A DNA stretch of 64,000 nt from Narthecium ossifragum. Taxonomy: Eukaryota; Streptophyta; Magnoliopsida; Dioscoreales; Nartheciaceae. The notes below the pieces were generated by a model. That model was not told where the DNA came from. It saw only the letters and a program-made list of their open reading frames with translations, and did not search any database. A program made the translations under genes and the position numbers. The DNA lies in assembly GCA_963920575.1 (NCBI GenBank), contig OY986966.1, forward strand, positions 12,006,048 to 12,070,047, written 5' to 3'. The stretch's first letter is position 1; every line of letters begins with the position of its first letter. Below, piece after piece: positions 1 to 64,000 of the stretch.

Positions 1-266
1 ATTTACCCTTTTGTTAAATAGTCTCCTACGGGAGTGTGACGTATAAATGTTAACCCTTTTGAGGTTTTGAATCATATCTTTATTATATCATTTGAGGTTT
101 GTGATAATCATTTTAATAAGGGCTCTTATGAATTTTTTAGGGAGACTAATAGATTAGAGGGAACCCTCGCCAAAACTTTTCCGCTTTCAGTTAGGTTCCG
201 ATGTTTAGTTAGGTTCCGGTTCGCGTCGGCCAGTCCGGTTGGGCCTTCGCGGGTCGGGGCGCGACA
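1..266 (+). mobile_element. 3' end of an L1-family long LTR
   Basis: The segment ends in GGGTCGGGGCGCGACA, the 3' terminus shared by the plus-oriented LTRs ending at 12941, 19289 and, in a variant form, 34474. The sequence before it (GGAACCCTCGCCAAAA, then TTCCGGTTCGCG) matches the last 150 bp of the LTR ending at 34474, and matches the 13147 copy in inverse. The 5' part lies outside the window, so solo or full-length status cannot be told. The host on the right is Gyp-A. Confidence 0.75.
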
Positions 267-671
267 TTTAAAGCTTGTAATGTGGGTTAACATTGAAGTC
301 AATAAAGCTCAAAGAGGTTTAGCAAAAGGAAAAATATCGCAAGGTAGGTTATTTGGGTTACGTAGCCTATAACAAAAATGGCCTTAATCATGTTCATGTA
401 TGCATGTGTCAATGTGATCTCAAATAGAATCAAAGCAAGTTTTAGAGAAACAAATCCATGAAAGAATATCTCTCATGAAAGAAAATAGTGAGACTGATAT
501 ATGCGTCAGTCTAAAGGCTCAAAATCTCACAAGTTGTTGTCTACTCATTTTAGTCACTACCATCTCAAGGAAAATAACTCAACTAATTAATTCTAAGTCG
601 CAAGATTACTCATTCAATCATGTTATGAATATGTCAAGTTTAATTGACTCTTGCTCATGACAAATGCAACC

Positions 672-694
672 TAGATCTCCTCCCCCACACTTAA
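672..694 (-). other. polypurine-tract-like run of Gyp-A
   Basis: On the minus strand this reads AAGTGTGGGGGAGGAGATC, a purine run of the kind that primes plus-strand DNA synthesis. No LTR start (TGATGAGAACGC, as at 5993) follows it within 269-660. It may therefore be an internal purine tract, or the 3' LTR has diverged or been lost. Confidence 0.4.
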
Positions 695-1272
695 AACCGA
701 CATTGTCTTCAATGTAAGGTGAAATGCAAAGAAAAGGTAAAACTAACTAAAATTTAAATGTGAAAATAAAAAGACAAAGGAACGAACTCCCCTTGGGTTG
801 CCTCCCAAGCAGCGTCTTTGTTTATTGTCATTAGCTCGACTTCATGCTTCCTTCTTGAATATTGTAAGAGTTGCCAAACTTTGAATTTCAACTGACATAA
901 TAGCTGAAATCCTGCCCAAGGCTCCTCATGGCGGCTGAATTTCCATAACAACCATGGCTGGGGCGAATTCTTCAGGTAGGATAGGGTATGCTCGATCACC
1001 TAAAAACAAAAGCAAAGCAAAAACAAAAGCAAACATGCAAACACAGAACCTAAAAATAATTCAAGCACGCTCCAATATAGAGATTTTTAATCGTACCCTC
1101 GGTGGACGTTCTCTAGCATGATGGGATGCAAAATCACTGAGTGCCAGAATCTGAATATTTAACCTCAATAGTGCCACCAAGGTTAATTTAGCATATGAAT
1201 CCAAGTGGCATATTTAAAAAATGAGAACTAGCTTTTCCATACAAACACCAGTAAACAAGATAGCTAGATCTC

Positions 1273-2176
1273 TCAAACAAAATACATGTCATCCTGGTGA
1301 TCAGGAAGAAAGGAGTCAACATTATGCTCAACTATAATCGAATCATCCATTGACCTATTTATAATATCGTCGTTCGCATTGTCAACGATGTGAAGATCAC
1401 ATGATTGAAAATAAATCCGTCGAGATATGAAAGTATCTACTAAGGTCATCTCCTTTTTAACCAATAATGAAGATGAAATAGCCACATGAAATATACCTCG
1501 CGACGTAATACGAATGCTTTCAACTTCAACCGGAGGAGGTTCGTCGAATAAGTGCTCCTGGTATTCTAGGCGGTCAACCGAATCTTCCTCACGATCGACT
1601 GGCCAAGGTTGGACAGCTTCTTCATCTGCCTTCTGTACAAACTCCCCCGAAGCATCTCCAACCGCAACTTCCAATTCCCTCACATTAATAAAATAAACAG
1701 GATAATCATCAGTAGGATACTTCATAGCATCATATATTTTAAACTTAACAGTTTCACCATCAAATTCCATGTTAAGTGTGCCACTATGAATATATCTTAG
1801 TCTTAGATGTCTTTAAAAAAGGTCTTCCCAACAAAATAGGAGTAGTGTAATCACCATTCTCCATATCAACCACATAGGAATCAGCAGGGAAAACTAAATC
1901 ATTAACTTGCACAAGAATATCCTCAACAACACTTTTAGGATAGACATTAGATCTGTCAACCAATTGAATCACAACACCAGTTTCATTCAAAGGTATAAGT
2001 TTCAAAGAAGCATATATAGAATATGGCATGGCATTGATAGAAGCTCCTAAATCTATCATGGCCCTTTCAAATTTAGTGTTACCAATTGTACAGGGGATAG
2101 TAAACATACCTGGATCTTTGCACTTCGCAGGGATTTTTCTTTGAATAACTGCGGAAACATTCTCTCCTATTCTCAC
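1273..2176 (-). pseudogene. Gyp-A retropepsin-like protease remnant
   Basis: Two minus-strand open stretches in different frames (2176-1784 and 1770-1273) together resemble the protease segment of Gyp-C. The first holds the active-site-like IDLGASINAMPYS and the ILLGRPFL flap-end motif. The second opens with a GETVKFKIYDAMKYP stretch that parallels the residues after the Gyp-C protease, then becomes acidic and unrelated. A frameshift lies near 1775-1785. In an intact element this aspartic protease would process the Gag-Pol polyprotein. Nothing resembling RT follows, so the pol gene is truncated here. Confidence 0.75.
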
Positions 2177-3896
2177 ATTCTCACATCATTTAAGTTTCAG
2201 TTTTCTCTTAATTGTGCACAGTTCTTTCAAGAATTTAGCATAACGAGGTACTTGTTTAATAGCATCTAAAAGTGGAATATTTACCTCGCATCGGTGAAAA
2301 GTCTCATATATATCTTTATTCTGCTAATCTCTTTTAGATCCTGCTAAAGCCTGAGGAAAAGGAGGTATTGGTTTATAGTAAAAAAGAGGTGGAAACTTAC
2401 GCTTAGGCACATCATCGTCATTAGGAATGTCCTTGTCCGTAACAATGTTTTTATCTTTTTCTTGCTCCGACGATGCAGGGGCTTCTTTTACTGGAATCTC
2501 AACTTCTTTACCACTTCTGAAAATGATTGCACTTACATTTTCTCATGGATTTAATACTGTTTGAGAAAGTAATTTTCCCGAACTTTGCGCCTCTAGATTG
2601 CTAATTGTTGTCGCTATCTGGCCCACCTAATGTTCTAAACCTTGAATACTGGCTCTCGTCTCTTGTTCAAATTGTTTCGTCTCCTGTTGAAATTGCAAAG
2701 TATTAGGAGGAAGGGATTTAACAATATCTTCTAAAGACATACCAGAATTAGAAGTTAGGTTCGGTTGTTGTCTTGGAGGGTATGGCTGCTTATATTATTG
2801 ATATTACTGGCCACTTGGTCGGTTTTGAGTCACGGACTGATTTACTTGCGGATCCCCATAACTGAGATTGGGGGGATCCCTCCATCCAGGATTATATGTG
2901 TTCGAGTAGGGATCATACTTCCTTTGTGGTTGTCCAGGGAAACCACCAGCTGCATTCACTTGTTCAATGGGGTTCATCTTGAAGAGTTGGGCACATATTA
3001 GTTTGATGTCCTACCACCGAACAAATTCCACAAGCCTTCGTTGTTTGCATATTACCTACAACCAATTGAGAAACAAGAGAAGTTAGACTCGCAATCTATT
3101 GTTCAAGGAATGAAACATTTACCTCATTAACATGTTTTGATAAATGGTCAGGCCTAGTGTTAAACTGTTGAGAATTAGCTGCCATATTTGCAATCAAGTT
3201 CCTCGCGGCTTCAGGAGTTTTATCTACTAAAGCTCCTCCACTAGCGGCATCAATCATTTTCCTTTCTGTGGGTAGAAGGCCCTCATAAAAATACTGAATA
3301 AGAAGTTGCTCACTAATTTGATGATGGGGGAAGCTTGAACAAAGTTTCTTGAAACGTTCCCAATACTCATGTAGAGACTCCCCGTTGTACTGCCTTACAC
3401 CACATATTTCTTTTCGAATGCTCGGCTCTCTTGAAGCTGGAAAATATTTCTCCAAAAACACCCTTTTCATCTCATTCCATGTGATAATACTCCCAGAGGG
3501 TAGATAATTAAGCCAATCTTTAGTCGAATTCTTCCAAGAAAACAGGAACGCTCTTAACTTAATTTGATCTTCAGTCACCCACGTGGGTTTCATACTTGTG
3601 CATACAACATGAAGCCCTTTTAAATGCTTATGACGATCTTCACCTGCAAGACCATGAAAAGTGGGTAAGAGATGTATTAATCCAAATTTTAATTCAAAAG
3701 TAGTGGCAGCATCCTAAGTAGGGAATGTAATGCATAATGGTTGTTGATTCAAATCAGGGGCAGCAAGCTCTTTCAAAGTTCGATTTCCAGCCATGACTTC
3801 TTCCTCTTCTAATTCACATTCGCTAGCAAATAGGAGATCAAGAGTAAAATCGTTATCCTCAGAATTTATCCGAGCTTCCCTCCTTAACCTGTGCAA
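2177..3896 (-). pseudogene. Gyp-A gag remnant
   Basis: Minus-strand fragments of a gypsy capsid gene. 3896-3714 gives an acidic N-terminal piece. 3593-3096 gives the retrotransposon gag domain (RAFLFSWKNSTKDWLNYLPSG, FLEKYFPAS, YWERFKKLCSSFPHH, QYFYEGL, AASGGALVDKTPEAA). The next part, about 3000-2760, keeps NTYNPGWRDPPNLSY, which has a counterpart in Gyp-C, but contains stop codons. Gag would form the virus-like particle. Frameshifts and stops make it a pseudogene. Confidence 0.8.
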
Positions 3897-4144
3897 AGTT
3901 CTTTCTATCTCTGGATCATACTACAAATCATCTCGATTAAAAGATCGAGTTATTCTCATAAACAATCAAGAAGACTCTGATAAACCGAGAAAAAAATCAG
4001 CAAAGATCTAGAGTAATGAAATAAACAAAAATTCTACGCTAAAGGGCAAATAAACGAAGTAATTTTTTTTAACCGAAATAAGGATCACAAAAAACACGAA
4101 ATTCAACTAGAATCTCTTCCTTGCACCGGCGCCAAACTTTGGTG

Positions 4145-5993
4145 TGATGTCGCAAGCAACCAAAAATAAAAACAATGCTCTCAAAATAAATGAAGTGGTG
4201 CAAGCAAGGGTCGATCCTACAAGGAGTGTCTAAGTTTTGTGCTTTGTGAACAAAGATGGGGGGTTTAGAGTATAACGAAAACAAATAAGAAATAATCTAA
4301 ATTGGAGAATCGAATTTAATCAAGAGAACTAACCTTGGTCAAAGTCAACATCCACCATCGGAATCTTTGTAACTAATCATCGATGCAAGTATATATCAAT
4401 CCACGCCTGGAATATTCACGGTTAGAATTATTTTCGTATCTCTCCTTGTCGTAGTTAATTAGAAACAAGTGATCTAATTAAACCTAACTACTAAACAACC
4501 CAATACAAGCATTGTAGATTTAATTAAGTAGCAGCCTTAAGATTTGTAGAGATCAATGAAGCTAAAAAACATAAGCGGTTGCATTTGATTTAGTCGAATG
4601 TTCTTCCTAAGATCTAACAATCTCTGAAACGCAGTAAATCATTAAACCCTAGTTGCTTCCCAGATTAGAGGGATCAAACAATGACGGATTTGATATCCAA
4701 CCTAGCAGTAGATTGCAATGAATAATAGACTAGTAGGCCTTCTAGCAATTAGACAAGACAATCAAGAATATAATCACAGAAGAACATCCAATACTCAAGT
4801 ATAAATTGAACAATAAAAATAGATTAGATCTCATAGTTCATGGATTCCAAGGTTTCAATTTCCTTGACCAAGAATAAATATTTAGCCGCACAGGGCCATC
4901 AAGAACAATCCTCAAAAGACAAAACTATTCAAGAGAAAAGCCCTAAAAATAATAAAGAAATAGAAAAGTAGCAGCAAAGGTATGTAGGATTCCCCCTTTT
5001 GAATAACCCTAGGTCCCCAATTTATAGGTTCCAAAAGTCTTCAACTCGGATTAGATCTGAGCCCTTGATTTTGCTGAACTGCTATAACATGATCGATCAT
5101 TTCATGAAGATGATCGATAATTTCCTCCCATATCTGGTTGCGCCCCGACGATGATCGTTCTTCTTATAGGCTAATGATCGATCTTCTCCATCATCAATTT
5201 TCTCAATTTTCTCAGCTTCGAAGATGATCGATCTTCTTATAGAAAATGATCGATCATTTGTATCTTCAATTTCCTCCGTCCATCAAAGATCGATCTGCAT
5301 ATGGAAAGTGATCGATCCGGTTAAACATGGCTCTCTGCCATCTCTGGGTGCATAAATGATCGATCATTTATGGAAGAGATGATCGATCCCTTCAAGTCTT
5401 GCTCTCTATTAACTCTGTCGTAGCGGAAAGATCGGTCATTTATAGAAGATGATCGATCATTTATTTTCTGCATATTTCTTCTGTTATTCTGTCCTGCGCT
5501 GGTCGTAGTAAAAGCACTGTAACTTTCTCTAGGAAGCTCCAAATCATGAACCGTAAACTTCTATATAAATTAGACTTCCAAAGCTTTCCAATAATATATG
5601 AAACATCATCTGGTTCTTCCTGAGTAGGTACAGTTTATTCTTTGAAGCTGACCCATCAACTTTGCGATCTTCTTCGTACCTTCTGGCTTTGATTTCCTTG
5701 ATGCATTCAACCAGAATCTCTCAAAACTCAAAACTTAAAGGTTGTTGAGCTCTTTCTTATCTTTCCATAGCATCCTGGATCATCTCGATCAGAGCTTGGA
5801 TGGAAACGTTGTGCTCAGATTATGAACTGTTGTCAAAACTATCCAAAATTGTCCATTTGGCTTCGTTTCACACTTAAGGTCTTCAATTGCATACGAAAGC
5901 AAAATATAAGAGTGATAAGTATATTTAGGTATCAAATAAGCACAAAAGACTATGTATTGAGGGATAAAAATATGACATTTTGCGTTCTCATCA
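4145..5993 (-). repeat. LTR of Gyp-A
   Basis: Read on the minus strand it starts TGATGAGAACGCAAAATG (at 5993) and ends GCTTGCGACATCA (at 4145), with TG...CA termini and a length of 1849 bp. A TATA-like TATAAATTGGGG lies on the minus strand near 5016-5027. The GATCGATC array at 5091-5465 sits upstream of it, in the U3 position. The PBS-like TGGCGCCGG follows directly inside the element. No second copy is in the window. Confidence 0.75.
5091..5465. repeat. GATCGATC paired-hairpin array in the Gyp-A LTR
   Basis: About a dozen GATCGATC or one-mismatch copies, mostly in pairs separated by 13-15 bp (offset 21-23 bp), for example GATCGATC then ATTTATGGAAGAGAT then GATCGATC. Many inner spacers are themselves partly self-complementary (ATTT...AGAT, TTCT...AGAA). 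The array lies upstream of the LTR TATA box. See the findings for parallels in other LTRs. Confidence 0.8.
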
Positions 5994-6395
5994 GGGATAG
6001 GGAATCCCTATCCCAGGTAAAGCCCACTTTATCCCTGCATTGTAGTCAAACACCATCTAATCCCCATTTTTATCCCCCACTTTTATCCACATTCTTATCC
6101 CCACTTTGTCCCCACTTTTAAACCAATCATTACTATCTTTTCTCTTTTTTTAACCAATCACATCAGATTTATCCCTACTTTTTCACTTTTCAACAAATCA
6201 TTACTTCATTATCCCTACTTTTCAACCAATCACATCAACTTTATCCCTACTTATTCAACCAAATATTACTACTTTATCACTACTTTTCAATAAAATACCA
6301 TACATATCCCACTACTTATCCTAGCATACCAATCTCTATCATCTCTAATCCTGGAATTGCTTATCTCGCAACCAAACGACACCTAGGGGTCCATA
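5994..6395. repeat. unclassified AT-rich repeat, possible MITE
   Basis: It begins with a 21-bp palindrome (GGGATAGGGAATCCCTATCCC split by its centre) directly after the Gyp-A LTR end. It continues with repeated TTATCCCCACTTTT/CAACCAATCA units and ends near CAACCAAACGACACCTA, a phrase common at MITE borders. No convincing terminal inverted repeat or TSD was found. No coding potential. Confidence 0.35.
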
Positions 6396-6399
6396 ATTG

Positions 6400-7032
6400 C
6401 AGTCGTAGAATGATGCTTCCACATTTGTCTCAACACTATATGACATATTATTGGCCATTACATGTTCTACCGTCCCTTCTTCATTCCACAGAAAAAGACA
6501 CTAGTGCAAGGACGATGGTACACACTTGTTGCGCGCCGTGGATCTAATCTCGACCATGCAGTAGATTGTAGCTTGTCGGCGAATCCATGACAAAGAACGT
6601 TGTCGTTCTTGTGACACTGCCAACCTTGATGTCCAAAGGAAGTATAGCCATTGATGGTACTGGTATACCACTGAACCCTATCAAGGTAATGTCTGTGGGA
6701 ATCAAAGCGGCCTCTGTTTTCCCAAACCGCTTCATCATCTTAATCGCGATGACGTTGATTGAGGCCTCTGTATCTATCAATATTTTGGTGACTGGTGTCC
6801 CGTTGATCTTGGCCTTAATATGGAGAGGGCGAAGGTGGTGTGTCATTGCTTCTAGTGGCTTGTCAAACATAACATTGTTAGACGATTCTACAATCTTCTT
6901 CTGCCATCTGGCAAACGGTTCCCCTTGGATCATCTTCCCCTTCACGTTTGCCTCTACCTTGTTGACTTCATATTGTTTTTCCTTGTGCCATTCTATTGAG
7001 GTCCACCCATCGGTCTCTCGTTGTGACTGCAA
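6400..7032 (-). pseudogene. Gyp-B retropepsin-like protease remnant
   Basis: The minus-strand ORF 7032-6544 holds LHIKAKINGTPVTKILIDTEAS, where a retropepsin would have D-T/S-G-A, so the active-site Gly is replaced by Glu. INVIAIKMMKRFG and SYNLLHGRD follow as in gypsy proteases. Past a frameshift at about 6540, a further stretch (SFLWNEEGTVEHV...) matches the region after the protease of plant gypsy elements. Family resemblance is from memory of gypsy polyproteins. The missing Gly and the frameshift argue for an inactive relic. Confidence 0.65.
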
Positions 7033-7138
7033 GTCATCTTCTTCGTCGCCCCAACCAGTTGGGAAATTTGTTGGTCTTCTGGTAGATGGATCTCCATAGC
7101 AAACTAGGTAATCATACTTGCTACTAGATACCTCTGCT

Positions 7139-8445
7139 TCAAGCTTCTTCTGCTATATCAATCTTTTCTTCAATTTCTTCAAACTCTTCTTCTTCGTCGG
7201 CCAATAAAACGGCTGACGGTTGGCCGATGTTTTCCTCGGCCAATGAGGTTGACGCTTCTCTATCATTGGCCATGTCTAATACTTCTGAGTCACTCTTCAT
7301 TGGACATTGTTGTCCAAGTCCACTAGGTAAGATGTAGTGATTGGTGATGACTGGGGAGTAAAGTTCCAAACTAGATCATATGTTTCTCTTCTTCGTCATC
7401 GTCATCCTTTTTAGGACGATAAAACTTGCTATTATACTTCTTTGCTGCCTTGGAGCCGACAGTGTTTTCTTCCATATCTGTAGTGTCCTCAGTCTGTTCC
7501 TGGCTACTTTCTTGAGCTTGTTTGGCCCTCATCATTTGGCCATACTGTTTCTAATATCGCCGATATTGGGTCCTGGTCATCTCCTCCAGAGGAATTAATC
7601 AGCGAGCGTAATCGTTGTAATTATACCACCTATCTGGTCGATATGGTTGAGGTAAAAAAACTCCGAGGTGCATGGACTCTGTTCCATTGCCATTGTTATG
7701 ACAGATGAAACTAGTGTCCAACCTTAGGAATTACTGGACGATTAACGCCCCAATGGCATCTTGGACATAAATGTCCCATTTCTACATGTTCCTTGCCTTT
7801 GTTCTGGCCGAGCCTAGCAAATACATCTGGATGATTGTCGTCCTGGTTTTCATCGATCACAATCTTGAACTTTGGCAACTTGAGATTTGCCACATCAAAC
7901 AAGACCATCGAGACTTGCACATTCTTGGGGAACGGATTCTTATCAACACCCATGTCTCTCGCATGAAAACTGATTATGTCCGAGTCAATAGCATCCTGCA
8001 AAACATTACGGAAAATCAAACAATTATTAGTGTGATATGACCAATTATTATGCCATTTACAATATGTTTTACCTTTAAGTTGGTCATGGTTTGGCATAAC
8101 ATGTCTATTATTCAGTTTGACTTGTTTATCTTTTAATAACTGATCAAAAATTTTATAGGCCTTTGAGATATCAAATGAAAATTTCCTCACTTGACGTTTA
8201 CCTTTTTTTGCTTCGTCTTTATTCTTAAGATCTCATTCAAGTCTTGTTAAAGCTTTAGTACTATATGGCCGACCCTTTAATAATTCAGCTAGACAAACAT
8301 CGTTCATACATTCAAATTCTTCATCAAACTCATCAACTTTATTAATAGTATAGTTTGAATCTTTATAATATGTTCCTCGAGAAGATGCTTTTATTTTATC
8401 TTCTTCTCTTAATAACTGCTCATAGCATATAGCGCTAGTTTGCAA
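7139..8445 (-). pseudogene. Gyp-B gag/linker remnant with Cys-His segment
   Basis: Three minus-strand open stretches (8445-8233, 8190-7711, 7369-7139). The middle one contains KTYCKWHNNWSYHTNNCLIFRN, a C-X2-H-X8-H-X3-C-like segment typical of the zinc-binding region of some plant gypsy gag proteins, and CPRCHWG near its end. The last is Glu-rich (DEEEEFEEIEEKIDIAEEA). Frames change between pieces. Probably nucleocapsid and spacer of Gyp-B. Confidence 0.55.
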
Positions 8446-9001
8446 TTGAAAGAGCTCGACAAAATCTCTATCTTGAAACTTTTTCTTAAGTTAAAATGAT
8501 AACCCACTCTGAGTGATTTTAACAAATTCCCTCTCAGGTAATGGGATGAAGCACTTACTCCGTGCTCTGTTAAATCGTTCTATGAACATTTCCGCATCAT
8601 CATCGGGTCGTTGTCTTAATTGAGCTAAATCGGCCATTGTAATTTATGGTTCTGTTTTGTAAAATTGAGAATGAAAAGCATGTTCCATTTGTTGCTAACT
8701 TTGTATAGAGTTAGCCGGTAACTTAATGAACCATGAATAGGCGAATCCAGCTAAGGATCTTGAGAAAAGGCTTAGTTTTATGTAATCGTTCACTTCTCCA
8801 TACTGCATGGAAAATTTTCCAATATGCTCAAATGGTAAACATCTCGTCCACACCAGAGAATATAGTAAATTTTGGAACTTTATAGTTCCTATAAAATGGA
8901 TATATTTGATCGATCCAATTAGGATAAGGCTTTGTATAAATTGGCCGAGTAGTTGGTCGTCCTAAACCTATTTGTTCTTGTATTATATCGGCCACCTGTT
9001 C

Positions 9002-9535
9002 TCATAGAACATCCATTCGATCATATAGAGGGTTATAATGCTTTTGGTTATACTGCTCATTCTGTAGTCGACCATTTAATTGGGGTATATCAGTTGGTCG
9101 ATAATTATTTTGAGGAGGTATGTCGTTTGGCCGATAATTATTTTGAGGCATATCATTTGGCCGATAATTATTTTGATGAGGTAAATCATTTAGCCGATAA
9201 TTATTTTGAGGAGGTATATCATTTGGCCGATAATTATTTTGAGGAGGTATATCGACCATCCTTGGACCGTTACCATTATTTCCAATCGGCCTATTATTTT
9301 GTCCGCCTACTTGACCAATACCTTGGCCATTATTATTTTGGCCAAAATTCTAGCCATTGTATGGGCCATTAGCATTTGGGACATTTAAAAGGATAGGATT
9401 AGTTGGATTAAAAGGAATACCATTATATGGTAATCCTATCGGGCTAACAATATATTCTGGGCTACCATTATTGAAGATTGGCTGCTGATTGTTAACACCT
9501 CCTTGCATATGTCCATGATATTGTTTAGAAATCAA
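9002..9535 (-). pseudogene. Gyp-B Asn/Pro-rich gag region
   Basis: Minus-strand stretches 9535-9350 and 9259-9002. The second contains five repeats of an 11-residue unit (NNYRPNDIPPQ and variants), encoded by 33-bp DNA repeats between about 9095 and 9250. The first is rich in Asn, Gly and Pro. I place it in gag because it follows the gag N-terminal region on the same strand and precedes the Cys-His segment. The plus-strand ORF over the repeat is its antisense shadow. Confidence 0.5.
9095..9250. repeat. 33-bp tandem repeat in Gyp-B gag
   Basis: Five copies of a unit with core CCGATAATTATTTTGAGGAG, one shortened by 3 bp. The length stays a multiple of three, consistent with expansion while the gag frame was under coding constraint. 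Confidence 0.8.
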
Positions 9536-9805
9536 TATCTAAAGGACTGTCATTCGATACTAATGATCTACTATAAAGATCGAAAGGTAGAACTGAACGA
9601 TTAACGTTCCAGTCTTTAGATATTTCTTTTAAAAAATATCTCAAGAATTTAAAACAAAATGTAGGGACTTACAAAGGAGGTGTAGCAGAACTTCAAGCTT
9701 TTATTTAATCCACTGGAATAGGTTTACAAAGAGGAAGGAAGGTTACAAGAGAAGAGAGGGGGTGAATTCCAGCTGTGAATATATATTAAAATTTTATTAT
9801 ATTAT

Positions 9806-10080
9806 GTTTGGATTGCCTTTGGGTCAGTGTCGGGTTCACTGGTGAAAGCTCGTGCGAGGATGCATCGTATGAAACTGCCATTTTGGTCGTTTTATATGAT
9901 GCACGAAATCAGCTGAAAATGCATCATGTGATGCATGCCTCTTGTGATGCGCCGTGCGAACTAAACGGTGGATCGGAGTATCAGGGTGCATTGCGTGATG
10001 CACCCTGCGAACCAAATAGGGGATTGGTGCATCAGGGTGCATCGCATGATGCGATGCACCCTGATGCACCCAAACCAAAC
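9806..10080. mobile_element. MITE-like insertion with TGCATC dyads
   Basis: The left border GTTTGGATTGCC and right border CCCAAACCAAAC are roughly inverse. The interior holds many TGCATC/GATGCA words arranged as hairpins, such as GGGTGCATTGCGTGATGCACCC split around its centre (about 9990) and a longer one at 10038-10077. It interrupts the gag sequence of Gyp-B. No clear TSD was seen, so borders are approximate. Confidence 0.45.
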
Positions 10081-10279
10081 AGTCCCATAGTATTAGGCAG
10101 GACTCCGTGACTATTATTGTTCATAAGATTGTTATTAACATCTTGGCCGATGTTATGAGCAACATTTGTTGTATGTCTAATGATTTTATGACCATTATTT
10201 GTGTTTGGCATGGTTACATTCATGAAATTTTGTATCGTTCCTATAAAAGGCCGCAAAGCTAGAGCGATGTGATTTATCA

Positions 10280-12941
10280 TGTGAGGACTCGTTCCTCCAA
10301 CCTGGTCCAACCGTGTTGGGTCGAGGGTCTGGTTTTGAGGTTTGGCTCGGTTGGCCTTGGTTTGCGATCGGTTGATCGTATCGCTGCTTTTGGACCCCAG
10401 GGGTATTTTGGTAAAATTGCGCCCTGGTGGTCGATTTCACACATGTGTAGTGCACACACAGCCTTGATTGATATACGTGATTGAATAGATCCGGTAGGAG
10501 CGTTCATGATCGTCAGATCTGGACAGGATTGCGACGAGATCGTAATTTGGAGTCAAATCGGATTCAGTCCGATCTGTTGGCTCGTCTAAACCGGATAAGC
10601 CACTTAAGTGGCTTAACCCTCTTCTCTCTCTCTCCCTCTTTCTTTATTTTCCTTTTTCTTTTCTTTTTTTTCTTCTCTTTTCTTCTTCCTTCCCCTGCCT
10701 TCTCCGTGCCCGATCCCTCTTCTCCTCCCTTCCTTTTCTCCCTCCCGCAGCAGCCCCTCTCCCTTCCCCGGCGACCTGGAGGCGGCGGCGAGGGCCCCTC
10801 CTCCTTCTCCTTCCTTCCCTTTTTCTCTCCCGCGGCAGCCCCTCTTCCTTCTCCGGCAACGACTGCGGTTGTGGGAGGACTCTGGCGAGCTGGAGACGAC
10901 GACGGAGGACGGCGGATCACGGCGGAATAGCAAGGATTGAAGACTTGGATTTGCGTTTTAAGGTAGGGTTTCTACCTTATCTTTGGGTTAAGCTAGATCT
11001 AGGGTTTGGTTTGATTGTTTGTTGATTTCTTTGTGCTAATTAGTTCATCAGAGCATGCTTAGTAACTGATTGAAGCTTCATGTGATTTTATTTGGGTTTT
11101 ATCCAGATTTTAGCAAGTTTTTCCCGGATTTTCGTCGATGCTCTGTTCTTCAATGAATAGTTGAGTTAAAGCTAGATTTTTGAGCTGTGTGAGCATGATC
11201 TCATGTAACTTTCAAGATGAAAGTTGTACATCATCGAAGCTACTTTCAATTGTCACTTATTTCATAATTTTCAGATTTTCCTATGATTTATTATGAATTA
11301 TTCCCTGATCTGCGATGAAACTGAATCTTTGATAAAGTTTGGGTTTTTGGCCGAATTCTGGGTTTTATCTTGGTTTCTTTGCTTGATCTTTTTACGGTAG
11401 ACTAATCAGAATGCTAGGTAACATAGGTAACATGTATGGTAATTCCAGTAGGATTTGGATGGATCTGTGCATGCTTAGTTCAATGTATTTTCTCCTTTAT
11501 GCAAATTGATATATTCTACGTGATAAATACTAGTATGCTAGTAGGCGGTCTTCAGATGGATTTCCTGTGAATTCAACGTGGATTCCTCTAGAGAATAGGT
11601 TTGGGTTTTCTATTTACGAAAATGTTATCTTTGATGAATTTCATCGATTCCTCCTATCAATGCTATGTTAGCATTTTTCTTAGCATGTTATCTATATGTA
11701 TATATATACATATGTAGGCCCTATGTGTGGCCCAGCCCTACGTGAGGCTTGTGGTTGAACCAAGGGAGTCATGCCCCTTAGGATGTTTAGTTAATGTGTA
11801 TTATAACCGTTGTGTGTTGGTTGACCGGGCTTGTATCCCCGTTGTAGGAATTTTGGGAGACGGTTGTTTAAGTCGTCATAATGCCGAAATTCTGATTGAA
11901 TGTGATGTTGTTTGTTTACGGCCCGTGGGCGCCGTTATAATATTGTATTCTTGTAGTTTAGACCTTTATCTCCTTTATGCATGTTTACCCCTTGGCGAGC
12001 CGTAGGCTAGGCCTAGACCTGTATATTGCTTGACATATTGTTGCATGTATGAATTCCTCTTGATGTGTGTGTGTGAGCATTGCATGCATTAGAAACATTA
12101 AAGCTAGGTGGTAGGCAATGGATTCGATCGCCGATCCGGGGTTCTCGGGTAGCCCGGATCTAGCCCTAGGACTGGGGTTTGATTAGTTGAGGACTAGGGC
12201 GAGATTGTGTGGTTATGATCTTGTGTTCATCGAGGTTGCAACCTAGATATAATCATTTGAATAATGATATTGAGGAATAGAGGTCGTATTGTCTCCTTGT
12301 CCCAAGGGTCTAAGTGTGGATGTCGATGTCCATGATGTATGTCCCCATACAAGGGGTGGTGTACGGTGAGAGCTCCGGCGGTGAGTGCAGCGGCAATGCA
12401 CCGACCCTGGGTCCGGGCTCGTGTTGGCTATCCTCCTTGTTTCGCCGCTTGGGTGAGGATGACCCTATTTAAGGGCCCATTATGGATCGACGAGGTGTGA
12501 TGTCTCCAGTGGCACCTTAGACTTGGGATGAAGGACAGTACTGTTGTGGTTTCCCCTTCCTTGAGTGTGACGTAGAGTAGAAGCTTACTGGGCATTGTTG
12601 CTCACCCTACCTGGGCTGCATCGGCGATGCAGGTCGATGCAGTTCCTTTTTTCAGGTGTCCTTCTAGAAAATGGCGTGATATTTCGAGGTGATCGAGGAC
12701 ATGGAGCTTCGAGGAGTTCATCGACAGTTAATTTACTGTTTTAATCAATGATGTTCAAATTGATGTATAATCTGTATGATTATTAATTTAGTTGTTTTAA
12801 GAAATGTTGTAATATTCTTAAATATAGATATTGAGGAATGTAATGATGTCAAAGTTGTAAAGTTGTAAAATTGTAAAATATAAAGAGGTTTAGGTGGCTC
12901 ATGCCCCGATCTGGATGAGTTTTCTAGGTCGGGGCGTGACA
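10280..12941 (+). mobile_element. L1-family solo LTR, TSD TATCA
   Basis: Starts TGTGAGGACTCG and ends GGTCGGGGCGTGACA, 2662 bp. It is flanked by the direct repeat TATCA at 10275-10279 and 12942-12946. No internal domain, PBS or second LTR is present, so it is read as a solo LTR left after LTR-LTR recombination. A pyrimidine-rich tract (about 10615-10860) lies in the 5' part. Features shared with sister copies are GGTAGGGTTTCTACC, GCCGATCCGGGGTTCTCGGG and the TGCTCAC-CTACC stretch near 12600. The flanking Gyp-B gag sequence is continuous across it. Confidence 0.88.
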
Positions 12942-12946
12942 TATCA

Positions 12947-13141
12947 TTTGTTGGTTATTAGCCTGCAATGCTTCATCGATCATAATGTTTGCGGTCCTAG
13001 TAGTAATGGTTTCATAATTTGGACCGTTCCTAATTGATGGTTCACCTTGTTCCACATTGCGAGATATCATCATTATGGTTGAGCGATAGGTTGTTGGTCG
13101 ATTTGTTCGTTATCATGAACATATTCAATGAGTGAGGCATC
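12947..13141 (-). pseudogene. Gyp-B gag N-terminal fragment
   Basis: Minus-strand coding sequence between two solo LTRs. It reads as an Asn/Gln/Ile-rich peptide (for example NYETITTRTANIMIDEAL) whose frame continues into 10279-10100 once the intervening solo LTR and one TSD copy are disregarded. This continuity supports the boundaries of the 10280-12941 insertion. Confidence 0.6.
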
Positions 13142-14250
13142 GCCGTTGTCGCGCCCCAACCCGCGAAGGCCCAACCGGGCCGGACAACGCGAATCGGAAC
13201 CTAACTAAATGCAGAATAATTTTGGCGAGGGTTCCCACTAGCTTACTAGTTTCCCTAAACATTTCACAAGTACCCGTATTTAACAATAATCAACAACCTC
13301 AAAAGATATAATATAATAAGATTTCAATACCTCAAAGGGTAAATTCATATACATCACACTCCCATAGGAGGCTATCTAAACAAAAGGGGTAAACAGACGA
13401 TCACCGCTCCTCAAGCACCGCCAGATGCCGCCGCGCTACCAAACACCTGCCCGGTAGGGGCCATCGAAGAAGAGCTAACGCCTGCACCTGTAAAACGCAG
13501 CCCCAGGTAGGAGTGAGCACTAAGCTCAGTAGGTGTGAGGACTCGTTCCTCTAACCCGGTCCGACCGCGGTGGGTCGAGGGTTTGGCTTGGTTGGTTTTG
13601 GCCCGGTTGGCCTTGGGTTGCGATCGGTTGATCGCATCGCTGTTTTTGGACCCCAAGGGCAATTTGGTAAATTGCGCCCTAGCGGTCAGTTTCACACCCG
13701 CGTAGTGCACACACGGCCTTGATTGATGTACGTGATTGAATAGATCCAGTAGGAGCGTTCGGGATCCACAGATCCGGACGAGATTGCGAAGAGGTATCGT
13801 AATTTGGGGTTTAGTCGGACTCGATCCGATTAAACTAGCTAGACCAGGTTGGTTTAGCCATTAAGTGGCTAAACCCATGTTCTCTCTCTCTCCCTCTCTC
13901 TCTCTTTTCCCTTCTCCCCGTGCCCGACCTCCCTATGCCTTTATTTCTCCTTTCTTCCCCTCCGCTCGCGATCGAGCCGGTCCTCTCCCCTCCTCCGGAG
14001 CTTCTTTGTCGTCACTGTCGGCCGTGTCCCTCCCGAGCTCTCCTCGTCCTCTCCGTTCTCCGAAACCATGCGGCCTCGCCTTTCCTCTTCTTCCCTTCTC
14101 TTCCCGTCGTGCTTGAACGACGGACTCCCGGCGATTTGGAGGTGGCGCCAGCGCCGAGGGTCTACTCCTTCCCGTCCCGCGGCGACTCTTCTTCCCCTGG
14201 CTTCCTTCTTCTTCGGCGACGGCTGTGGGTAAGGGAGTGCCCGTTGGATT

Positions 14251-16725
14251 TGTCACACCCCGACCCAGAAAACCCATCCAGGACGGGGCGTGAGGGTTCC
14301 TATCACTATTCATCTTCAATCGGCGCGATACAAAGCAGAAAAGACGGATAATTTAAATAATTGTATTCCAGAGGCGAACAGATATTCAATTCTTATAACA
14401 TCAAGTTGTACAATTACAAATTTACATTCTAATACTTCCAAGGTAAAGATATAATACAAAAACCCAAAATCCTCAGAATGTTTACAACATATACATAAAT
14501 ATCAAAAGGGTACAACAGTTAATCCTCCAACAAGACCTCAAGCACCTCTGGATGTACTCGCGCCGCCAAAGGCCGATCCTGCCGGCTCCACTGAAGAAGA
14601 ACTGCCGCCTGCACCTGCAAACGCAACCCGGGTAGGAGTGAGCGATAAGCTCAGTAGGGTTCTACTCTACGGCACACTGAAAGGAGGAAAACAACAATAG
14701 TGTTGTCGTCCCGCTCAAGTCTAACGGATGCCACGGGTCCCATAACCCTGTTGATGTCCCAAGGGCTCTTGTCATGAAACCTCTCTCCTGAACAAGTTAC
14801 CAGGAGGCCAAGGAACAGTAACATGCAAGATCACCCTTACCCAAGCTGGAATACCAAGCCTTGGAGAAACACGTCAGGGACGCATCAACATCCATCCTTA
14901 GCACTTGGCCTTGGAAGACAACACGACCTCTAAACCTCAAACACTGATCAGAGTCAACTATCGCAAATCCTCGATAACAAGGGATTTTGATTAATACAAT
15001 CACACCCTAATCCTGACTACCCAGCCACGGTCCTAAAGCTACATCCGAGCTACCCGAGAGCCTCGGATCGGCGACCCAAACCATCGCCCGCCTAACCTCA
15101 AATGCCTCTAATGCACACAATGCATGAACCTAGGCAAACATCTATCCTAGATGTCTCTATATGCCACATCATTAGTTATAACTTCAACAGATATACAATA
15201 CCCCTCGGCACTCGCCGGCAAGAGGCTAAGGTTCCACAATTCCTCATTAGCTAGCACTCATAGCTAGCTAATGGCTAAGCATACCATTAAGCAATTAACT
15301 ACATCCAAACATGTATTTAAATGCAAGCAAAACCCTAGGTTTTCCCAGAAGGAAAGAATACTCGAACCGATCCTCAAACCCGATGGAAATCCTTTGAAAA
15401 CCCCATAAAATCCACATACATCCTTCCAAACATGTTTAGATGTTAATCACGAATCAAATCCATCCAAGAAAAGCCAAAAAACCAAGTCCAAGAGGTCACG
15501 GACGATGTCACGGTCGATCCGGAGATCGACCGTGAGACCACGGACGATGTCACGGTCGATCCGGCGATCGACCGTGAGACCTTAGCGAAGAAAACCAAGG
15601 GCGACGGTCGATCCACTCATCGACCCTGAAGAGCCCAAAACCAAACAGCGCCTGACGGTCGATGCGACGGTCGATCCGACGGTCACCGTCAGGTAAATGG
15701 CGAAAAGGTGAAACTCCCGCGGTCGATCCATGCATCGACCCTGGGAGGCTAAAATCCCGACAGAGCCCGACGGTCGATGCGACGGTCGACCGCCAGGCCC
15801 AGAAAGAGTAAAACAATACTTGACGGTCGATGCACCGATCGACCGTCGAGCCCCGAAGGAGCGTATCAACGCTTGACGGTCGATGCTCCGATCGACCGTC
15901 GAGCCTCAGGCACAGTTCTTCAGAACAGTGCCGGAAATCCAATTTCTTGGATTTCAAGGATCAAAACAAGTTGGAATTAGATGAGATTTTGCAAGCAAGT
16001 ATATTTAACAATGGGGAAGCTAATGGAATGAAGAAATCTAGTTTTTGACGATTAAATCTCCTATCTAGGTCCAAATGGACGAAAACTGACAAAACGGCGA
16101 TAATACGGAAACCAACCGTTAGAATACTGAATTCGCAACGTAGGAATACCGGAAATGAACAACATCACATGTACAAAGAGCTACAAAGCATTCCAACAAG
16201 TATTCCTACAGTGAAAGCACATAAAACCTATCCTAGGAGAACCCGATCCAAAGATCGAGGTAGAAACACCTACTTGAGCAAGTAGGGTAGCTCCTCCACG
16301 CGTCCCACCAGTCAAGCCGCCAAGATCCACGCTCCGAAAGTCGCGTCTCCGAGCCCTAGCTCAGCCGAAGGAGAGAGAGAGAAGAGAAAACGACAGGAGG
16401 AGAAGAGAAGGAGAGAGAAGAAAGGGACAGGGCTTATATAGAAACTCTGGATCTATCTCAGTCGTCCGATTCGATCTTTCCCAATCGAGCTCCGATCCCC
16501 CGATCGAACGCACCCTAGAGATTCTAATCAAACACATACATCAATCCAAGGCCGTGGGTGCAACGCGGGTGTGAAACCGACCACCAGAGGGCATATTTAC
16601 CAAAATGCCCCCGGGGTCCAAACCGCCACACGATCGCCCGATCGTGCCCGACGCGGAACCAAACCAACAGGAAACAGACTCTCGACCCACGCGGTCGAGC
16701 CAGGTCAGAGGGACGGGCCCTCACA
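14251..16725 (-). mobile_element. L1-family solo LTR, third nesting level; TSD GGATT
   Basis: Left end TGTCACACCCCGACCC, right end GGGACGGGCCCTCACA, 2475 bp, flanked by GGATT at 14246-14250 and 16726-16730. Minus orientation, opposite to its host. A minus-strand TATA-like TATATAAGCCC lies near 16432-16440. The hairpin array 15499-15905 then lies in the transcribed part of the LTR. Confidence 0.9.
15499..15905. repeat. array of CGGTCGAT/ATCGACCG hairpins
   Basis: At least six hairpins of 24-27 bp. Two adjacent perfect ones have stem CACGGTCGATC / GATCGACCGTG with a 4-bp loop (about 15500-15575). Others use stem TGACGGTCGAT with loops GCACC or GCTCC (about 15821-15850 and 15874-15903). ORFs here, rich in repeated Asp-Arg or Gly-Ser-Thr words, are by-products of the repeat. 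Confidence 0.85.
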
Positions 16726-19700
16726 GGATTCCCAGTGACTCCGGCAGCTCTCCGGCGAACTGGAGACGGCGGCATCAACAAAGGATGGCGGATCAAGGTG
16801 GATTAGCGTGTGAAGGTAGGGTTTCTACCTACAGCTTTGGGTTATGCTAGATCTAGGGTTTGGGTTTGATTGTTGGTTGATTCCTTTGTGCAAATTCGTC
16901 CCCCCCATTAATGCTTAATAACTGGTTGATGATTCTTGCGATTTGATTTGGGTTTTATCCGGATTTTTAACATGTTTTTCCCGGATGTCTTTGATTGCTC
17001 TGTTCTTCGATGAACAGCCAGTTTCCAGCTCGATTCCTGAGTTGTGGGAGCATGATCTCTAGTAACTCTCATGATGAAAGATGCAGATCATCAAGTCTAC
17101 TTCCTATTGCCGTTGATTTCATAATTTTTGGAGTTTTCTACGATTTATGGTGATTTTTCTTCGGATCTACGACGAGACCGAAATTAGTGAATTGATTAGT
17201 GAATTCCTAGAAGATTAGCCATTAGATTAATCTAATTCTTGGGCTGCATGTTTCTAGTATGCTAATCTACATTTGCCCAAGTTTAATTTGAAATCCGACG
17301 TCGTTTGGACATCGAATTGCGATGATTTCATCGCCTCTAATTATAGCTACTGTAGCAAATCCGAAAATGGACAATATTAGTGGATTTTGATGCTCATGGT
17401 GTTTAATCTTTCTAGAATCACATAGTTAAGGCTCCTAGTAACATCTAGGATTGGTATGTCTAATTTGATAATTTTTAGATATTTTAATCCACGATTTCGG
17501 CTTGGTTAACTAGTTACTAATCCCCTCTACTTAGCAATTAAAGAGCGAACATGTCTAATATCTTTATGTGAATTGGAGTATGCTTAATTAGCAGAATTTA
17601 GATGTTTAGACCTCTGCTTTTCGGCATTTCTGCTTTGTTACTATTTTCCATTGCTTAGCTAGTTGTTAATTGACAAGCATGCCTAGTATATATGCATGTA
17701 TTTTGAATTATGTTAGAGAGTATGTATACCTAGTTTTACATTAACTGGTTGAGTTGGTTGAGAATCATAGCATGCACCTCATTTTAGTTACTTTTCATAC
17801 TATTGTAACCTTGTACGTCTTATGCATCTATGTAGATATATGTATATATCTAAGCCCGTGTGGGCCTCGTGTTGAACCAAGGGAGTCATGCCCCTTGGGA
17901 TGTTTAAACAGAATTTAGGGCCTGGGTTGTGCCTCGTGTGTATTATATTATTGCTACTTGTTATGTTGTTCGTCTAACTGGGGGTGTACCCCATTGTATA
18001 ATTTCTGGCTGACGGTGGTGTAGGTCGTCGTAATGCCGAAATTTGATTTGAGATTTTCGTTTACGGCTTGTGTTGCCACTGTTGTGGTAGATAGATCTGT
18101 AACTGCTTTAGACCCCTTACTATGTTTACCCCTTGGCAAACTGTAGGCTATGCCTAGCCCTGTATGTTGTGATGTCATACTATTGCATGCTTAGCCTTCT
18201 GTATTTCTGTGCGCGTGAGCATTGCATGCATTTGCTTGCATTAGAAGCATTAAGGATAGGTAGTAGGCGATGGATTCGATCGCCGATCCGGGTTTCTCGG
18301 GTAGCCCGGGTCTAGCCCTAGGACCGGGGTTGGGGTAGTCGAGGATTAGGACGTGATTCTCATCAATGATTATATTTGATATTATTTGATGATTATTAAG
18401 TAGTCGGACTGGAATAATGTTGTTGAGGTTTAGAGGTCGTGTTGTTTTTCCAAGGCCAAGTGCTAAGAAGGGATGTCGATGCGTTCCCTGACATGTGTGT
18501 CCCCATGAGAGATGGTATGACTGGGCAGGGTGGTACCTGGACAGGAGCCCGCAGTCTTTGTTTCCTCTCGTTTGTTCTTGGGTAAGGGTGATCCCGCATG
18601 GTACTGTTCCCCTGTTGGTGCTTAGGGTGATCTTGGTAACATGTTCAAGGGAGAGATTCATGACGGGAGCCCTTGGGACATCGATAGGGTTATAGGACCC
18701 TTGGCATTCCTTAGACTTAGGCGGAGAGACAACACAGTTGTTGTTTTCCTCCCTTCAGTGTGACGTAGAATAGCGTAGAACCTTACTGAGCAAGCTTTGT
18801 TGCTCACTCCTACCTGGGCTGCATCGGTGATGCAGGTCAATACAGTCCTTTCCTTTCAGGTGATCTTCTGGGCGTTGGCGCGCCATTCTCGAGGTGATCG
18901 GGGACTTGGAGTTTCGAGGAGTACTTGACGATCCTGGAGTTTTCACTTCTGTTAATAATTGTACATCTGCAGTTTGATTAAATGTATAATTTCCCTCTTC
19001 GAGGATTTGATTATATGTATTAATTTATGTGATGAGGGTTGGTGGAATTATTGTATAAATAGATGTTGTACAAGAACCTGTGTCATTAAGTGAGATGATA
19101 ATAGTAGAATTGTATTAATGTTGAATTTAGAATTGTTTTATTTATTGTTTTAAATTTGTGGTGAAATTGTAAACTGCACAGGGTTTAAATTGAGGAAATA
19201 CAGGGGAGACTCTCGCCGTTCGATTTTAGAAATGAGTTTAGGACCCTCACGTCTCGACCCGGATGGGTTTTCTAGGTCGGGGTGTGACAGTAGGGTTCTA
19301 CACTACGACACACAGAAAGGAGGAAACTCAACAGTGTCACCCCCAAGCTAGGCCTAGGTGTGCTACAGCGCCCCATAACCCCACCAGTGTCTCTAGGAAT
19401 CCAACCATGGTCACCCTAACGAACTGGGCCCATCCCGGAAACACCTAGTACAGCAGGAAGAACACACAGCTGGTCAGGACAAGTCTCTGCCGGGCAGGCA
19501 CACCCTCTGCCCAAGGATGAAACAACGACCCTGGTTGCACTCTTAGCACCTGGCTCGAGGCCGACACGACCTCTACAATCATCGATCAATATATATTCAA
19601 GTCATCTAAGTCTATCATCGATATTGACTGAATATTACAATCCAACCTGGACCACGCTACCCGCCACGGTCCTAGAGCTAAATCCGAGCTACCCGAAAGC

Positions 19701-20954
19701 CTCGGATCGGTGATCAACCCATCGCCCACGCCCTATCCTTATGCTTCTAATGTACAAACATGATGCATGCTATGATTATGCGCATGTAAGAAGTAAGCAT
19801 GCAACAGTATGATAAAATAACATACAAGTCAAACTGGGTGGCATGCAGCGCTACTACCGACCTCTGCCAGCCAAACCGCAGCGGGCCCCGACATTACGAC
19901 GGTACCGCGACCGTCAACCATGGACTCCTGCAACGGGAAGCAACTCTGAAAACTCACATGAACATATAATATAATACTATATGTTTTGAACATATGATAT
20001 TATTTAAATCGTCAAGATCCTCTAATTAGAGGCTAAGCGACGTCATCAATCCGATGTCCAAACGACATCGGATTCAAGATCCAACTTAGGAAAACGCAGG
20101 AAAACATACTGGGATCAACCTATCCAAAACTAGGAAACATCCGACGGCTTGATTACCCGAAAACACTAATCAAAACCATTAATCTCACTAATTACCTCTA
20201 ATTGCTGCAACGCAGTTCATCCGTCGGAAAATCATAGCAATTCATATCAAAATCAGAAAATTATTAAACCGGCTGGGTCTGAGAGTAGACTCAAAGATCT
20301 ACAACTCTCATGTTCAGAATAAATCAAGATCATGCATGTACAGACTAAAAAACACGCCGTAAACCAGCTGTTCTTCAAGAACAGAGAAACCGAAAAAAAT
20401 CCGAGTTTAAACATGTTAAAAACCTACTAAAATCTCAATCAAATCTTATGAAACTTAAAACAGAAATTAAGCTAAGCATGATGCGCACAATAACACCAAG
20501 AACACCTAAATCTACCAGCTAGATTAAGAGAAACCCCAAAATAAACTCTTGTAGGTAGAAACCTACCGGACTGAGCAAACCTCGGCTGAATCCCTGCTGT
20601 ACGAGCACCAAACCGGGTTCAAACCAGCCAAGGATCTTCCTCTCGCTGCCACGAATCCAACGAGCCCTCAAGCACTCAAAATGATGGCCGGAGGAGGGAG
20701 AACGGAAGGGAAGAAGGTGGTTGCCGGAAACAAGGGAAAGAAGTAGAGCCGCGAGAAAGAGAAGGGAGAAGAAGAAGAGAAGAAGGAGAAAGAAGAAGAA
20801 GGAAGTAGGAAGGAGAAGCCAGGGAAGAGAGGAAGAGGAAGAGGATAAGGGAGAGGAGGGAAGATTTTTCTTCTCACCCTCTGACAGTGCAGAGCGACGG
20901 CAAACGGCGGCCGTCCACTCAGAAATCCACCGCCTCAACTTTCTGGCACAATAA

Positions 20955-21033
20955 GATCGATCTCCTTATCAAGGGAAGATTGATCTCCTTAACAAAGGAA
21001 GATCGATCTCTTTAGCAAGGGAAGATCGATCTT
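20955..21033. repeat. short GATCGATC array in the 13147-21267 LTR
   Basis: Four copies of GATCGATC(T) (one GATTGATC), each followed by CC/CTTTA and preceded by GGAA, at 22-26-bp offsets. Same core word as the arrays in the other LTRs. Confidence 0.75.
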
Positions 21034-21695
21034 CTTCACCCAGAAAGTCAAACTTGGGCTAAAACACAAGCTCAAGCTCAGATCTTCCGATCCCGGGTCC
21101 ACCTAACCGTTCTAAACAAACACTAACACAAACACGGTCAATGTGCGCACACGTGGGTGTGAAACAAACCGACAAGGCATAATTTACCAAATTGCCCTTG
21201 CGGTCCACAACGAACCACGGGCCCGACCCAGGCGGTCGACTCAGGAGTAGAGGGACAGGTCCTCACAGCCGTGATTGGCGCTTCCTCCACTATTGTGAGT
21301 ATGTGAGGACACGTTCCTCTGACCTGGGTCATAACCTGTTGGTTTGGTTTCATGTCAGATACGATCGGATGATCGTATGATTGTTCGTGACCCCAGGGGC
21401 AATTTGGTAAAATTACTCCCTGGCGGTCGGTTTTGCACCCGCATTGCATACACTGTCTTAGATTAATGTATGTGATTGATTAAGAACTTAGGGGTGCTTC
21501 CGATCAGAAGATCGGAGCTCGATTAGGAGAGATCGACTCCAATGACCGAGATCAATTTTGATCTCTATAAATAGCCCTTTCTTTTCTCTCTATTATTTTT
21601 CTTTCCCTTCTCTCCTTTCTCTCTCCCCTTGGATGCCGGCTGGAGCTTAGGCAGCGGCTTTTCGGTGCAGATCCGCGTGGATCAGAGGCGAGGGA

Positions 21696-23517
21696 TGATG
21701 AGTGCATGAAAGTGCACTCTGAACAACCTTAAAACCATCTCAATTGCTATATCTTCACCCTTAATTAACTTCTTTAGCACTATTTTTATACTTTTATATG
21801 CTTCACATAGTTGTTTGGAAAATGCAGGAAATTGGAGCTAAAAGAAGCTGAAAAGAGTATATTGATCAACTTCAAATATTAATCTGTACCTGCTCATGAA
21901 GAACCAGATGATGTGCCATATATGGTTGGAAAGCTTTTGAAGTCTAGATTCTGGAGAATTTTACGGTTTGTGATTCCGAGTTTCCTAGAGGAAGTTATGG
22001 CAATTTCACTATCGATGCGCAGTCTGAATGGCAGAAAGGAAAATAAGCTGGAAGTCCGAGCGATCCGCCGATCGATCGGACCACGCAAAAACGTGACAGA
22101 ACATGTGTTTTTCAGCCACAACGCATCCGATCGATCCCTCCATCGCTCCTATGGGGTCCGATCGATCCGACACCAATGGTCCGATCGATCGGACTCGGGA
22201 AAAGCCAAAAACAGCGGATTTTTACTCAACCGATCGATCCAACACTCATAATCCGATCGATCGGACTTGGGAATTAAAGGTTGACAGAACGTATGCTTTT
22301 TAGAGGAACACAGTTCGATCGATCCATCCATCGATCGGACTCGGGAAGAGCCAGAGATGGAGGATTTTTACGAAATCGATCGATCCGACTCCCTTAGTCC
22401 GATCGATCGGACACGGGCGAAGTTAGAAGTTGAAGATTTTAACGCATCCGATCGATCCAGCACCCCGAGAAGGATCGATCGGACGTTCCCAGTGAATTAA
22501 ATCAATGGTTTAGATCAAATTCGTTGATGGAGAGACTTTGGGGCTATAAATAGGACTCTTTCTAGGGTTTGAAGGGTACTTCTTGGACGTTTTTGAAGGC
22601 TCCTTCTGGACGTTTTCCAAAGGAAGAAGATGAAGACATCTCCATCTATGGCCGAGTAATCCGCGGGCATGGCGGACGGATGATCTAGCGAGGATTAGGG
22701 CTTCTTCTCCAACAATGGTTCATAGTTTTTAATCTTCATTGTTAAACTCTTTTCTATGTATTGGATCTTCAAATATTATTTTCAGATTATAGATTTCTAT
22801 GTGGATGATTAATATTATGAATCCAGTCATGCTTCTTTCATGATCTTATAATCCCATAGTCTTCTCTATTGATTCTCCTACCGAGTCTCGTGAGACCTTT
22901 GCTATGCATTGCCCGTAGTGACAACTGGTATTGTGTATTCTTAGGGATCTGGTTAGACAAGGTTGGGGCTCTATACCGTGAGATCTTTGCTATGCATTGC
23001 CGATTGTGAGAGTTGGTATTGTGTATTCTTAGAGATCCGGTTAGAGTTAGGGCTTTGTCCCGATGAACTTTTGCTGCGCGTTGCCTGTAGTGACAGCCGG
23101 TATCGTGTATTCTTAGGTTTGGTTGGATGAAGTTAGAACTATAAAAAGGAAGAACCAATCGTAGGAAGAGACATTTATATATTTTATCAGATTCATAATT
23201 CTATATCTTCCGGTTAAGGTGATTGGGATGTGAATCCCTTAACTGAGTATCATATGAATCATTGAGAAGAGAAGAACCTAAATCCGAGTTAAGTGATTCC
23301 TGAAGCCTAGCCTCATTCAAATCCTGATTTCTTTCGTTAACTTTATCTTACCATTACATCTCCGATCTATTTTCTTAACTTTTTACGCTCTTGATTGTTT
23401 TCAATATATTATTATCTGTATTTCTGGATCTTTCCTGCTTGTCTCTCTGTGGGATTCGACCTCTCTTATGCTGTACTGCACCGCGACCGCTGTGCGTGAC
23501 ACATTTGAGCGACATCA
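21696..23517 (+). mobile_element. solo LTR of the Gyp-C family; TSD AGGGA
   Basis: Starts TGATGAGTGCATGAAAGTGC, matching the LTRs of Gyp-C (40673 and 46536), and ends GACATCA. AGGGA is present at 21691-21695 and 23518-23522. A TATA box (TATAAATA) is at 22545-22552, and a GATCGATC array lies upstream of it. The 14-bp 3' border GACATCAAGGGATT is duplicated, so the end could also be 23531. Confidence 0.82.
22069..22487. repeat. GATCGATC array in the Gyp-C-family solo LTR
   Basis: About a dozen CCGATCGATCGGAC-type palindromes upstream of the TATA box at 22545. They are arranged like those in the Gyp-C LTRs (41047-41457), although the two LTRs differ at many positions elsewhere. Both the words and their spacing are retained. 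Confidence 0.85.
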
Positions 23518-23965
23518 AGGGATTGACATCAAGGGATTCGTAGATCGCCTGCTTGTTGCTACATGTAGGTATTTCTACCAAACCCTGGTGAATTGGTAAC
23601 CCTAGGATCGCTTTTATTTTATTTGTGGTTGTTGTGTTTGTTAGATCGTCTGCTTGGTTTTTATTACATGAATGAATTCCCCACCATCAAATAGACCTTT
23701 CTGCAAAGTTTGATTGGATTCCATCTCCGTTTGTTAGATCAAATCCAACAAATTCAGTTTTTCATCGGTTTCGTCAGTTTTTGAGAAATTTGATTTAATT
23801 CGGAGGATTTGATCATCCAAAGTTGGATTTCTTAGTGTCATTAGATTCCCCACATGCAATTTCACAAGCTTACCAAATTTGGTTTGATTCTGACGAGTTT
23901 TGATTGTTGAAATCTAAGAAATTGGATTTCAGCCATTATTCACCTTTCCTGCCGACTTATGAAGG

Positions 23966-24240
23966 ATCGATCATTTGGGTAAAATGATCATTTGGGTAAA
24001 ATGATCGATCACTTTTGTTGAAGTGTTCTGTCTTTTCTGAAGGATGATCGATCTTCCTTGTCAGGAAAGATCGATCATTTCTCTTGAGAGGGGGAGCACT
24101 TGGAGGGGATCGATCATGGGAATCATGATCGATCATTTTCCTTCCAGGCAGGGAATACTCTTAAGGAAGATCGATCTTCCTTGAGAGTAAAGATTGATCA
24201 TTTCTCCTTGACAGTGAGCACCCATATGAATGATTGATCA
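23966..24240. repeat. GATCGATC hairpin array in the 21302 LTR
   Basis: Paired copies such as GATCGATC-TTCC...GGAAA-GATCGATC (near 24046-24076) and GATCGATC-ATG...CAT-GATCGATC (near 24108-24135). The inner arms differ between pairs yet remain complementary within a pair. Confidence 0.85.
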
Positions 24241-24348
24241 TCTTACGTCATGAATTGACGGGTTTATTCTTGGATTACGTCATAAATTGGATTCCGAACC
24301 GGTTTATCGATTTCTACCGATTTCAAGCAATTTCTCGATAAGCATGCC

Positions 24349-24354
<6 letters not shown>

Positions 24355-24430
<76 letters not shown>
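24355..24430. repeat. (GT)n microsatellite
   Basis: About 38 uninterrupted GT units after ATAT, inside the 21302-25824 LTR. Expected to be length-polymorphic. Confidence 0.98.
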
Positions 24431-24432
<2 letters not shown>

Positions 24433-25925
24433 TTTGTGATTGCTTGATCGTTTTATGGGTAATCGGAGAGTGACGACCCCCGGGGATGTTTAGTATAAAT
24501 GGGCCGAAGGTGCGCCCCGCATGCTTAGAGTAGTTTACTGCTTTGATTAATAGCCTCGCTGATTGTCGGCGTGCGCCGGGGGCATAACCCGTTGTACTGG
24601 TAGATTATATCTTGTTGTGTGGCTTATGTGTGGCTTATTGGCTTGGTCGAGGTCGCTTCCCCGTTGCAGCAATTTCGGTTGATTGCCGTGGACGCTGTTG
24701 TAATGCCGAAATTGGCTCTTTTACTTGTCGTTGCTTGTGGGCCAGTTACCCGTGGGTAAATGTGGAACCTTAGTCTATCAAGTGCCGGGGTGCACTGAAG
24801 GCTATTGTATATCTGCTTTATCATTGCTTTGTTAGTTAGATCTTCTTTGTGTTAGACCCTTGCTATGTTCACCCTTTGGCTAGCTTCAGGCTATGCCCAG
24901 CCCTGTATAATTGATGTCATCTTGTTGCATGCTTATATCTCTTTATCTGTGCCTGAGCATTGCATGCATCTTGTTTGCATTAGAGCATAAGGTTAGGGCG
25001 TGGGTGAATAGGGTCTTCGCCGATCCGAGGCTCTCGGGTAGCTCGGATCTAGCTCTAGGACCGTGGCTGGGTAGCTAGATCTAGGGCAATTGTATTGTTG
25101 AATCTTTGTACTCTCGAGGATGGGTCTAATTGGCTACTATCTGTTGTTTGAGGTTGTTTGAGGTGTAGAGGTCGCTCAGAGTTCTCGTCTCATGCTCAAT
25201 ATCCGTGTTAAGAGAAGTTAGGTGCCGCTCTGGGTCCTACCCCTTTGTTGTTCAGCACTGGGCGCTTGGTGGTTGAGAGGGACGGCTGTTGACAGTTGAG
25301 GTCACAAAGCGCGTGCCTTGGGATAGGTGGCGGACGTAACGGAGTTTCCCTTAGAGATGAGACAGAACCTGAGACTTTGTGGTTTCCCCTTTTTTCCTGT
25401 GCGACGTAGAGTAGAGTAGAACCCTACTGAGCTTTGTTGCTCACTCCTACCCGGACTGCGTTTGCAGGTGCAGGCATTAGCTCTTCCTCAGTGGTTCCCG
25501 CTGGATCAAGTCTTGGCGAGGTGTCGACTTTCGGAGGCAGTTGAGGTCGTGGAGGGACACAATTACGTTTTGGCAGCTTTTGCTTATAGTTACCTTTCAT
25601 GATGTTATACTTAATATTTAACATATAAAATCATGTTCCCTCTTTTGATTGAGTTGTATTTTCGTAATATTAATCTATAAATTGTTAGATCTATTATCAT
25701 AACATTGGAAGTCTTTAACTTTAAATTAATTCCGCTTTGTGTTGTACGCGCTAGCTTGGATGTGAATAGTGTAGGTTCCCCTCACGTCCAGGTCCGGATG
25801 GGTTTTCTGGGTCGGTGTGTGATAGAGTTTCTCATCCAGTACGAGTAACTATCATACTGTTAGGTCCACTTTAACCGATTTCCATAAAAAAACTTGACAC
25901 AATGTCCCACCGAGAATGCCAAAAA

Positions 25926-26290
25926 TGTTGGCGTGGAAATCTTACCATTGACCGGTAAAGTCAAAATAGTCAAAATGCCAAACTCGGCTATATATAAGAG
26001 ATGTCAAATGTTGACCGTAATCACATTTGATATCCATCATTGGATATAAGATTGATGATCTAACCACCGTTGGATATAAGGCAGGATGGTTAACTCGGCT
26101 ATATATAAGAGGCTAGGGAGCCCATGTTCTAGCTGGGCACGGTAACTGACCACTGTGTTTCTCTTTCTAAATAAACCCTCTAAACAATTCTCCACCATCT
26201 GATAGGGTGCATTCTCCCTTGTATGATAGATAGACAACCCTACCAAGTTATTCATGATAACCAACCAAACACCATTTAGTTATGCAAGAA
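25926..26290 (-). repeat. Gyp-B LTR remnant and AT-rich flank
   Basis: On the minus strand the LTR would end CCACGCCAACA at 25926, followed inside the element by TTTTTGGCATTCTCGGTGGG. A TATA-like CTTATATATAGCC sits about 75 bp before that end. The outer boundary is not visible. From about 26280 to 26423 the sequence is plain AT-rich DNA. Confidence 0.5.
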
Positions 26291-26897
26291 ATTATATAAA
26301 GTTATTTTTACATAACTTTATGTTAACCAAGATGCATACTTATTCTATCCACATTCCAAACGGGCCATTTTATTCCTTTGAGCTATTTATCCAACCAATA
26401 GGGCAGTTGGTTTAACGATCCAATTCAAACTAGGACGATTCTAAATAGACCAAACATTTTGCTAGACGCACCCCATTTCTAAGTGCGCCACATCGAATTT
26501 TAAAAATACTATCTTTTTACTATATGGTCTTTTTCATAATATTCCTAATCTACCCTCAGCCCCATCGTCCCCAGTGTCCTCTACCTCCTGACCTCTTTCC
26601 ATTGATGACCGGTGACACGTTCAAAATAACCCTCCGGTTTCCCAAATATGACGACTTAAGGGCTAAGGTATGATCCGAGAGACCTATTGGAAAATCTGAA
26701 GGACCAGCTGGCTGCATTTTTCATTAGTGCTTGTGTTCGGTCAAAACAGAGGTTCATGACTCACCATTCCAGAGAGCTGTGTTCGGTCAGAAGTCATCGT
26801 TCTAAAGAACTCGCCTCGATCTAGAACAACAGACTAGGATTCGGCGCCGTTCTTGACCACTCGGGTCGGTGAAGCATGACCGTGCAAATGTTGAGAC

Positions 26898-27420
26898 TTC
26901 GGTCAAGAAAGACCGTTCATGAATATAAAGCTCAGTCAATATAGACCGAATATAATAGCATTGGTTAGTCCAAATGGACTGTTCATTAACAACTTGTTGA
27001 TTCGTGCTTGTTGTTTGAACTTAAGAACTCACTTCTCTATAAGCTAGCAGAGGTATAAAAGGCTTATCATTTAAACCTGTGCTGCACACAACAGAGGTTT
27101 AAATCCGTGCTATAAACAAAATTGAATTATTTAGTATGGAAATAAATGTTGCTACAATAATTTAGTTTGGTTATTATTATCGAGAATCGGTGATGGCCAA
27201 CACGAGTTATCGTGGGCGGTCAAGTATGACCGAACATATGAATTCTGTTTAGCCATATGCAGCCTAATCGAGTACATAACACTAATTAATGATTAGTTGC
27301 TACTCTAAATAGTTCAGTTATTATTGACCGAACAAAATAAAAGTATTCGGACACTGTTGGCCGATTCGAGTGGAATTGTTCGGCCACCAAAATTATCTCG
27401 AGCGGTCAATATCAACCGAA
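26898..27420. repeat. 20-bp dyad array in MULE-D
   Basis: Examples of NTCGG-N10-CCGAN dyads, each 20 bp, some with one or two mismatches in the arms: TTCGGTCAAGAAAGACCGTT at 26898, CTCAGTCAATATAGACCGAA at 26931, a degenerate one at 26964, then 27215, 27313, 27346 and 27401. Neighbouring members are 33 bp apart (26898/26931/26964; 27313/27346/27379). Confidence 0.75.
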
Positions 27421-27866
27421 GAGGGGTGCACTTAGAAATATTAGCTAAACATATAAATCCATATAAAAAAATATGTCAGTTCGGTTCTCCCAAATTGTAT
27501 AATTCAGCTCTAATCGGTCAGTTATGACCGACCAAGTTATTCGATTCAGTTCTACTTGAACCGTATAATTAAGCTTCAATCGGCTAGTTATGGCCGAACA
27601 ATGCAGTTCAAATTGGCCGATTCGAGTGGAATTGTTCGGCCACCAAAATTATCTCGAGCGGTCAATATCAACCGAAGAGGGGTGCACTTAGAAATATTAG
27701 CTAAACATAAAATCCATATAAAAAATATGTCAGTTCGGTTCTCCCAAACTGTATAATTCAGCTCTAATCGGTCAATTATGACATACCAAGTTATTCGGTT
27801 CAGTTCAACTTGAACCGTATAATTAAGCTTCAATCGGCTAGTTATGGCCGAACAATGCAGTTCAAA
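27357..27866. repeat. tandem duplication of about 255 bp in MULE-D
   Basis: Two adjacent copies (27357-27612 and 27613-27866), both starting TTGGCCGATTCGAGTGG, differing by a few substitutions and small indels. The unit contains several 20-bp dyads. Confidence 0.9.
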
Positions 27867-28339
27867 TTGACCATTTATTGCCGAAATATGAGTAATATTT
27901 GGTCGCAAGCCATCGTCCTCACCACCGTCTTCCCTCATATACATCTACAACCCCTTGATACTCGTCATATACATCTACAACCGGCGCCGACACCTTGTCC
28001 ATTTTCATCCTCAATCTTCAGTCGTCTGCCAACAATGCGGTATAGAACGTTGAAGAAGATGGTGGTCGAGAAGCTGGGAGATAGTGTGCAGACATTGAAG
28101 AAGATGGGGTTGGTCGCGATGGTGGAGGTCAAGGGTAGAAGATGGTAGGGGATTTCTTAAAGAGGGGTATTTGAGTCAAATAATCCGAAGGATATATTAG
28201 ATATTAATTAAAAAGACTCTTGTGTATTTAGAATCGCCCAACAACCCTTCAAACTAAGATCATACCGTTCTTGGTCGAGTCAAATCTAATTTCCTTGGAC
28301 CCACTCCACCTTCTAAACCGAAAGGGCGATTCTAAATAC

Positions 28340-29490
28340 ACTGTCGTTTTTGCTAGGAACACCCGATTTCTAAGTATACCCCACTCAATTTTGAAAATAT
28401 TGTGTTTTTACTGCGTACATAATGCCTTTTTTCATAATATTCCTAATTTACCCTTGATGTCATCTACCTCCAGATGACCTGGTTGGCGACCGTATCCTCG
28501 CGCGTCCTCAACCTCCCGATCTGGTCGGCGACCGGCAACCTAAGGACATGCGTCCGCCGATCCATTCAAACCTCGATGCCGGCCGATTCAACTTATATTG
28601 GCGGTCGACGGAATGAATAATTGTTTGATCATATTAGCCGATTCGATTTATATTGAACGGTGGATCATGACCGAACGATTTTATATTAAGCGGTGGATCA
28701 TGACCAAACGGGTGTGAAATTACAGCCTTCATTATTTACTGTCAATCCATGCATCATCCTCTATTCACTCACGGTCAATCCATGCATCGACCATCGCTTC
28801 AGCCGTCTAGCTCAAAATGCAACCTTGGTTCATAGTCGATCCATGCATCCTCATTATCTCGTACATTCTACTTTGACTATATTCCTAAAACAGGTAAAAA
28901 AACATACAATGACAAAGAATCAAGAAGTGTATTAGAATGAAATGATTATTACTGTTAATTTGAGAAATAAGAAAAAGTTAATGGTTGATGACACATGCCC
29001 AGAGTGTATGCCACTCAGAATAAATGTTTGTTTGGTGCATTCGCATACCCTGGTAGGGATGGATGAGATGTAATGGGATATGAAAGTTTTCCTTGCTTTT
29101 GTCTTGCACCATGTTTAAATTCAAAGAATCATATATTAGAATAAATATTTCTTAACTCACCCTTAACTCACTCTCTCTTCAAGTGAGTTTACACTTTTGC
29201 GTTGGGTTCATGTCCGGTGCATTCGCGCGCGCGGAGTATTCGCACCGAACGGATGTTTTCGCTTCGGTGCATTCGCACTGAATGGGTGTAACGTCTGAGA
29301 GATCCTCAGTTGCAACTCGGTGGTTCCGACCAAGAGATCAATCGCTTGATCCTCATCGGGGTTTGGACAGGTTGCACCGATGTGGACGCATTTCCTTATT
29401 CACTGGGCACCACTCATCAGGGTTTGAACAAGTTGTGTTGATGTGGACGCATGTCCTTATTCGCCGATCGTTGACGAGGTCGGGAGGCAG
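28340..29490. other. non-coding left arm of MULE-C
   Basis: No protein-coding signal. It contains CATAATATTCCTAATTTACCCTTGATG-like sequence shared with MULE-D (26535), degenerate dyads (28590-28700), three GTCAATCCATGCATC-like words (28740-28850) and a 48-bp direct repeat (29354-29401 and 29415-29462, offset 61 bp). Confidence 0.6.
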
Positions 29491-30083
29491 TGTGAGGACA
29501 TGCCTCTCTACTCCTGGGTCGACCGCTTGGGTCGGGCCTGTCGCTCGTTGTGGACCGTAAGGGGAATTTGGTAAATTGCACATTGTTGGTTTGTTTCACA
29601 CTCGCGGGTGCACACATTGACCGTGTTTGTGTAAATGTTTGATTAGAACGGTTGGATGGACCCGGGATCGAAAGTCTATATAACGGACGCGACTTTCTTC
29701 TTTCAATCCTTTTCAAATCTGCGTTCTTGAGCTGAGATCTGGCTGGATTTGAAGGAGCTTGAGGACGATCCAAGGCTTAGCAGCTGGGATTAAAGCTGCT
29801 TTAGTCTAGGTAGGGATTCCTACCTACTTGCTTTTCCGGTTTTGTGAGATTTGAGTTGTTTGTGGTTTGTTTTGCTTAGATCTTGCTGCATGTTTGATGG
29901 TTTTTAGCATGCTTACCGGTTTTGGACTCGTGGTCCTTCGTACTACCAGATTCCAGGGTTTTGCGAGATTTGGTGGAGTTTTTCGGCGGTATTTCTCGTC
30001 GTCCGGTAGCCGGAGAACCCATCAGGATCGATCATTCTGGAGGAATGATCGATCTTCCTGTGTTGGTCATGCCTAGCCCGTGA

Positions 30084-32615
30084 TGTCACGCCCCGACCCA
30101 GAAAACCCATCCGGGCCGGGACGTGAGGGTCCTAAACTCTATTTCTAAAAACGAACGGCGAGAGTTTCCCCTGTATTTCTCAATTTGAACACTGTACAGT
30201 TATAATCTTCACAATAAATTAACACGACAAATCTAATAATTCTAAATTTCAACATGAATATGAATCTGTTTTCACAAATCTTACTATCTAGTACAGGTTC
30301 TGATACAATGCTTTCATCAACCCTCATTACATAATTTAATACAGACAATCAAATCCTCGAAGAGGGAAATTATACATTTAATATAACTGCAAATGTACAA
30401 CTATTAACAAAAGGGAAAACTCCAGGATCGTCAAGTACTTCTCGAAACTTCAAGTCCACGATCACCTCGAGAATGGCGCGCCAATGCCCAGAAGATCACC
30501 TGAATGGAAAGGACTGCATCGACATGCATCGCCGATGCAGTCCAGGTAGGAGTGAGCAACAAAGCTCAGTAGGGTTCTACGCTATTCTACGTCGCATAGA
30601 AAGGAAGGGAAACAATAACAGTGTCGTTTCTCCGCCTAAGTCTAAAGGATGCCACGGGGTCGATTCCCCAAGGGATCCTACTCTTCTCAACCGACCACAC
30701 TGGGAACATCAACCAAACATGCTGGGAGGAAACAAAGAACCAGAACCAGTAGGAACACCCTTTACCCAGCAGGAAACCACTGCCTGGGGACACACGTCAG
30801 GGACATCAACAACCATCCTTAGCACTTGGCCTTGGAGAACCGACATGACCTCTAAACCTCAATATCAATATAATATTTCAGTCCGATTACCTAATTATCC
30901 TCGAATGATATCAAACATAATCATTGATGACAATCACGTCCTAATCCTTGACTACTCAAACCCCGGTCCTAGGGCTACCCGAGAACCCCGGATCGACGAT
31001 CGAATCCATCCCCTACCACCTAGCCTGATGCCTCTAATGCAAGCAAATGCATGCAATGCTCACACGCACATTTAATAGATTAGGATATGCAACAATATGT
31101 CATACATAATACAAGGCTAGGCATAGCCTACGGCTCGTCAAGGGGTAAACATGCATAAAGCAGATAAAAGGTCTAAACTACAATAATCCAATATTATAAC
31201 GACGCCCACGGCCGTAAAGAAGCAACAACACATTCAATCAAAATTTCGGCATTACGACGGCGTCCACAGCCGTCAACCGCAATTTCTACAACGGGGCACA
31301 CCCCCAGCCACACACTCACAACAACAACAATAAATATAGTGCATATAATCTAGGGCACACATTCGGCCCGTTTAATTATCTAAACATCCCAAGGGGCGTG
31401 ACTCCCTTGGTTCAACCACAAGCTAAGTATACAAGTATACAATACGATGTAAATAAGCATGACATGCAATTAATTGCTAATTGAACAAGAATGATTTATA
31501 TCTAACTAAACATGTCGGCATCAAACAATTAGTCATCTAAGAACCACCCATTTGAACATGCTAGCCCCCGAGATCACTAGGAATACCAATTGCATGTATG
31601 TCGAAGACTTAAACACGGTAAGACATCATAAATCCAGTAAAAGCCAAAATCTGGATTTCTACATTAAACCCTAGTTAGAGGCAATGAAATCTTATCAATT
31701 CGACGTCCAAATGTCGTCGAATCGGAAATTAAACTTGAGCAATTGTATATTAGCATACTAGAAACATGCAGCCCAAGAATCGGGTCTAATTGATGTCTAA
31801 TTTTCACATATTTTACTAATCAATTTCTTAATCTTTGTTTCGCAGCAGTTTAGAAAACAATTCGACAAAAATCATATATAAATTGAAAAATCACGAAACT
31901 AGCGGCAATCCAAAGAGGACTCAATGATCTACAACTTTCATCTTGAAAGTTTCACGAGATCATGCTCACACAGCTCACAAACCGAGCTTGAACATCGAAG
32001 AACATAGATACGATAAAATCCGGGAATAAATGCTTAGAAAACCCAATTAAATCATAATCAAATCCTAAAAACATCTAGCAGATGAAGAACATGAATCATG
32101 GATCAATCTAGAAGAGAAGCAATCAAAGACCTAGGTGGAAACCCAACCTGAAAACGCAATTCAAGCTTAATCCGGCTGAAGATCACCTCCTCCATCGTCG
32201 TCATCGCCTCTGGCTCGCCGGGGATCGCCGAAGTCCGCCGGGAGCCATCCGACGTCGAGTACCATTCGCGACGGGAAGAGAAAGAGAGGGGGAGGGCATC
32301 GGATCTGAGAGGAAGAGGGGTTTCGCAGGTAGAGAGAGGTGAGGACGAGCTCGGAGAGGAGCGGCGGTGGACGACGGCGGAGAAGAAGCTCCGGAGAAGG
32401 GGGATCGGCGGAGAGGATCTCGGACCTGGGGTTCTCGGGAGAGAGAGAGCTCGTGGGAGAGAAGCTCTAGCCGGATCTGAGGAGAGGGAGCTCGAGGGAG
32501 AACGGCGGCCGGCGACGGTGGCGAAGGAGCTCCGGAGAAGGGAGAGGGCCGGCGCGGTCGTGAGCGGGGAGGAAGAAAGGAGAAGGAGAGAGGTCAGGCA
32601 CGGGGGAAAAGGAAG

Positions 32616-32652
<37 letters not shown>

Positions 32653-32986
32653 TAAGCACTTAAGTGGCTTAGGCGGTTCAGACGAGCCAACGGATCGGAC
32701 TGAATCCGATTTGACTCCAAATTGCGATATCGTCGCAATCTCGTCCGGATCTGGCAATCACGAATGCTCCTACTGGATCTATTCAATCATATACATCAAT
32801 CAAGGTTGTGTTTGCACTACGCGTGTGTGAAACCGACCGCTAAGGCACAATTTACCAGATTACCCTTGGGGTCCAAAAGCAGCGATGCGATCAACCGATC
32901 ACAAACCAAGGCCAACTGAGACAAACCATAAAACCAAACCCTCGACCCAACGCAGTCGGACCAGGTTGTAGGGACGGGTCCTCACA
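30084..32986 (-). mobile_element. L1-family solo LTR nested in the 29491 copy; TSD CGTGA
   Basis: Left end TGTCACGCCCCGACCC, right end GGGACGGGTCCTCACA, 2903 bp. TSD CGTGA at 30079-30083 and 32987-32991. Minus orientation, opposite to its host. It contains the conserved GTAGGAGTGAGCAAC/AAGCTCAGTAGG stretch (about 30546-30573) and a (GA)n run at 32618-32650. ORFs here have no recognisable domain. Confidence 0.9.
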
Positions 32987-32992
32987 CGTGAA

Positions 32993-33205
32993 GGATCGAT
33001 CATCTGGTTGGAGATGATCGATCATGTTCCTTGGCTAGCGTGGGCGAGTCCTTGGTCACGAAGGTGATCGATGAAGATCGATCCTTTGGCTTGGTGATCG
33101 ATCTTCCTGGAGGGAGGATCGATCCTTTGTAGCTTGACAGGGGCTGAATCCTCCCATTTACGAGGGTTATCGATCCTTCCTATGGAGAGGATCGATCCCT
33201 CGTGT
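32993..33205. repeat. GATCGATC hairpin array of the 29491 LTR
   Basis: Pairs such as GATCGATC-ATC...GAT-GATCGATC (32996-33026) and GATCGATC-TTCC...GGAG-GATCGATC. A further pair with ATTC/GAAT inner arms lies at 30027-30056 on the other side of the nested LTR, so the array is older than that insertion. Confidence 0.85.
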
Positions 33206-34479
33206 GGCAGTGAAGAGTTTTCAATGGTTTTTGCCCGCGGGGCTTCATTATACGATTTTCTTATCGCTTTATAAACTGGTACATATTCATAAGCATGTTA
33301 GCCCTTTAATGAAGGGTAATGGTGAACCAGGAGAGTGATGACTCATGGGATGTTTAGAATAAGTGGTGCGGGTAGCCCTACAGGTTTCCTTAGCCTTGCA
33401 TGACGGCGTGCGCTGAGGGCTTATCAGTGCGGGGCTGCTTCCCGATGCAGGTTGCTGGTGAATTGGCTGGCAGTTGGTGGTGGTACCACTGCAGCAGTTC
33501 TTGATCTTAAATACCTGTTCACCACCCCGGGCCGGCAGGGTGCCGAGCCCAGAGCTTGCTTTGTTATCATCACATATGTTGTATGCTTATCTGTCTTATA
33601 TGCGTATGTTCATTGCATGCATTCTGGTTGCGCATTAGTTGCATAAGGTTAGGGTGTGGGCAATCTGTAGGTCGCTGTCCCGAGGCTTGGAAGCTCGGAT
33701 TTAGCCCTAGGACCGGGGTTGGGCAGCTTGGTCTAGGTTTGAATAGTGGTGTTCAGTCGATTTCGATGATAGGCCTAGATGACTCGAACACCTATTGATT
33801 GATGATTGTAGAGGTCTTGTCGGCCTCTAGTCGGGTTCTGAGGTGTAGCCGGTGTCCAGTGATCTACGACTCTTGAGTAGAGGGTGTGCCTACTCATCGG
33901 TGCCATTTCCTGCCGGCAGTGCTGGTTTCCTGCTTGCGAGTCTGCAGTGTTGGTTGCATACGTTCAGGGACACTCGGTGGGGTTATGGGACCCCTGTGGA
34001 CACCCAAGCCTTACTAGAGGGCGACACTGTTGCGTTTCCCTCTTCCTTCTGTGTGTCGTAGTGTAGTTTCCCTGCTGAGTTTAGTGCTCATTTCTACCCA
34101 GGCTGCGTTTTGCAGGTGCAAGCGTTAGCTCATCTTCGGTGGCGCCTACCGGGTAGTTGGTCGATAGTGCGGCGGCGCCAAGCGGAGTCTGAGGAGTGGT
34201 GATCTGTTTTTCTAGAACCTTTGTTAGTTAGCCTTTGAGTATACATATTGTATTTGAATCCTTCTCTCTTCAAGGTTTTGTATATTAAACTTTGGGTTTT
34301 GTAATCTTCAGTTTGAGGTTTCTATAAATTGTAGTTTTGCTAATTGAGGGCTTTTGATGAATTGTTTAGAAAGACCCATAGGTTAGAGGGAACCTCGCCA
34401 AATTTTTCCGCAGTTGTTAGGTTCCGGTTCGCATCATCCGGCCCTGTTGGGCTTTCGCGGGTCGAGGCGCCACAGGCAG

Positions 34480-34893
34480 GAACAAGGGTATTTGAGTCAA
34501 ATAGGTGAAAGGATATGTTGGGTATTAAGTAATTTCTTTTACTGGGTCTATCTAGTAAATAGCGATGCTTTGTATACATACCCACGTTACATGTGTAATG
34601 CACATGCCGCAAATCGGTAGTGAGATACTGATTCTCTTTTCTAGTCCATCGGTAGTGAGCTCATTACCGATTGAATTATTGATCTAGTCTATCAGTAGTG
34701 AGATACCGATGAAATATATCAGGTAGTGAGATATCGATGAAATATATCAATCAATCGGTAGCTCATTGTTGGTATAATTCAATCGGTAGTCCACTGTCGA
34801 TTCATCTACCGATTGACTAGATGATGAAATATGCGGTGGACTACCGACACGTGGCATTTACGCAAAACTTTACTCATCTGCTCATCTAGGAAA
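34480..34893. repeat. MULE-C segment with ATCGGTAG dyads
   Basis: Non-coding. Starts GGGTATTTGAGTCAAATA, a stretch also present near the right end of MULE-D (28168). Then come dyads ATCGGTAGTGAGATACTGAT (34613), a 24-bp form (34648), ATCAGTAGTGAGATACCGAT (34691) and ATCGGTAGTCCACTGTCGAT (34782). MULE-A is inserted at its right edge. Confidence 0.7.
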
Positions 34894-34942
34894 GGGGGCG
34901 TTTATCGACACCACACAAACATCTACTCACACCACACTTTAC

Positions 34943-35904
34943 TCATGACACTACAGCCAACCCAAAATCTCGGTGCTTTATAGTGTTCCATATTTGACGT
35001 GGCTTCACTAGATTTATCGACATATCAACCACCAACTTCATTTCTTCCTCGGTTAATCTCCCGACATATGAGTGTCCCTCGAGGTAAACCGCTCTCGGGT
35101 GATTGTGCACTCCACATATAACCATCAACGTCCAATCATCATCATAGGCAAGCTTCATACCCCTGAAGCTTGAAGGGACAACCACACTTCCTCGTCCCGG
35201 AGTTGACAGTCTTCCTCTTTCGGGTGGTTAATGACATTTTTGAACTTGCATAATGCTCTACGACTGTTTTCCGATAAGCTCCACTTCGCTCACATGCCAA
35301 CGTGATCCTCGGCTTTCTACCGGCACCCCCGACCTCTGAATTCTTTATTACAACCACCAAGCCATTCTGTTTTCCAACTTGTTGTGTCCAGTGGATAAGT
35401 GTTTGGCGGCTGTGAAAGATCTAGAGATAAAAAATAATGATTAGAATGATGAATTATGACGCCACTAGTAGTCCAACTAAATATAACTACGGACATCATA
35501 CCTCGTCGGTTGTGAAGGCCTTGGTGTAGTCATAGTTGACACCCCCCAAATCTTCACCATTAAAAGTATAGCCCTGATAATAATCAAGCAATTAGCATTC
35601 GTAAACTCTGAAATTTGATTTGGGTCTTGAAGATCGTCGCAGACAACTATCGGTAGAATACCACCGATATACTATATTTAACTCGGTACTATACTACCGA
35701 TACATAGACGGTGCTGAGATACTGTTAGTAATTCATAAAAAACGGTATCTATGTACCTTTGAGTTGTGCAGGTGTATCGGTAATAAACTACCGATTAGTT
35801 CCGGATAGGGAAAAAAAGGACAAACGACGGAGTACGGGGATAATGAGCTGGGAATGCACCTTTTCTGGTGCAATTTCCTCGCCTTCCTCCTCTTCATTGT
35901 CCAT
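34943..35904 (-). pseudogene. MULE-A transposase, N-terminal fragment
   Basis: The exon structure parallels that of the MULE-B transposase: exon 1 35904-35860 (MDNEEEEGEEIAPEK), exon 2 35573-35502, exon 3 from 35420. Exon 3 holds a FAR1/WRKY-GCM1-like zinc-binding domain (FHSRQTLIHW, RKPRITLACERSGAYRKT, KCGCPFKLQG, ICGVHNHPRA). A frameshift near 35160 breaks it, and homology stops at about 34943 after LVKPRQIWNTIK. This domain binds DNA in the family. The DDE catalytic part is missing. Intron 1 holds a dyad array. Confidence 0.82.
35649..35795. repeat. 20-bp dyad array in MULE-A transposase intron 1
   Basis: ATCGGTAGAATACCACCGAT (35649), CTCGGTACTATACTACCGAT (35682), a degenerate copy (35708), AACGGTATCTATGTACCTTT (35741) and ATCGGTAATAAACTACCGAT (35776). 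Spacing 33, 26, 33 and 35 bp. Confidence 0.85.
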
Positions 35905-36790
35905 TTCCAACTGCCGCAACAGCTTTCTGCTTATTTTGGTGATCGATTGTGTCACGAGGGCAGGGCAACCGTGAGGGAGGTGGTATAAAAAGAAGAAAAG
36001 CGTGGAGAAGAGAAGAGTCTGTGGAGACAAGAGCCAGATGAGATGATCGGAGAAGATGATCGAAGATTGTCGGAGAAGATGACCGGAAAAGATGGCCGGA
36101 CGGAGAGGATGATCGGAGAAGATGAGGCATTTAAGGCAAGAGCCTGAGGTAGGTTGTAAAAGACTCTATTAACGTAAGGGTGCGGCTATCTGCACCACCG
36201 TTTTGACTCAACACACCACATTTACTCTACACACCCCAGCCCAAGTTTGAAAACCCCAGGTTTCACTCAACACACCACAAAAAATAAATCTACTTACTTA
36301 AACTACCCTCAAAATCCCACACCACACTAATAACTAAACCCTAAACCCTAACAAAACCCAAAATACCTACACTACCCCTCACCCCACTCCAGCCCCTACC
36401 TTCTTCCCCTCTTTTACCGAGACTTCCTCCCTCCCTCTTCTACCGAAGTCTCTCCCTCTCTTCACTCTCCCGACCATCTCCCTCCACCTTCCCAACGCCC
36501 TCTCCCGAACGTTGCCAGCCTCCCTACACCCGCGGCAGAGCCTCGCCGGCGAGCTATCCCCGCCTCCGTCGAGTCCGTCGAGTGAGAACCGTCGAGTGAG
36601 GTGAGGGGACAAGTGAGTTTTTCATTTCTTGTTGCATGAAATGCATTGTCTTTGCATATATAGCATTGGTTTTGCAGCATTGTTCTCCGAATGCGTTTTT
36701 TCCAAGGTTTTCAAATTTTTCCAATGGGTTCCGACCTTTCAGTTTTATACGTATCAATCGATACAAGACAACCAAATGATTCTCTATAAT

Positions 36791-37000
36791 ATCAGTACAT
36801 AGTCACCGATATGATAGGATTGTTGATCGGTACATAGGTACCGATCAATACGTTTGTTGCTGTATGGAAAAGAGCTCGTTCGGTATCAAGGTACTGATAG
36901 TTATTCTACACTATCGGTAACTTAATATCGATATGTATGCTTTATTACCAGTACTTAGGTACCGTTAATAACACTTAATTTCCGGTATATGGATACCGAA
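36791..37000. repeat. 20-bp dyad array just upstream of the PMD gene
   Basis: Six 20-bp dyads start at 36791, 36826, 36879, 36913, 36947 and 36981. The last four are exactly 34 bp apart. The best copy is ATCGGTACATAGGTACCGAT. The array ends 41 bp before the PMD start codon at 37042, so it lies in the promoter or 5' UTR. Confidence 0.9.
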
Positions 37001-37041
37001 ACGATCTACTAATCTTTGCATTTCTTTTTCAAAACAGTTAA

Positions 37042-39078
37042 ATGGTTCGTCCAAGGGGAAAAGCACCCGCCGGAGCCTCTTCATCTTCGGCGGCCTCGAC
37101 ATCTTCATCGGCCCGCGGTGACCGGCCGACGGCCTCAGCTAGGAGGAGGAGAGCGATACCTGAGGAGATTCCAGAGGAGATCCCAGAGGGTGCCTTGATG
37201 GTTGCTGGCCCTGGTGAAGAGGAAGAGGTGTCTGACGACGAGGCACCCATCCCTGGTGTGCCTGTTGACCGGTCGGTTTTGACGGAGTTCAAAACACACG
37301 TAGCATATCGGATATGGGTTGGAGCGGTAAAAAAAGGCTGAGTTTTTTTTTATATCATGCCGTGTTTATATCAAAGTCTGCTCACTTTTCCCCTTCTTCT
37401 CAACGTAGGAGCGTGGGCCACTAAAAATTTATGCACATGGCCTGTCCACAACGAAATGGGACGGCATCGAACGGCAAGACTTTAAGAGTGCCGTGGAGGC
37501 CACCGGTCTAGCAAATCTGATGGTGTGTTCTTACAAGACTATCAGCAGTGCCCTGGTGTCGGCGTTCGTCGAGAGGTGGCATCCGGAGGCCAACACGTTC
37601 CACCTGCCCTGTGGAGAGATGACGATCACTTTGGGTGACGTGAGGCGTATACTGGGCATCCCCGTCGCCGGTAGGCCGCTTGAAGAGTGCAAGCTGAAAG
37701 TCTCCCAGCTGAAAGCGCTTATGAAGGTTAATTTGGGAGTCAGTGAAGCAGAGGGCGTGAGCCAGTTGGATGGGAGAGGGCTGTCAGTCAGTATGACCTG
37801 GCTGAGGAGAGAGTGCACTCTCCGCAAGGTCGGCCTGGAGTGCTCTGTCAAGGCATACATCATGTATCTGCTGGGTTGCACCCTTTTTTGCGACAAGTCG
37901 GGGTCGAAGGTTCACGTGTCCTGCCTTTCTACCCTCACGGACTTGGATACTGTGTGTGAGTATGCGTGGGGTGCCGCCGGCCTCGTCTACCTCTATCGCA
38001 TGCTTGGCTCTGCCAGTCGATGGGGGACAAGGGCAATTGGCGGATACTTGACTCTGGTGGAGGTACGTACTTTTAAAACATCTGCTTTGTGATATAATAC
38101 CAATAATTGTGACTGACCCACATTTTTTTAATCAATACAGGCATGGATATATGATCACCTCCCGGTAATTATAAAGCCCCAGTCCGACCCAGAATACACG
38201 GTTGACGCGTCGACTGCTCTTGCGTGGCTGGATCACAAAGATCCAGGTCAGGATCCGGATATGGCTTTGCTTCAATGGCGCGCACAGATTGATTCTCTGA
38301 GTAGACATCATGTGAGTTGTAATCTTTGTCTGACTCCGAGTTGAATTTTGTAATATATTCAGTAGTGATCAAAATGCATATATTCCCTTACTATGAGTAT
38401 GGTTGCAGGTTGTGTGGGACCCATACGTCAGACATAGAGGAGGCCCCTTCCCTCGTGATGATATTAGCTTTTTCCTCGGCACCATAAGTAGCGGGGAGCA
38501 CGTCGAGCCGTACCATCCTGATCGGGTGCTTCGGCAATTCGGGATCATACAGACCATTCCCGCCGCCCCACTAAGGCCAACCCACTTCCACATGGGAGCC
38601 AAGGAGACTGCCCGAGGGTACAAGAGGGTCTTCCACTATGAGCCGCGGTTCTGGGCTGATTGGCCAAGCCACTGCACTGCTCTATGCCGGATGGGCGAGT
38701 ATGCTATCCGTGGGTATGACTGCGTGGATGGGTATTATGACTGGTATCGATCCATATCTCATGTGAAGGTCATAAACCTAGAGCGGAGGACTTTCCAGGC
38801 TGAATATGCAGATGATTATCTGCCGGCGAAGGTAACTTTTAGAAGTTCTAAATGGAAATGAAATACCAGCGCATAATATTATGTCTAATTTGTTACTAAT
38901 TCTTGAAATTCAGTATGATAGGATTGTCACGATCATCGACGACACCATGGCGCACATGGATACCCTGACCATTGACGACCATAGGAGTAGGTGGGCGCGG
39001 GCTCAAAGAATATCCCGCGGCGAGACTGACACGGAGCGCGCCTACGAGAGAAGATCTAAACAACGAACCAGAGAATAG
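37042..39078 (+). CDS. plant mobile domain (PMD / MAIN-like) protein, intact 5-exon gene
   Basis: Exons by GT-AG sites: 37042-37326, 37409-38062, 38141-38311, 38409-38831 and 38914-39078 (stop TAG), giving 565 residues with every junction in frame. The first 60 residues are Ser/Ala/Arg-rich, with a small repeat (PEEIPEEIPEG) and an acidic patch (GEEEEVSDDEAP). The PMD follows (about 85-500), with hallmarks FVERWHPEANTFHLPCGE, TITLGDVRRILGIPV, VKAYIMYLLGC, AWGAAGLVYLYR and RRTFQAEYADDYLPAK. PMD proteins occur as host MAIN/MAIL1-type nuclear proteins needed for meristem maintenance and TE silencing, and as TE-borne copies. Its position between MULE TIRs and convergent with a transposase points to a TE-borne copy. 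The biochemical role is unknown. The open frame suggests recent or ongoing selection. Confidence 0.85.
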
Positions 39079-39231
39079 CATGTATATTGATAGTATGAAT
39101 GTGTTTCCAATGTATGAACTTAATTGGATCCAATGTATGGACGTGTTTCCAATGTATAGACGTGTTATCAATGTATGGATGTGTTTCCAATGTAGAATTA
39201 AACCTCCCTCCCAAATACTCTTTTTTTTTTC

Positions 39232-39824
39232 CAAGTACGCAACTATCGGTACCCAAGTACCACTAATAACCAAGACACATATCGGTACTATACTACCGGA
39301 TATATACCGGACACTATCGGTGCTTAGATACCGAAACAAAGCCAATCAAGTAAAACAAACACTGTTTCGGTACTCACACTTCCGAACAGTGAAGCATTTT
39401 ATCGGTGCTATACTACCGATAAGACGCAGCTTATGCCTGCCTTTGATTCCATGTTTGATCGGTAGTATTGTACCGATAAAAGGCTTCACTGTTCGGAAGA
39501 GTGAGATACCGAAACAAAGCCAATCAAGTAAAACAAACAATGGCTCGGTACTCACTCTTCCGAACAGTGAAGCCTTTTATCGGTACTATACTACCGATCA
39601 AACATGGAATCAAAGGCAGGCGTAAGCTGCGTGTTATCGGTAGTCTAGTACCGATAAAATGCTTCATTGTTCGGAAGTGTGAGTACCGAAACAGTGCTTG
39701 TTTTACTTGATTGGCTTTGTAACGGTATCTAGTTACCGATAGTGTCGGGTATACATCCGGTAGTATGGTACAGATATGTGTCTTGGTTATTATCGGTACT
39801 TGGGTACCGATAGTTGCGTACTTG
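39232..39824. repeat. long near-perfect inverted repeat (hairpin locus)
   Basis: The left arm (39232-39512) and right arm (about 39545-39824) are reverse complements over about 280 bp with few mismatches and small indels; the loop is about 33 bp. Both arms start CAAGTACGCAACTATCGG, and T-rich or A-rich flanks extend the pairing slightly. The arms contain 20-bp dyads of the MULE family (39245, 39281, 39316, 39366, 39401, 39458). It lies between the 3' ends of the two convergent MULE-B genes. Read-through from either gene would give a long fold-back RNA. ORFs inside are by-products. Confidence 0.93.
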
Positions 39825-39960
39825 ATAAAAAAAACAGAGGATGAAACAAACCTTTGCAATACTTTGTTTACAACCATACAAGATACTCATACAATATTTG
39901 CAACACAATGTTTACAACCAGACAAGATATTAATCATATAAGACATTAATACCCAAATTT

Positions 39961-40254
39961 TCATTCAAGGTCTATAGTGTCCGTTGTAGCAACATCTGAT
40001 GACACGATTAACCCAAATTTTTCTATCTCATCGTTATAGGAATCCCATCCAATGGCACAAGCATCTCGATATCGAGCCCAGCTGCTGACTACTGGTGGCA
40101 TTGGACATCCAGGCTGCATGTGTAGTTGAACAAAGTGATTTCCGTTTACGAACCCGATCGCGATGATCCTCCGTGCCGGTTTCGGGGGCGCTGCTGTCCA
40201 AAGTGGCAGTAAGGTCACGCATTGTCTTCTGGAGATGTGAAGTAGGACAATCGA
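39961..40254 (-). pseudogene. MULE-B transposase, C-terminal part
   Basis: The minus-strand open stretch ends at a TGA at 39961-39963. It contains LLPLWTAAPPKPARRIIAIG, FVNGNHFVQLHMQPGCPMPP, SSWARYRD and YNDEIEKF. I associate this C-terminal region, from memory, with FAR1-type plant MULE transposases that end in an OTU-like or related module. An overlapping ORF in another frame (40267-40034) is a shadow or marks a frameshift. The rest of the gene lies at 48209-49996 beyond Gyp-C. At 40254-40255 the sequence switches abruptly to LTR-like DNA. Confidence 0.65.
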
Positions 40255-40425
40255 GTACGATACTCATCTTGCTGCTATACTGATCATACCGATTCGTGAT
40301 TCAAGGTCTATGTCCTTTAGTGTTTTACAATAATACACTCTACAAATCTCTGTGGGTACGATACTCATCTTGCTGCTATACTGATCACACCGATTCGTAT
40401 ACTTGCGAGATATAAAATTTATTCA
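40255..40425 (+). repeat. scrambled fragments of a Gyp-C-type LTR 3' end
   Basis: 40320-40425 matches the last 105 bp of the Gyp-C LTRs (ACAAATCTCTGTGGGTACG ... AAAATTTATTCATCA). 40255-40297 repeats an inner part of the same segment (TACGATACTCATCTTGCTGC). Between them lies GATTCAAGGTCTATGTCC, which resembles the end of the MULE-B transposase (39964). This is a rearranged junction rather than a complete LTR. Confidence 0.75.
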
Positions 40426-40672
40426 TCAAGAAGCAACGAAGAAGGAGATAAAAAGAAGAAGGTGGTTGCTTTCAAGTCATCTAGCAAAGACTCATCCGAT
40501 TCAAGTGAAGGAGATGATGATGAAGAATTGGCGATGATATCAAGAAGAATTCAAAATATTTTCAAGTGCCAAGAAGGAAAGAAATTGTTCAAGAAGAAAT
40601 TCCCCAAAGGTGAAAAATACAATGCTACTTCTTCTAACTCAAATGAAATCATATGTTATGAGTGTAGGAAGC
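40426..40672 (+). pseudogene. copia-type gag fragment beside Gyp-C
   Basis: The plus-strand open stretch reads KKVVAFKSSSKDSSDSSEGDDDEELAMISRR, then KKFPKGEKYNATSS and ICYECRK, the start of a CCHC zinc knuckle. Lys/Ser/acidic stretches before CYEC are typical of Ty1/copia gag C-termini. It ends at the Gyp-C LTR. No PBS or other copia part is visible, so it is a captured or orphan piece. Confidence 0.6.
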
Positions 40673-41046
40673 TGATAAGTGCATGAAAGTGCACTCTAAA
40701 TAGCCTTATAACCATCTCAATTGCTAGATTATTATCTTTATTCAACATCTTTATGCCTATTTTTATATCTATATGTTGCTTCACATAGTTGTTTGGAAAA
40801 TGCAGGAAAAAGGAGAAAAGAAGCTGAAAAGAGTGCATGGATCAACTTTAAAGATTTATCTGTACCTATTTATGAAGAACCAGAGGATGTGCCATACATG
40901 GTTGGAAAGCTCTTGAAGTCTAGATTCTGGAGAATTTTACGGTTCGTGATTCCGAGTTTCCTAGAGGAAGTTACGGCAATTTTAGTACCGATGACGCAGC
41001 CTGAATGGCAGCACAGTAAATAAGCTGGAAGTCCGAGCGATCCTCC

Positions 41047-41457
41047 GATCGATCGGACTACGCAAAAACGTGACAGAACCTATTTTTTTTGGCTGAACGA
41101 AGTCCGATCGATCTCTCCATCACTCCAAAGAAGTCCGATCGATCCGACACCAATGGTCCGATCGATCGGACTCGGGAAAAGTCAAAAACAGCGGATTTTT
41201 ACTCAACCGATCGATCCAACACTCATAATTCGATCGATCGGACTTGGGAATTAAAGGGTGACAGAACGTATGTTTTTTAGAGGAACACAATTCGATCGAT
41301 CGGACCATCGATCGAACTCGGGAAGAGCCAGAAATGAAGAATTTTTACGAAGTCGATCGATCCGACTCCCTTAGTCCGATCGATCGGGCTCGGGCGTAAA
41401 TAGAAGTGGGAGATCTCAATGAGACCGATCGATCCAACATTCCGAGGAGGATCGATC
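41047..41457. repeat. GATCGATC array in Gyp-C 5' LTR (copied at 46912-47321)
   Basis: Twelve GATCGATC or CATCGATC copies start at 41047, 41106, 41137, 41160, 41209, 41232, 41294, 41307, 41355, 41378, 41427 and 41450. Five neighbouring pairs are separated by exactly 23 bp (41137/41160, 41209/41232, 41355/41378, 41427/41450, with the fifth differing slightly in its core). The array ends about 55 bp upstream of the TATA box. Confidence 0.92.
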
Positions 41458-41510
41458 GGACGTTTCCAGTGAATTAAATCAACAGTTTTGATTTAACCCG
41501 AGTTTAGGCC

Positions 41511-41518
41511 TATAAATA
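41511..41518 (+). promoter_or_regulatory. TATA box of Gyp-C 5' LTR
   Basis: TATAAATA after GTTTAGGCC. The same site is at 47374-47381 in the 3' LTR and at 22545-22552 in the related solo LTR. It marks the U3/R area; transcription should start about 30 bp downstream. Confidence 0.8.
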
Positions 41519-42351
41519 GGATACTTAGGGTTATCAAAGGGGGACTTTTGGAGGACTTTTTGGCAGCGTTTGGAGGCGAAGAGAAGGGTTCCAGGCTTGA
41601 TTTTCTTTTCTTATTTCTTCTTTATTTCTCCATTAGTTTTGTTGCCCTCATGGTGAACATGAGTGGCTAGTTTCTTTTCTAAGGTACCGATGTAGCCCTA
41701 ACTGAATCATTCTATGTTATTGGATCATGATTATTTTATCAGTTTATTTTCCTTGATTTATTCATTATTTTAACTGAGATCTTAAATACCTTTATCTGGC
41801 CAATAAAAGTATTATAGATTGTTTTATGTAAGATTGGGCGAGGGTTCATTCCCTAATCTTGCAGGATCTATGAATGAATGAGTTTATGTCGAGGCCGGGT
41901 TCAAGCTAAGAGTATTCTTGGTTCATAATTGTTCTTCAGAGCTTAATGGATTCTTGGTTAACACTTAGTTATGGGTTCATTAACTAGGGTTAATTGGGGG
42001 TACTTGGTGAAGACCGCGGCCGAACGGATCATCATACCGGAAGAACGAGCCCTTGGAATTAAACTGAGATCTTGATTGATTCAATGCATAGAATGAGGAT
42101 GTTATGGTGAAATCGAAACCTTAGTATTCATCCATCATATTTCTATCGTTTTCTTATTTCGTTTTTAGATCATCTATCTTCGAGACTTCATATTTCTTAT
42201 TTTCCCTTCCTTATTTTCTTTCTTTTCTGTTCTTTAGCGTTTCACTCTAATAATTTCTACAAATCTCTGTGGGTACGATACTCGTCTTGCTACTATACTG
42301 ATTGCACCGATTCGTATACTTGCGAGATATAAAATTTATTCATCAAGTTTT

Positions 42352-42369
42352 TGGCGCCGTTGCCGGGGA
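42352..42369 (+). other. primer binding site, tRNA-Asp type
   Basis: TGGCGCCGTTGCCGGGGA, 6 bp after the LTR end, is complementary to the 3' end of plant tRNA-Asp, as in Athila-type elements (from memory of that tRNA). It primes minus-strand cDNA synthesis. Confidence 0.85.
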
Positions 42370-42530
42370 TTTGATTAGAGTTTATTTGTAGTGAATGCTA
42401 GGTCGCCGATCACGGAAAGAAAAGTTGTTGCCCTTGAACGATAAAGTAGATCAAATTGGTTGGAAGAAGAAATCTAACAAAGAGGAGATGGCGCTCAATA
42501 ATAGGAGTTCAAGAGGAGGAACAAGAGGAG

Positions 42531-45500
42531 ATGGCGCTCAATAATAATTTACGTCCTTTGGAGGAGTACGCGAGGCCTACTATTTCTACCTCACCTTCGT
42601 GCATTGCGTTACCTGCAGAGGCTAGAAATTATGAACTTAAAAATCTACATTTTTCTATGCTTCCTGAATTTCATGGTTTACCTTCTGAGGATGCACTAAC
42701 TTTTGTGAAAGATTATTATGCTACTATTCAGACTTTTCCTTTAGGTGGCATTACTGAAGATCACTTGAGGATGCGATGTTTTCCTTACACCCTGAAGGAT
42801 AAAGCGAAGAGATGGCTGATGTCGTTGCCTCCTGGATCACTCACGACTTGGGATGCAATATATAATAAGTTTGTTAGCAAATTTTATTCTCATGCCATGA
42901 CTACTAACTTGAGAAGACAAATTCCAAATTTTCAGCAAGCTGATGGAGAACCATTCCATGAAGCATGGGATAGATTTAAAATGCTTTTGATGCAATGTCC
43001 ACATCATAATTATTCTTTAGAAAATCAGATGCAATATTTTTATGATGGACTAAATCTTTCTTGTCAGACTATGGCAGATAATGCTGCAGGTGGAGCGATG
43101 TTCAAAAGGACACCACCGGAGGCATATGAAATCTATGAGATGCTAGGATCAAACTCGCAGCAGAGGGACACGAGGAATAAGGCGAGAGGCATCTATGAGC
43201 TGAACCAGAATGATGACATGGCAAGGCAGATTGCAACTCTTAACAAGAAGATAGACGCGATGATGTCCACACAAGCAAAACCGGTTGAGGTTTGTTCAAT
43301 TTGCAATATTGTTGGTCATAGGTTTGATTCATGTCCTTCTAGTAGTGAATTTCCTGAATATGTGCAAGAGCAAGCTAATTTGATGAATGCGTATAACCCG
43401 AGACCTAGATTTGACCCTTATGCAAATACTTACAATCCTGGTTGGAGGGAGCATCCGAATTTTTCATGGAAAAATACTGCTAATGCTAGTATGCCTACTG
43501 CTAATCAGTCTAACCCACCTGTTAAGTCGTCTTTGGAAGCGACTATGTTAGCTTTTATGCAGAAAATAGATTCAAAGATGGAAAAACAAGATTCAGCCAT
43601 TGCTCAACATGACGCGGTACTAAAGAATGTTGCAGCATCCGTTGGGAAGTTAGAAGTTCAAGTGGGACAACTTGCTGATGCGGTACGAGCCCATGTCCCA
43701 GGCAAATTCCCAAGCCAACCTGAGCAAGCGAAAGCAGTTACAGTTCTTCGTTCAGGTAAAATTATTGATAATAAGATTAATGCTAAAGTTGCTGATGAGT
43801 GTAATGATGATGCAAGTGAGGAAGTTGAAACGGAGGAACGCTCGAAAGGGCCACCACCGGCCACATCTGCTGCTGAGCATGGAAAGAGAGCAAATTCAGT
43901 TCCGGAGGTTTATCACAACTCTCCTCCACCATATGTGCCGCCGGTTCCTTTTCCAGGCCGTCTAAAGAAAGCCAAAATGGATAAGTCATATTCTGAAATT
44001 TATGATATTTTATCTAAGGTTAATGTGAACTTACCATTGCTTGAGGTGATCAGGAACATGCCAGCATTTCCAAAGTTCTTCAAGGAACTAAGTACTTCAA
44101 AGCGTAAGTATGAACCTCATGAAAAAGTGATGGTTTCAGAGACGGTAAGCGCGGTTCTACAAAGGAAGCTTCCACCCAAGCTTAAGGATCCAGGGCGTTT
44201 TAACATTACTATTACTGTTGGTGATACAAAGATAGGAGAGGCAATGCTTGATTTAGGAGCCAGTGTTAATTTGATGCCTTACTCTGTTTTTCTTCAGTTA
44301 TGTGTGGGTGAATTAAAACCTACTACAATGTCTCTACAACTTGCAGATCGTTCCATTAAATATCCATTAGGCATTGTAGAAGACATTTTAGTACAAGTTG
44401 ATAAATTGATTATCCCTGCTGATTTTGTGATATTGGATATGGAAGATGCGCCCTTACATGATAGGAATTTACCAATTTTGTTGGGACGTCCATTTATAGC
44501 CACAACCAAGACTATGATAAATGTGCAGGATGGTAAGCTCAGCATGACAGTTTTAGGTGAAACTGTTGAATTTAAAGTTTTTGAATCTATGTCCTATCCT
44601 TCAAACTCTTTTGATTGTTTCTCAATAGATGCTTTAGATTCATTGGTGTTTTCTAGTTTCATGCAGGAGCAAGTGAAGACTACTCTAGAAGCGGCATTGA
44701 CGATGGAAAAGGAGGAGTTGCAGAATTACGAGGGAGCAAAGGAGGTTATAGCAGCCCTTGAGGCATTGCAGCCATGTTTCCCTGATGAATCTCGGTTAGA
44801 CATGCTAAACGAATCCTATTCTAAAATGGTTTCATCAATAGTTTCCCCACCAAAGCTTGAGTTAAAACCTCTTCCTAGTAATTTGAAATATGCATATCTT
44901 GGTGAGAATGAAACCCTTCATGTGATTATTGCTTCTGACATTACTCCATTGGAAGAGGAAAAATTATTGAGAGTTCTTAGGGAGCATAAAACTGCAATAG
45001 GTTGGACAATTGCAGATATTAAAGGAGTAAGTCCTACTATGTGCATGCATCGCATTATTTTGGAAGAGGATGCCAAACCTATACGGGATGCCCATCGTCG
45101 CCTCAACCCAAACATGAAAGACGTTGTTCGGGAAGAGATCCTTAAGTTGCTCGATGTTGGCGTGATTTATCCTATTTCTGACAGCAAATGGGTAAGTCCA
45201 GTTCACGTGGTGCCTAAGAAATCAGGGATAACAGTTGTGAAGAATGAGAACAATGAGCTCATACCCACGAGGATGACTACTGGATGGCGTGTCTGCATCG
45301 ATTATCGCAAGCTTAATGCAGCTACTAAAAAGGACCACTTTCCTTTACCTTTTATTGATCAAATGCTTGAACGCTTAGCTGGTCACTCATTTTATTGTTT
45401 TCTTAATGGATTTTCAGGTTATAATCAAATTGCTATCGCCCCAGAGGACCAAGAGAAGACAACTTTCACCTGTCCGTTTGGAACATTCGCATACAGAAGG

Positions 45501-46514
45501 ATGCCGTTCGGATTGTGCAATGCACCTGCCACCTTTCAAAGATGCATGATATCGATTTTCTCCGACATGATAGAAAGGTTTGTCGAGGTATTCATGGATG
45601 ATTTTTCTGTATTTGGGAATTCTTTTGATAATTGCCTGGCACACCTAACCTTGGTGCTTAAAAGATGTGAAGAGACAAATTTGACATTGAGCTGGGAGAA
45701 GAGTCACTTCATGGTAAGGCAAGGTATTGTGTTGGGACATGCTATTTCTAGTAAAGGTATTGGCGTAGATAAAGCAAAAATAGATTTGATTGAGAAATTA
45801 CCGCCCCCTACTTCTGTGAAAGGTGTGCGGAGTTTTTTGGGCCATGCAGGATTTTATCGCAGATTCATTAGAGATTTTTCTAAAATTGCACAACCATTGT
45901 GTGATTTATTGGCCAAAGATAGTGAGTTTAAGTTTTGTAAAGCTTGTCTTGATGCTTTCAATACTTTGAAAGAGAAATTGATTACTACACCAATTATTAT
46001 GCCTCCTGATTGGTCGTTGCCCTTTGAAATAATGTGTGATGCTTCTGATTATGCTATAGGGGTTGTTCTAGGACAAAGGGTAAATAAGGTCTCTCATGCT
46101 ATTTATTATGCAAGTCGTACACTCAATGATGCTCAAATCAATTACTCAACTACTGAAAAAGAATTACTTGCTGTTGTTTTTGCATTGGAGAAATTTCGTT
46201 CTTATTTGATTGGATCTAAAGTTATTATTTATTCAGATCATGCAGCATTGAAATATCTACTAACCAAAAAGGATACAAAGCCAAGGTTAATCAGGTGGAT
46301 CCTACTGCTGCAAGAGTTCGATTTGGAAATAAGGGACAAGAAAGGGAGCGATAATGTAGTGGCAGATCACTTGTCACGATTGGAGCACATAGCCGGCCTT
46401 AAGGATGTACAACCCATCCAAGAATGCTTTCCCGATGAACAACTATTTTCTGTGAATGGTAAAGAGCCCTGGTATGCGGATATATTTTATGCGCTTAAAA
46501 TTGCTAGAGACTAG
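42531..46514 (+). CDS. Gyp-C Gag-protease-RT-RNase H polyprotein (no integrase)
   Basis: 1327 codons from the first in-frame ATG (42531); the frame is open upstream to about 42456 without an ATG. Order: gag domain (about 20-210; FPYTLKDKAKRWLMSLPPGS, QYFYDGLN), CCHC knuckle CSICNIVGHRFDSC (about 255), protease (MLDLGASVNLMPYS, ILLGRPF; about 560-660), RT (about 850-1040; WRVCIDYRKLN, FLNGFSGYNQ, FMDDFSVF) and RNase H (about 1150-1260; MCDASDYAIGVVL, TEKELLAVV, YSDHAALKYLL). The first catalytic RT Asp (normally FLDG) is Asn. The protein stops soon after the RNase H domain, and only 21 bp separate the stop from the PPT area, so integrase is deleted. Probably translatable but not self-mobile. 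Confidence 0.92.
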   Translation: MALNNNLRPLEEYARPTISTSPSCIALPAEARNYELKNLHFSMLPEFHGLPSEDALTFVKDYYATIQTFPLGGITEDHLRMRCFPYTLKDKAKRWLMSLPPGSLTTWDAIYNKFVSKFYSHAMTTNLRRQIPNFQQADGEPFHEAWDRFKMLLMQCPHHNYSLENQMQYFYDGLNLSCQTMADNAAGGAMFKRTPPEAYEIYEMLGSNSQQRDTRNKARGIYELNQNDDMARQIATLNKKIDAMMSTQAKPVEVCSICNIVGHRFDSCPSSSEFPEYVQEQANLMNAYNPRPRFDPYANTYNPGWREHPNFSWKNTANASMPTANQSNPPVKSSLEATMLAFMQKIDSKMEKQDSAIAQHDAVLKNVAASVGKLEVQVGQLADAVRAHVPGKFPSQPEQAKAVTVLRSGKIIDNKINAKVADECNDDASEEVETEERSKGPPPATSAAEHGKRANSVPEVYHNSPPPYVPPVPFPGRLKKAKMDKSYSEIYDILSKVNVNLPLLEVIRNMPAFPKFFKELSTSKRKYEPHEKVMVSETVSAVLQRKLPPKLKDPGRFNITITVGDTKIGEAMLDLGASVNLMPYSVFLQLCVGELKPTTMSLQLADRSIKYPLGIVEDILVQVDKLIIPADFVILDMEDAPLHDRNLPILLGRPFIATTKTMINVQDGKLSMTVLGETVEFKVFESMSYPSNSFDCFSIDALDSLVFSSFMQEQVKTTLEAALTMEKEELQNYEGAKEVIAALEALQPCFPDESRLDMLNESYSKMVSSIVSPPKLELKPLPSNLKYAYLGENETLHVIIASDITPLEEEKLLRVLREHKTAIGWTIADIKGVSPTMCMHRIILEEDAKPIRDAHRRLNPNMKDVVREEILKLLDVGVIYPISDSKWVSPVHVVPKKSGITVVKNENNELIPTRMTTGWRVCIDYRKLNAATKKDHFPLPFIDQMLERLAGHSFYCFLNGFSGYNQIAIAPEDQEKTTFTCPFGTFAYRRMPFGLCNAPATFQRCMISIFSDMIERFVEVFMDDFSVFGNSFDNCLAHLTLVLKRCEETNLTLSWEKSHFMVRQGIVLGHAISSKGIGVDKAKIDLIEKLPPPTSVKGVRSFLGHAGFYRRFIRDFSKIAQPLCDLLAKDSEFKFCKACLDAFNTLKEKLITTPIIMPPDWSLPFEIMCDASDYAIGVVLGQRVNKVSHAIYYASRTLNDAQINYSTTEKELLAVVFALEKFRSYLIGSKVIIYSDHAALKYLLTKKDTKPRLIRWILLLQEFDLEIRDKKGSDNVVADHLSRLEHIAGLKDVQPIQECFPDEQLFSVNGKEPWYADIFYALKIARD

Positions 46515-46523
46515 CAATAAGCT

Positions 46524-46535
46524 GGTTGGGGGGTG
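46524..46535 (+). other. polypurine tract of Gyp-C
   Basis: GGTTGGGGGGTG directly precedes the 3' LTR start TGATAAG and is the expected plus-strand primer. Confidence 0.85.
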
Positions 46536-48208
46536 TGATAAGTGCATGAAAGTGCACTCTAAATAGCCTTATAACCATCTCAATTGCTAGATTATTATCT
46601 TTAATCAACATCTTTATGCCTATTTTTATATCTATATGTTGCTTCACATAGTTGTTTGGAAAATGCAGGAAAAAGGAGAAAAGAAGCTGAAAAGAGGGCA
46701 TGGATCAACTTTAAAGATTTATCTGTACCTGCTTATGAAGAACCAGAGAATGTGCCATACATGGTTGGAAAGCTCTTGAAGTCTAGATTCTGGAGAATTT
46801 TACGGTTCGTGATTCCGAGTTTCCTAGAGGAAGTTACGGCAATTTTAGTACCGATGGCGCAGCCTGAATGGCAGCACAGTAAATAAGCTGGAAGTCCGAG
46901 CGATCCTCCGATCGATCGGACTACGCAAAAACGTGACAGAACCTATTTTTTTTGGCTGAACGAAGTCCGATCGATCTCTCCATCACTCCAAAGAAGTCCG
47001 ATCGATCCGACACCAATGGTCCGATCGATCGGACTCGGGAAAAGTCAAAAACAGCGGATTTTTACTCAACCGATCGATCCAACACTCATAATTCGATCGA
47101 TCGGACTTGGGAATTAAAGGGTGACAGAACGTATGCTTTTTAGAGGAACACAATTCGATCGATCGGACCATCGATCGAACTCGGGAAGAGCCAGAGATGA
47201 AGAATTTTTACGAAGTCGATCGATCCGACTCCCTTAGTCCGATCGATCGGGCTCGGGCGTAAATAGAAGTGGGAGATCTCAATGAGACCGATCGATCCAA
47301 CATTCCGAGGAGGATCGATCGGACGTTTCCAGTGAATTAAATCAACGGTTTTGATTTAACCCGAGTTTAGGCCTATAAATAGGATACTTAGGGTTATCAA
47401 AGGGGGACTTTTGGAGGACTTTTTGGCAGCGTTTGGAGGCGAAGAGAAGGGTTCCAGGCTTGGTTTTCTTTTCTTATTTCTTCTTTATTTCTCCATTAGT
47501 TTTGTTGCCCTCATGGTGAACATGAGTGGCTAGTTTCTTTTCTAAGGTACCGATGTAACCCTAACTGAATCATTCTATGTTATTGGATCATGATTATTTT
47601 ATCAGTTTATTTTCCTTGATTTATTCATTATTTTAACTGAGATCTTAAATACCTTTATCTGGTCAATAAAAGTATTATAGATTGTTTTATGTAAGATTGG
47701 GCGAGGGTTCATTCCCTAATCTTGCAGGATCTATGAATGAATGAGTTTATGTCGAGGCCGGGTTCAAGCTAAGAGTATTCTTGGTTCATAATTGTTCTTC
47801 AGAGCTTAATGGATTCTTGGTTAACACTTAGTTATGGGTTCATTAACTAGGGTTAATTGGGGGTACTTGGTGAAGACCGCGGCCGAACGGATCATCATAC
47901 CGGAAGAACGAGCCCTTGGAATTAAACTGAGATCTTGATTGATTCAATGCATAGAATGAGGATGTTATGGTGAAATCAAAACCTTAGTATTCATCCATCA
48001 TATTTCTATCGTTTTCTTATTTCGTTTTTAGATCATCTATCTTCGAGACTTCATATTTCTTATTTTCCCTTCCTTATTTTCTTTCTTTTCTGTTCTTTAG
48101 CGTTTCACTCTAATAATTTCTACAAATCTCTGTGGGTACGATACTCGTCTTGCTACTATACTGATTGCACCGATTCGTATACTTGCGAGATATAAAATTT
48201 ATTCATCA
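46536..48208 (+). repeat. Gyp-C 3' LTR
   Basis: Same length and ends as the 5' LTR. The TATA box is at 47374-47381. It abuts MULE-B transposase coding sequence at 48209. Confidence 0.95.
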
Positions 48209-49996
48209 GATGCCCCAAGATGCCTCTTTAACTTGGCATGTGCACTCTCTACCCTGTTTGTAGTGTGATTGCCAAAATGCATATATTCGTCAGTCCAAGC
48301 ACTGACGAACAGTTCTTTGAAGCCATCCAGCCACGATTCCCGAACATATTTAGAAGCTGCTGGGCAATCGCAAAAAGATGTCTCTAGTGTCTCCAAGTGT
48401 TTCTTGTACTCCTCCTCGGTAGATGCAGTTACAACCAATTTCCACATTGTCATGAACAAGTCGGCTTTATCTGCAGTTTCGAAAATGTGTTTGCAGCTGA
48501 GCTCTACGTTTTTTTGGATATGCCATCTACATAGCATGCTTTTGGACTTCGGAAAGACCGAGCTGATAGCGTTCATCAAAGCCAGTTCTCGGTCTGTCAC
48601 CACAACGCGTGGCATTGGGCATCCTTCCAACAATGTCCTTAATATTTTCAAAGCCCATGTGTACCTGTCCTCCTTCTCACACTCCATGTAGGCAAAAGCT
48701 GCGGCGAATGTCATACTCGTCGACGTGACGCCAACAATCTCTAGCAGTGGAAGTCGGTATCTATTGGTCTTGTAGGTGCAATCCATAATCAACACCTCGG
48801 GAAATGCACGGACTAAATCAATAGACACAGGGTGTGCCCAGAATATGTCCCTCACAGCGTCTGTGTCTTCTCGAACCGTATGATACTCAACGTATCCAAA
48901 CTCATTTAGATGCTTCAATAGTTGCTACATCTCTGATCTCCCAGCCTTTTCAATCACCCTATTCCTTTGGCGTATATTATAGATGATCTTCATGGTGGAT
49001 ACGTTTTCAGGATCTTGTTGCTTTATAGTGTTCAGGATTTGCCGTGGCTTCACTAGGTTTGCTGACATCGTAACTACCATATCATTTTGTTCAGCAGATA
49101 ATCTTTCGGGGAACGAGTGACCCTCGAGGTGATCCGCATGGGGGTGATTGTGGACTCCGCAAATAACTCTGAGCATCCAATCATCATCAGATACAAGCTT
49201 CACGCCCTGAAGCTTGAAAGGACATCCACACTTCTTCGTCCCGGAGTCGACGGATTTTTTCTTTCGATTGGCAAATTTTTTCTTCCCGCTATCATCTTTC
49301 TTCACAGTTTTCCGATACTCTCCACTACGCTCACATGCCAAGGTAATCCTCGGCTTTCTACCACACCCCCCGACCTCTGAATTCTTTGTCACAATCACCA
49401 GCCTATTCTGCCTCCCAACTGTCTGTACCCATTGGACAAGTGCTTGTCGACTTTGAAATATCTATAATCAAACAATAAGAATTATGTTAATCAAACAATA
49501 AGAATTATGTTAATGAACTTTAGACCTAGTTGTCGTCCGGCAAGATATAACGATTAAACAACATACCGTACTGGTCGTGAATTCCAGGGTGTAGTCGTGA
49601 GTAATTATAGCTCCCACACCGCTCGCATCAGTGGAAACATGCTCCTGAATGTAAGCAAAGAGTTAGTAAGGTAGGTAGCCAACACTGTGTTCACATCGGT
49701 ACCATGGTACCGGTATACTAACGTATTATTCGGTACCATTTTACCGGTATATAAAGCTATAATTTCGGTGGATACTTACCGGTATACATAGCATACTAAT
49801 CGGTACTATGTTACCGGTACATAATGCCAAAGTATCGGTTGATACATACCGATACGTTGACGTTTTCTGTAGGTCTGATAGTACCGATCAAAACGCGATC
49901 CGGGAAGGACAAAAAAAAACAAGAGAAGAGGAGATGTACATTTTTTGAGGGCCTTTTCTCGTCTCCTTCGCTCCAGCATTCGTCTTCTCCATCCAT
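48209..49996 (-). pseudogene. MULE-B transposase, N-terminal and catalytic part
   Basis: Minus-strand exons: 49996-49940 (MDGEDECWSEGDEKRPSKN), 49644-49567 and 49461-48209, all phase 0. A FAR1-like DNA-binding domain lies in exon 3 (FQSRQALVQW, ITLACERSGEYRKT, KCGCPFKLQG, VHNHPHADHLEGHS). The MULE DDE domain follows: first Asp in LIMDCTYKTNRYRLP, second in VVVTDRELALMNAI, CRWHIQKNV, and Glu in TTNRVESAHAKLK. It would cut and join the MULE ends. It is inactive here: a TAG at 48922-48924 interrupts exon 3 (codon 180 of that exon) and Gyp-C cuts the gene at 48208. The remainder is at 39961-40254. The plus-strand ORFs here are shadows. Confidence 0.9.
49695..49888. repeat. 20-bp dyad array in MULE-B transposase intron 1
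   Basis: Six dyads start at 49695, 49729, 49764, 49799, 49834 and 49869 (steps 34, 35, 35, 35, 35), for example ATCGGTACCATGGTACCGGT and ATCGGTTGATACATACCGAT. It is in the same intron as the MULE-A array. Confidence 0.92.
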
Positions 49997-50556
49997 TTCG
50001 ACCTAACACACCTTGAATCGACAATGTATAATGGGGAGGGCTTGTGTGAGTTGAAAACCTAAGGTTGGAGGAGATGGTTTGGAGTATAATGTGAATATGT
50101 TGGGAGGATAAGAAAGAAGATAGAATATGATGAGGGTAGGGAAGAACTATCTAGGATGGAGGGGGAGTGAGTAACTTGAAGACCTAGGGCTTGGAGGGAG
50201 GAGATGGTTAGGGATTGGAGGAGGTGAAAATTCGGTAGTAAGAGGTAGGAGAAGATGATGGTTAGAGGTAGGAGAAGATGTGGTGTTGTGGTGTATTGAG
50301 AAATAATTTTTATGGTAGATTAGGTTTTGTGGTGTATTGTGTTTTAGAAGGTTATTTTGGACATTTCATCAATGGGTGTTTTGGGTATGAAAATTGCTGT
50401 GGTGTGTTAAGTCGGAACGGTGGTGCGGATAGCCACACCCTTCACGTAATTATACCACATAAGAGATGGGGCAATTGAGACATTTCATCTTAGGGTATTG
50501 TTGGTATAAAAATCTGTGGTGTGGTAGATGCTTGTGTGGTGTCAATAGCCGCAGCC
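49997..50556. other. right non-coding arms of MULE-B and MULE-A
   Basis: No gene seen. 49997-50300 is GA-rich (GGAGGAGATGG-type words), the presumed promoter side of the MULE-B transposase. The MULE-B TIR ends at 50440. The MULE-A right arm (50441-50556) repeats the theme (GGACATTTCATC-like text, then GTGTGGTGTCAATAGCC). Confidence 0.7.
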
Positions 50557-50583
50557 TCAGGAAAACTTCGGCAGTATTTAGAA

Positions 50584-51714
50584 GGGTGCGTCTATTGACA
50601 CCGCCCAAATGACTAAGGACACCACCCACTTTTTGATTTTCCTAAACTACCCTTGTCTGTTCGGATATAAAAAGTCGAACATATAGTTAATGTTCGGTTT
50701 TTAAAAATCGACTTAGTGTTCGGGTTTTAAAAATCGAATGTGTGCTTAATGTTTGGTTTTTAAAAATCGAACTTGTCTTCAAAAAAAGGACACCGCCCGG
50801 CGAGATCTTCTTCAGCGGCTTTCCTCATCTTCCCCGAACGGGGCAGGGTTCTACACAAAGCTGGAAAGACGCGTGCAGAGACTAGATCAACGTGGGACGG
50901 CCGGAGAAGAGCACCTCGCAGTCAGGGAAGAGAGCACCGTGGGAGAAGACCGGAGCAGGAGTAGAGCTCACCGTCAACCAGAGATACCCAGATCGGAGAA
51001 GCCGCGATCTGGCTTGGAAGCGTTGTCGGAGAAGAGCTTGCTGATCTAGGCTAGAGAGGACTTGCCGCCAGAGGAGAGAAGCGCGTCGTCACCGGAGAAG
51101 AAAGAGACGAGGCCTCGTCGGAGTCCTTGACTTGCTGCAGAAGAAGGTTGAGGCTGCCGGAGAAGAGCTCGTCGTGGTCTGCCACCAAAGAAGAGATTCG
51201 CGTTGCCGAAGAGCACCTCGCAGCCTAATGAAGGAGCCCCCGGAGTCCTTGACTTGCTGCGGAAGAAGGTTGAGGCTGCCGGAGAAGAGCTCGCCGGAGT
51301 CCTTGACTTGCTGCGGAAGAAGGTTGAGGCTGCCGGAGAAGAGCTCGTCGTGACCTGCCACCAAAGAAGAGATTTGCGTTGCCGAAGAGCACCTCGCAGC
51401 CTAATGAAGGAGCCCCCGAAGGAGAAGAAGAGCCACCGTCGTCTGAAGAAAAAGATCCTCAGGACTCGATGAAGTAGGTGGAACAGAGGGAAGCAAGGGA
51501 AGCGTCGCCGGGTGGTGTCCTTTTTTTGAAGACAAGTTCGATTTTTAAAAACCAAACATTAAACACACATTCGATTTTTAAAACCCGAACACTAAACCGA
51601 TTTTTAAAAACCGAACATTAATTATATATTTAACTTTTTTATATCCGAACATACGTTGGTAGTTTAGGAAAATAAAAAAATTGACCGTGTCGTTGGTCAT
51701 TTGGCGGTGTACCC
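50584..51714. mobile_element. MULE-P: Pack-MULE-like element, perfect 9-bp TSD
   Basis: TSD TATTTAGAA at 50575-50583 and 51715-51723. TIRs of about 215-220 bp (50584-50804 and 51501-51714, inverted) start GGGTGCGTCTATTGACACC and GGGTACACCGCC. Each TIR holds four 20-bp dyads such as TTCGGTTTTTAAAAATCGAC (50660, 50693, 50719 and 50752 on the left). The 0.7-kb interior is GC-rich with internal repeats and may derive from gene sequence (Pack-MULE). It encodes no transposase. It inserted in the right terminal repeat of MULE-C, 188 bp before the SCD1 start codon. Confidence 0.93.
51119..51420. repeat. GC-rich direct repeats inside MULE-P
   Basis: Three copies of a unit of about 53 bp with GGAGTCCTTGACTTGCTGC and GAGGCTGCCGGAGAAGAGCTC. 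A following segment (CTGCCACCAAAGAAGAGATT ... AATGAAGGAGCCCC) occurs twice. Open frames exist on both strands across the repeat, and I recognise no protein. Confidence 0.85.
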
Positions 51715-51729
51715 TATTTAGAATCGCCC

Positions 51730-51901
51730 GGACCGAACCACGTCGTCCTCTCTCTTCCAAATCAAGAACCGCTGGGCGGCAACAGTTCCCACCGTCGTCG
51801 TCTTCTTTAGCCGGATCTAGATCGGACTGCCAACCAAGACGAGATCTTGGGGCGGCTTGGGGCGGTGGACAGTGGATCCAACTGTCTCCAATCTCGATCC
51901 A
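51730..51901 (+). promoter_or_regulatory. SCD1 5' leader / proximal promoter remnant
   Basis: 172 bp between the last MULE terminus and the SCD1 ATG, with a pyrimidine-rich stretch (CGTCGTCCTCTCTCTTCC) typical of plant leaders. The expected upstream continuation is 28257-28323 on the far side of the nested block, if MULE-C is one element. Confidence 0.45.
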
Positions 51902-54900
51902 ATGGCTTCGTCGGAGCCTTCGCCGCCGGTGTCGCGGATCTTCGAGTACTTCGTGGTGTGCGGGTTGGGGCCGGAGATCCGATCGCTGGACGGGAGCAAA
52001 GGTTACCAGGGGACCGGGGTGATGTATATGCCAACACTCCTCGACCAGTACCCGCCCTCCAATCACTCCCTCTATCCTCCCCCGCCTCCACAGCTCCCAA
52101 CGGTTAAGTCCCTCTTCTGTCTCTCTCAATTATTCTATCATAGTTGATATATATGTGATCTGGTCCTTAGATTGCATTCTTGTCATTAGTTTAGGTTTTA
52201 GTGTGTTTCGAATCTGAATTTCTAGTGCAATGTTGGTTGTCTCATGATTGGTGCTCTGTCGAGACATTAAAAAATGACAAAGTGAGGAGAAGTAGAGATC
52301 AGCCAGTCAGGTGGTCGTCTACGAAGAAGTTCAATTCATCAAGCTGTAAAAATGCTTTATTCTTCTTGTAGCTCTGAAGTTTATTTTATTCATCAAGCCA
52401 TATAAGGGCTTGGTCTTCATGTAACTCCGAACTCTATTCTGGTTAATGATTATAGCCCGATAAATGTTCCAAGTGTAAAAGATAAAGTAATGGAATATTG
52501 AAATATCATGGCCTGATACATGACATTGCAAATTACACATTTGCAACTCTACTAACGTGCAATGCTGATCATACATGAATGACATTAGTCTTCAAATGCT
52601 CTTGAAAGATCCTTTATTATCAAGGAATAAAGTCTTGTTTTCATTAATGCTGTGCTTACCATCTCTGCTAAGTCTCGTCTTTGGTGATGTATGAGCCCAT
52701 TGCACTTAAACCTGTTCGCAAGCTGATTGTTTTTCTACTTCGATATTCCGATTTTGATCAGTTTGCACCTGGAAAATGCCATGATACATCCTCAGAGCAG
52801 AGATCCAACAATAGGAGATAGGAGCATGTGAACCAATCTTCTTCTTGACCCATTTTACACTAAGAACATGATGTCTTTTGAGTTGGGCGACCATTTAAGT
52901 TTATAAGCAGCTGGATCTTGCTTCAAAACTTGCAAGGGCGCCTAAAAAATGTCGTCAAGAGCTTAAGAAGTTATGATAACTCTACAGCACAACTAGTGTC
53001 TGTTAGTAGACTCGCAAGGGAGGATGTATCGCATCCCTTACTTGAAGTCATGTTCCTTTTGCCCCTTTCAGCGCATCTTTGAATTCTCTCCTTGCTTTGC
53101 TTAAAGATTTGGGTTAAATCCGCGTCATTCAGACCCTTTCTTCAAGTTCATAGTTTAATGGATTAACATCCGACGTTTTTTGGAGTCTATGTGGCGACAG
53201 TCGGTGGGGTCTGTTCATACATGACATTATATGATTTTCACTTAGTTATGTCATGGTATGAAAATGTTAGCAATCAAGTTCTAGTGTTAATTTTCCATAA
53301 GGGAGTGCAAGTATCTTTGCCAACCTCTCTGGGCTTCTGGTTTTCTATTTGACTGAAGATGGTATCTGTAAAATTGAGTCCCGGTCAGCTTTCATAGTTC
53401 CTTGTCGATATGTACTGCCTCAATATCAAGTCGCAAGGGCTGGACCCACCAGCATGGATCTCCATGTGTTGCTGAAGTCGAAAACTCTAAAGAAACAAGT
53501 ATGGGGTTCTAAATCCTTCATGTCTATACTGTCTTTACGAACACTAGATAAAATATGGACTGAAACATGAACGTATTCTATAAAGGGATTCCTAGCCCTA
53601 ATGGGAAATAGCGACGATGAGTGCTAATGTGTTACTTGGTGTAGTACCACAACTTATCTAAACATGCTCGTCTTACAGCTCTTTCACGCACATATATAGC
53701 TCCCATTAGTGTCAGAGTCTTACATAAAGAACTTGGCAAGGTTGCATGGACTAGTGACTCTTAAGGATTCACTAGCTTATCCCAATAAGTACTTTTCCTT
53801 AACTGTTCATATTTTATTGTCTTTTAAATATCCATCTTATCTGATATGAACCTTAAATGCAGTGTGTTCTACCAGCAGGGGTTGAAATATATTCTTCGGG
53901 GCTTGACTCTAATGATCACTTAACATACCCCCGGAGTTACCCAATAGTTTTAACAGGTATGGTGTCAATTGTTTCCTTTATTATGAGGAAATAGCTGGAA
54001 GAGGTCATTGTTGTCAATTTCTTTCGTTATACGAATTAAATATTGATGTTGCCTTCTTGACCATTTTGCACTAAGATAGTTCTAAAGCCTAATCTTCCTG
54101 TTTAGTTGCAATATTGATTCAGGGAAAAAGTTTATCGCATGATTATGGGTTGGATTGATAGTAATGAGTACTGTTTTGTGCTTCTTTGATGTTGTTTTTT
54201 AGTTTTTTCTGCTCTAGAAGTGCTATGTGCCCAGTAGTATTCAATATAGGGATGTTTATTTACTCCTACGGGGTTGTTAGTAGCAGACTCGATTAGTTCT
54301 TTGGCAATTAAGGTTCCAATTTAGAACCTTGCATGTTTTCCTGAGAAACTTTCCTATTGTGAAGATTTGGGTTATTATGGTGGCTATCATGTGCGAAAGG
54401 TGACTATAAAAGGGATGGTTTATAAGTACGTGTATCTGTAATCACTTTGTCACTCCCTTCTATAATAAACTCACACAGTCAAAGTCTTCTTAGAGTTGAA
54501 TCTGGAGCCACCTAATATGGATAGTTCCACGTTAAGGTGTAATGAATTGCACAATAGAATGTCATTAACATCTATGACCTCTCTCTGGATTTCTTCTTCC
54601 TCCATGCATGTTTTCAACAACAATCTTATCTCTTCTTTTAATTGTTATTTCTCTCTTTGCTCTTATGTCAAGAAGAAGACAAATCTCATTTCAGTTCAGG
54701 TAAAGGCTTGGAGAATGATGTGTTGTGACCTGCTGATCTTCTTTAATTTTGATAAGATAATATAGTAGTGGCTTGTTGCGCATGATGAAGAATCTGCATT
54801 TCCAATTTAAAAGATGAGCAGAATGAATTTCATATGTTATATATTTGGTTGCTGCTGGGATATTTACCTTCTTCCTAGCAATCTGAACTTTGATATTTCG

Positions 54901-57900
54901 TCAATTTACCACGGTATGGTTTATTTTCAATTGACTCAAAGGTTCTCTTGCAGAGGGAGATGGTTCTAAAATTTATGTTAGCTGTATTGCTTTTCGGGAT
55001 CCAGTCTGTGATGATATTGCTGAAGCATATCAGATTCCAGCGAATGCTTTTGCTGATAAATGCATTTGTCTAGTATCTCGTTCGCCCGGTTTTCAAGTCC
55101 TACGAGAGGCGTTGGAGGAATTGTTCATTCTCTGCTTTTCCCCTTCCGGAAGTAGGTAATAGTTCATCTGGGATGGCAGTTCAGGTTTTGATTTGTTTCA
55201 ACTTGTATCCTTTGCGGGGATTTGGATTCATTTTTAACACTTAATTTGTTGACATGTACCGTCCAATAACCTGCCATCCTGCGTTAAGTGTGGTTTGTTT
55301 AGGTTGAAAAGTAATTTTGGTTTTACAGAGGGTTACTTGAGACCTAGGCTAGTTCTCTGGCTTTTCTAGAAAATATGGAGCTATGATGAGTTGTTAGAAC
55401 TCATGAGGTGATCTCCTCCTTTTTGTGGAGGTCGTATTATGTTTTTGTCACATCAGCTTGATGCTTTTAATATCTGCTGCACTTATAGAAACAAAAGGTT
55501 GTATGATGAGAGATGTCTTCATGCAATGCTTAACTAGTTAAGTACGGTGTTAAACATGACCCTTACTTCCTTACTCATTTGCTTGATTGAAAAGCAAAGA
55601 TTAGTCTTTGAGTTGGAGTTGGGGAGTCCTATATACAGTATTTGCTTTAGGGTCTAAGCCTCTCTTTTTCTGGGAAATCTCAATGTTGTGAGTTTGTGGC
55701 CTGTCTGATCACCGTTCCTGTTTGCCACTTGTCAGGCACAAGATATCGCATGAACATGATTATTTCATGTACAAATACTGCCAGAATCATTCATGGACCA
55801 TGACTGCAGTTAAATAGTCCTGAGCCTGCAAAATTGATTCAGCTTGGTACTAATTGTTTGCTGAGAAAGTGTTATACACTGATTGTTATTATTATTAATA
55901 TTATTTTTCATTATATGATTTTGTCCACCTTTGCTTTAGAAAAGAAAATTATGGTCTAACATTTTTGACTTATTTAAACTCATTGAGTTCAGTACAGTAA
56001 TAGGTTGGTTTAATTGCCCATCATATTTCGTATGAGAAGAAAAAACATTTCTTGCAATCTATTGAAAAAGAAAACTCTTGATTTTTATATTTTTATTTTA
56101 TTTTGAGTTCAACTTGATTTGAAGATGAACAACCCCCATTAATCTTTTAGATTCTACATTCTGTCTTTCCATATCATGTAGTCCTATTCTTATAGTTCAG
56201 TTCGGCCAAAAAAGAACACTTTGGATCTAATGCAACAACAATTGCATCACGAATATTGATTGTTCAATCTATGCTCTATTTTGTTTTTAATCAAATACTA
56301 GTATTCTAATACTATTGTATTAGAGTATATTTATTCTATTGATAAAAAAGTTGAATTAAGTGTTTGTGTAAATATATCATGTAAATATATCAAAAAGTTG
56401 AATTAATCAAATACTTGAACAGGCTGCATATTTTGCAGGCTAAGGTTCTCATCATTTTATGATACTATTAATTACTTGCTCTTGCAGTAGAATTTTGACA
56501 TATAACTTTAAGTTAATGAAGAAAATCGTTTTTCCCCTTAACTTCACATATTTGTTGATTCTGCTGGAAACTTTCTTTTCATTTTGATTTTTGCATGTCT
56601 AATGATTTTTCCTGAGAATTTTTTTGAATGCAACTTATCTAGACGGTTCCCTTTGCCTTTGGTGGAACTGCACTTTGGTTTTAGGGCTTGCATTTCCAGT
56701 ATCACCTTGCTTGAACTTTGTGGATTTCTTTCTCATGTTATCTTGGTTGAAATTTGTCGATTTCTTTATACGTTTATCTAACTGGGTTTTCAATACAGCC
56801 CTCTCAATTTATGACCTAAATGTTATGCTCTCCAAGTTCAAATATGTCAAATATGGAAAATCTCAGTTAGTTGCAGCCAGTAGGGGATGGAGGCTTCTTA
56901 TAATTCTTTATTTTTGTCGATATGAATGCTTCAATCTGCTTAGCTCATGTCCGCGTCAAATTGCAGCAACCCATTATGGGACGTCGTAGCATATATAGTG
57001 TCACATGTTCCTTTGCCCGTACCAGGAAAAGATAGAGTGTTGTTTGCCATTCATAACAGCATTCTTTGCGTTGAGGCTCCTCCAAAGGATGCACTTCCTC
57101 ATGCAGATGTATGTATCTTTTTTACTTTGTTTAGTTGAACCTTGTTTGCTCCTGGCTGTTCTAAAATATTCTGGCACATTGAGTATATCTGATGTTGGTT
57201 GTTTGTTGATTAATGTGCAGATTTCATTCCAGCCGTTGGTGCAGTGCCTAGATGTTGATAATTTGATTAGGCTCTTCACAGCTGTACTGCTTGAAAGAAG
57301 GATTCTACTACGATCAAATAAGTAAAATGTTTAACTGCCTCATGTTATTCGCAAAATTTTTAACTGCTTTCTGCTATGATCAAATAAGAAAAATTTAAGA
57401 AGGATTATTCTTGCTGTATACGAGTATTGCAAATTTATATTGTTCTCTTCTTTGGTACTGTCACTTAAGTCATGTGATATATCTGTTAGCACAATGGGAT
57501 GTGCTATCACGCCTAATTGTTTTGGTACCATATGTAGGAGAAATAGACAAGGCTTGCTCAAGCGGCATGGGTGCATACCGGCCTTGAATGGACCGTATCG
57601 GTGGTACATACCGTCCCGGTCAATTACCGGCACGAGTCATGCCACCGGTACAGCAATCCTTGATGTGACTAGCTTCCTATCTCTTATCCAAGACACATTT
57701 AGACAAACAAAAAGTATCGTCTTAATATGCTTTTGTATCTCATCACAATCTTTGGAATTTCTGGAGTGGATCTTGTGGTGGTATAAATTTGTCTTTCACC
57801 ATCAATATTCAAAGCCAATGCATAATCCGCCCTGCGTACCTTCGAATTCATGAGGATTGACTTGGGTTTTTTTTTAGCCCCTCAAGTCTATCCGTATGGG

Positions 57901-58865
57901 TGTCTCTTTCCAGAAATGAAAGAGACTAGTGAAGCCAGGATCAAGTTATTTTTCTCGTTATCCTTATTTTCATAAACCAATATTGTTGAGCTCAATCCTT
58001 TTGTCATGTGGCAATTGGGAAGAGGAGAGATGCCTGATTCATGTCTTGTTTTAGTTTTATCATGTGTGATCAAATGGTTGTCTGATACTAGTATTATTTC
58101 ATATGTCCTCTTACTATTAGGATATTCACTCATTTGCTTTCTACGCTATGCTTATAAGCCTAGAATTTGGTTGGTTTAGTCATAGCCATGTATGAAAGGG
58201 TTGGCTCTAGGTTTAGTTTGACCCAAAGATTGCTTTGCCAACCAGCAACCTTGTTGTCGGCCGGCAAATCTCGAAACGGTGGCCATTCGGCTTCAGCTCG
58301 ATGGTTTTTCGTAGGCGAGCCGAGCGGTACCGGCTGGTGCTAACCCTTGGTATTGCTGGTTGGCAATGGGGTGGCGCCGATTAGAAAGAAGAGAGGGGAA
58401 GGAGGTAAAGAAAAGAGGGAAAAAGGAGAGGGAGAGGAGAGGAAGCACAGAAAGAAAAGGGAAAAAGAAGAGAAGAGAAGAGAAGAACAGGGGAGGAGGA
58501 AGGAGACGAACGTATCTAGGGATGGGGGGATCAGGTAAGCCACCATTGAGTCTTCGACCTGCTTTGATAACGTGTTCGATAATGGGTCCAATTACATTTA
58601 AAAAACATCAACTTGATGGTGATTTGCTAATAAAAAGTACGCATTGATAATGGCAATAACGGATCTGTAGGTATTTAAAACTGTAGTCTGTAGGGGACTT
58701 AACCGAACCCTGATTGATCATTCAATCCTCTGTGTGTGTGTGTGCTCGCGATCGCTATCAAAGCCCCCCCCACTCTCCTTTATTTCTCCCCTTGCCGACT
58801 CCGGAATCCTTCACAGACACCGGACTCCATCGGGCCTCCTCCTTTTGTCCCTAACCTTCACTGAA

Positions 58866-58943
<78 letters not shown>

Positions 58944-60831
58944 AGATACACCTCACCTTGCCACACACACACACTCACTCAAGATACATCTCACCTTGCC
59001 ACACACACACACACACACACACAAGATACATCTCACCTTGCCACCGGCACAGAGGATCGGCAAGGCACGGCCATCCTTTTACAGCGTAACTTTCATTTAT
59101 GGTGGGGTTGGCTCTGCATTTAGTTCGATCATTTTACAGCCAGTGGCACTAGTTAAAAATGAAATTACCGTTAAATATGAGCTCAAAGCCTCATTTTACA
59201 GCCAGTGGCACTAGTTAAGAATGAAATTACCGTTAAATATGAGCTCAAAGCCTTAGGTATTATTGAAATGAATTAAACTCAATATCAGCTTTAAGGTTTA
59301 AGTTTACATGTGGGAGTTTCAGTAGAGTGCGAGAGATCAAAAAGAGGCATTGATCAAAGAAAATTTCTCCATATGTCTTTGGTTATTTGCACATTAAAGG
59401 AAAATTTTTGGATCAAAATTCTGACAAGTGACCCCTATAATGGGATAGACTTTTCATGTTAAGTTTTTGTATGCAAGGGAACGAGTAAGATTTGGATTTT
59501 GTGGTATAAATTTTGCCATTACATATTGCAAATTGATTTTGAAAGAGTTGAAGTTCTTGACATATCGTGTTGTGGAAGACTAAAGCAAGAATCCACCAAC
59601 GTCAAGATGACAAAATCCAAAGCATAGGGTCAATTGCTAAGCTCACTTTGACCATTCGTTCTCAATCTTTATCTTTTGGAATCTCGTTCTAGGCCTGATG
59701 CAGGGATTATTGTGCTGCATGTGTTTTTGCCCAACTTTGCCTGGCATGTTACCTGCTGACAGCATGAATCTGATGCCAACGGCATGGAACCTCTTTAGGA
59801 GGAAAATTTGGTGCAGTTAAGTAAGCCGCTGGTGCCTGCAGTATTGTTACACCCATCTGATATTTGGGTCAAGTTTCCCTCATACTACTAGAAAATGAGA
59901 TTCTCTCGAAAATCAATTTTGCTGCTCCAACCATTAGAAAACCCATACCTATTCTGTTTAGTACTTCTGGTGCTTCTCTAGTGCATATTATAAATCCCAT
60001 AGTTGATTGAATCCAATGAGCCTTTTGAACTGGTACCTTTTGTAATCGACACTATGCTTCAATAATTCATTTGGCATGTAACCCAGTACTCGTATTATGC
60101 TGACAAATTGCAAAAACAGCATATACTTTTGGAGCGGACTGTTCTGACTGACAAAGTAATGAGTGACTGATGAGTTGTTATGAATGAGAAATTGTGAATG
60201 ATCAATTTTGCCATGTTTTAGTGATGAATATTGAGTCTTTCTGCTCAATCTTTACGCTAACGACCTTTTCTTTTTTACCTTTTCTCTTTTGAGTCATTAC
60301 ATATTCTAGTTCGCATTGCCTCTTGGATAGGTCTGATGCGTACTTCAAGGTTCTTTCTTTCTACTTTTTTGGCAGGTACACATTATTGACTCTGGTATCA
60401 GAGGCCATCTGCCATCTAATTTATCCATTCAGGTGGCAAGTAAGCTTCAGTACACTTCCAAGTCTCGTCGCATATCTTTTTTAATTTGTTGCTTTTGTAG
60501 AAACCACTGTTAGTCTTTGATTAATGACAGAAAGGATAAAGTTGCACTTTATGCTTGCTCATGCATGTCAAACATTTTTAATCCTACAAACACGCATTTC
60601 TTGTTAATTGCATTTAAATCTCAAGAAATGGTTAAGACAATATTTGCTTGAGTATTTTTTACGTCACATAGTTATGCTATGTGACAACTGCTAACTACGC
60701 CTTTTGTTATAATGTAGCACGTCTACATTCCACTACTATTTTTCAGTGGAGTAGACTACATCGATGCCCCCACGCCATACATGATGGGACTTTATTCTGG
60801 TGTGGACACATCTGGCTTGACAATGGATGGT
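51902..60831 (+). CDS. SCD1: SCD1 (DENN domain protein), exons 1-7, 3' part beyond window
   Basis: Exons 51902-52102, 53863-53956, 54954-55155, 56967-57108, 57221-57321, 60376-60439 and 60718-60831 join in frame to 306 codons without a stop. Start: first ATG in frame (MASSEPSPPVSRIFEYFVVC). Residues from about 10 form the uDENN (GLGPEIRSLDG, MYMPTLLDQYPPS); about 165-306 form the cDENN core (PLWDVVAYIVSHVPLPVPGK, APPKDALPHAD, FQPLVQCLDVDNLIRLF, LLERRILLRSNK, HVYIPLLFFSGVDYIDAP). These match, from memory, Arabidopsis SCD1 (STOMATAL CYTOKINESIS DEFECTIVE 1), a DENN/WD40 protein of about 1190 residues acting with SCD2 in clathrin-linked trafficking, cytokinesis and RabE signalling. WD40 exons must lie to the right. 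The promoter side is replaced by MULEs about 170 bp upstream. Confidence 0.95.
52103..53862 (+). other. SCD1 intron 1
   Basis: GT(TAAG) to AG, 1760 bp. AT-rich; I see no gene or named repeat. ORFs on either strand have no recognisable motif. Confidence 0.85.
53957..54953 (+). other. SCD1 intron 2
   Basis: GTATGG to TTGCAG, 997 bp. AT-rich, no features seen. Confidence 0.9.
55156..56966 (+). other. SCD1 intron 3
   Basis: GTAATA to TTGCAG, 1811 bp. AT-rich, with a short ATATCA/AAAAGTTGAATTA duplication near 56348-56405. The ORFs of about 65 and 121 codons near 56600-56990 run across the exon 4 boundary in the wrong frame. Confidence 0.88.
58866..59035. repeat. (CT)n-(CA)n microsatellite cluster
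   Basis: CT run from 58866, CA run from 58884, then interrupted CA runs alternating three times with AAGATACA(C/T)CTCACCTTGCC. The long His/Thr ORF over it is a repeat artefact. Confidence 0.95.
59129..59252. repeat. 62-bp tandem duplication in SCD1 intron 5
   Basis: Two copies (59129-59190 and 59191-59252) start TCATTTTACAGCCAGTGGC and end CTCAAAGCC. They differ at one position (TTAAAAATG versus TTAAGAATG). Confidence 0.95.
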
Positions 60832-63800
60832 GTAAGTTGACTTGATTATTTCAGATATAAAAAGGCCTGTGAATTTTGTCAAGACATTTTTTCCATTATG
60901 TTTGTCATATGCTTGTCAAGATTTGTATTCATACAGAGCTAAATTTGTCCTATAAGTTGCAGGGCTATGACCTGTTCAGATCATGTTTCTAGTCTTCTCT
61001 ATCTTGCATGCAGGATATTGATGTTTCCTTAGGATTAGAAGAGCTATATGTTTAGCTGCACAATATACGAACCTTAGTTTATTCCTTGGTTAAGGCCAAT
61101 ATTTAACTCATCGATGTGCTTATAAGAATGGGAATATCTTTTATCCAGTGGTTAGTGTATATTATGTTGTATTTATGGTATGTATGTAAAGGGTGAAAGT
61201 ATTTAACATGATTCTTTTATTACGCTTGACATACACCAAGGGCTTCTTTCTCCTGTTGGTGACTTTTGTTACCAGCTAGTTTGAAAGCTGAAAATTAGTT
61301 TTACTAAGCGTATATTTCCCACATTTTTCAGTTAACATGTCTAAGTACTGTACGTACCAAAACAATCTAAATCCGGTTTATAAACCAACACCAAGCACAG
61401 ACTTCTAAAAGACCAGGTTTAGGAAATCTGGTTTTTCTGTAACCAAACAACCCAACAGCTGCTAAGGGAAAATCAGAAGTCCTCATCTCTTCATGTTGCC
61501 TATGTTCGACCTTACAATTATGGTATTATCATACTCCGTGTGTGTGATATTTCGATGACAACCTTAGTTGATATAATACAGCTTTCAGATCTTATTCTAA
61601 ACTAAAATCATTGAGCCAAGGATTACTATGCTGGTAATTTATGGGCATGATACATATACTTCGCGAGGGATCCTTGCTGAGTATAAATCTGTCTTCTTCA
61701 GGCTTTGTATCAGCCAAAGACCAGCACAACACCTACCATTGCACAGTAATTCTTGCTTTGAGGTACTTTTATCCATAAGGGCTTGGAAGAATCGAGTTTA
61801 TGATCATCTTTGTGAAACAATTTGGTAGAAATAGAACTAATGATGACCTTAAAGATAGCATATCATGTCACGCCCCGCCCCAATTTCCATCCAAAAAAAC
61901 TACCTCAGAATTTAAATTTTTTTGACTTTACCTTTGGGATCGGGTGCGTGAACGATCACCACACATACAATCCCATGATCATTTATTCACAACCTGTGGC
62001 ATTATTTTGCATTCTACAGCGGAAGCATTTATTAATACACAAGGGGATATCTTTGCCCCACAAGACAGAACTAATAATATTAAACAATAAGAGGCCACAC
62101 GCCCAACATGTATCTCATATATATCTTTTGATTGCCCGCAGGTAAACAAAAAACATATACATGATCACTTATGGAGCTTGATACATAAACCTCAAAAGTA
62201 TAGGAGATATATAACAAAATGATACATCAAAAGTACAGGAGATATATAAGAAAATGATACATCAGGCTCATAAGCTCTCAGCTCACTCCTATGACAAAAT
62301 CTATCACCCAACAGATGTTCTCGATCGACTCCAGATGTCTTCCTCGCTCGCTACTGTTCACTCGGTCTAGTAGCTCCATACGACTCGCTTGAAGGTCGGA
62401 GCCCGAGTAGGGTGAGACAAAGCTCAGCAGGAAAACTAAACACGTGAGATCACGATACAAGCAACCTATCCGAGTACACCGGACCTACCATACGCATCAT
62501 GCTTACAAAGGAGGCTTTATGGCCATTCGACTTAGCAAGACGCCATCATGGCGAATACCAATGTCAAAGATGCCAACCCACCTCCGCCCACTAATGCGCG
62601 TAGGCCGTATGTACTGGCTCAAACTCTAGGGATTCGACATCAAGTTAACCTCGACCAATATAAGGGATCCTCTATCCTAGGATTGTCGAAAACAAGCCCA
62701 GACAAGCCTATACTCCTCCGCCTAGACGATTAGACCCCCCTACCTAGACGACTAGACTCGACACGGACCCAATTATGACCTGGGCTACTCGAGACCCCCG
62801 AATCCTCGGCCGATTTCAACACAACCATCCTACATGTAATGCACAACCAAAGGATGCCCAAGCATACGCATACAGGTAGGTAACATGCACATTCGATGCC
62901 AAATCATAACATAAGCATACAACACAGAAGGCATAGGTTAGGGATTTTTACAAGCATACCAAGGGCATTGGATCCGATCCAATCCCTATTGTCTATTTCA
63001 AGCCATTCCCAAGGGTTCCAACACTTGAGATCCAACAAATAGGATGAACCCTAGCTAAGGTTTCATCCCCAACACATCCAAAATATTCACAATAGCATCA
63101 ATCAAAGCATAAAAGGCATCAATAACAGATCTAGGGCTTGTGAAGCCCTAGATCTAAGCATAACCATGGCTAACCATCAAGAATTTCAGAGGGTTAGGGT
63201 TTCACCTACCTCAAAGAGCTCAAGGAAGGAGGAAGGAAGAGAAGATCTCCACGCTCCGACAACCATTGGCAAAGCTCCGGTGACCACAAGCCCGACCAAG
63301 ACCTTTCTCACAACTCTCTAAGCTCCCAACACCAAAAGCCCCCTTCAAGATCTCACCTCCAACTTCTCTCACAAGACTAAAGACAAAAGTGAGAGAAGTG
63401 GCCTCAAAAGGCTGATTTAAGGACATCAGCCCGAGATTATTGTTCATGCTACAGTACTCAACTCGAGTACCGTTGATGCTACAGTAACAATCCTGTACTA
63501 AACATAGCTAAAACCTAGAATTTTCACCTGAAAATTCCGAAACTTAGCACACTAGTCTACCTTGACTAGATACACGTGCGAGAAAAGGAAACTGGGCAAA
63601 AGCCCACCTGAAATACATGTTTCACACGTGACACCAAAACTTAAGAAAATATGGATTTGCTTTGAATCGAGGGCCACTTGATCCACAAGTGTCTTGATTC
63701 GGATTCAACTACCTCCTATAGGCTCACCCAAGCGAGGTACACATGGTTTGTCCGTATTTCCCATGGACAAAGTATCGGGACGTCACATATCAACTCAAGT

Positions 63801-64000
63801 TCTTGAATTTTAAATAAGGGCTAAGAAGAGAACAATTTGGTAGGAAACATTTAGTTTTGTTTCTTTAAGGCATTAAAGAATAGAACATATTCCTTCCAAG
63901 AAAACAAACGGCTTTATAGCTTGTTAACTTTCAGCTTTTGTGGTTTTCATAGGAAGTTTTGGAATGTTTCTTAATTTATGATCAAACAACCCACAATACT
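60832..64000 (+). other. SCD1 intron 7 (incomplete)
   Basis: Starts GTAAGT. No further SCD1 exon was recognised up to the window end. It contains the solo LTR 61866-63787; the rest is AT-rich without a gene. Confidence 0.8.
61866..63787 (-). mobile_element. solo LTR in SCD1 intron 7; TSD TATCA
   Basis: Left end TGTCACGCCCCGCCCC, right end AGTATCGGGACGTCACA, 1922 bp, flanked by TATCA at 61861-61865 and 63788-63792. It is a distant L1-type LTR: same terminal style and the GTAGGGTGAGACAAAGCTCAGCAGG landmark (about 62407), but otherwise divergent. Orientation is opposite to SCD1. No internal domain. The ORFs within it are not recognised. Confidence 0.88.

Follow-up and report, generated by a model that had tools for sequence, protein, structure and literature searches.

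The window, by which we mean the whole 64-kb stretch of DNA analysed, holds nested Mutator-like elements (MULEs). MULE-B (36178..50440) is an autonomous-type MULE with TIRs (GGGTGCGGCTATC..., from the TIR alignment), flanked by a 9-bp target duplication, TTAACGTAA/TTCACGTAA, whose copies are alike at 8 of 9 positions by eye. An LTR-retrotransposon-like insertion interrupts the element, its pol ORF lying at 42450-46514 in the ORF listing. MULE-B carries two genes. The PMD gene is on the plus strand, with a main exon of 227 aa at 37409..38089 (PF10536, 137.5 bits) and a later exon at 38397..38858 (PF10536, 35.5 bits; cut-off 34.9 for both). The transposase gene lies in pieces on the minus strand (48202..49461) and comprises a catalytic domain and an N-terminal part. 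The match to the MULE catalytic domain PF10551 at 48202-48924 (93.9 bits, cut-off 27.6) identifies a Mutator-type transposase. The N-terminal part (48928-49461) is FAR1/AFT-like, the FAR1 and AFT matches both being below the Pfam cut-off, and an in-frame stop divides the two transposase ORFs in the window copy. Three arrays of a 20-bp dyad accompany these genes. The PMD-leader array has six sites (36791..37000, at 36791, 36826, 36879, 36913, 36947 and 36981) and stops shortly 5' of a CAG acceptor-like site and a probable ATG at 37042; judged by these signals, the region is probably a 5'UTR intron. The transposase-leader array has six sites 34-35 bp apart (49695..49888, at 49695, 49729, 49764, 49799, 49834 and 49869). 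The third array, of ten sites (39245..39811), sits where the two genes converge, between their 3' ends, and is itself an inverted repeat, 39222-39505 / 39551-39834, 93% complementary. The arrays are located ~550-610 bp inside the element ends and in mid-element, outside the TIRs.

The first-pass annotation had described dyads of the form NTCGG-N10-CCGAN at 21 positions. All 21 carry the dyad, intact or degenerate, with an exact match to that form in only four (35649, 35682, 35776 and 49834). The consensus ATCGGTA-N6-TACCGAT fits better: each of the 14 sites named for MULE-A and MULE-B matches it at 11-14 of the 14 positions. At a score of at least 12/14 the whole window contains 23 sites versus 0.2 expected, and at a score of at least 11/14 it contains 30 versus 2.15, the expectation being the mean of 20 first-order Markov resamplings of the window. 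Of these 30 sites, 29 fall within 34613-49869, and 10 make up the array 3' of PMD (39245-39811), which was absent from the earlier list. Region by region (at least 7/8 of TCGG..CCGA, 50 resamplings per region, observed versus expected), the non-coding parts of MULE-A and MULE-B are enriched (4 vs 0.50, 5 vs 0.16, 8 vs 0.12 and 7 vs 0.18), as is a short element at 34600-34880 (3 vs 0.04). Enrichment at this threshold is not clear in the PMD gene (1 vs 0.66), the transposase (1 vs 0.36), the inserted retrotransposon (0 vs 1.56) or the remaining window regions (4 vs 6.70, 4 vs 2.02 and 2 vs 1.24). The proposed comparison of non-coding with coding MULE parts therefore comes out in favour of the former.

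Other elements of the window carry related sites. MULE-A has dyads at 35649, 35682, 35741 and 35776 (35649..35795), with steps of 33/59/35. The same steps recur in the 64% family, in the transposase-leader array at L058 2390-2536, which shares two identical sites and one near-identical site with MULE-A. Because array steps and sites both match, MULE-A probably belongs to that family as a copy with deletions. The short element adjoining MULE-A has dyads at 34613, 34691 and 34782 (34613..34801). In MULE-D (26865..27852), several dyads have a TCGGTC..GACCGA core; dyads in MULE-D are supported (13 vs 0.46 at the 7/8 threshold, first steps 33 and 33), but the site named at 26964 is weak. In MULE-P, subterminal dyads of the TTCGGTTTTTAAAAATCGAA type lie within the TIR (50660..50771, steps 33/26/33). 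These hold only loosely (4 vs 0.78 at the same threshold, steps 33 and 26), and the right half reads TCGAA or TCGAC and not CCGAA. By eye, the MULE-P dyads resemble the transposase-leader array of a more distant family at L081 (TTCGGTTTTTTAAAACCGAA, 33-bp unit), and the MULE-P TIR resembles the element end there.

The geometry of the dyad is rigid inside and looser outside. In 107 kb, 115 sites scoring at least 12/14 have a gap of 6 between the arms, compared with 1 at gap 5 and 4 at gap 7. A second peak at 26-27 (10 and 19 sites) arises because half-sites of neighbouring dyads pair up. The step from dyad to dyad is 33-35 bp in 59 of 114 adjacent steps below 120 bp, counting only dyads with another dyad within 80 bp. 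The 33-35-bp spacing reported earlier thus describes the autonomous-type elements (33-36 bp, with larger gaps too) and does not extend to the short elements (28/35/49). Two half-site types exist, TA and TT, and one type fills all three arrays of a family. Among 82 TA-type dyads from four families, the information content is 0.38-0.98 bit at the arm positions that site selection left free and 0.06-0.22 bit in the spacer. Most linker positions are below 0.1 bit (0.23 at most), and an echo reaching 0.38 bit lies one period away. In the 39 TT-type dyads, linkers reach 0.70 bit, as expected because the units are mostly of one family (33 of 39). Half-sites therefore persist across families while linkers change, in line with the earlier remark that the arms keep their symmetry as the sequence diverges. 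In addition, dyads of the 58% family lean to one polarity along the element, position 6 being T in 11/33 left and 27/33 right halves (P 0.00014). The direction is alike in all three arrays of this family and is significant alone in the 3' array only.

Protein searches returned at least 150 PMD exons and at least 150 transposase exons in the genome. All 30 B-family PMD loci examined, the window copy counted, have a PMD-leader array, of 6-7 sites in 29 loci and of 2 in L028. An array 3' of PMD is present in 23 of the 30; some of the missing ones may reflect the sequence examined, which ends ~2.2 kb past the exon start. All 20 B-family transposase loci examined (window copy counted) have a leader array of at least 4 sites each. 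TA-type dyads occur in the PMD leader and 3' of PMD in the 64% family (3 PMD loci) and the 80% family (1 locus), and TTCGG..CCGAA dyads occur in both places in the 58% family (2 PMD loci). The 321-aa family (2 PMD loci, L044 and L045) has TA-type dyads 3' of PMD and no array in the PMD leaders. L051 and L052 of the 64% family carry two PMD genes in succession, the latter one also preceded by dyads. Transposase-leader arrays were also found at L053 and L054 (58% family, TT type), L055 (321-aa family) and L058 (64% family). The 4-7 kb examined at each of L056, L057 and L060 (the last two from the 80% family) showed no dyads. L059, which covers the 321-aa-family transposase start that comes after L056 together with ~960 bp upstream of that start, has none at 11/14 or above; an insertion in this leader is possible because repeats of another kind sit there. 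Two transposases at 57-58% identity, L081 and L082, are preceded by leaders with 33-bp TT arrays, and no PMD lies nearby among the PMD matches listed (at least 150 exons). Within the matches listed, 72 of 107 transposase matches at 61% identity or more have a PMD within 15 kb and 35 do not. PMD is on the strand opposite the transposase in 72/72 pairs, so it is a separate gene and not a fusion. In the 55-59% identity band, 4 of 43 transposase matches have a PMD, and none of the 43 has one on the opposite strand, again among the matches listed. The VANDAL-like trait of short motif arrays in non-coding parts, with a sequence that shifts between families, is thus present here.

The dyads are also spread beyond the autonomous-type elements. 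In the 379.4 Mb and 150 contigs searched, the exact pattern ATCGGTA-N6-TACCGAT occurs 4,165 times compared with 3 for the pattern read backwards; the counts are 368 versus 5 for TTCGGTT-N6-AACCGAA and 10,992 versus 7,321 for the looser TCGG-N10-CCGA. Among pair distances of up to 150 bp in the first 100 genome matches (contig C1), 42 of 69 are multiples of 7, all pairs being counted and hence non-independent. At L001-L003 and L005, dyads follow one another for a few hundred bp between ends that appear inverted by eye. If the dyads recruit an anti-silencer, such short elements would be natural free riders. These thousands of sites, some in short elements, and the arrays in the leader of both genes would also suit a host transcription factor, with the elements using the dyads as enhancers or intron-borne activators. 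We consider this improbable, as family-specific half-sites, one type for all three arrays of a family, better suit a factor evolving alongside the element than a single host factor.

How the arms vary between copies bears on what the dyad does. Within each of five families, arm complementarity equals the shuffled-arm expectation (positions 1-7, no P below 0.07), although with 17-36 dyads per family the power is limited. When families are pooled, complementarity is in excess at position 1 (P 0.006) and position 7 (P below 1 in 2,000) because the families use different half-sites. Complementarity seen in the pool only is what is expected of two half-sites meeting one protein specificity. Further in, low P values for complementarity appear at positions 10/11 in the B family (0.001), 8/13 in the 321-aa family (0.017) and 8/13 in the pool (0.025). 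The dyads might instead act as RNA or DNA hairpins, as a source of siRNA or as cruciforms: the arms are inverted, the MULE-B 3' array is a 284-bp inverted repeat, and the three inner pairs just mentioned point the same way. We disfavour this reading and give it very little weight, since compensatory change within families is absent at positions 1-7 in these small samples, the gap is fixed at 6, and no inverted repeat was found in 700 bp of 3' sequence from four other families. Persistent half-sites, the fixed gap and the absence of arm covariation within families are what sites for a dimer-type, family-specific factor would look like, in line with the dimeric factor first suggested from the window.

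Divergence between copies gives a mixed picture. In the PMD leader of 29 of the 30 B loci (L028 left out), divergence is 0.021 in the arms, 0.044 in the spacer, 0.066 in the linkers, 0.017 in the non-array flank and 0.025 at third codon positions, and a sliding mask is lowest at shift +1, followed by 0. In the transposase leader (20 loci), the arms stand at 0.019, the linkers at 0.024, the spacer at 0.047 and the rest, including the exon, at 0.017. The difference between arms and linkers is not significant in these 20 loci (P 0.34), and the minimum of the sliding mask is off the dyads, at shifts -14 and -12 (0.015, compared with 0.019 at shift 0). Outside the array, divergence is 0.017 in each leader, and the arms do not fall below this in either. 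The expected conservation of dyads between copies is therefore seen against the linkers of the PMD leader; it is not significant against those of the transposase leader and is not seen against sequence outside the arrays. Within a family the arms are thus no better conserved than ordinary flanks, and the strong evidence for them lies between families. One could take the arrays for neutral minisatellites in which one unit is spread by tandem duplication and the arms are a mere remnant: TRF calls some arrays tandem repeats, site number differs between copies, and the linkers of the TT set, mostly one family, share some information. This is hardly credible given that TA-set linkers share little between families while the half-sites persist, and that PMD-leader linkers diverge three times faster than arms.

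The PMD protein offers a candidate for the factor. A model of its main exon has a predicted VANC21-like fold, at 10-11% identity and for one exon only, and it strengthens the comparison with VANDAL and VANC made in the first-pass annotation. The model was built with 66 sequences; an earlier one from 5 sequences gave a pLDDT of 37.5 and was set aside. Foldseek with this model gave no match reaching E 0.001, and sequence-only PDB searches with PMD found no VANC relative. DUF1985 scores 19.4 bits in the window PMD protein, below its cut-off of 35.1, and matches 5/5 PMD proteins at E of at most 1 and 40/66 at E of at most 0.1. Among the papers listed in our literature search, none dealt with arrays of dyads in PMD-MULEs or with a fold link between PMD and VANC, a link that may already be in print, and the search found no publication for structure 9lnj. 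Co-evolution was considered as a pointer to the binder and rejected: the 58% family is sister to the TA-type PMDs in the PMD tree (96/95), one split (100/99) in a six-row tree of transposase N-terminal parts separates TA from TT types exactly, and because both trees fit the half-site split, neither can name the binder.

The transposase could be weighed as the reader: its FAR1/AFT-like N-terminal domain would contact the arrays, serving autoregulation or transposition. Each transposase family examined at its leader has at least one copy with an array at that place, two families without a listed PMD among them, and L059 is a copy that lacks one. The transposase tree sorts the half-site types exactly, and the MULE-P dyads sit within TIRs. 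We nevertheless regard the transposase as an unlikely reader. The MULE-B arrays are well inside the ends and not in the TIRs, the mid-element array has no evident role in transposition, the FAR1 and AFT matches are sub-threshold, and the predicted fold independently links PMD to a protein that does bind arrays of this kind.

We lean towards the PMD protein as the likeliest reader of the dyads. A protein encoded within the same MULE family would read two inverted half-sites, (A/T)TCGGT(A/T), across the fixed 6-bp gap, as a dimer or a symmetric pair. By analogy with VANC21, PMD might load onto both leader arrays and onto the one that separates the two genes, and array-bound PMD may counteract silencing of its own family, short elements with the same dyad included. 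We infer this binding, dimerisation and anti-silencing, and several observations speak against it. The arrays at L081 and L082 are clean, with no PMD nearby among the matches listed; half-site type tracks the transposase tree equally well; some copies lack arrays (the 321-aa PMD leaders L044 and L045, and L059); and the fold match is that of a predicted single-exon model at 10-11% identity. In addition, the VANC21 motif is described as a 9-mer in one orientation, with no dyad in that description (PMC5735166, PMC10398659), and Arabidopsis MAIN/MAIL1, with the motif CATGCAGTTT, are described as acting in silencing (PMC7156037, PMC9899485). The first-pass reading of the dyads as sites for a dimeric factor controlling silencing or transposition is thus partly supported.

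The arrays and the predicted fold together suggest that related MULEs may carry their own anti-silencing switch. If so, sequence-specific anti-silencing would be a wider MULE strategy and not a VANDAL speciality, with protein and site co-evolving. More tentatively, and at somewhat less than an even chance, PMD and VANC could be two branches of a single superfamily: DNA-binding proteins carried by transposons, which read site arrays made by the elements themselves. Here the protein would act as a dimer on 20-bp dyads, the dyad having then been amplified in free-riding short elements. Host MAIN/MAIL1 would in that case be relatives of an anti-silencing DNA-binding protein. The mode of action of PMD proteins is described as largely unclear (PMC9899485) and the function of the domain as remaining to be determined (PMC5418596). 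PMD binding is readily testable because a predicted VANC-like fold and a precise, countable cis-site adjoin in one element, and the TA and TT classes form a natural pair for specificity studies.

Sites of known systems resemble the dyad to differing degrees. Fungal Zn2Cys6 proteins of the Put3 type bind as dimers to CGG-N10-CCG, inverted triplets with a geometry identical to that of the dyads here; a Zn2Cys6-type domain was not among the Pfam matches of the four element protein pieces scanned. The MAIN/MAIL1-PP7L module also ties PMD proteins to a short DNA motif and to transposon control, but its DOWN motif lies in promoters, its proteins are host silencing proteins, and direct binding is not among the results described there (PMC7156037, PMC9899485). 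In the MULEs of grasses and Amborella, PMD likewise lies inside the element, and its authors speculated on a use in anti-silencing (PMC5418596). There, PMD-C is described as fused with the transposase, whereas in MULE-B PMD is a separate gene that converges on the transposase and is accompanied by dyad arrays. The VANDAL21/VANC21 anti-silencing system of Arabidopsis consists of a MULE with further genes, whose introns and whose intergenic and terminal non-coding regions hold arrays of short motifs that shift between related families (PMC5735166, PMC10398659). VANDALs have degenerate TIRs (PMC10398659), while MULE-B has clear TIRs and, by eye, a target duplication; instead of a one-orientation 9-mer, MULE-B has 20-bp dyads whose 6-bp gap is rigid; and the protein belongs to Pfam PMD, with DUF1985 below cut-off only. 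Like VANDAL21, MULE-B combines an extra gene with non-coding motif arrays that diverge between families, and its PMD protein is predicted to share the fold of VANC21.

One of the dyad arrays of MULE-B, the element at window 36178-50440, lies between the 3' ends of its converging PMD (+) and transposase (-) genes and forms a large inverted repeat (window 39222-39834), whose 284-bp arms are 93% complementary. Similar inverted repeats were found at two of the three other loci tested (L068 and L070). Transcripts crossing the MULE-B repeat could fold back and supply small-RNA silencing, which would place the putative anti-silencing site inside a silencing trigger. The MULE-B transposase in the window is split by an in-frame stop at 48925-48927; among the transposase matches listed, the reading frame stays open for longer across this position in several of the other copies. 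In the related 64% family, two elements (L039 with L051, and L040 with L052) carry two PMD genes in tandem, and dyads are located upstream of both.

Other 33-bp tandem repeats also occur. One, built on a TATGTACCGTACATA palindrome distinct from the dyad, is located ~700 bp outside the transposase element L081 (L081:2346-2441) and, as far as we could see, has no link to the dyad. The other (window 9084-9253, 5.2 copies) lies within ORFs of another repeat region, and its unit also differs from the dyad.

In short elements (L001-L008 and window 34600-34880), the dyad makes up most of the sequence, with units of 28, 35 or 49 bp. Among the first 100 genome matches (contig C1), 42 of the 69 dyad pairs lying up to 150 bp apart were separated by a multiple of 7 bp, all pairs being counted and therefore non-independent.

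In the 58% family (L043, L054), the dyads are biased to one polarity along the entire element; position 6 is T in 27 of 33 right halves and 11 of 33 left halves. This bias is present even though the two genes run in opposite directions.
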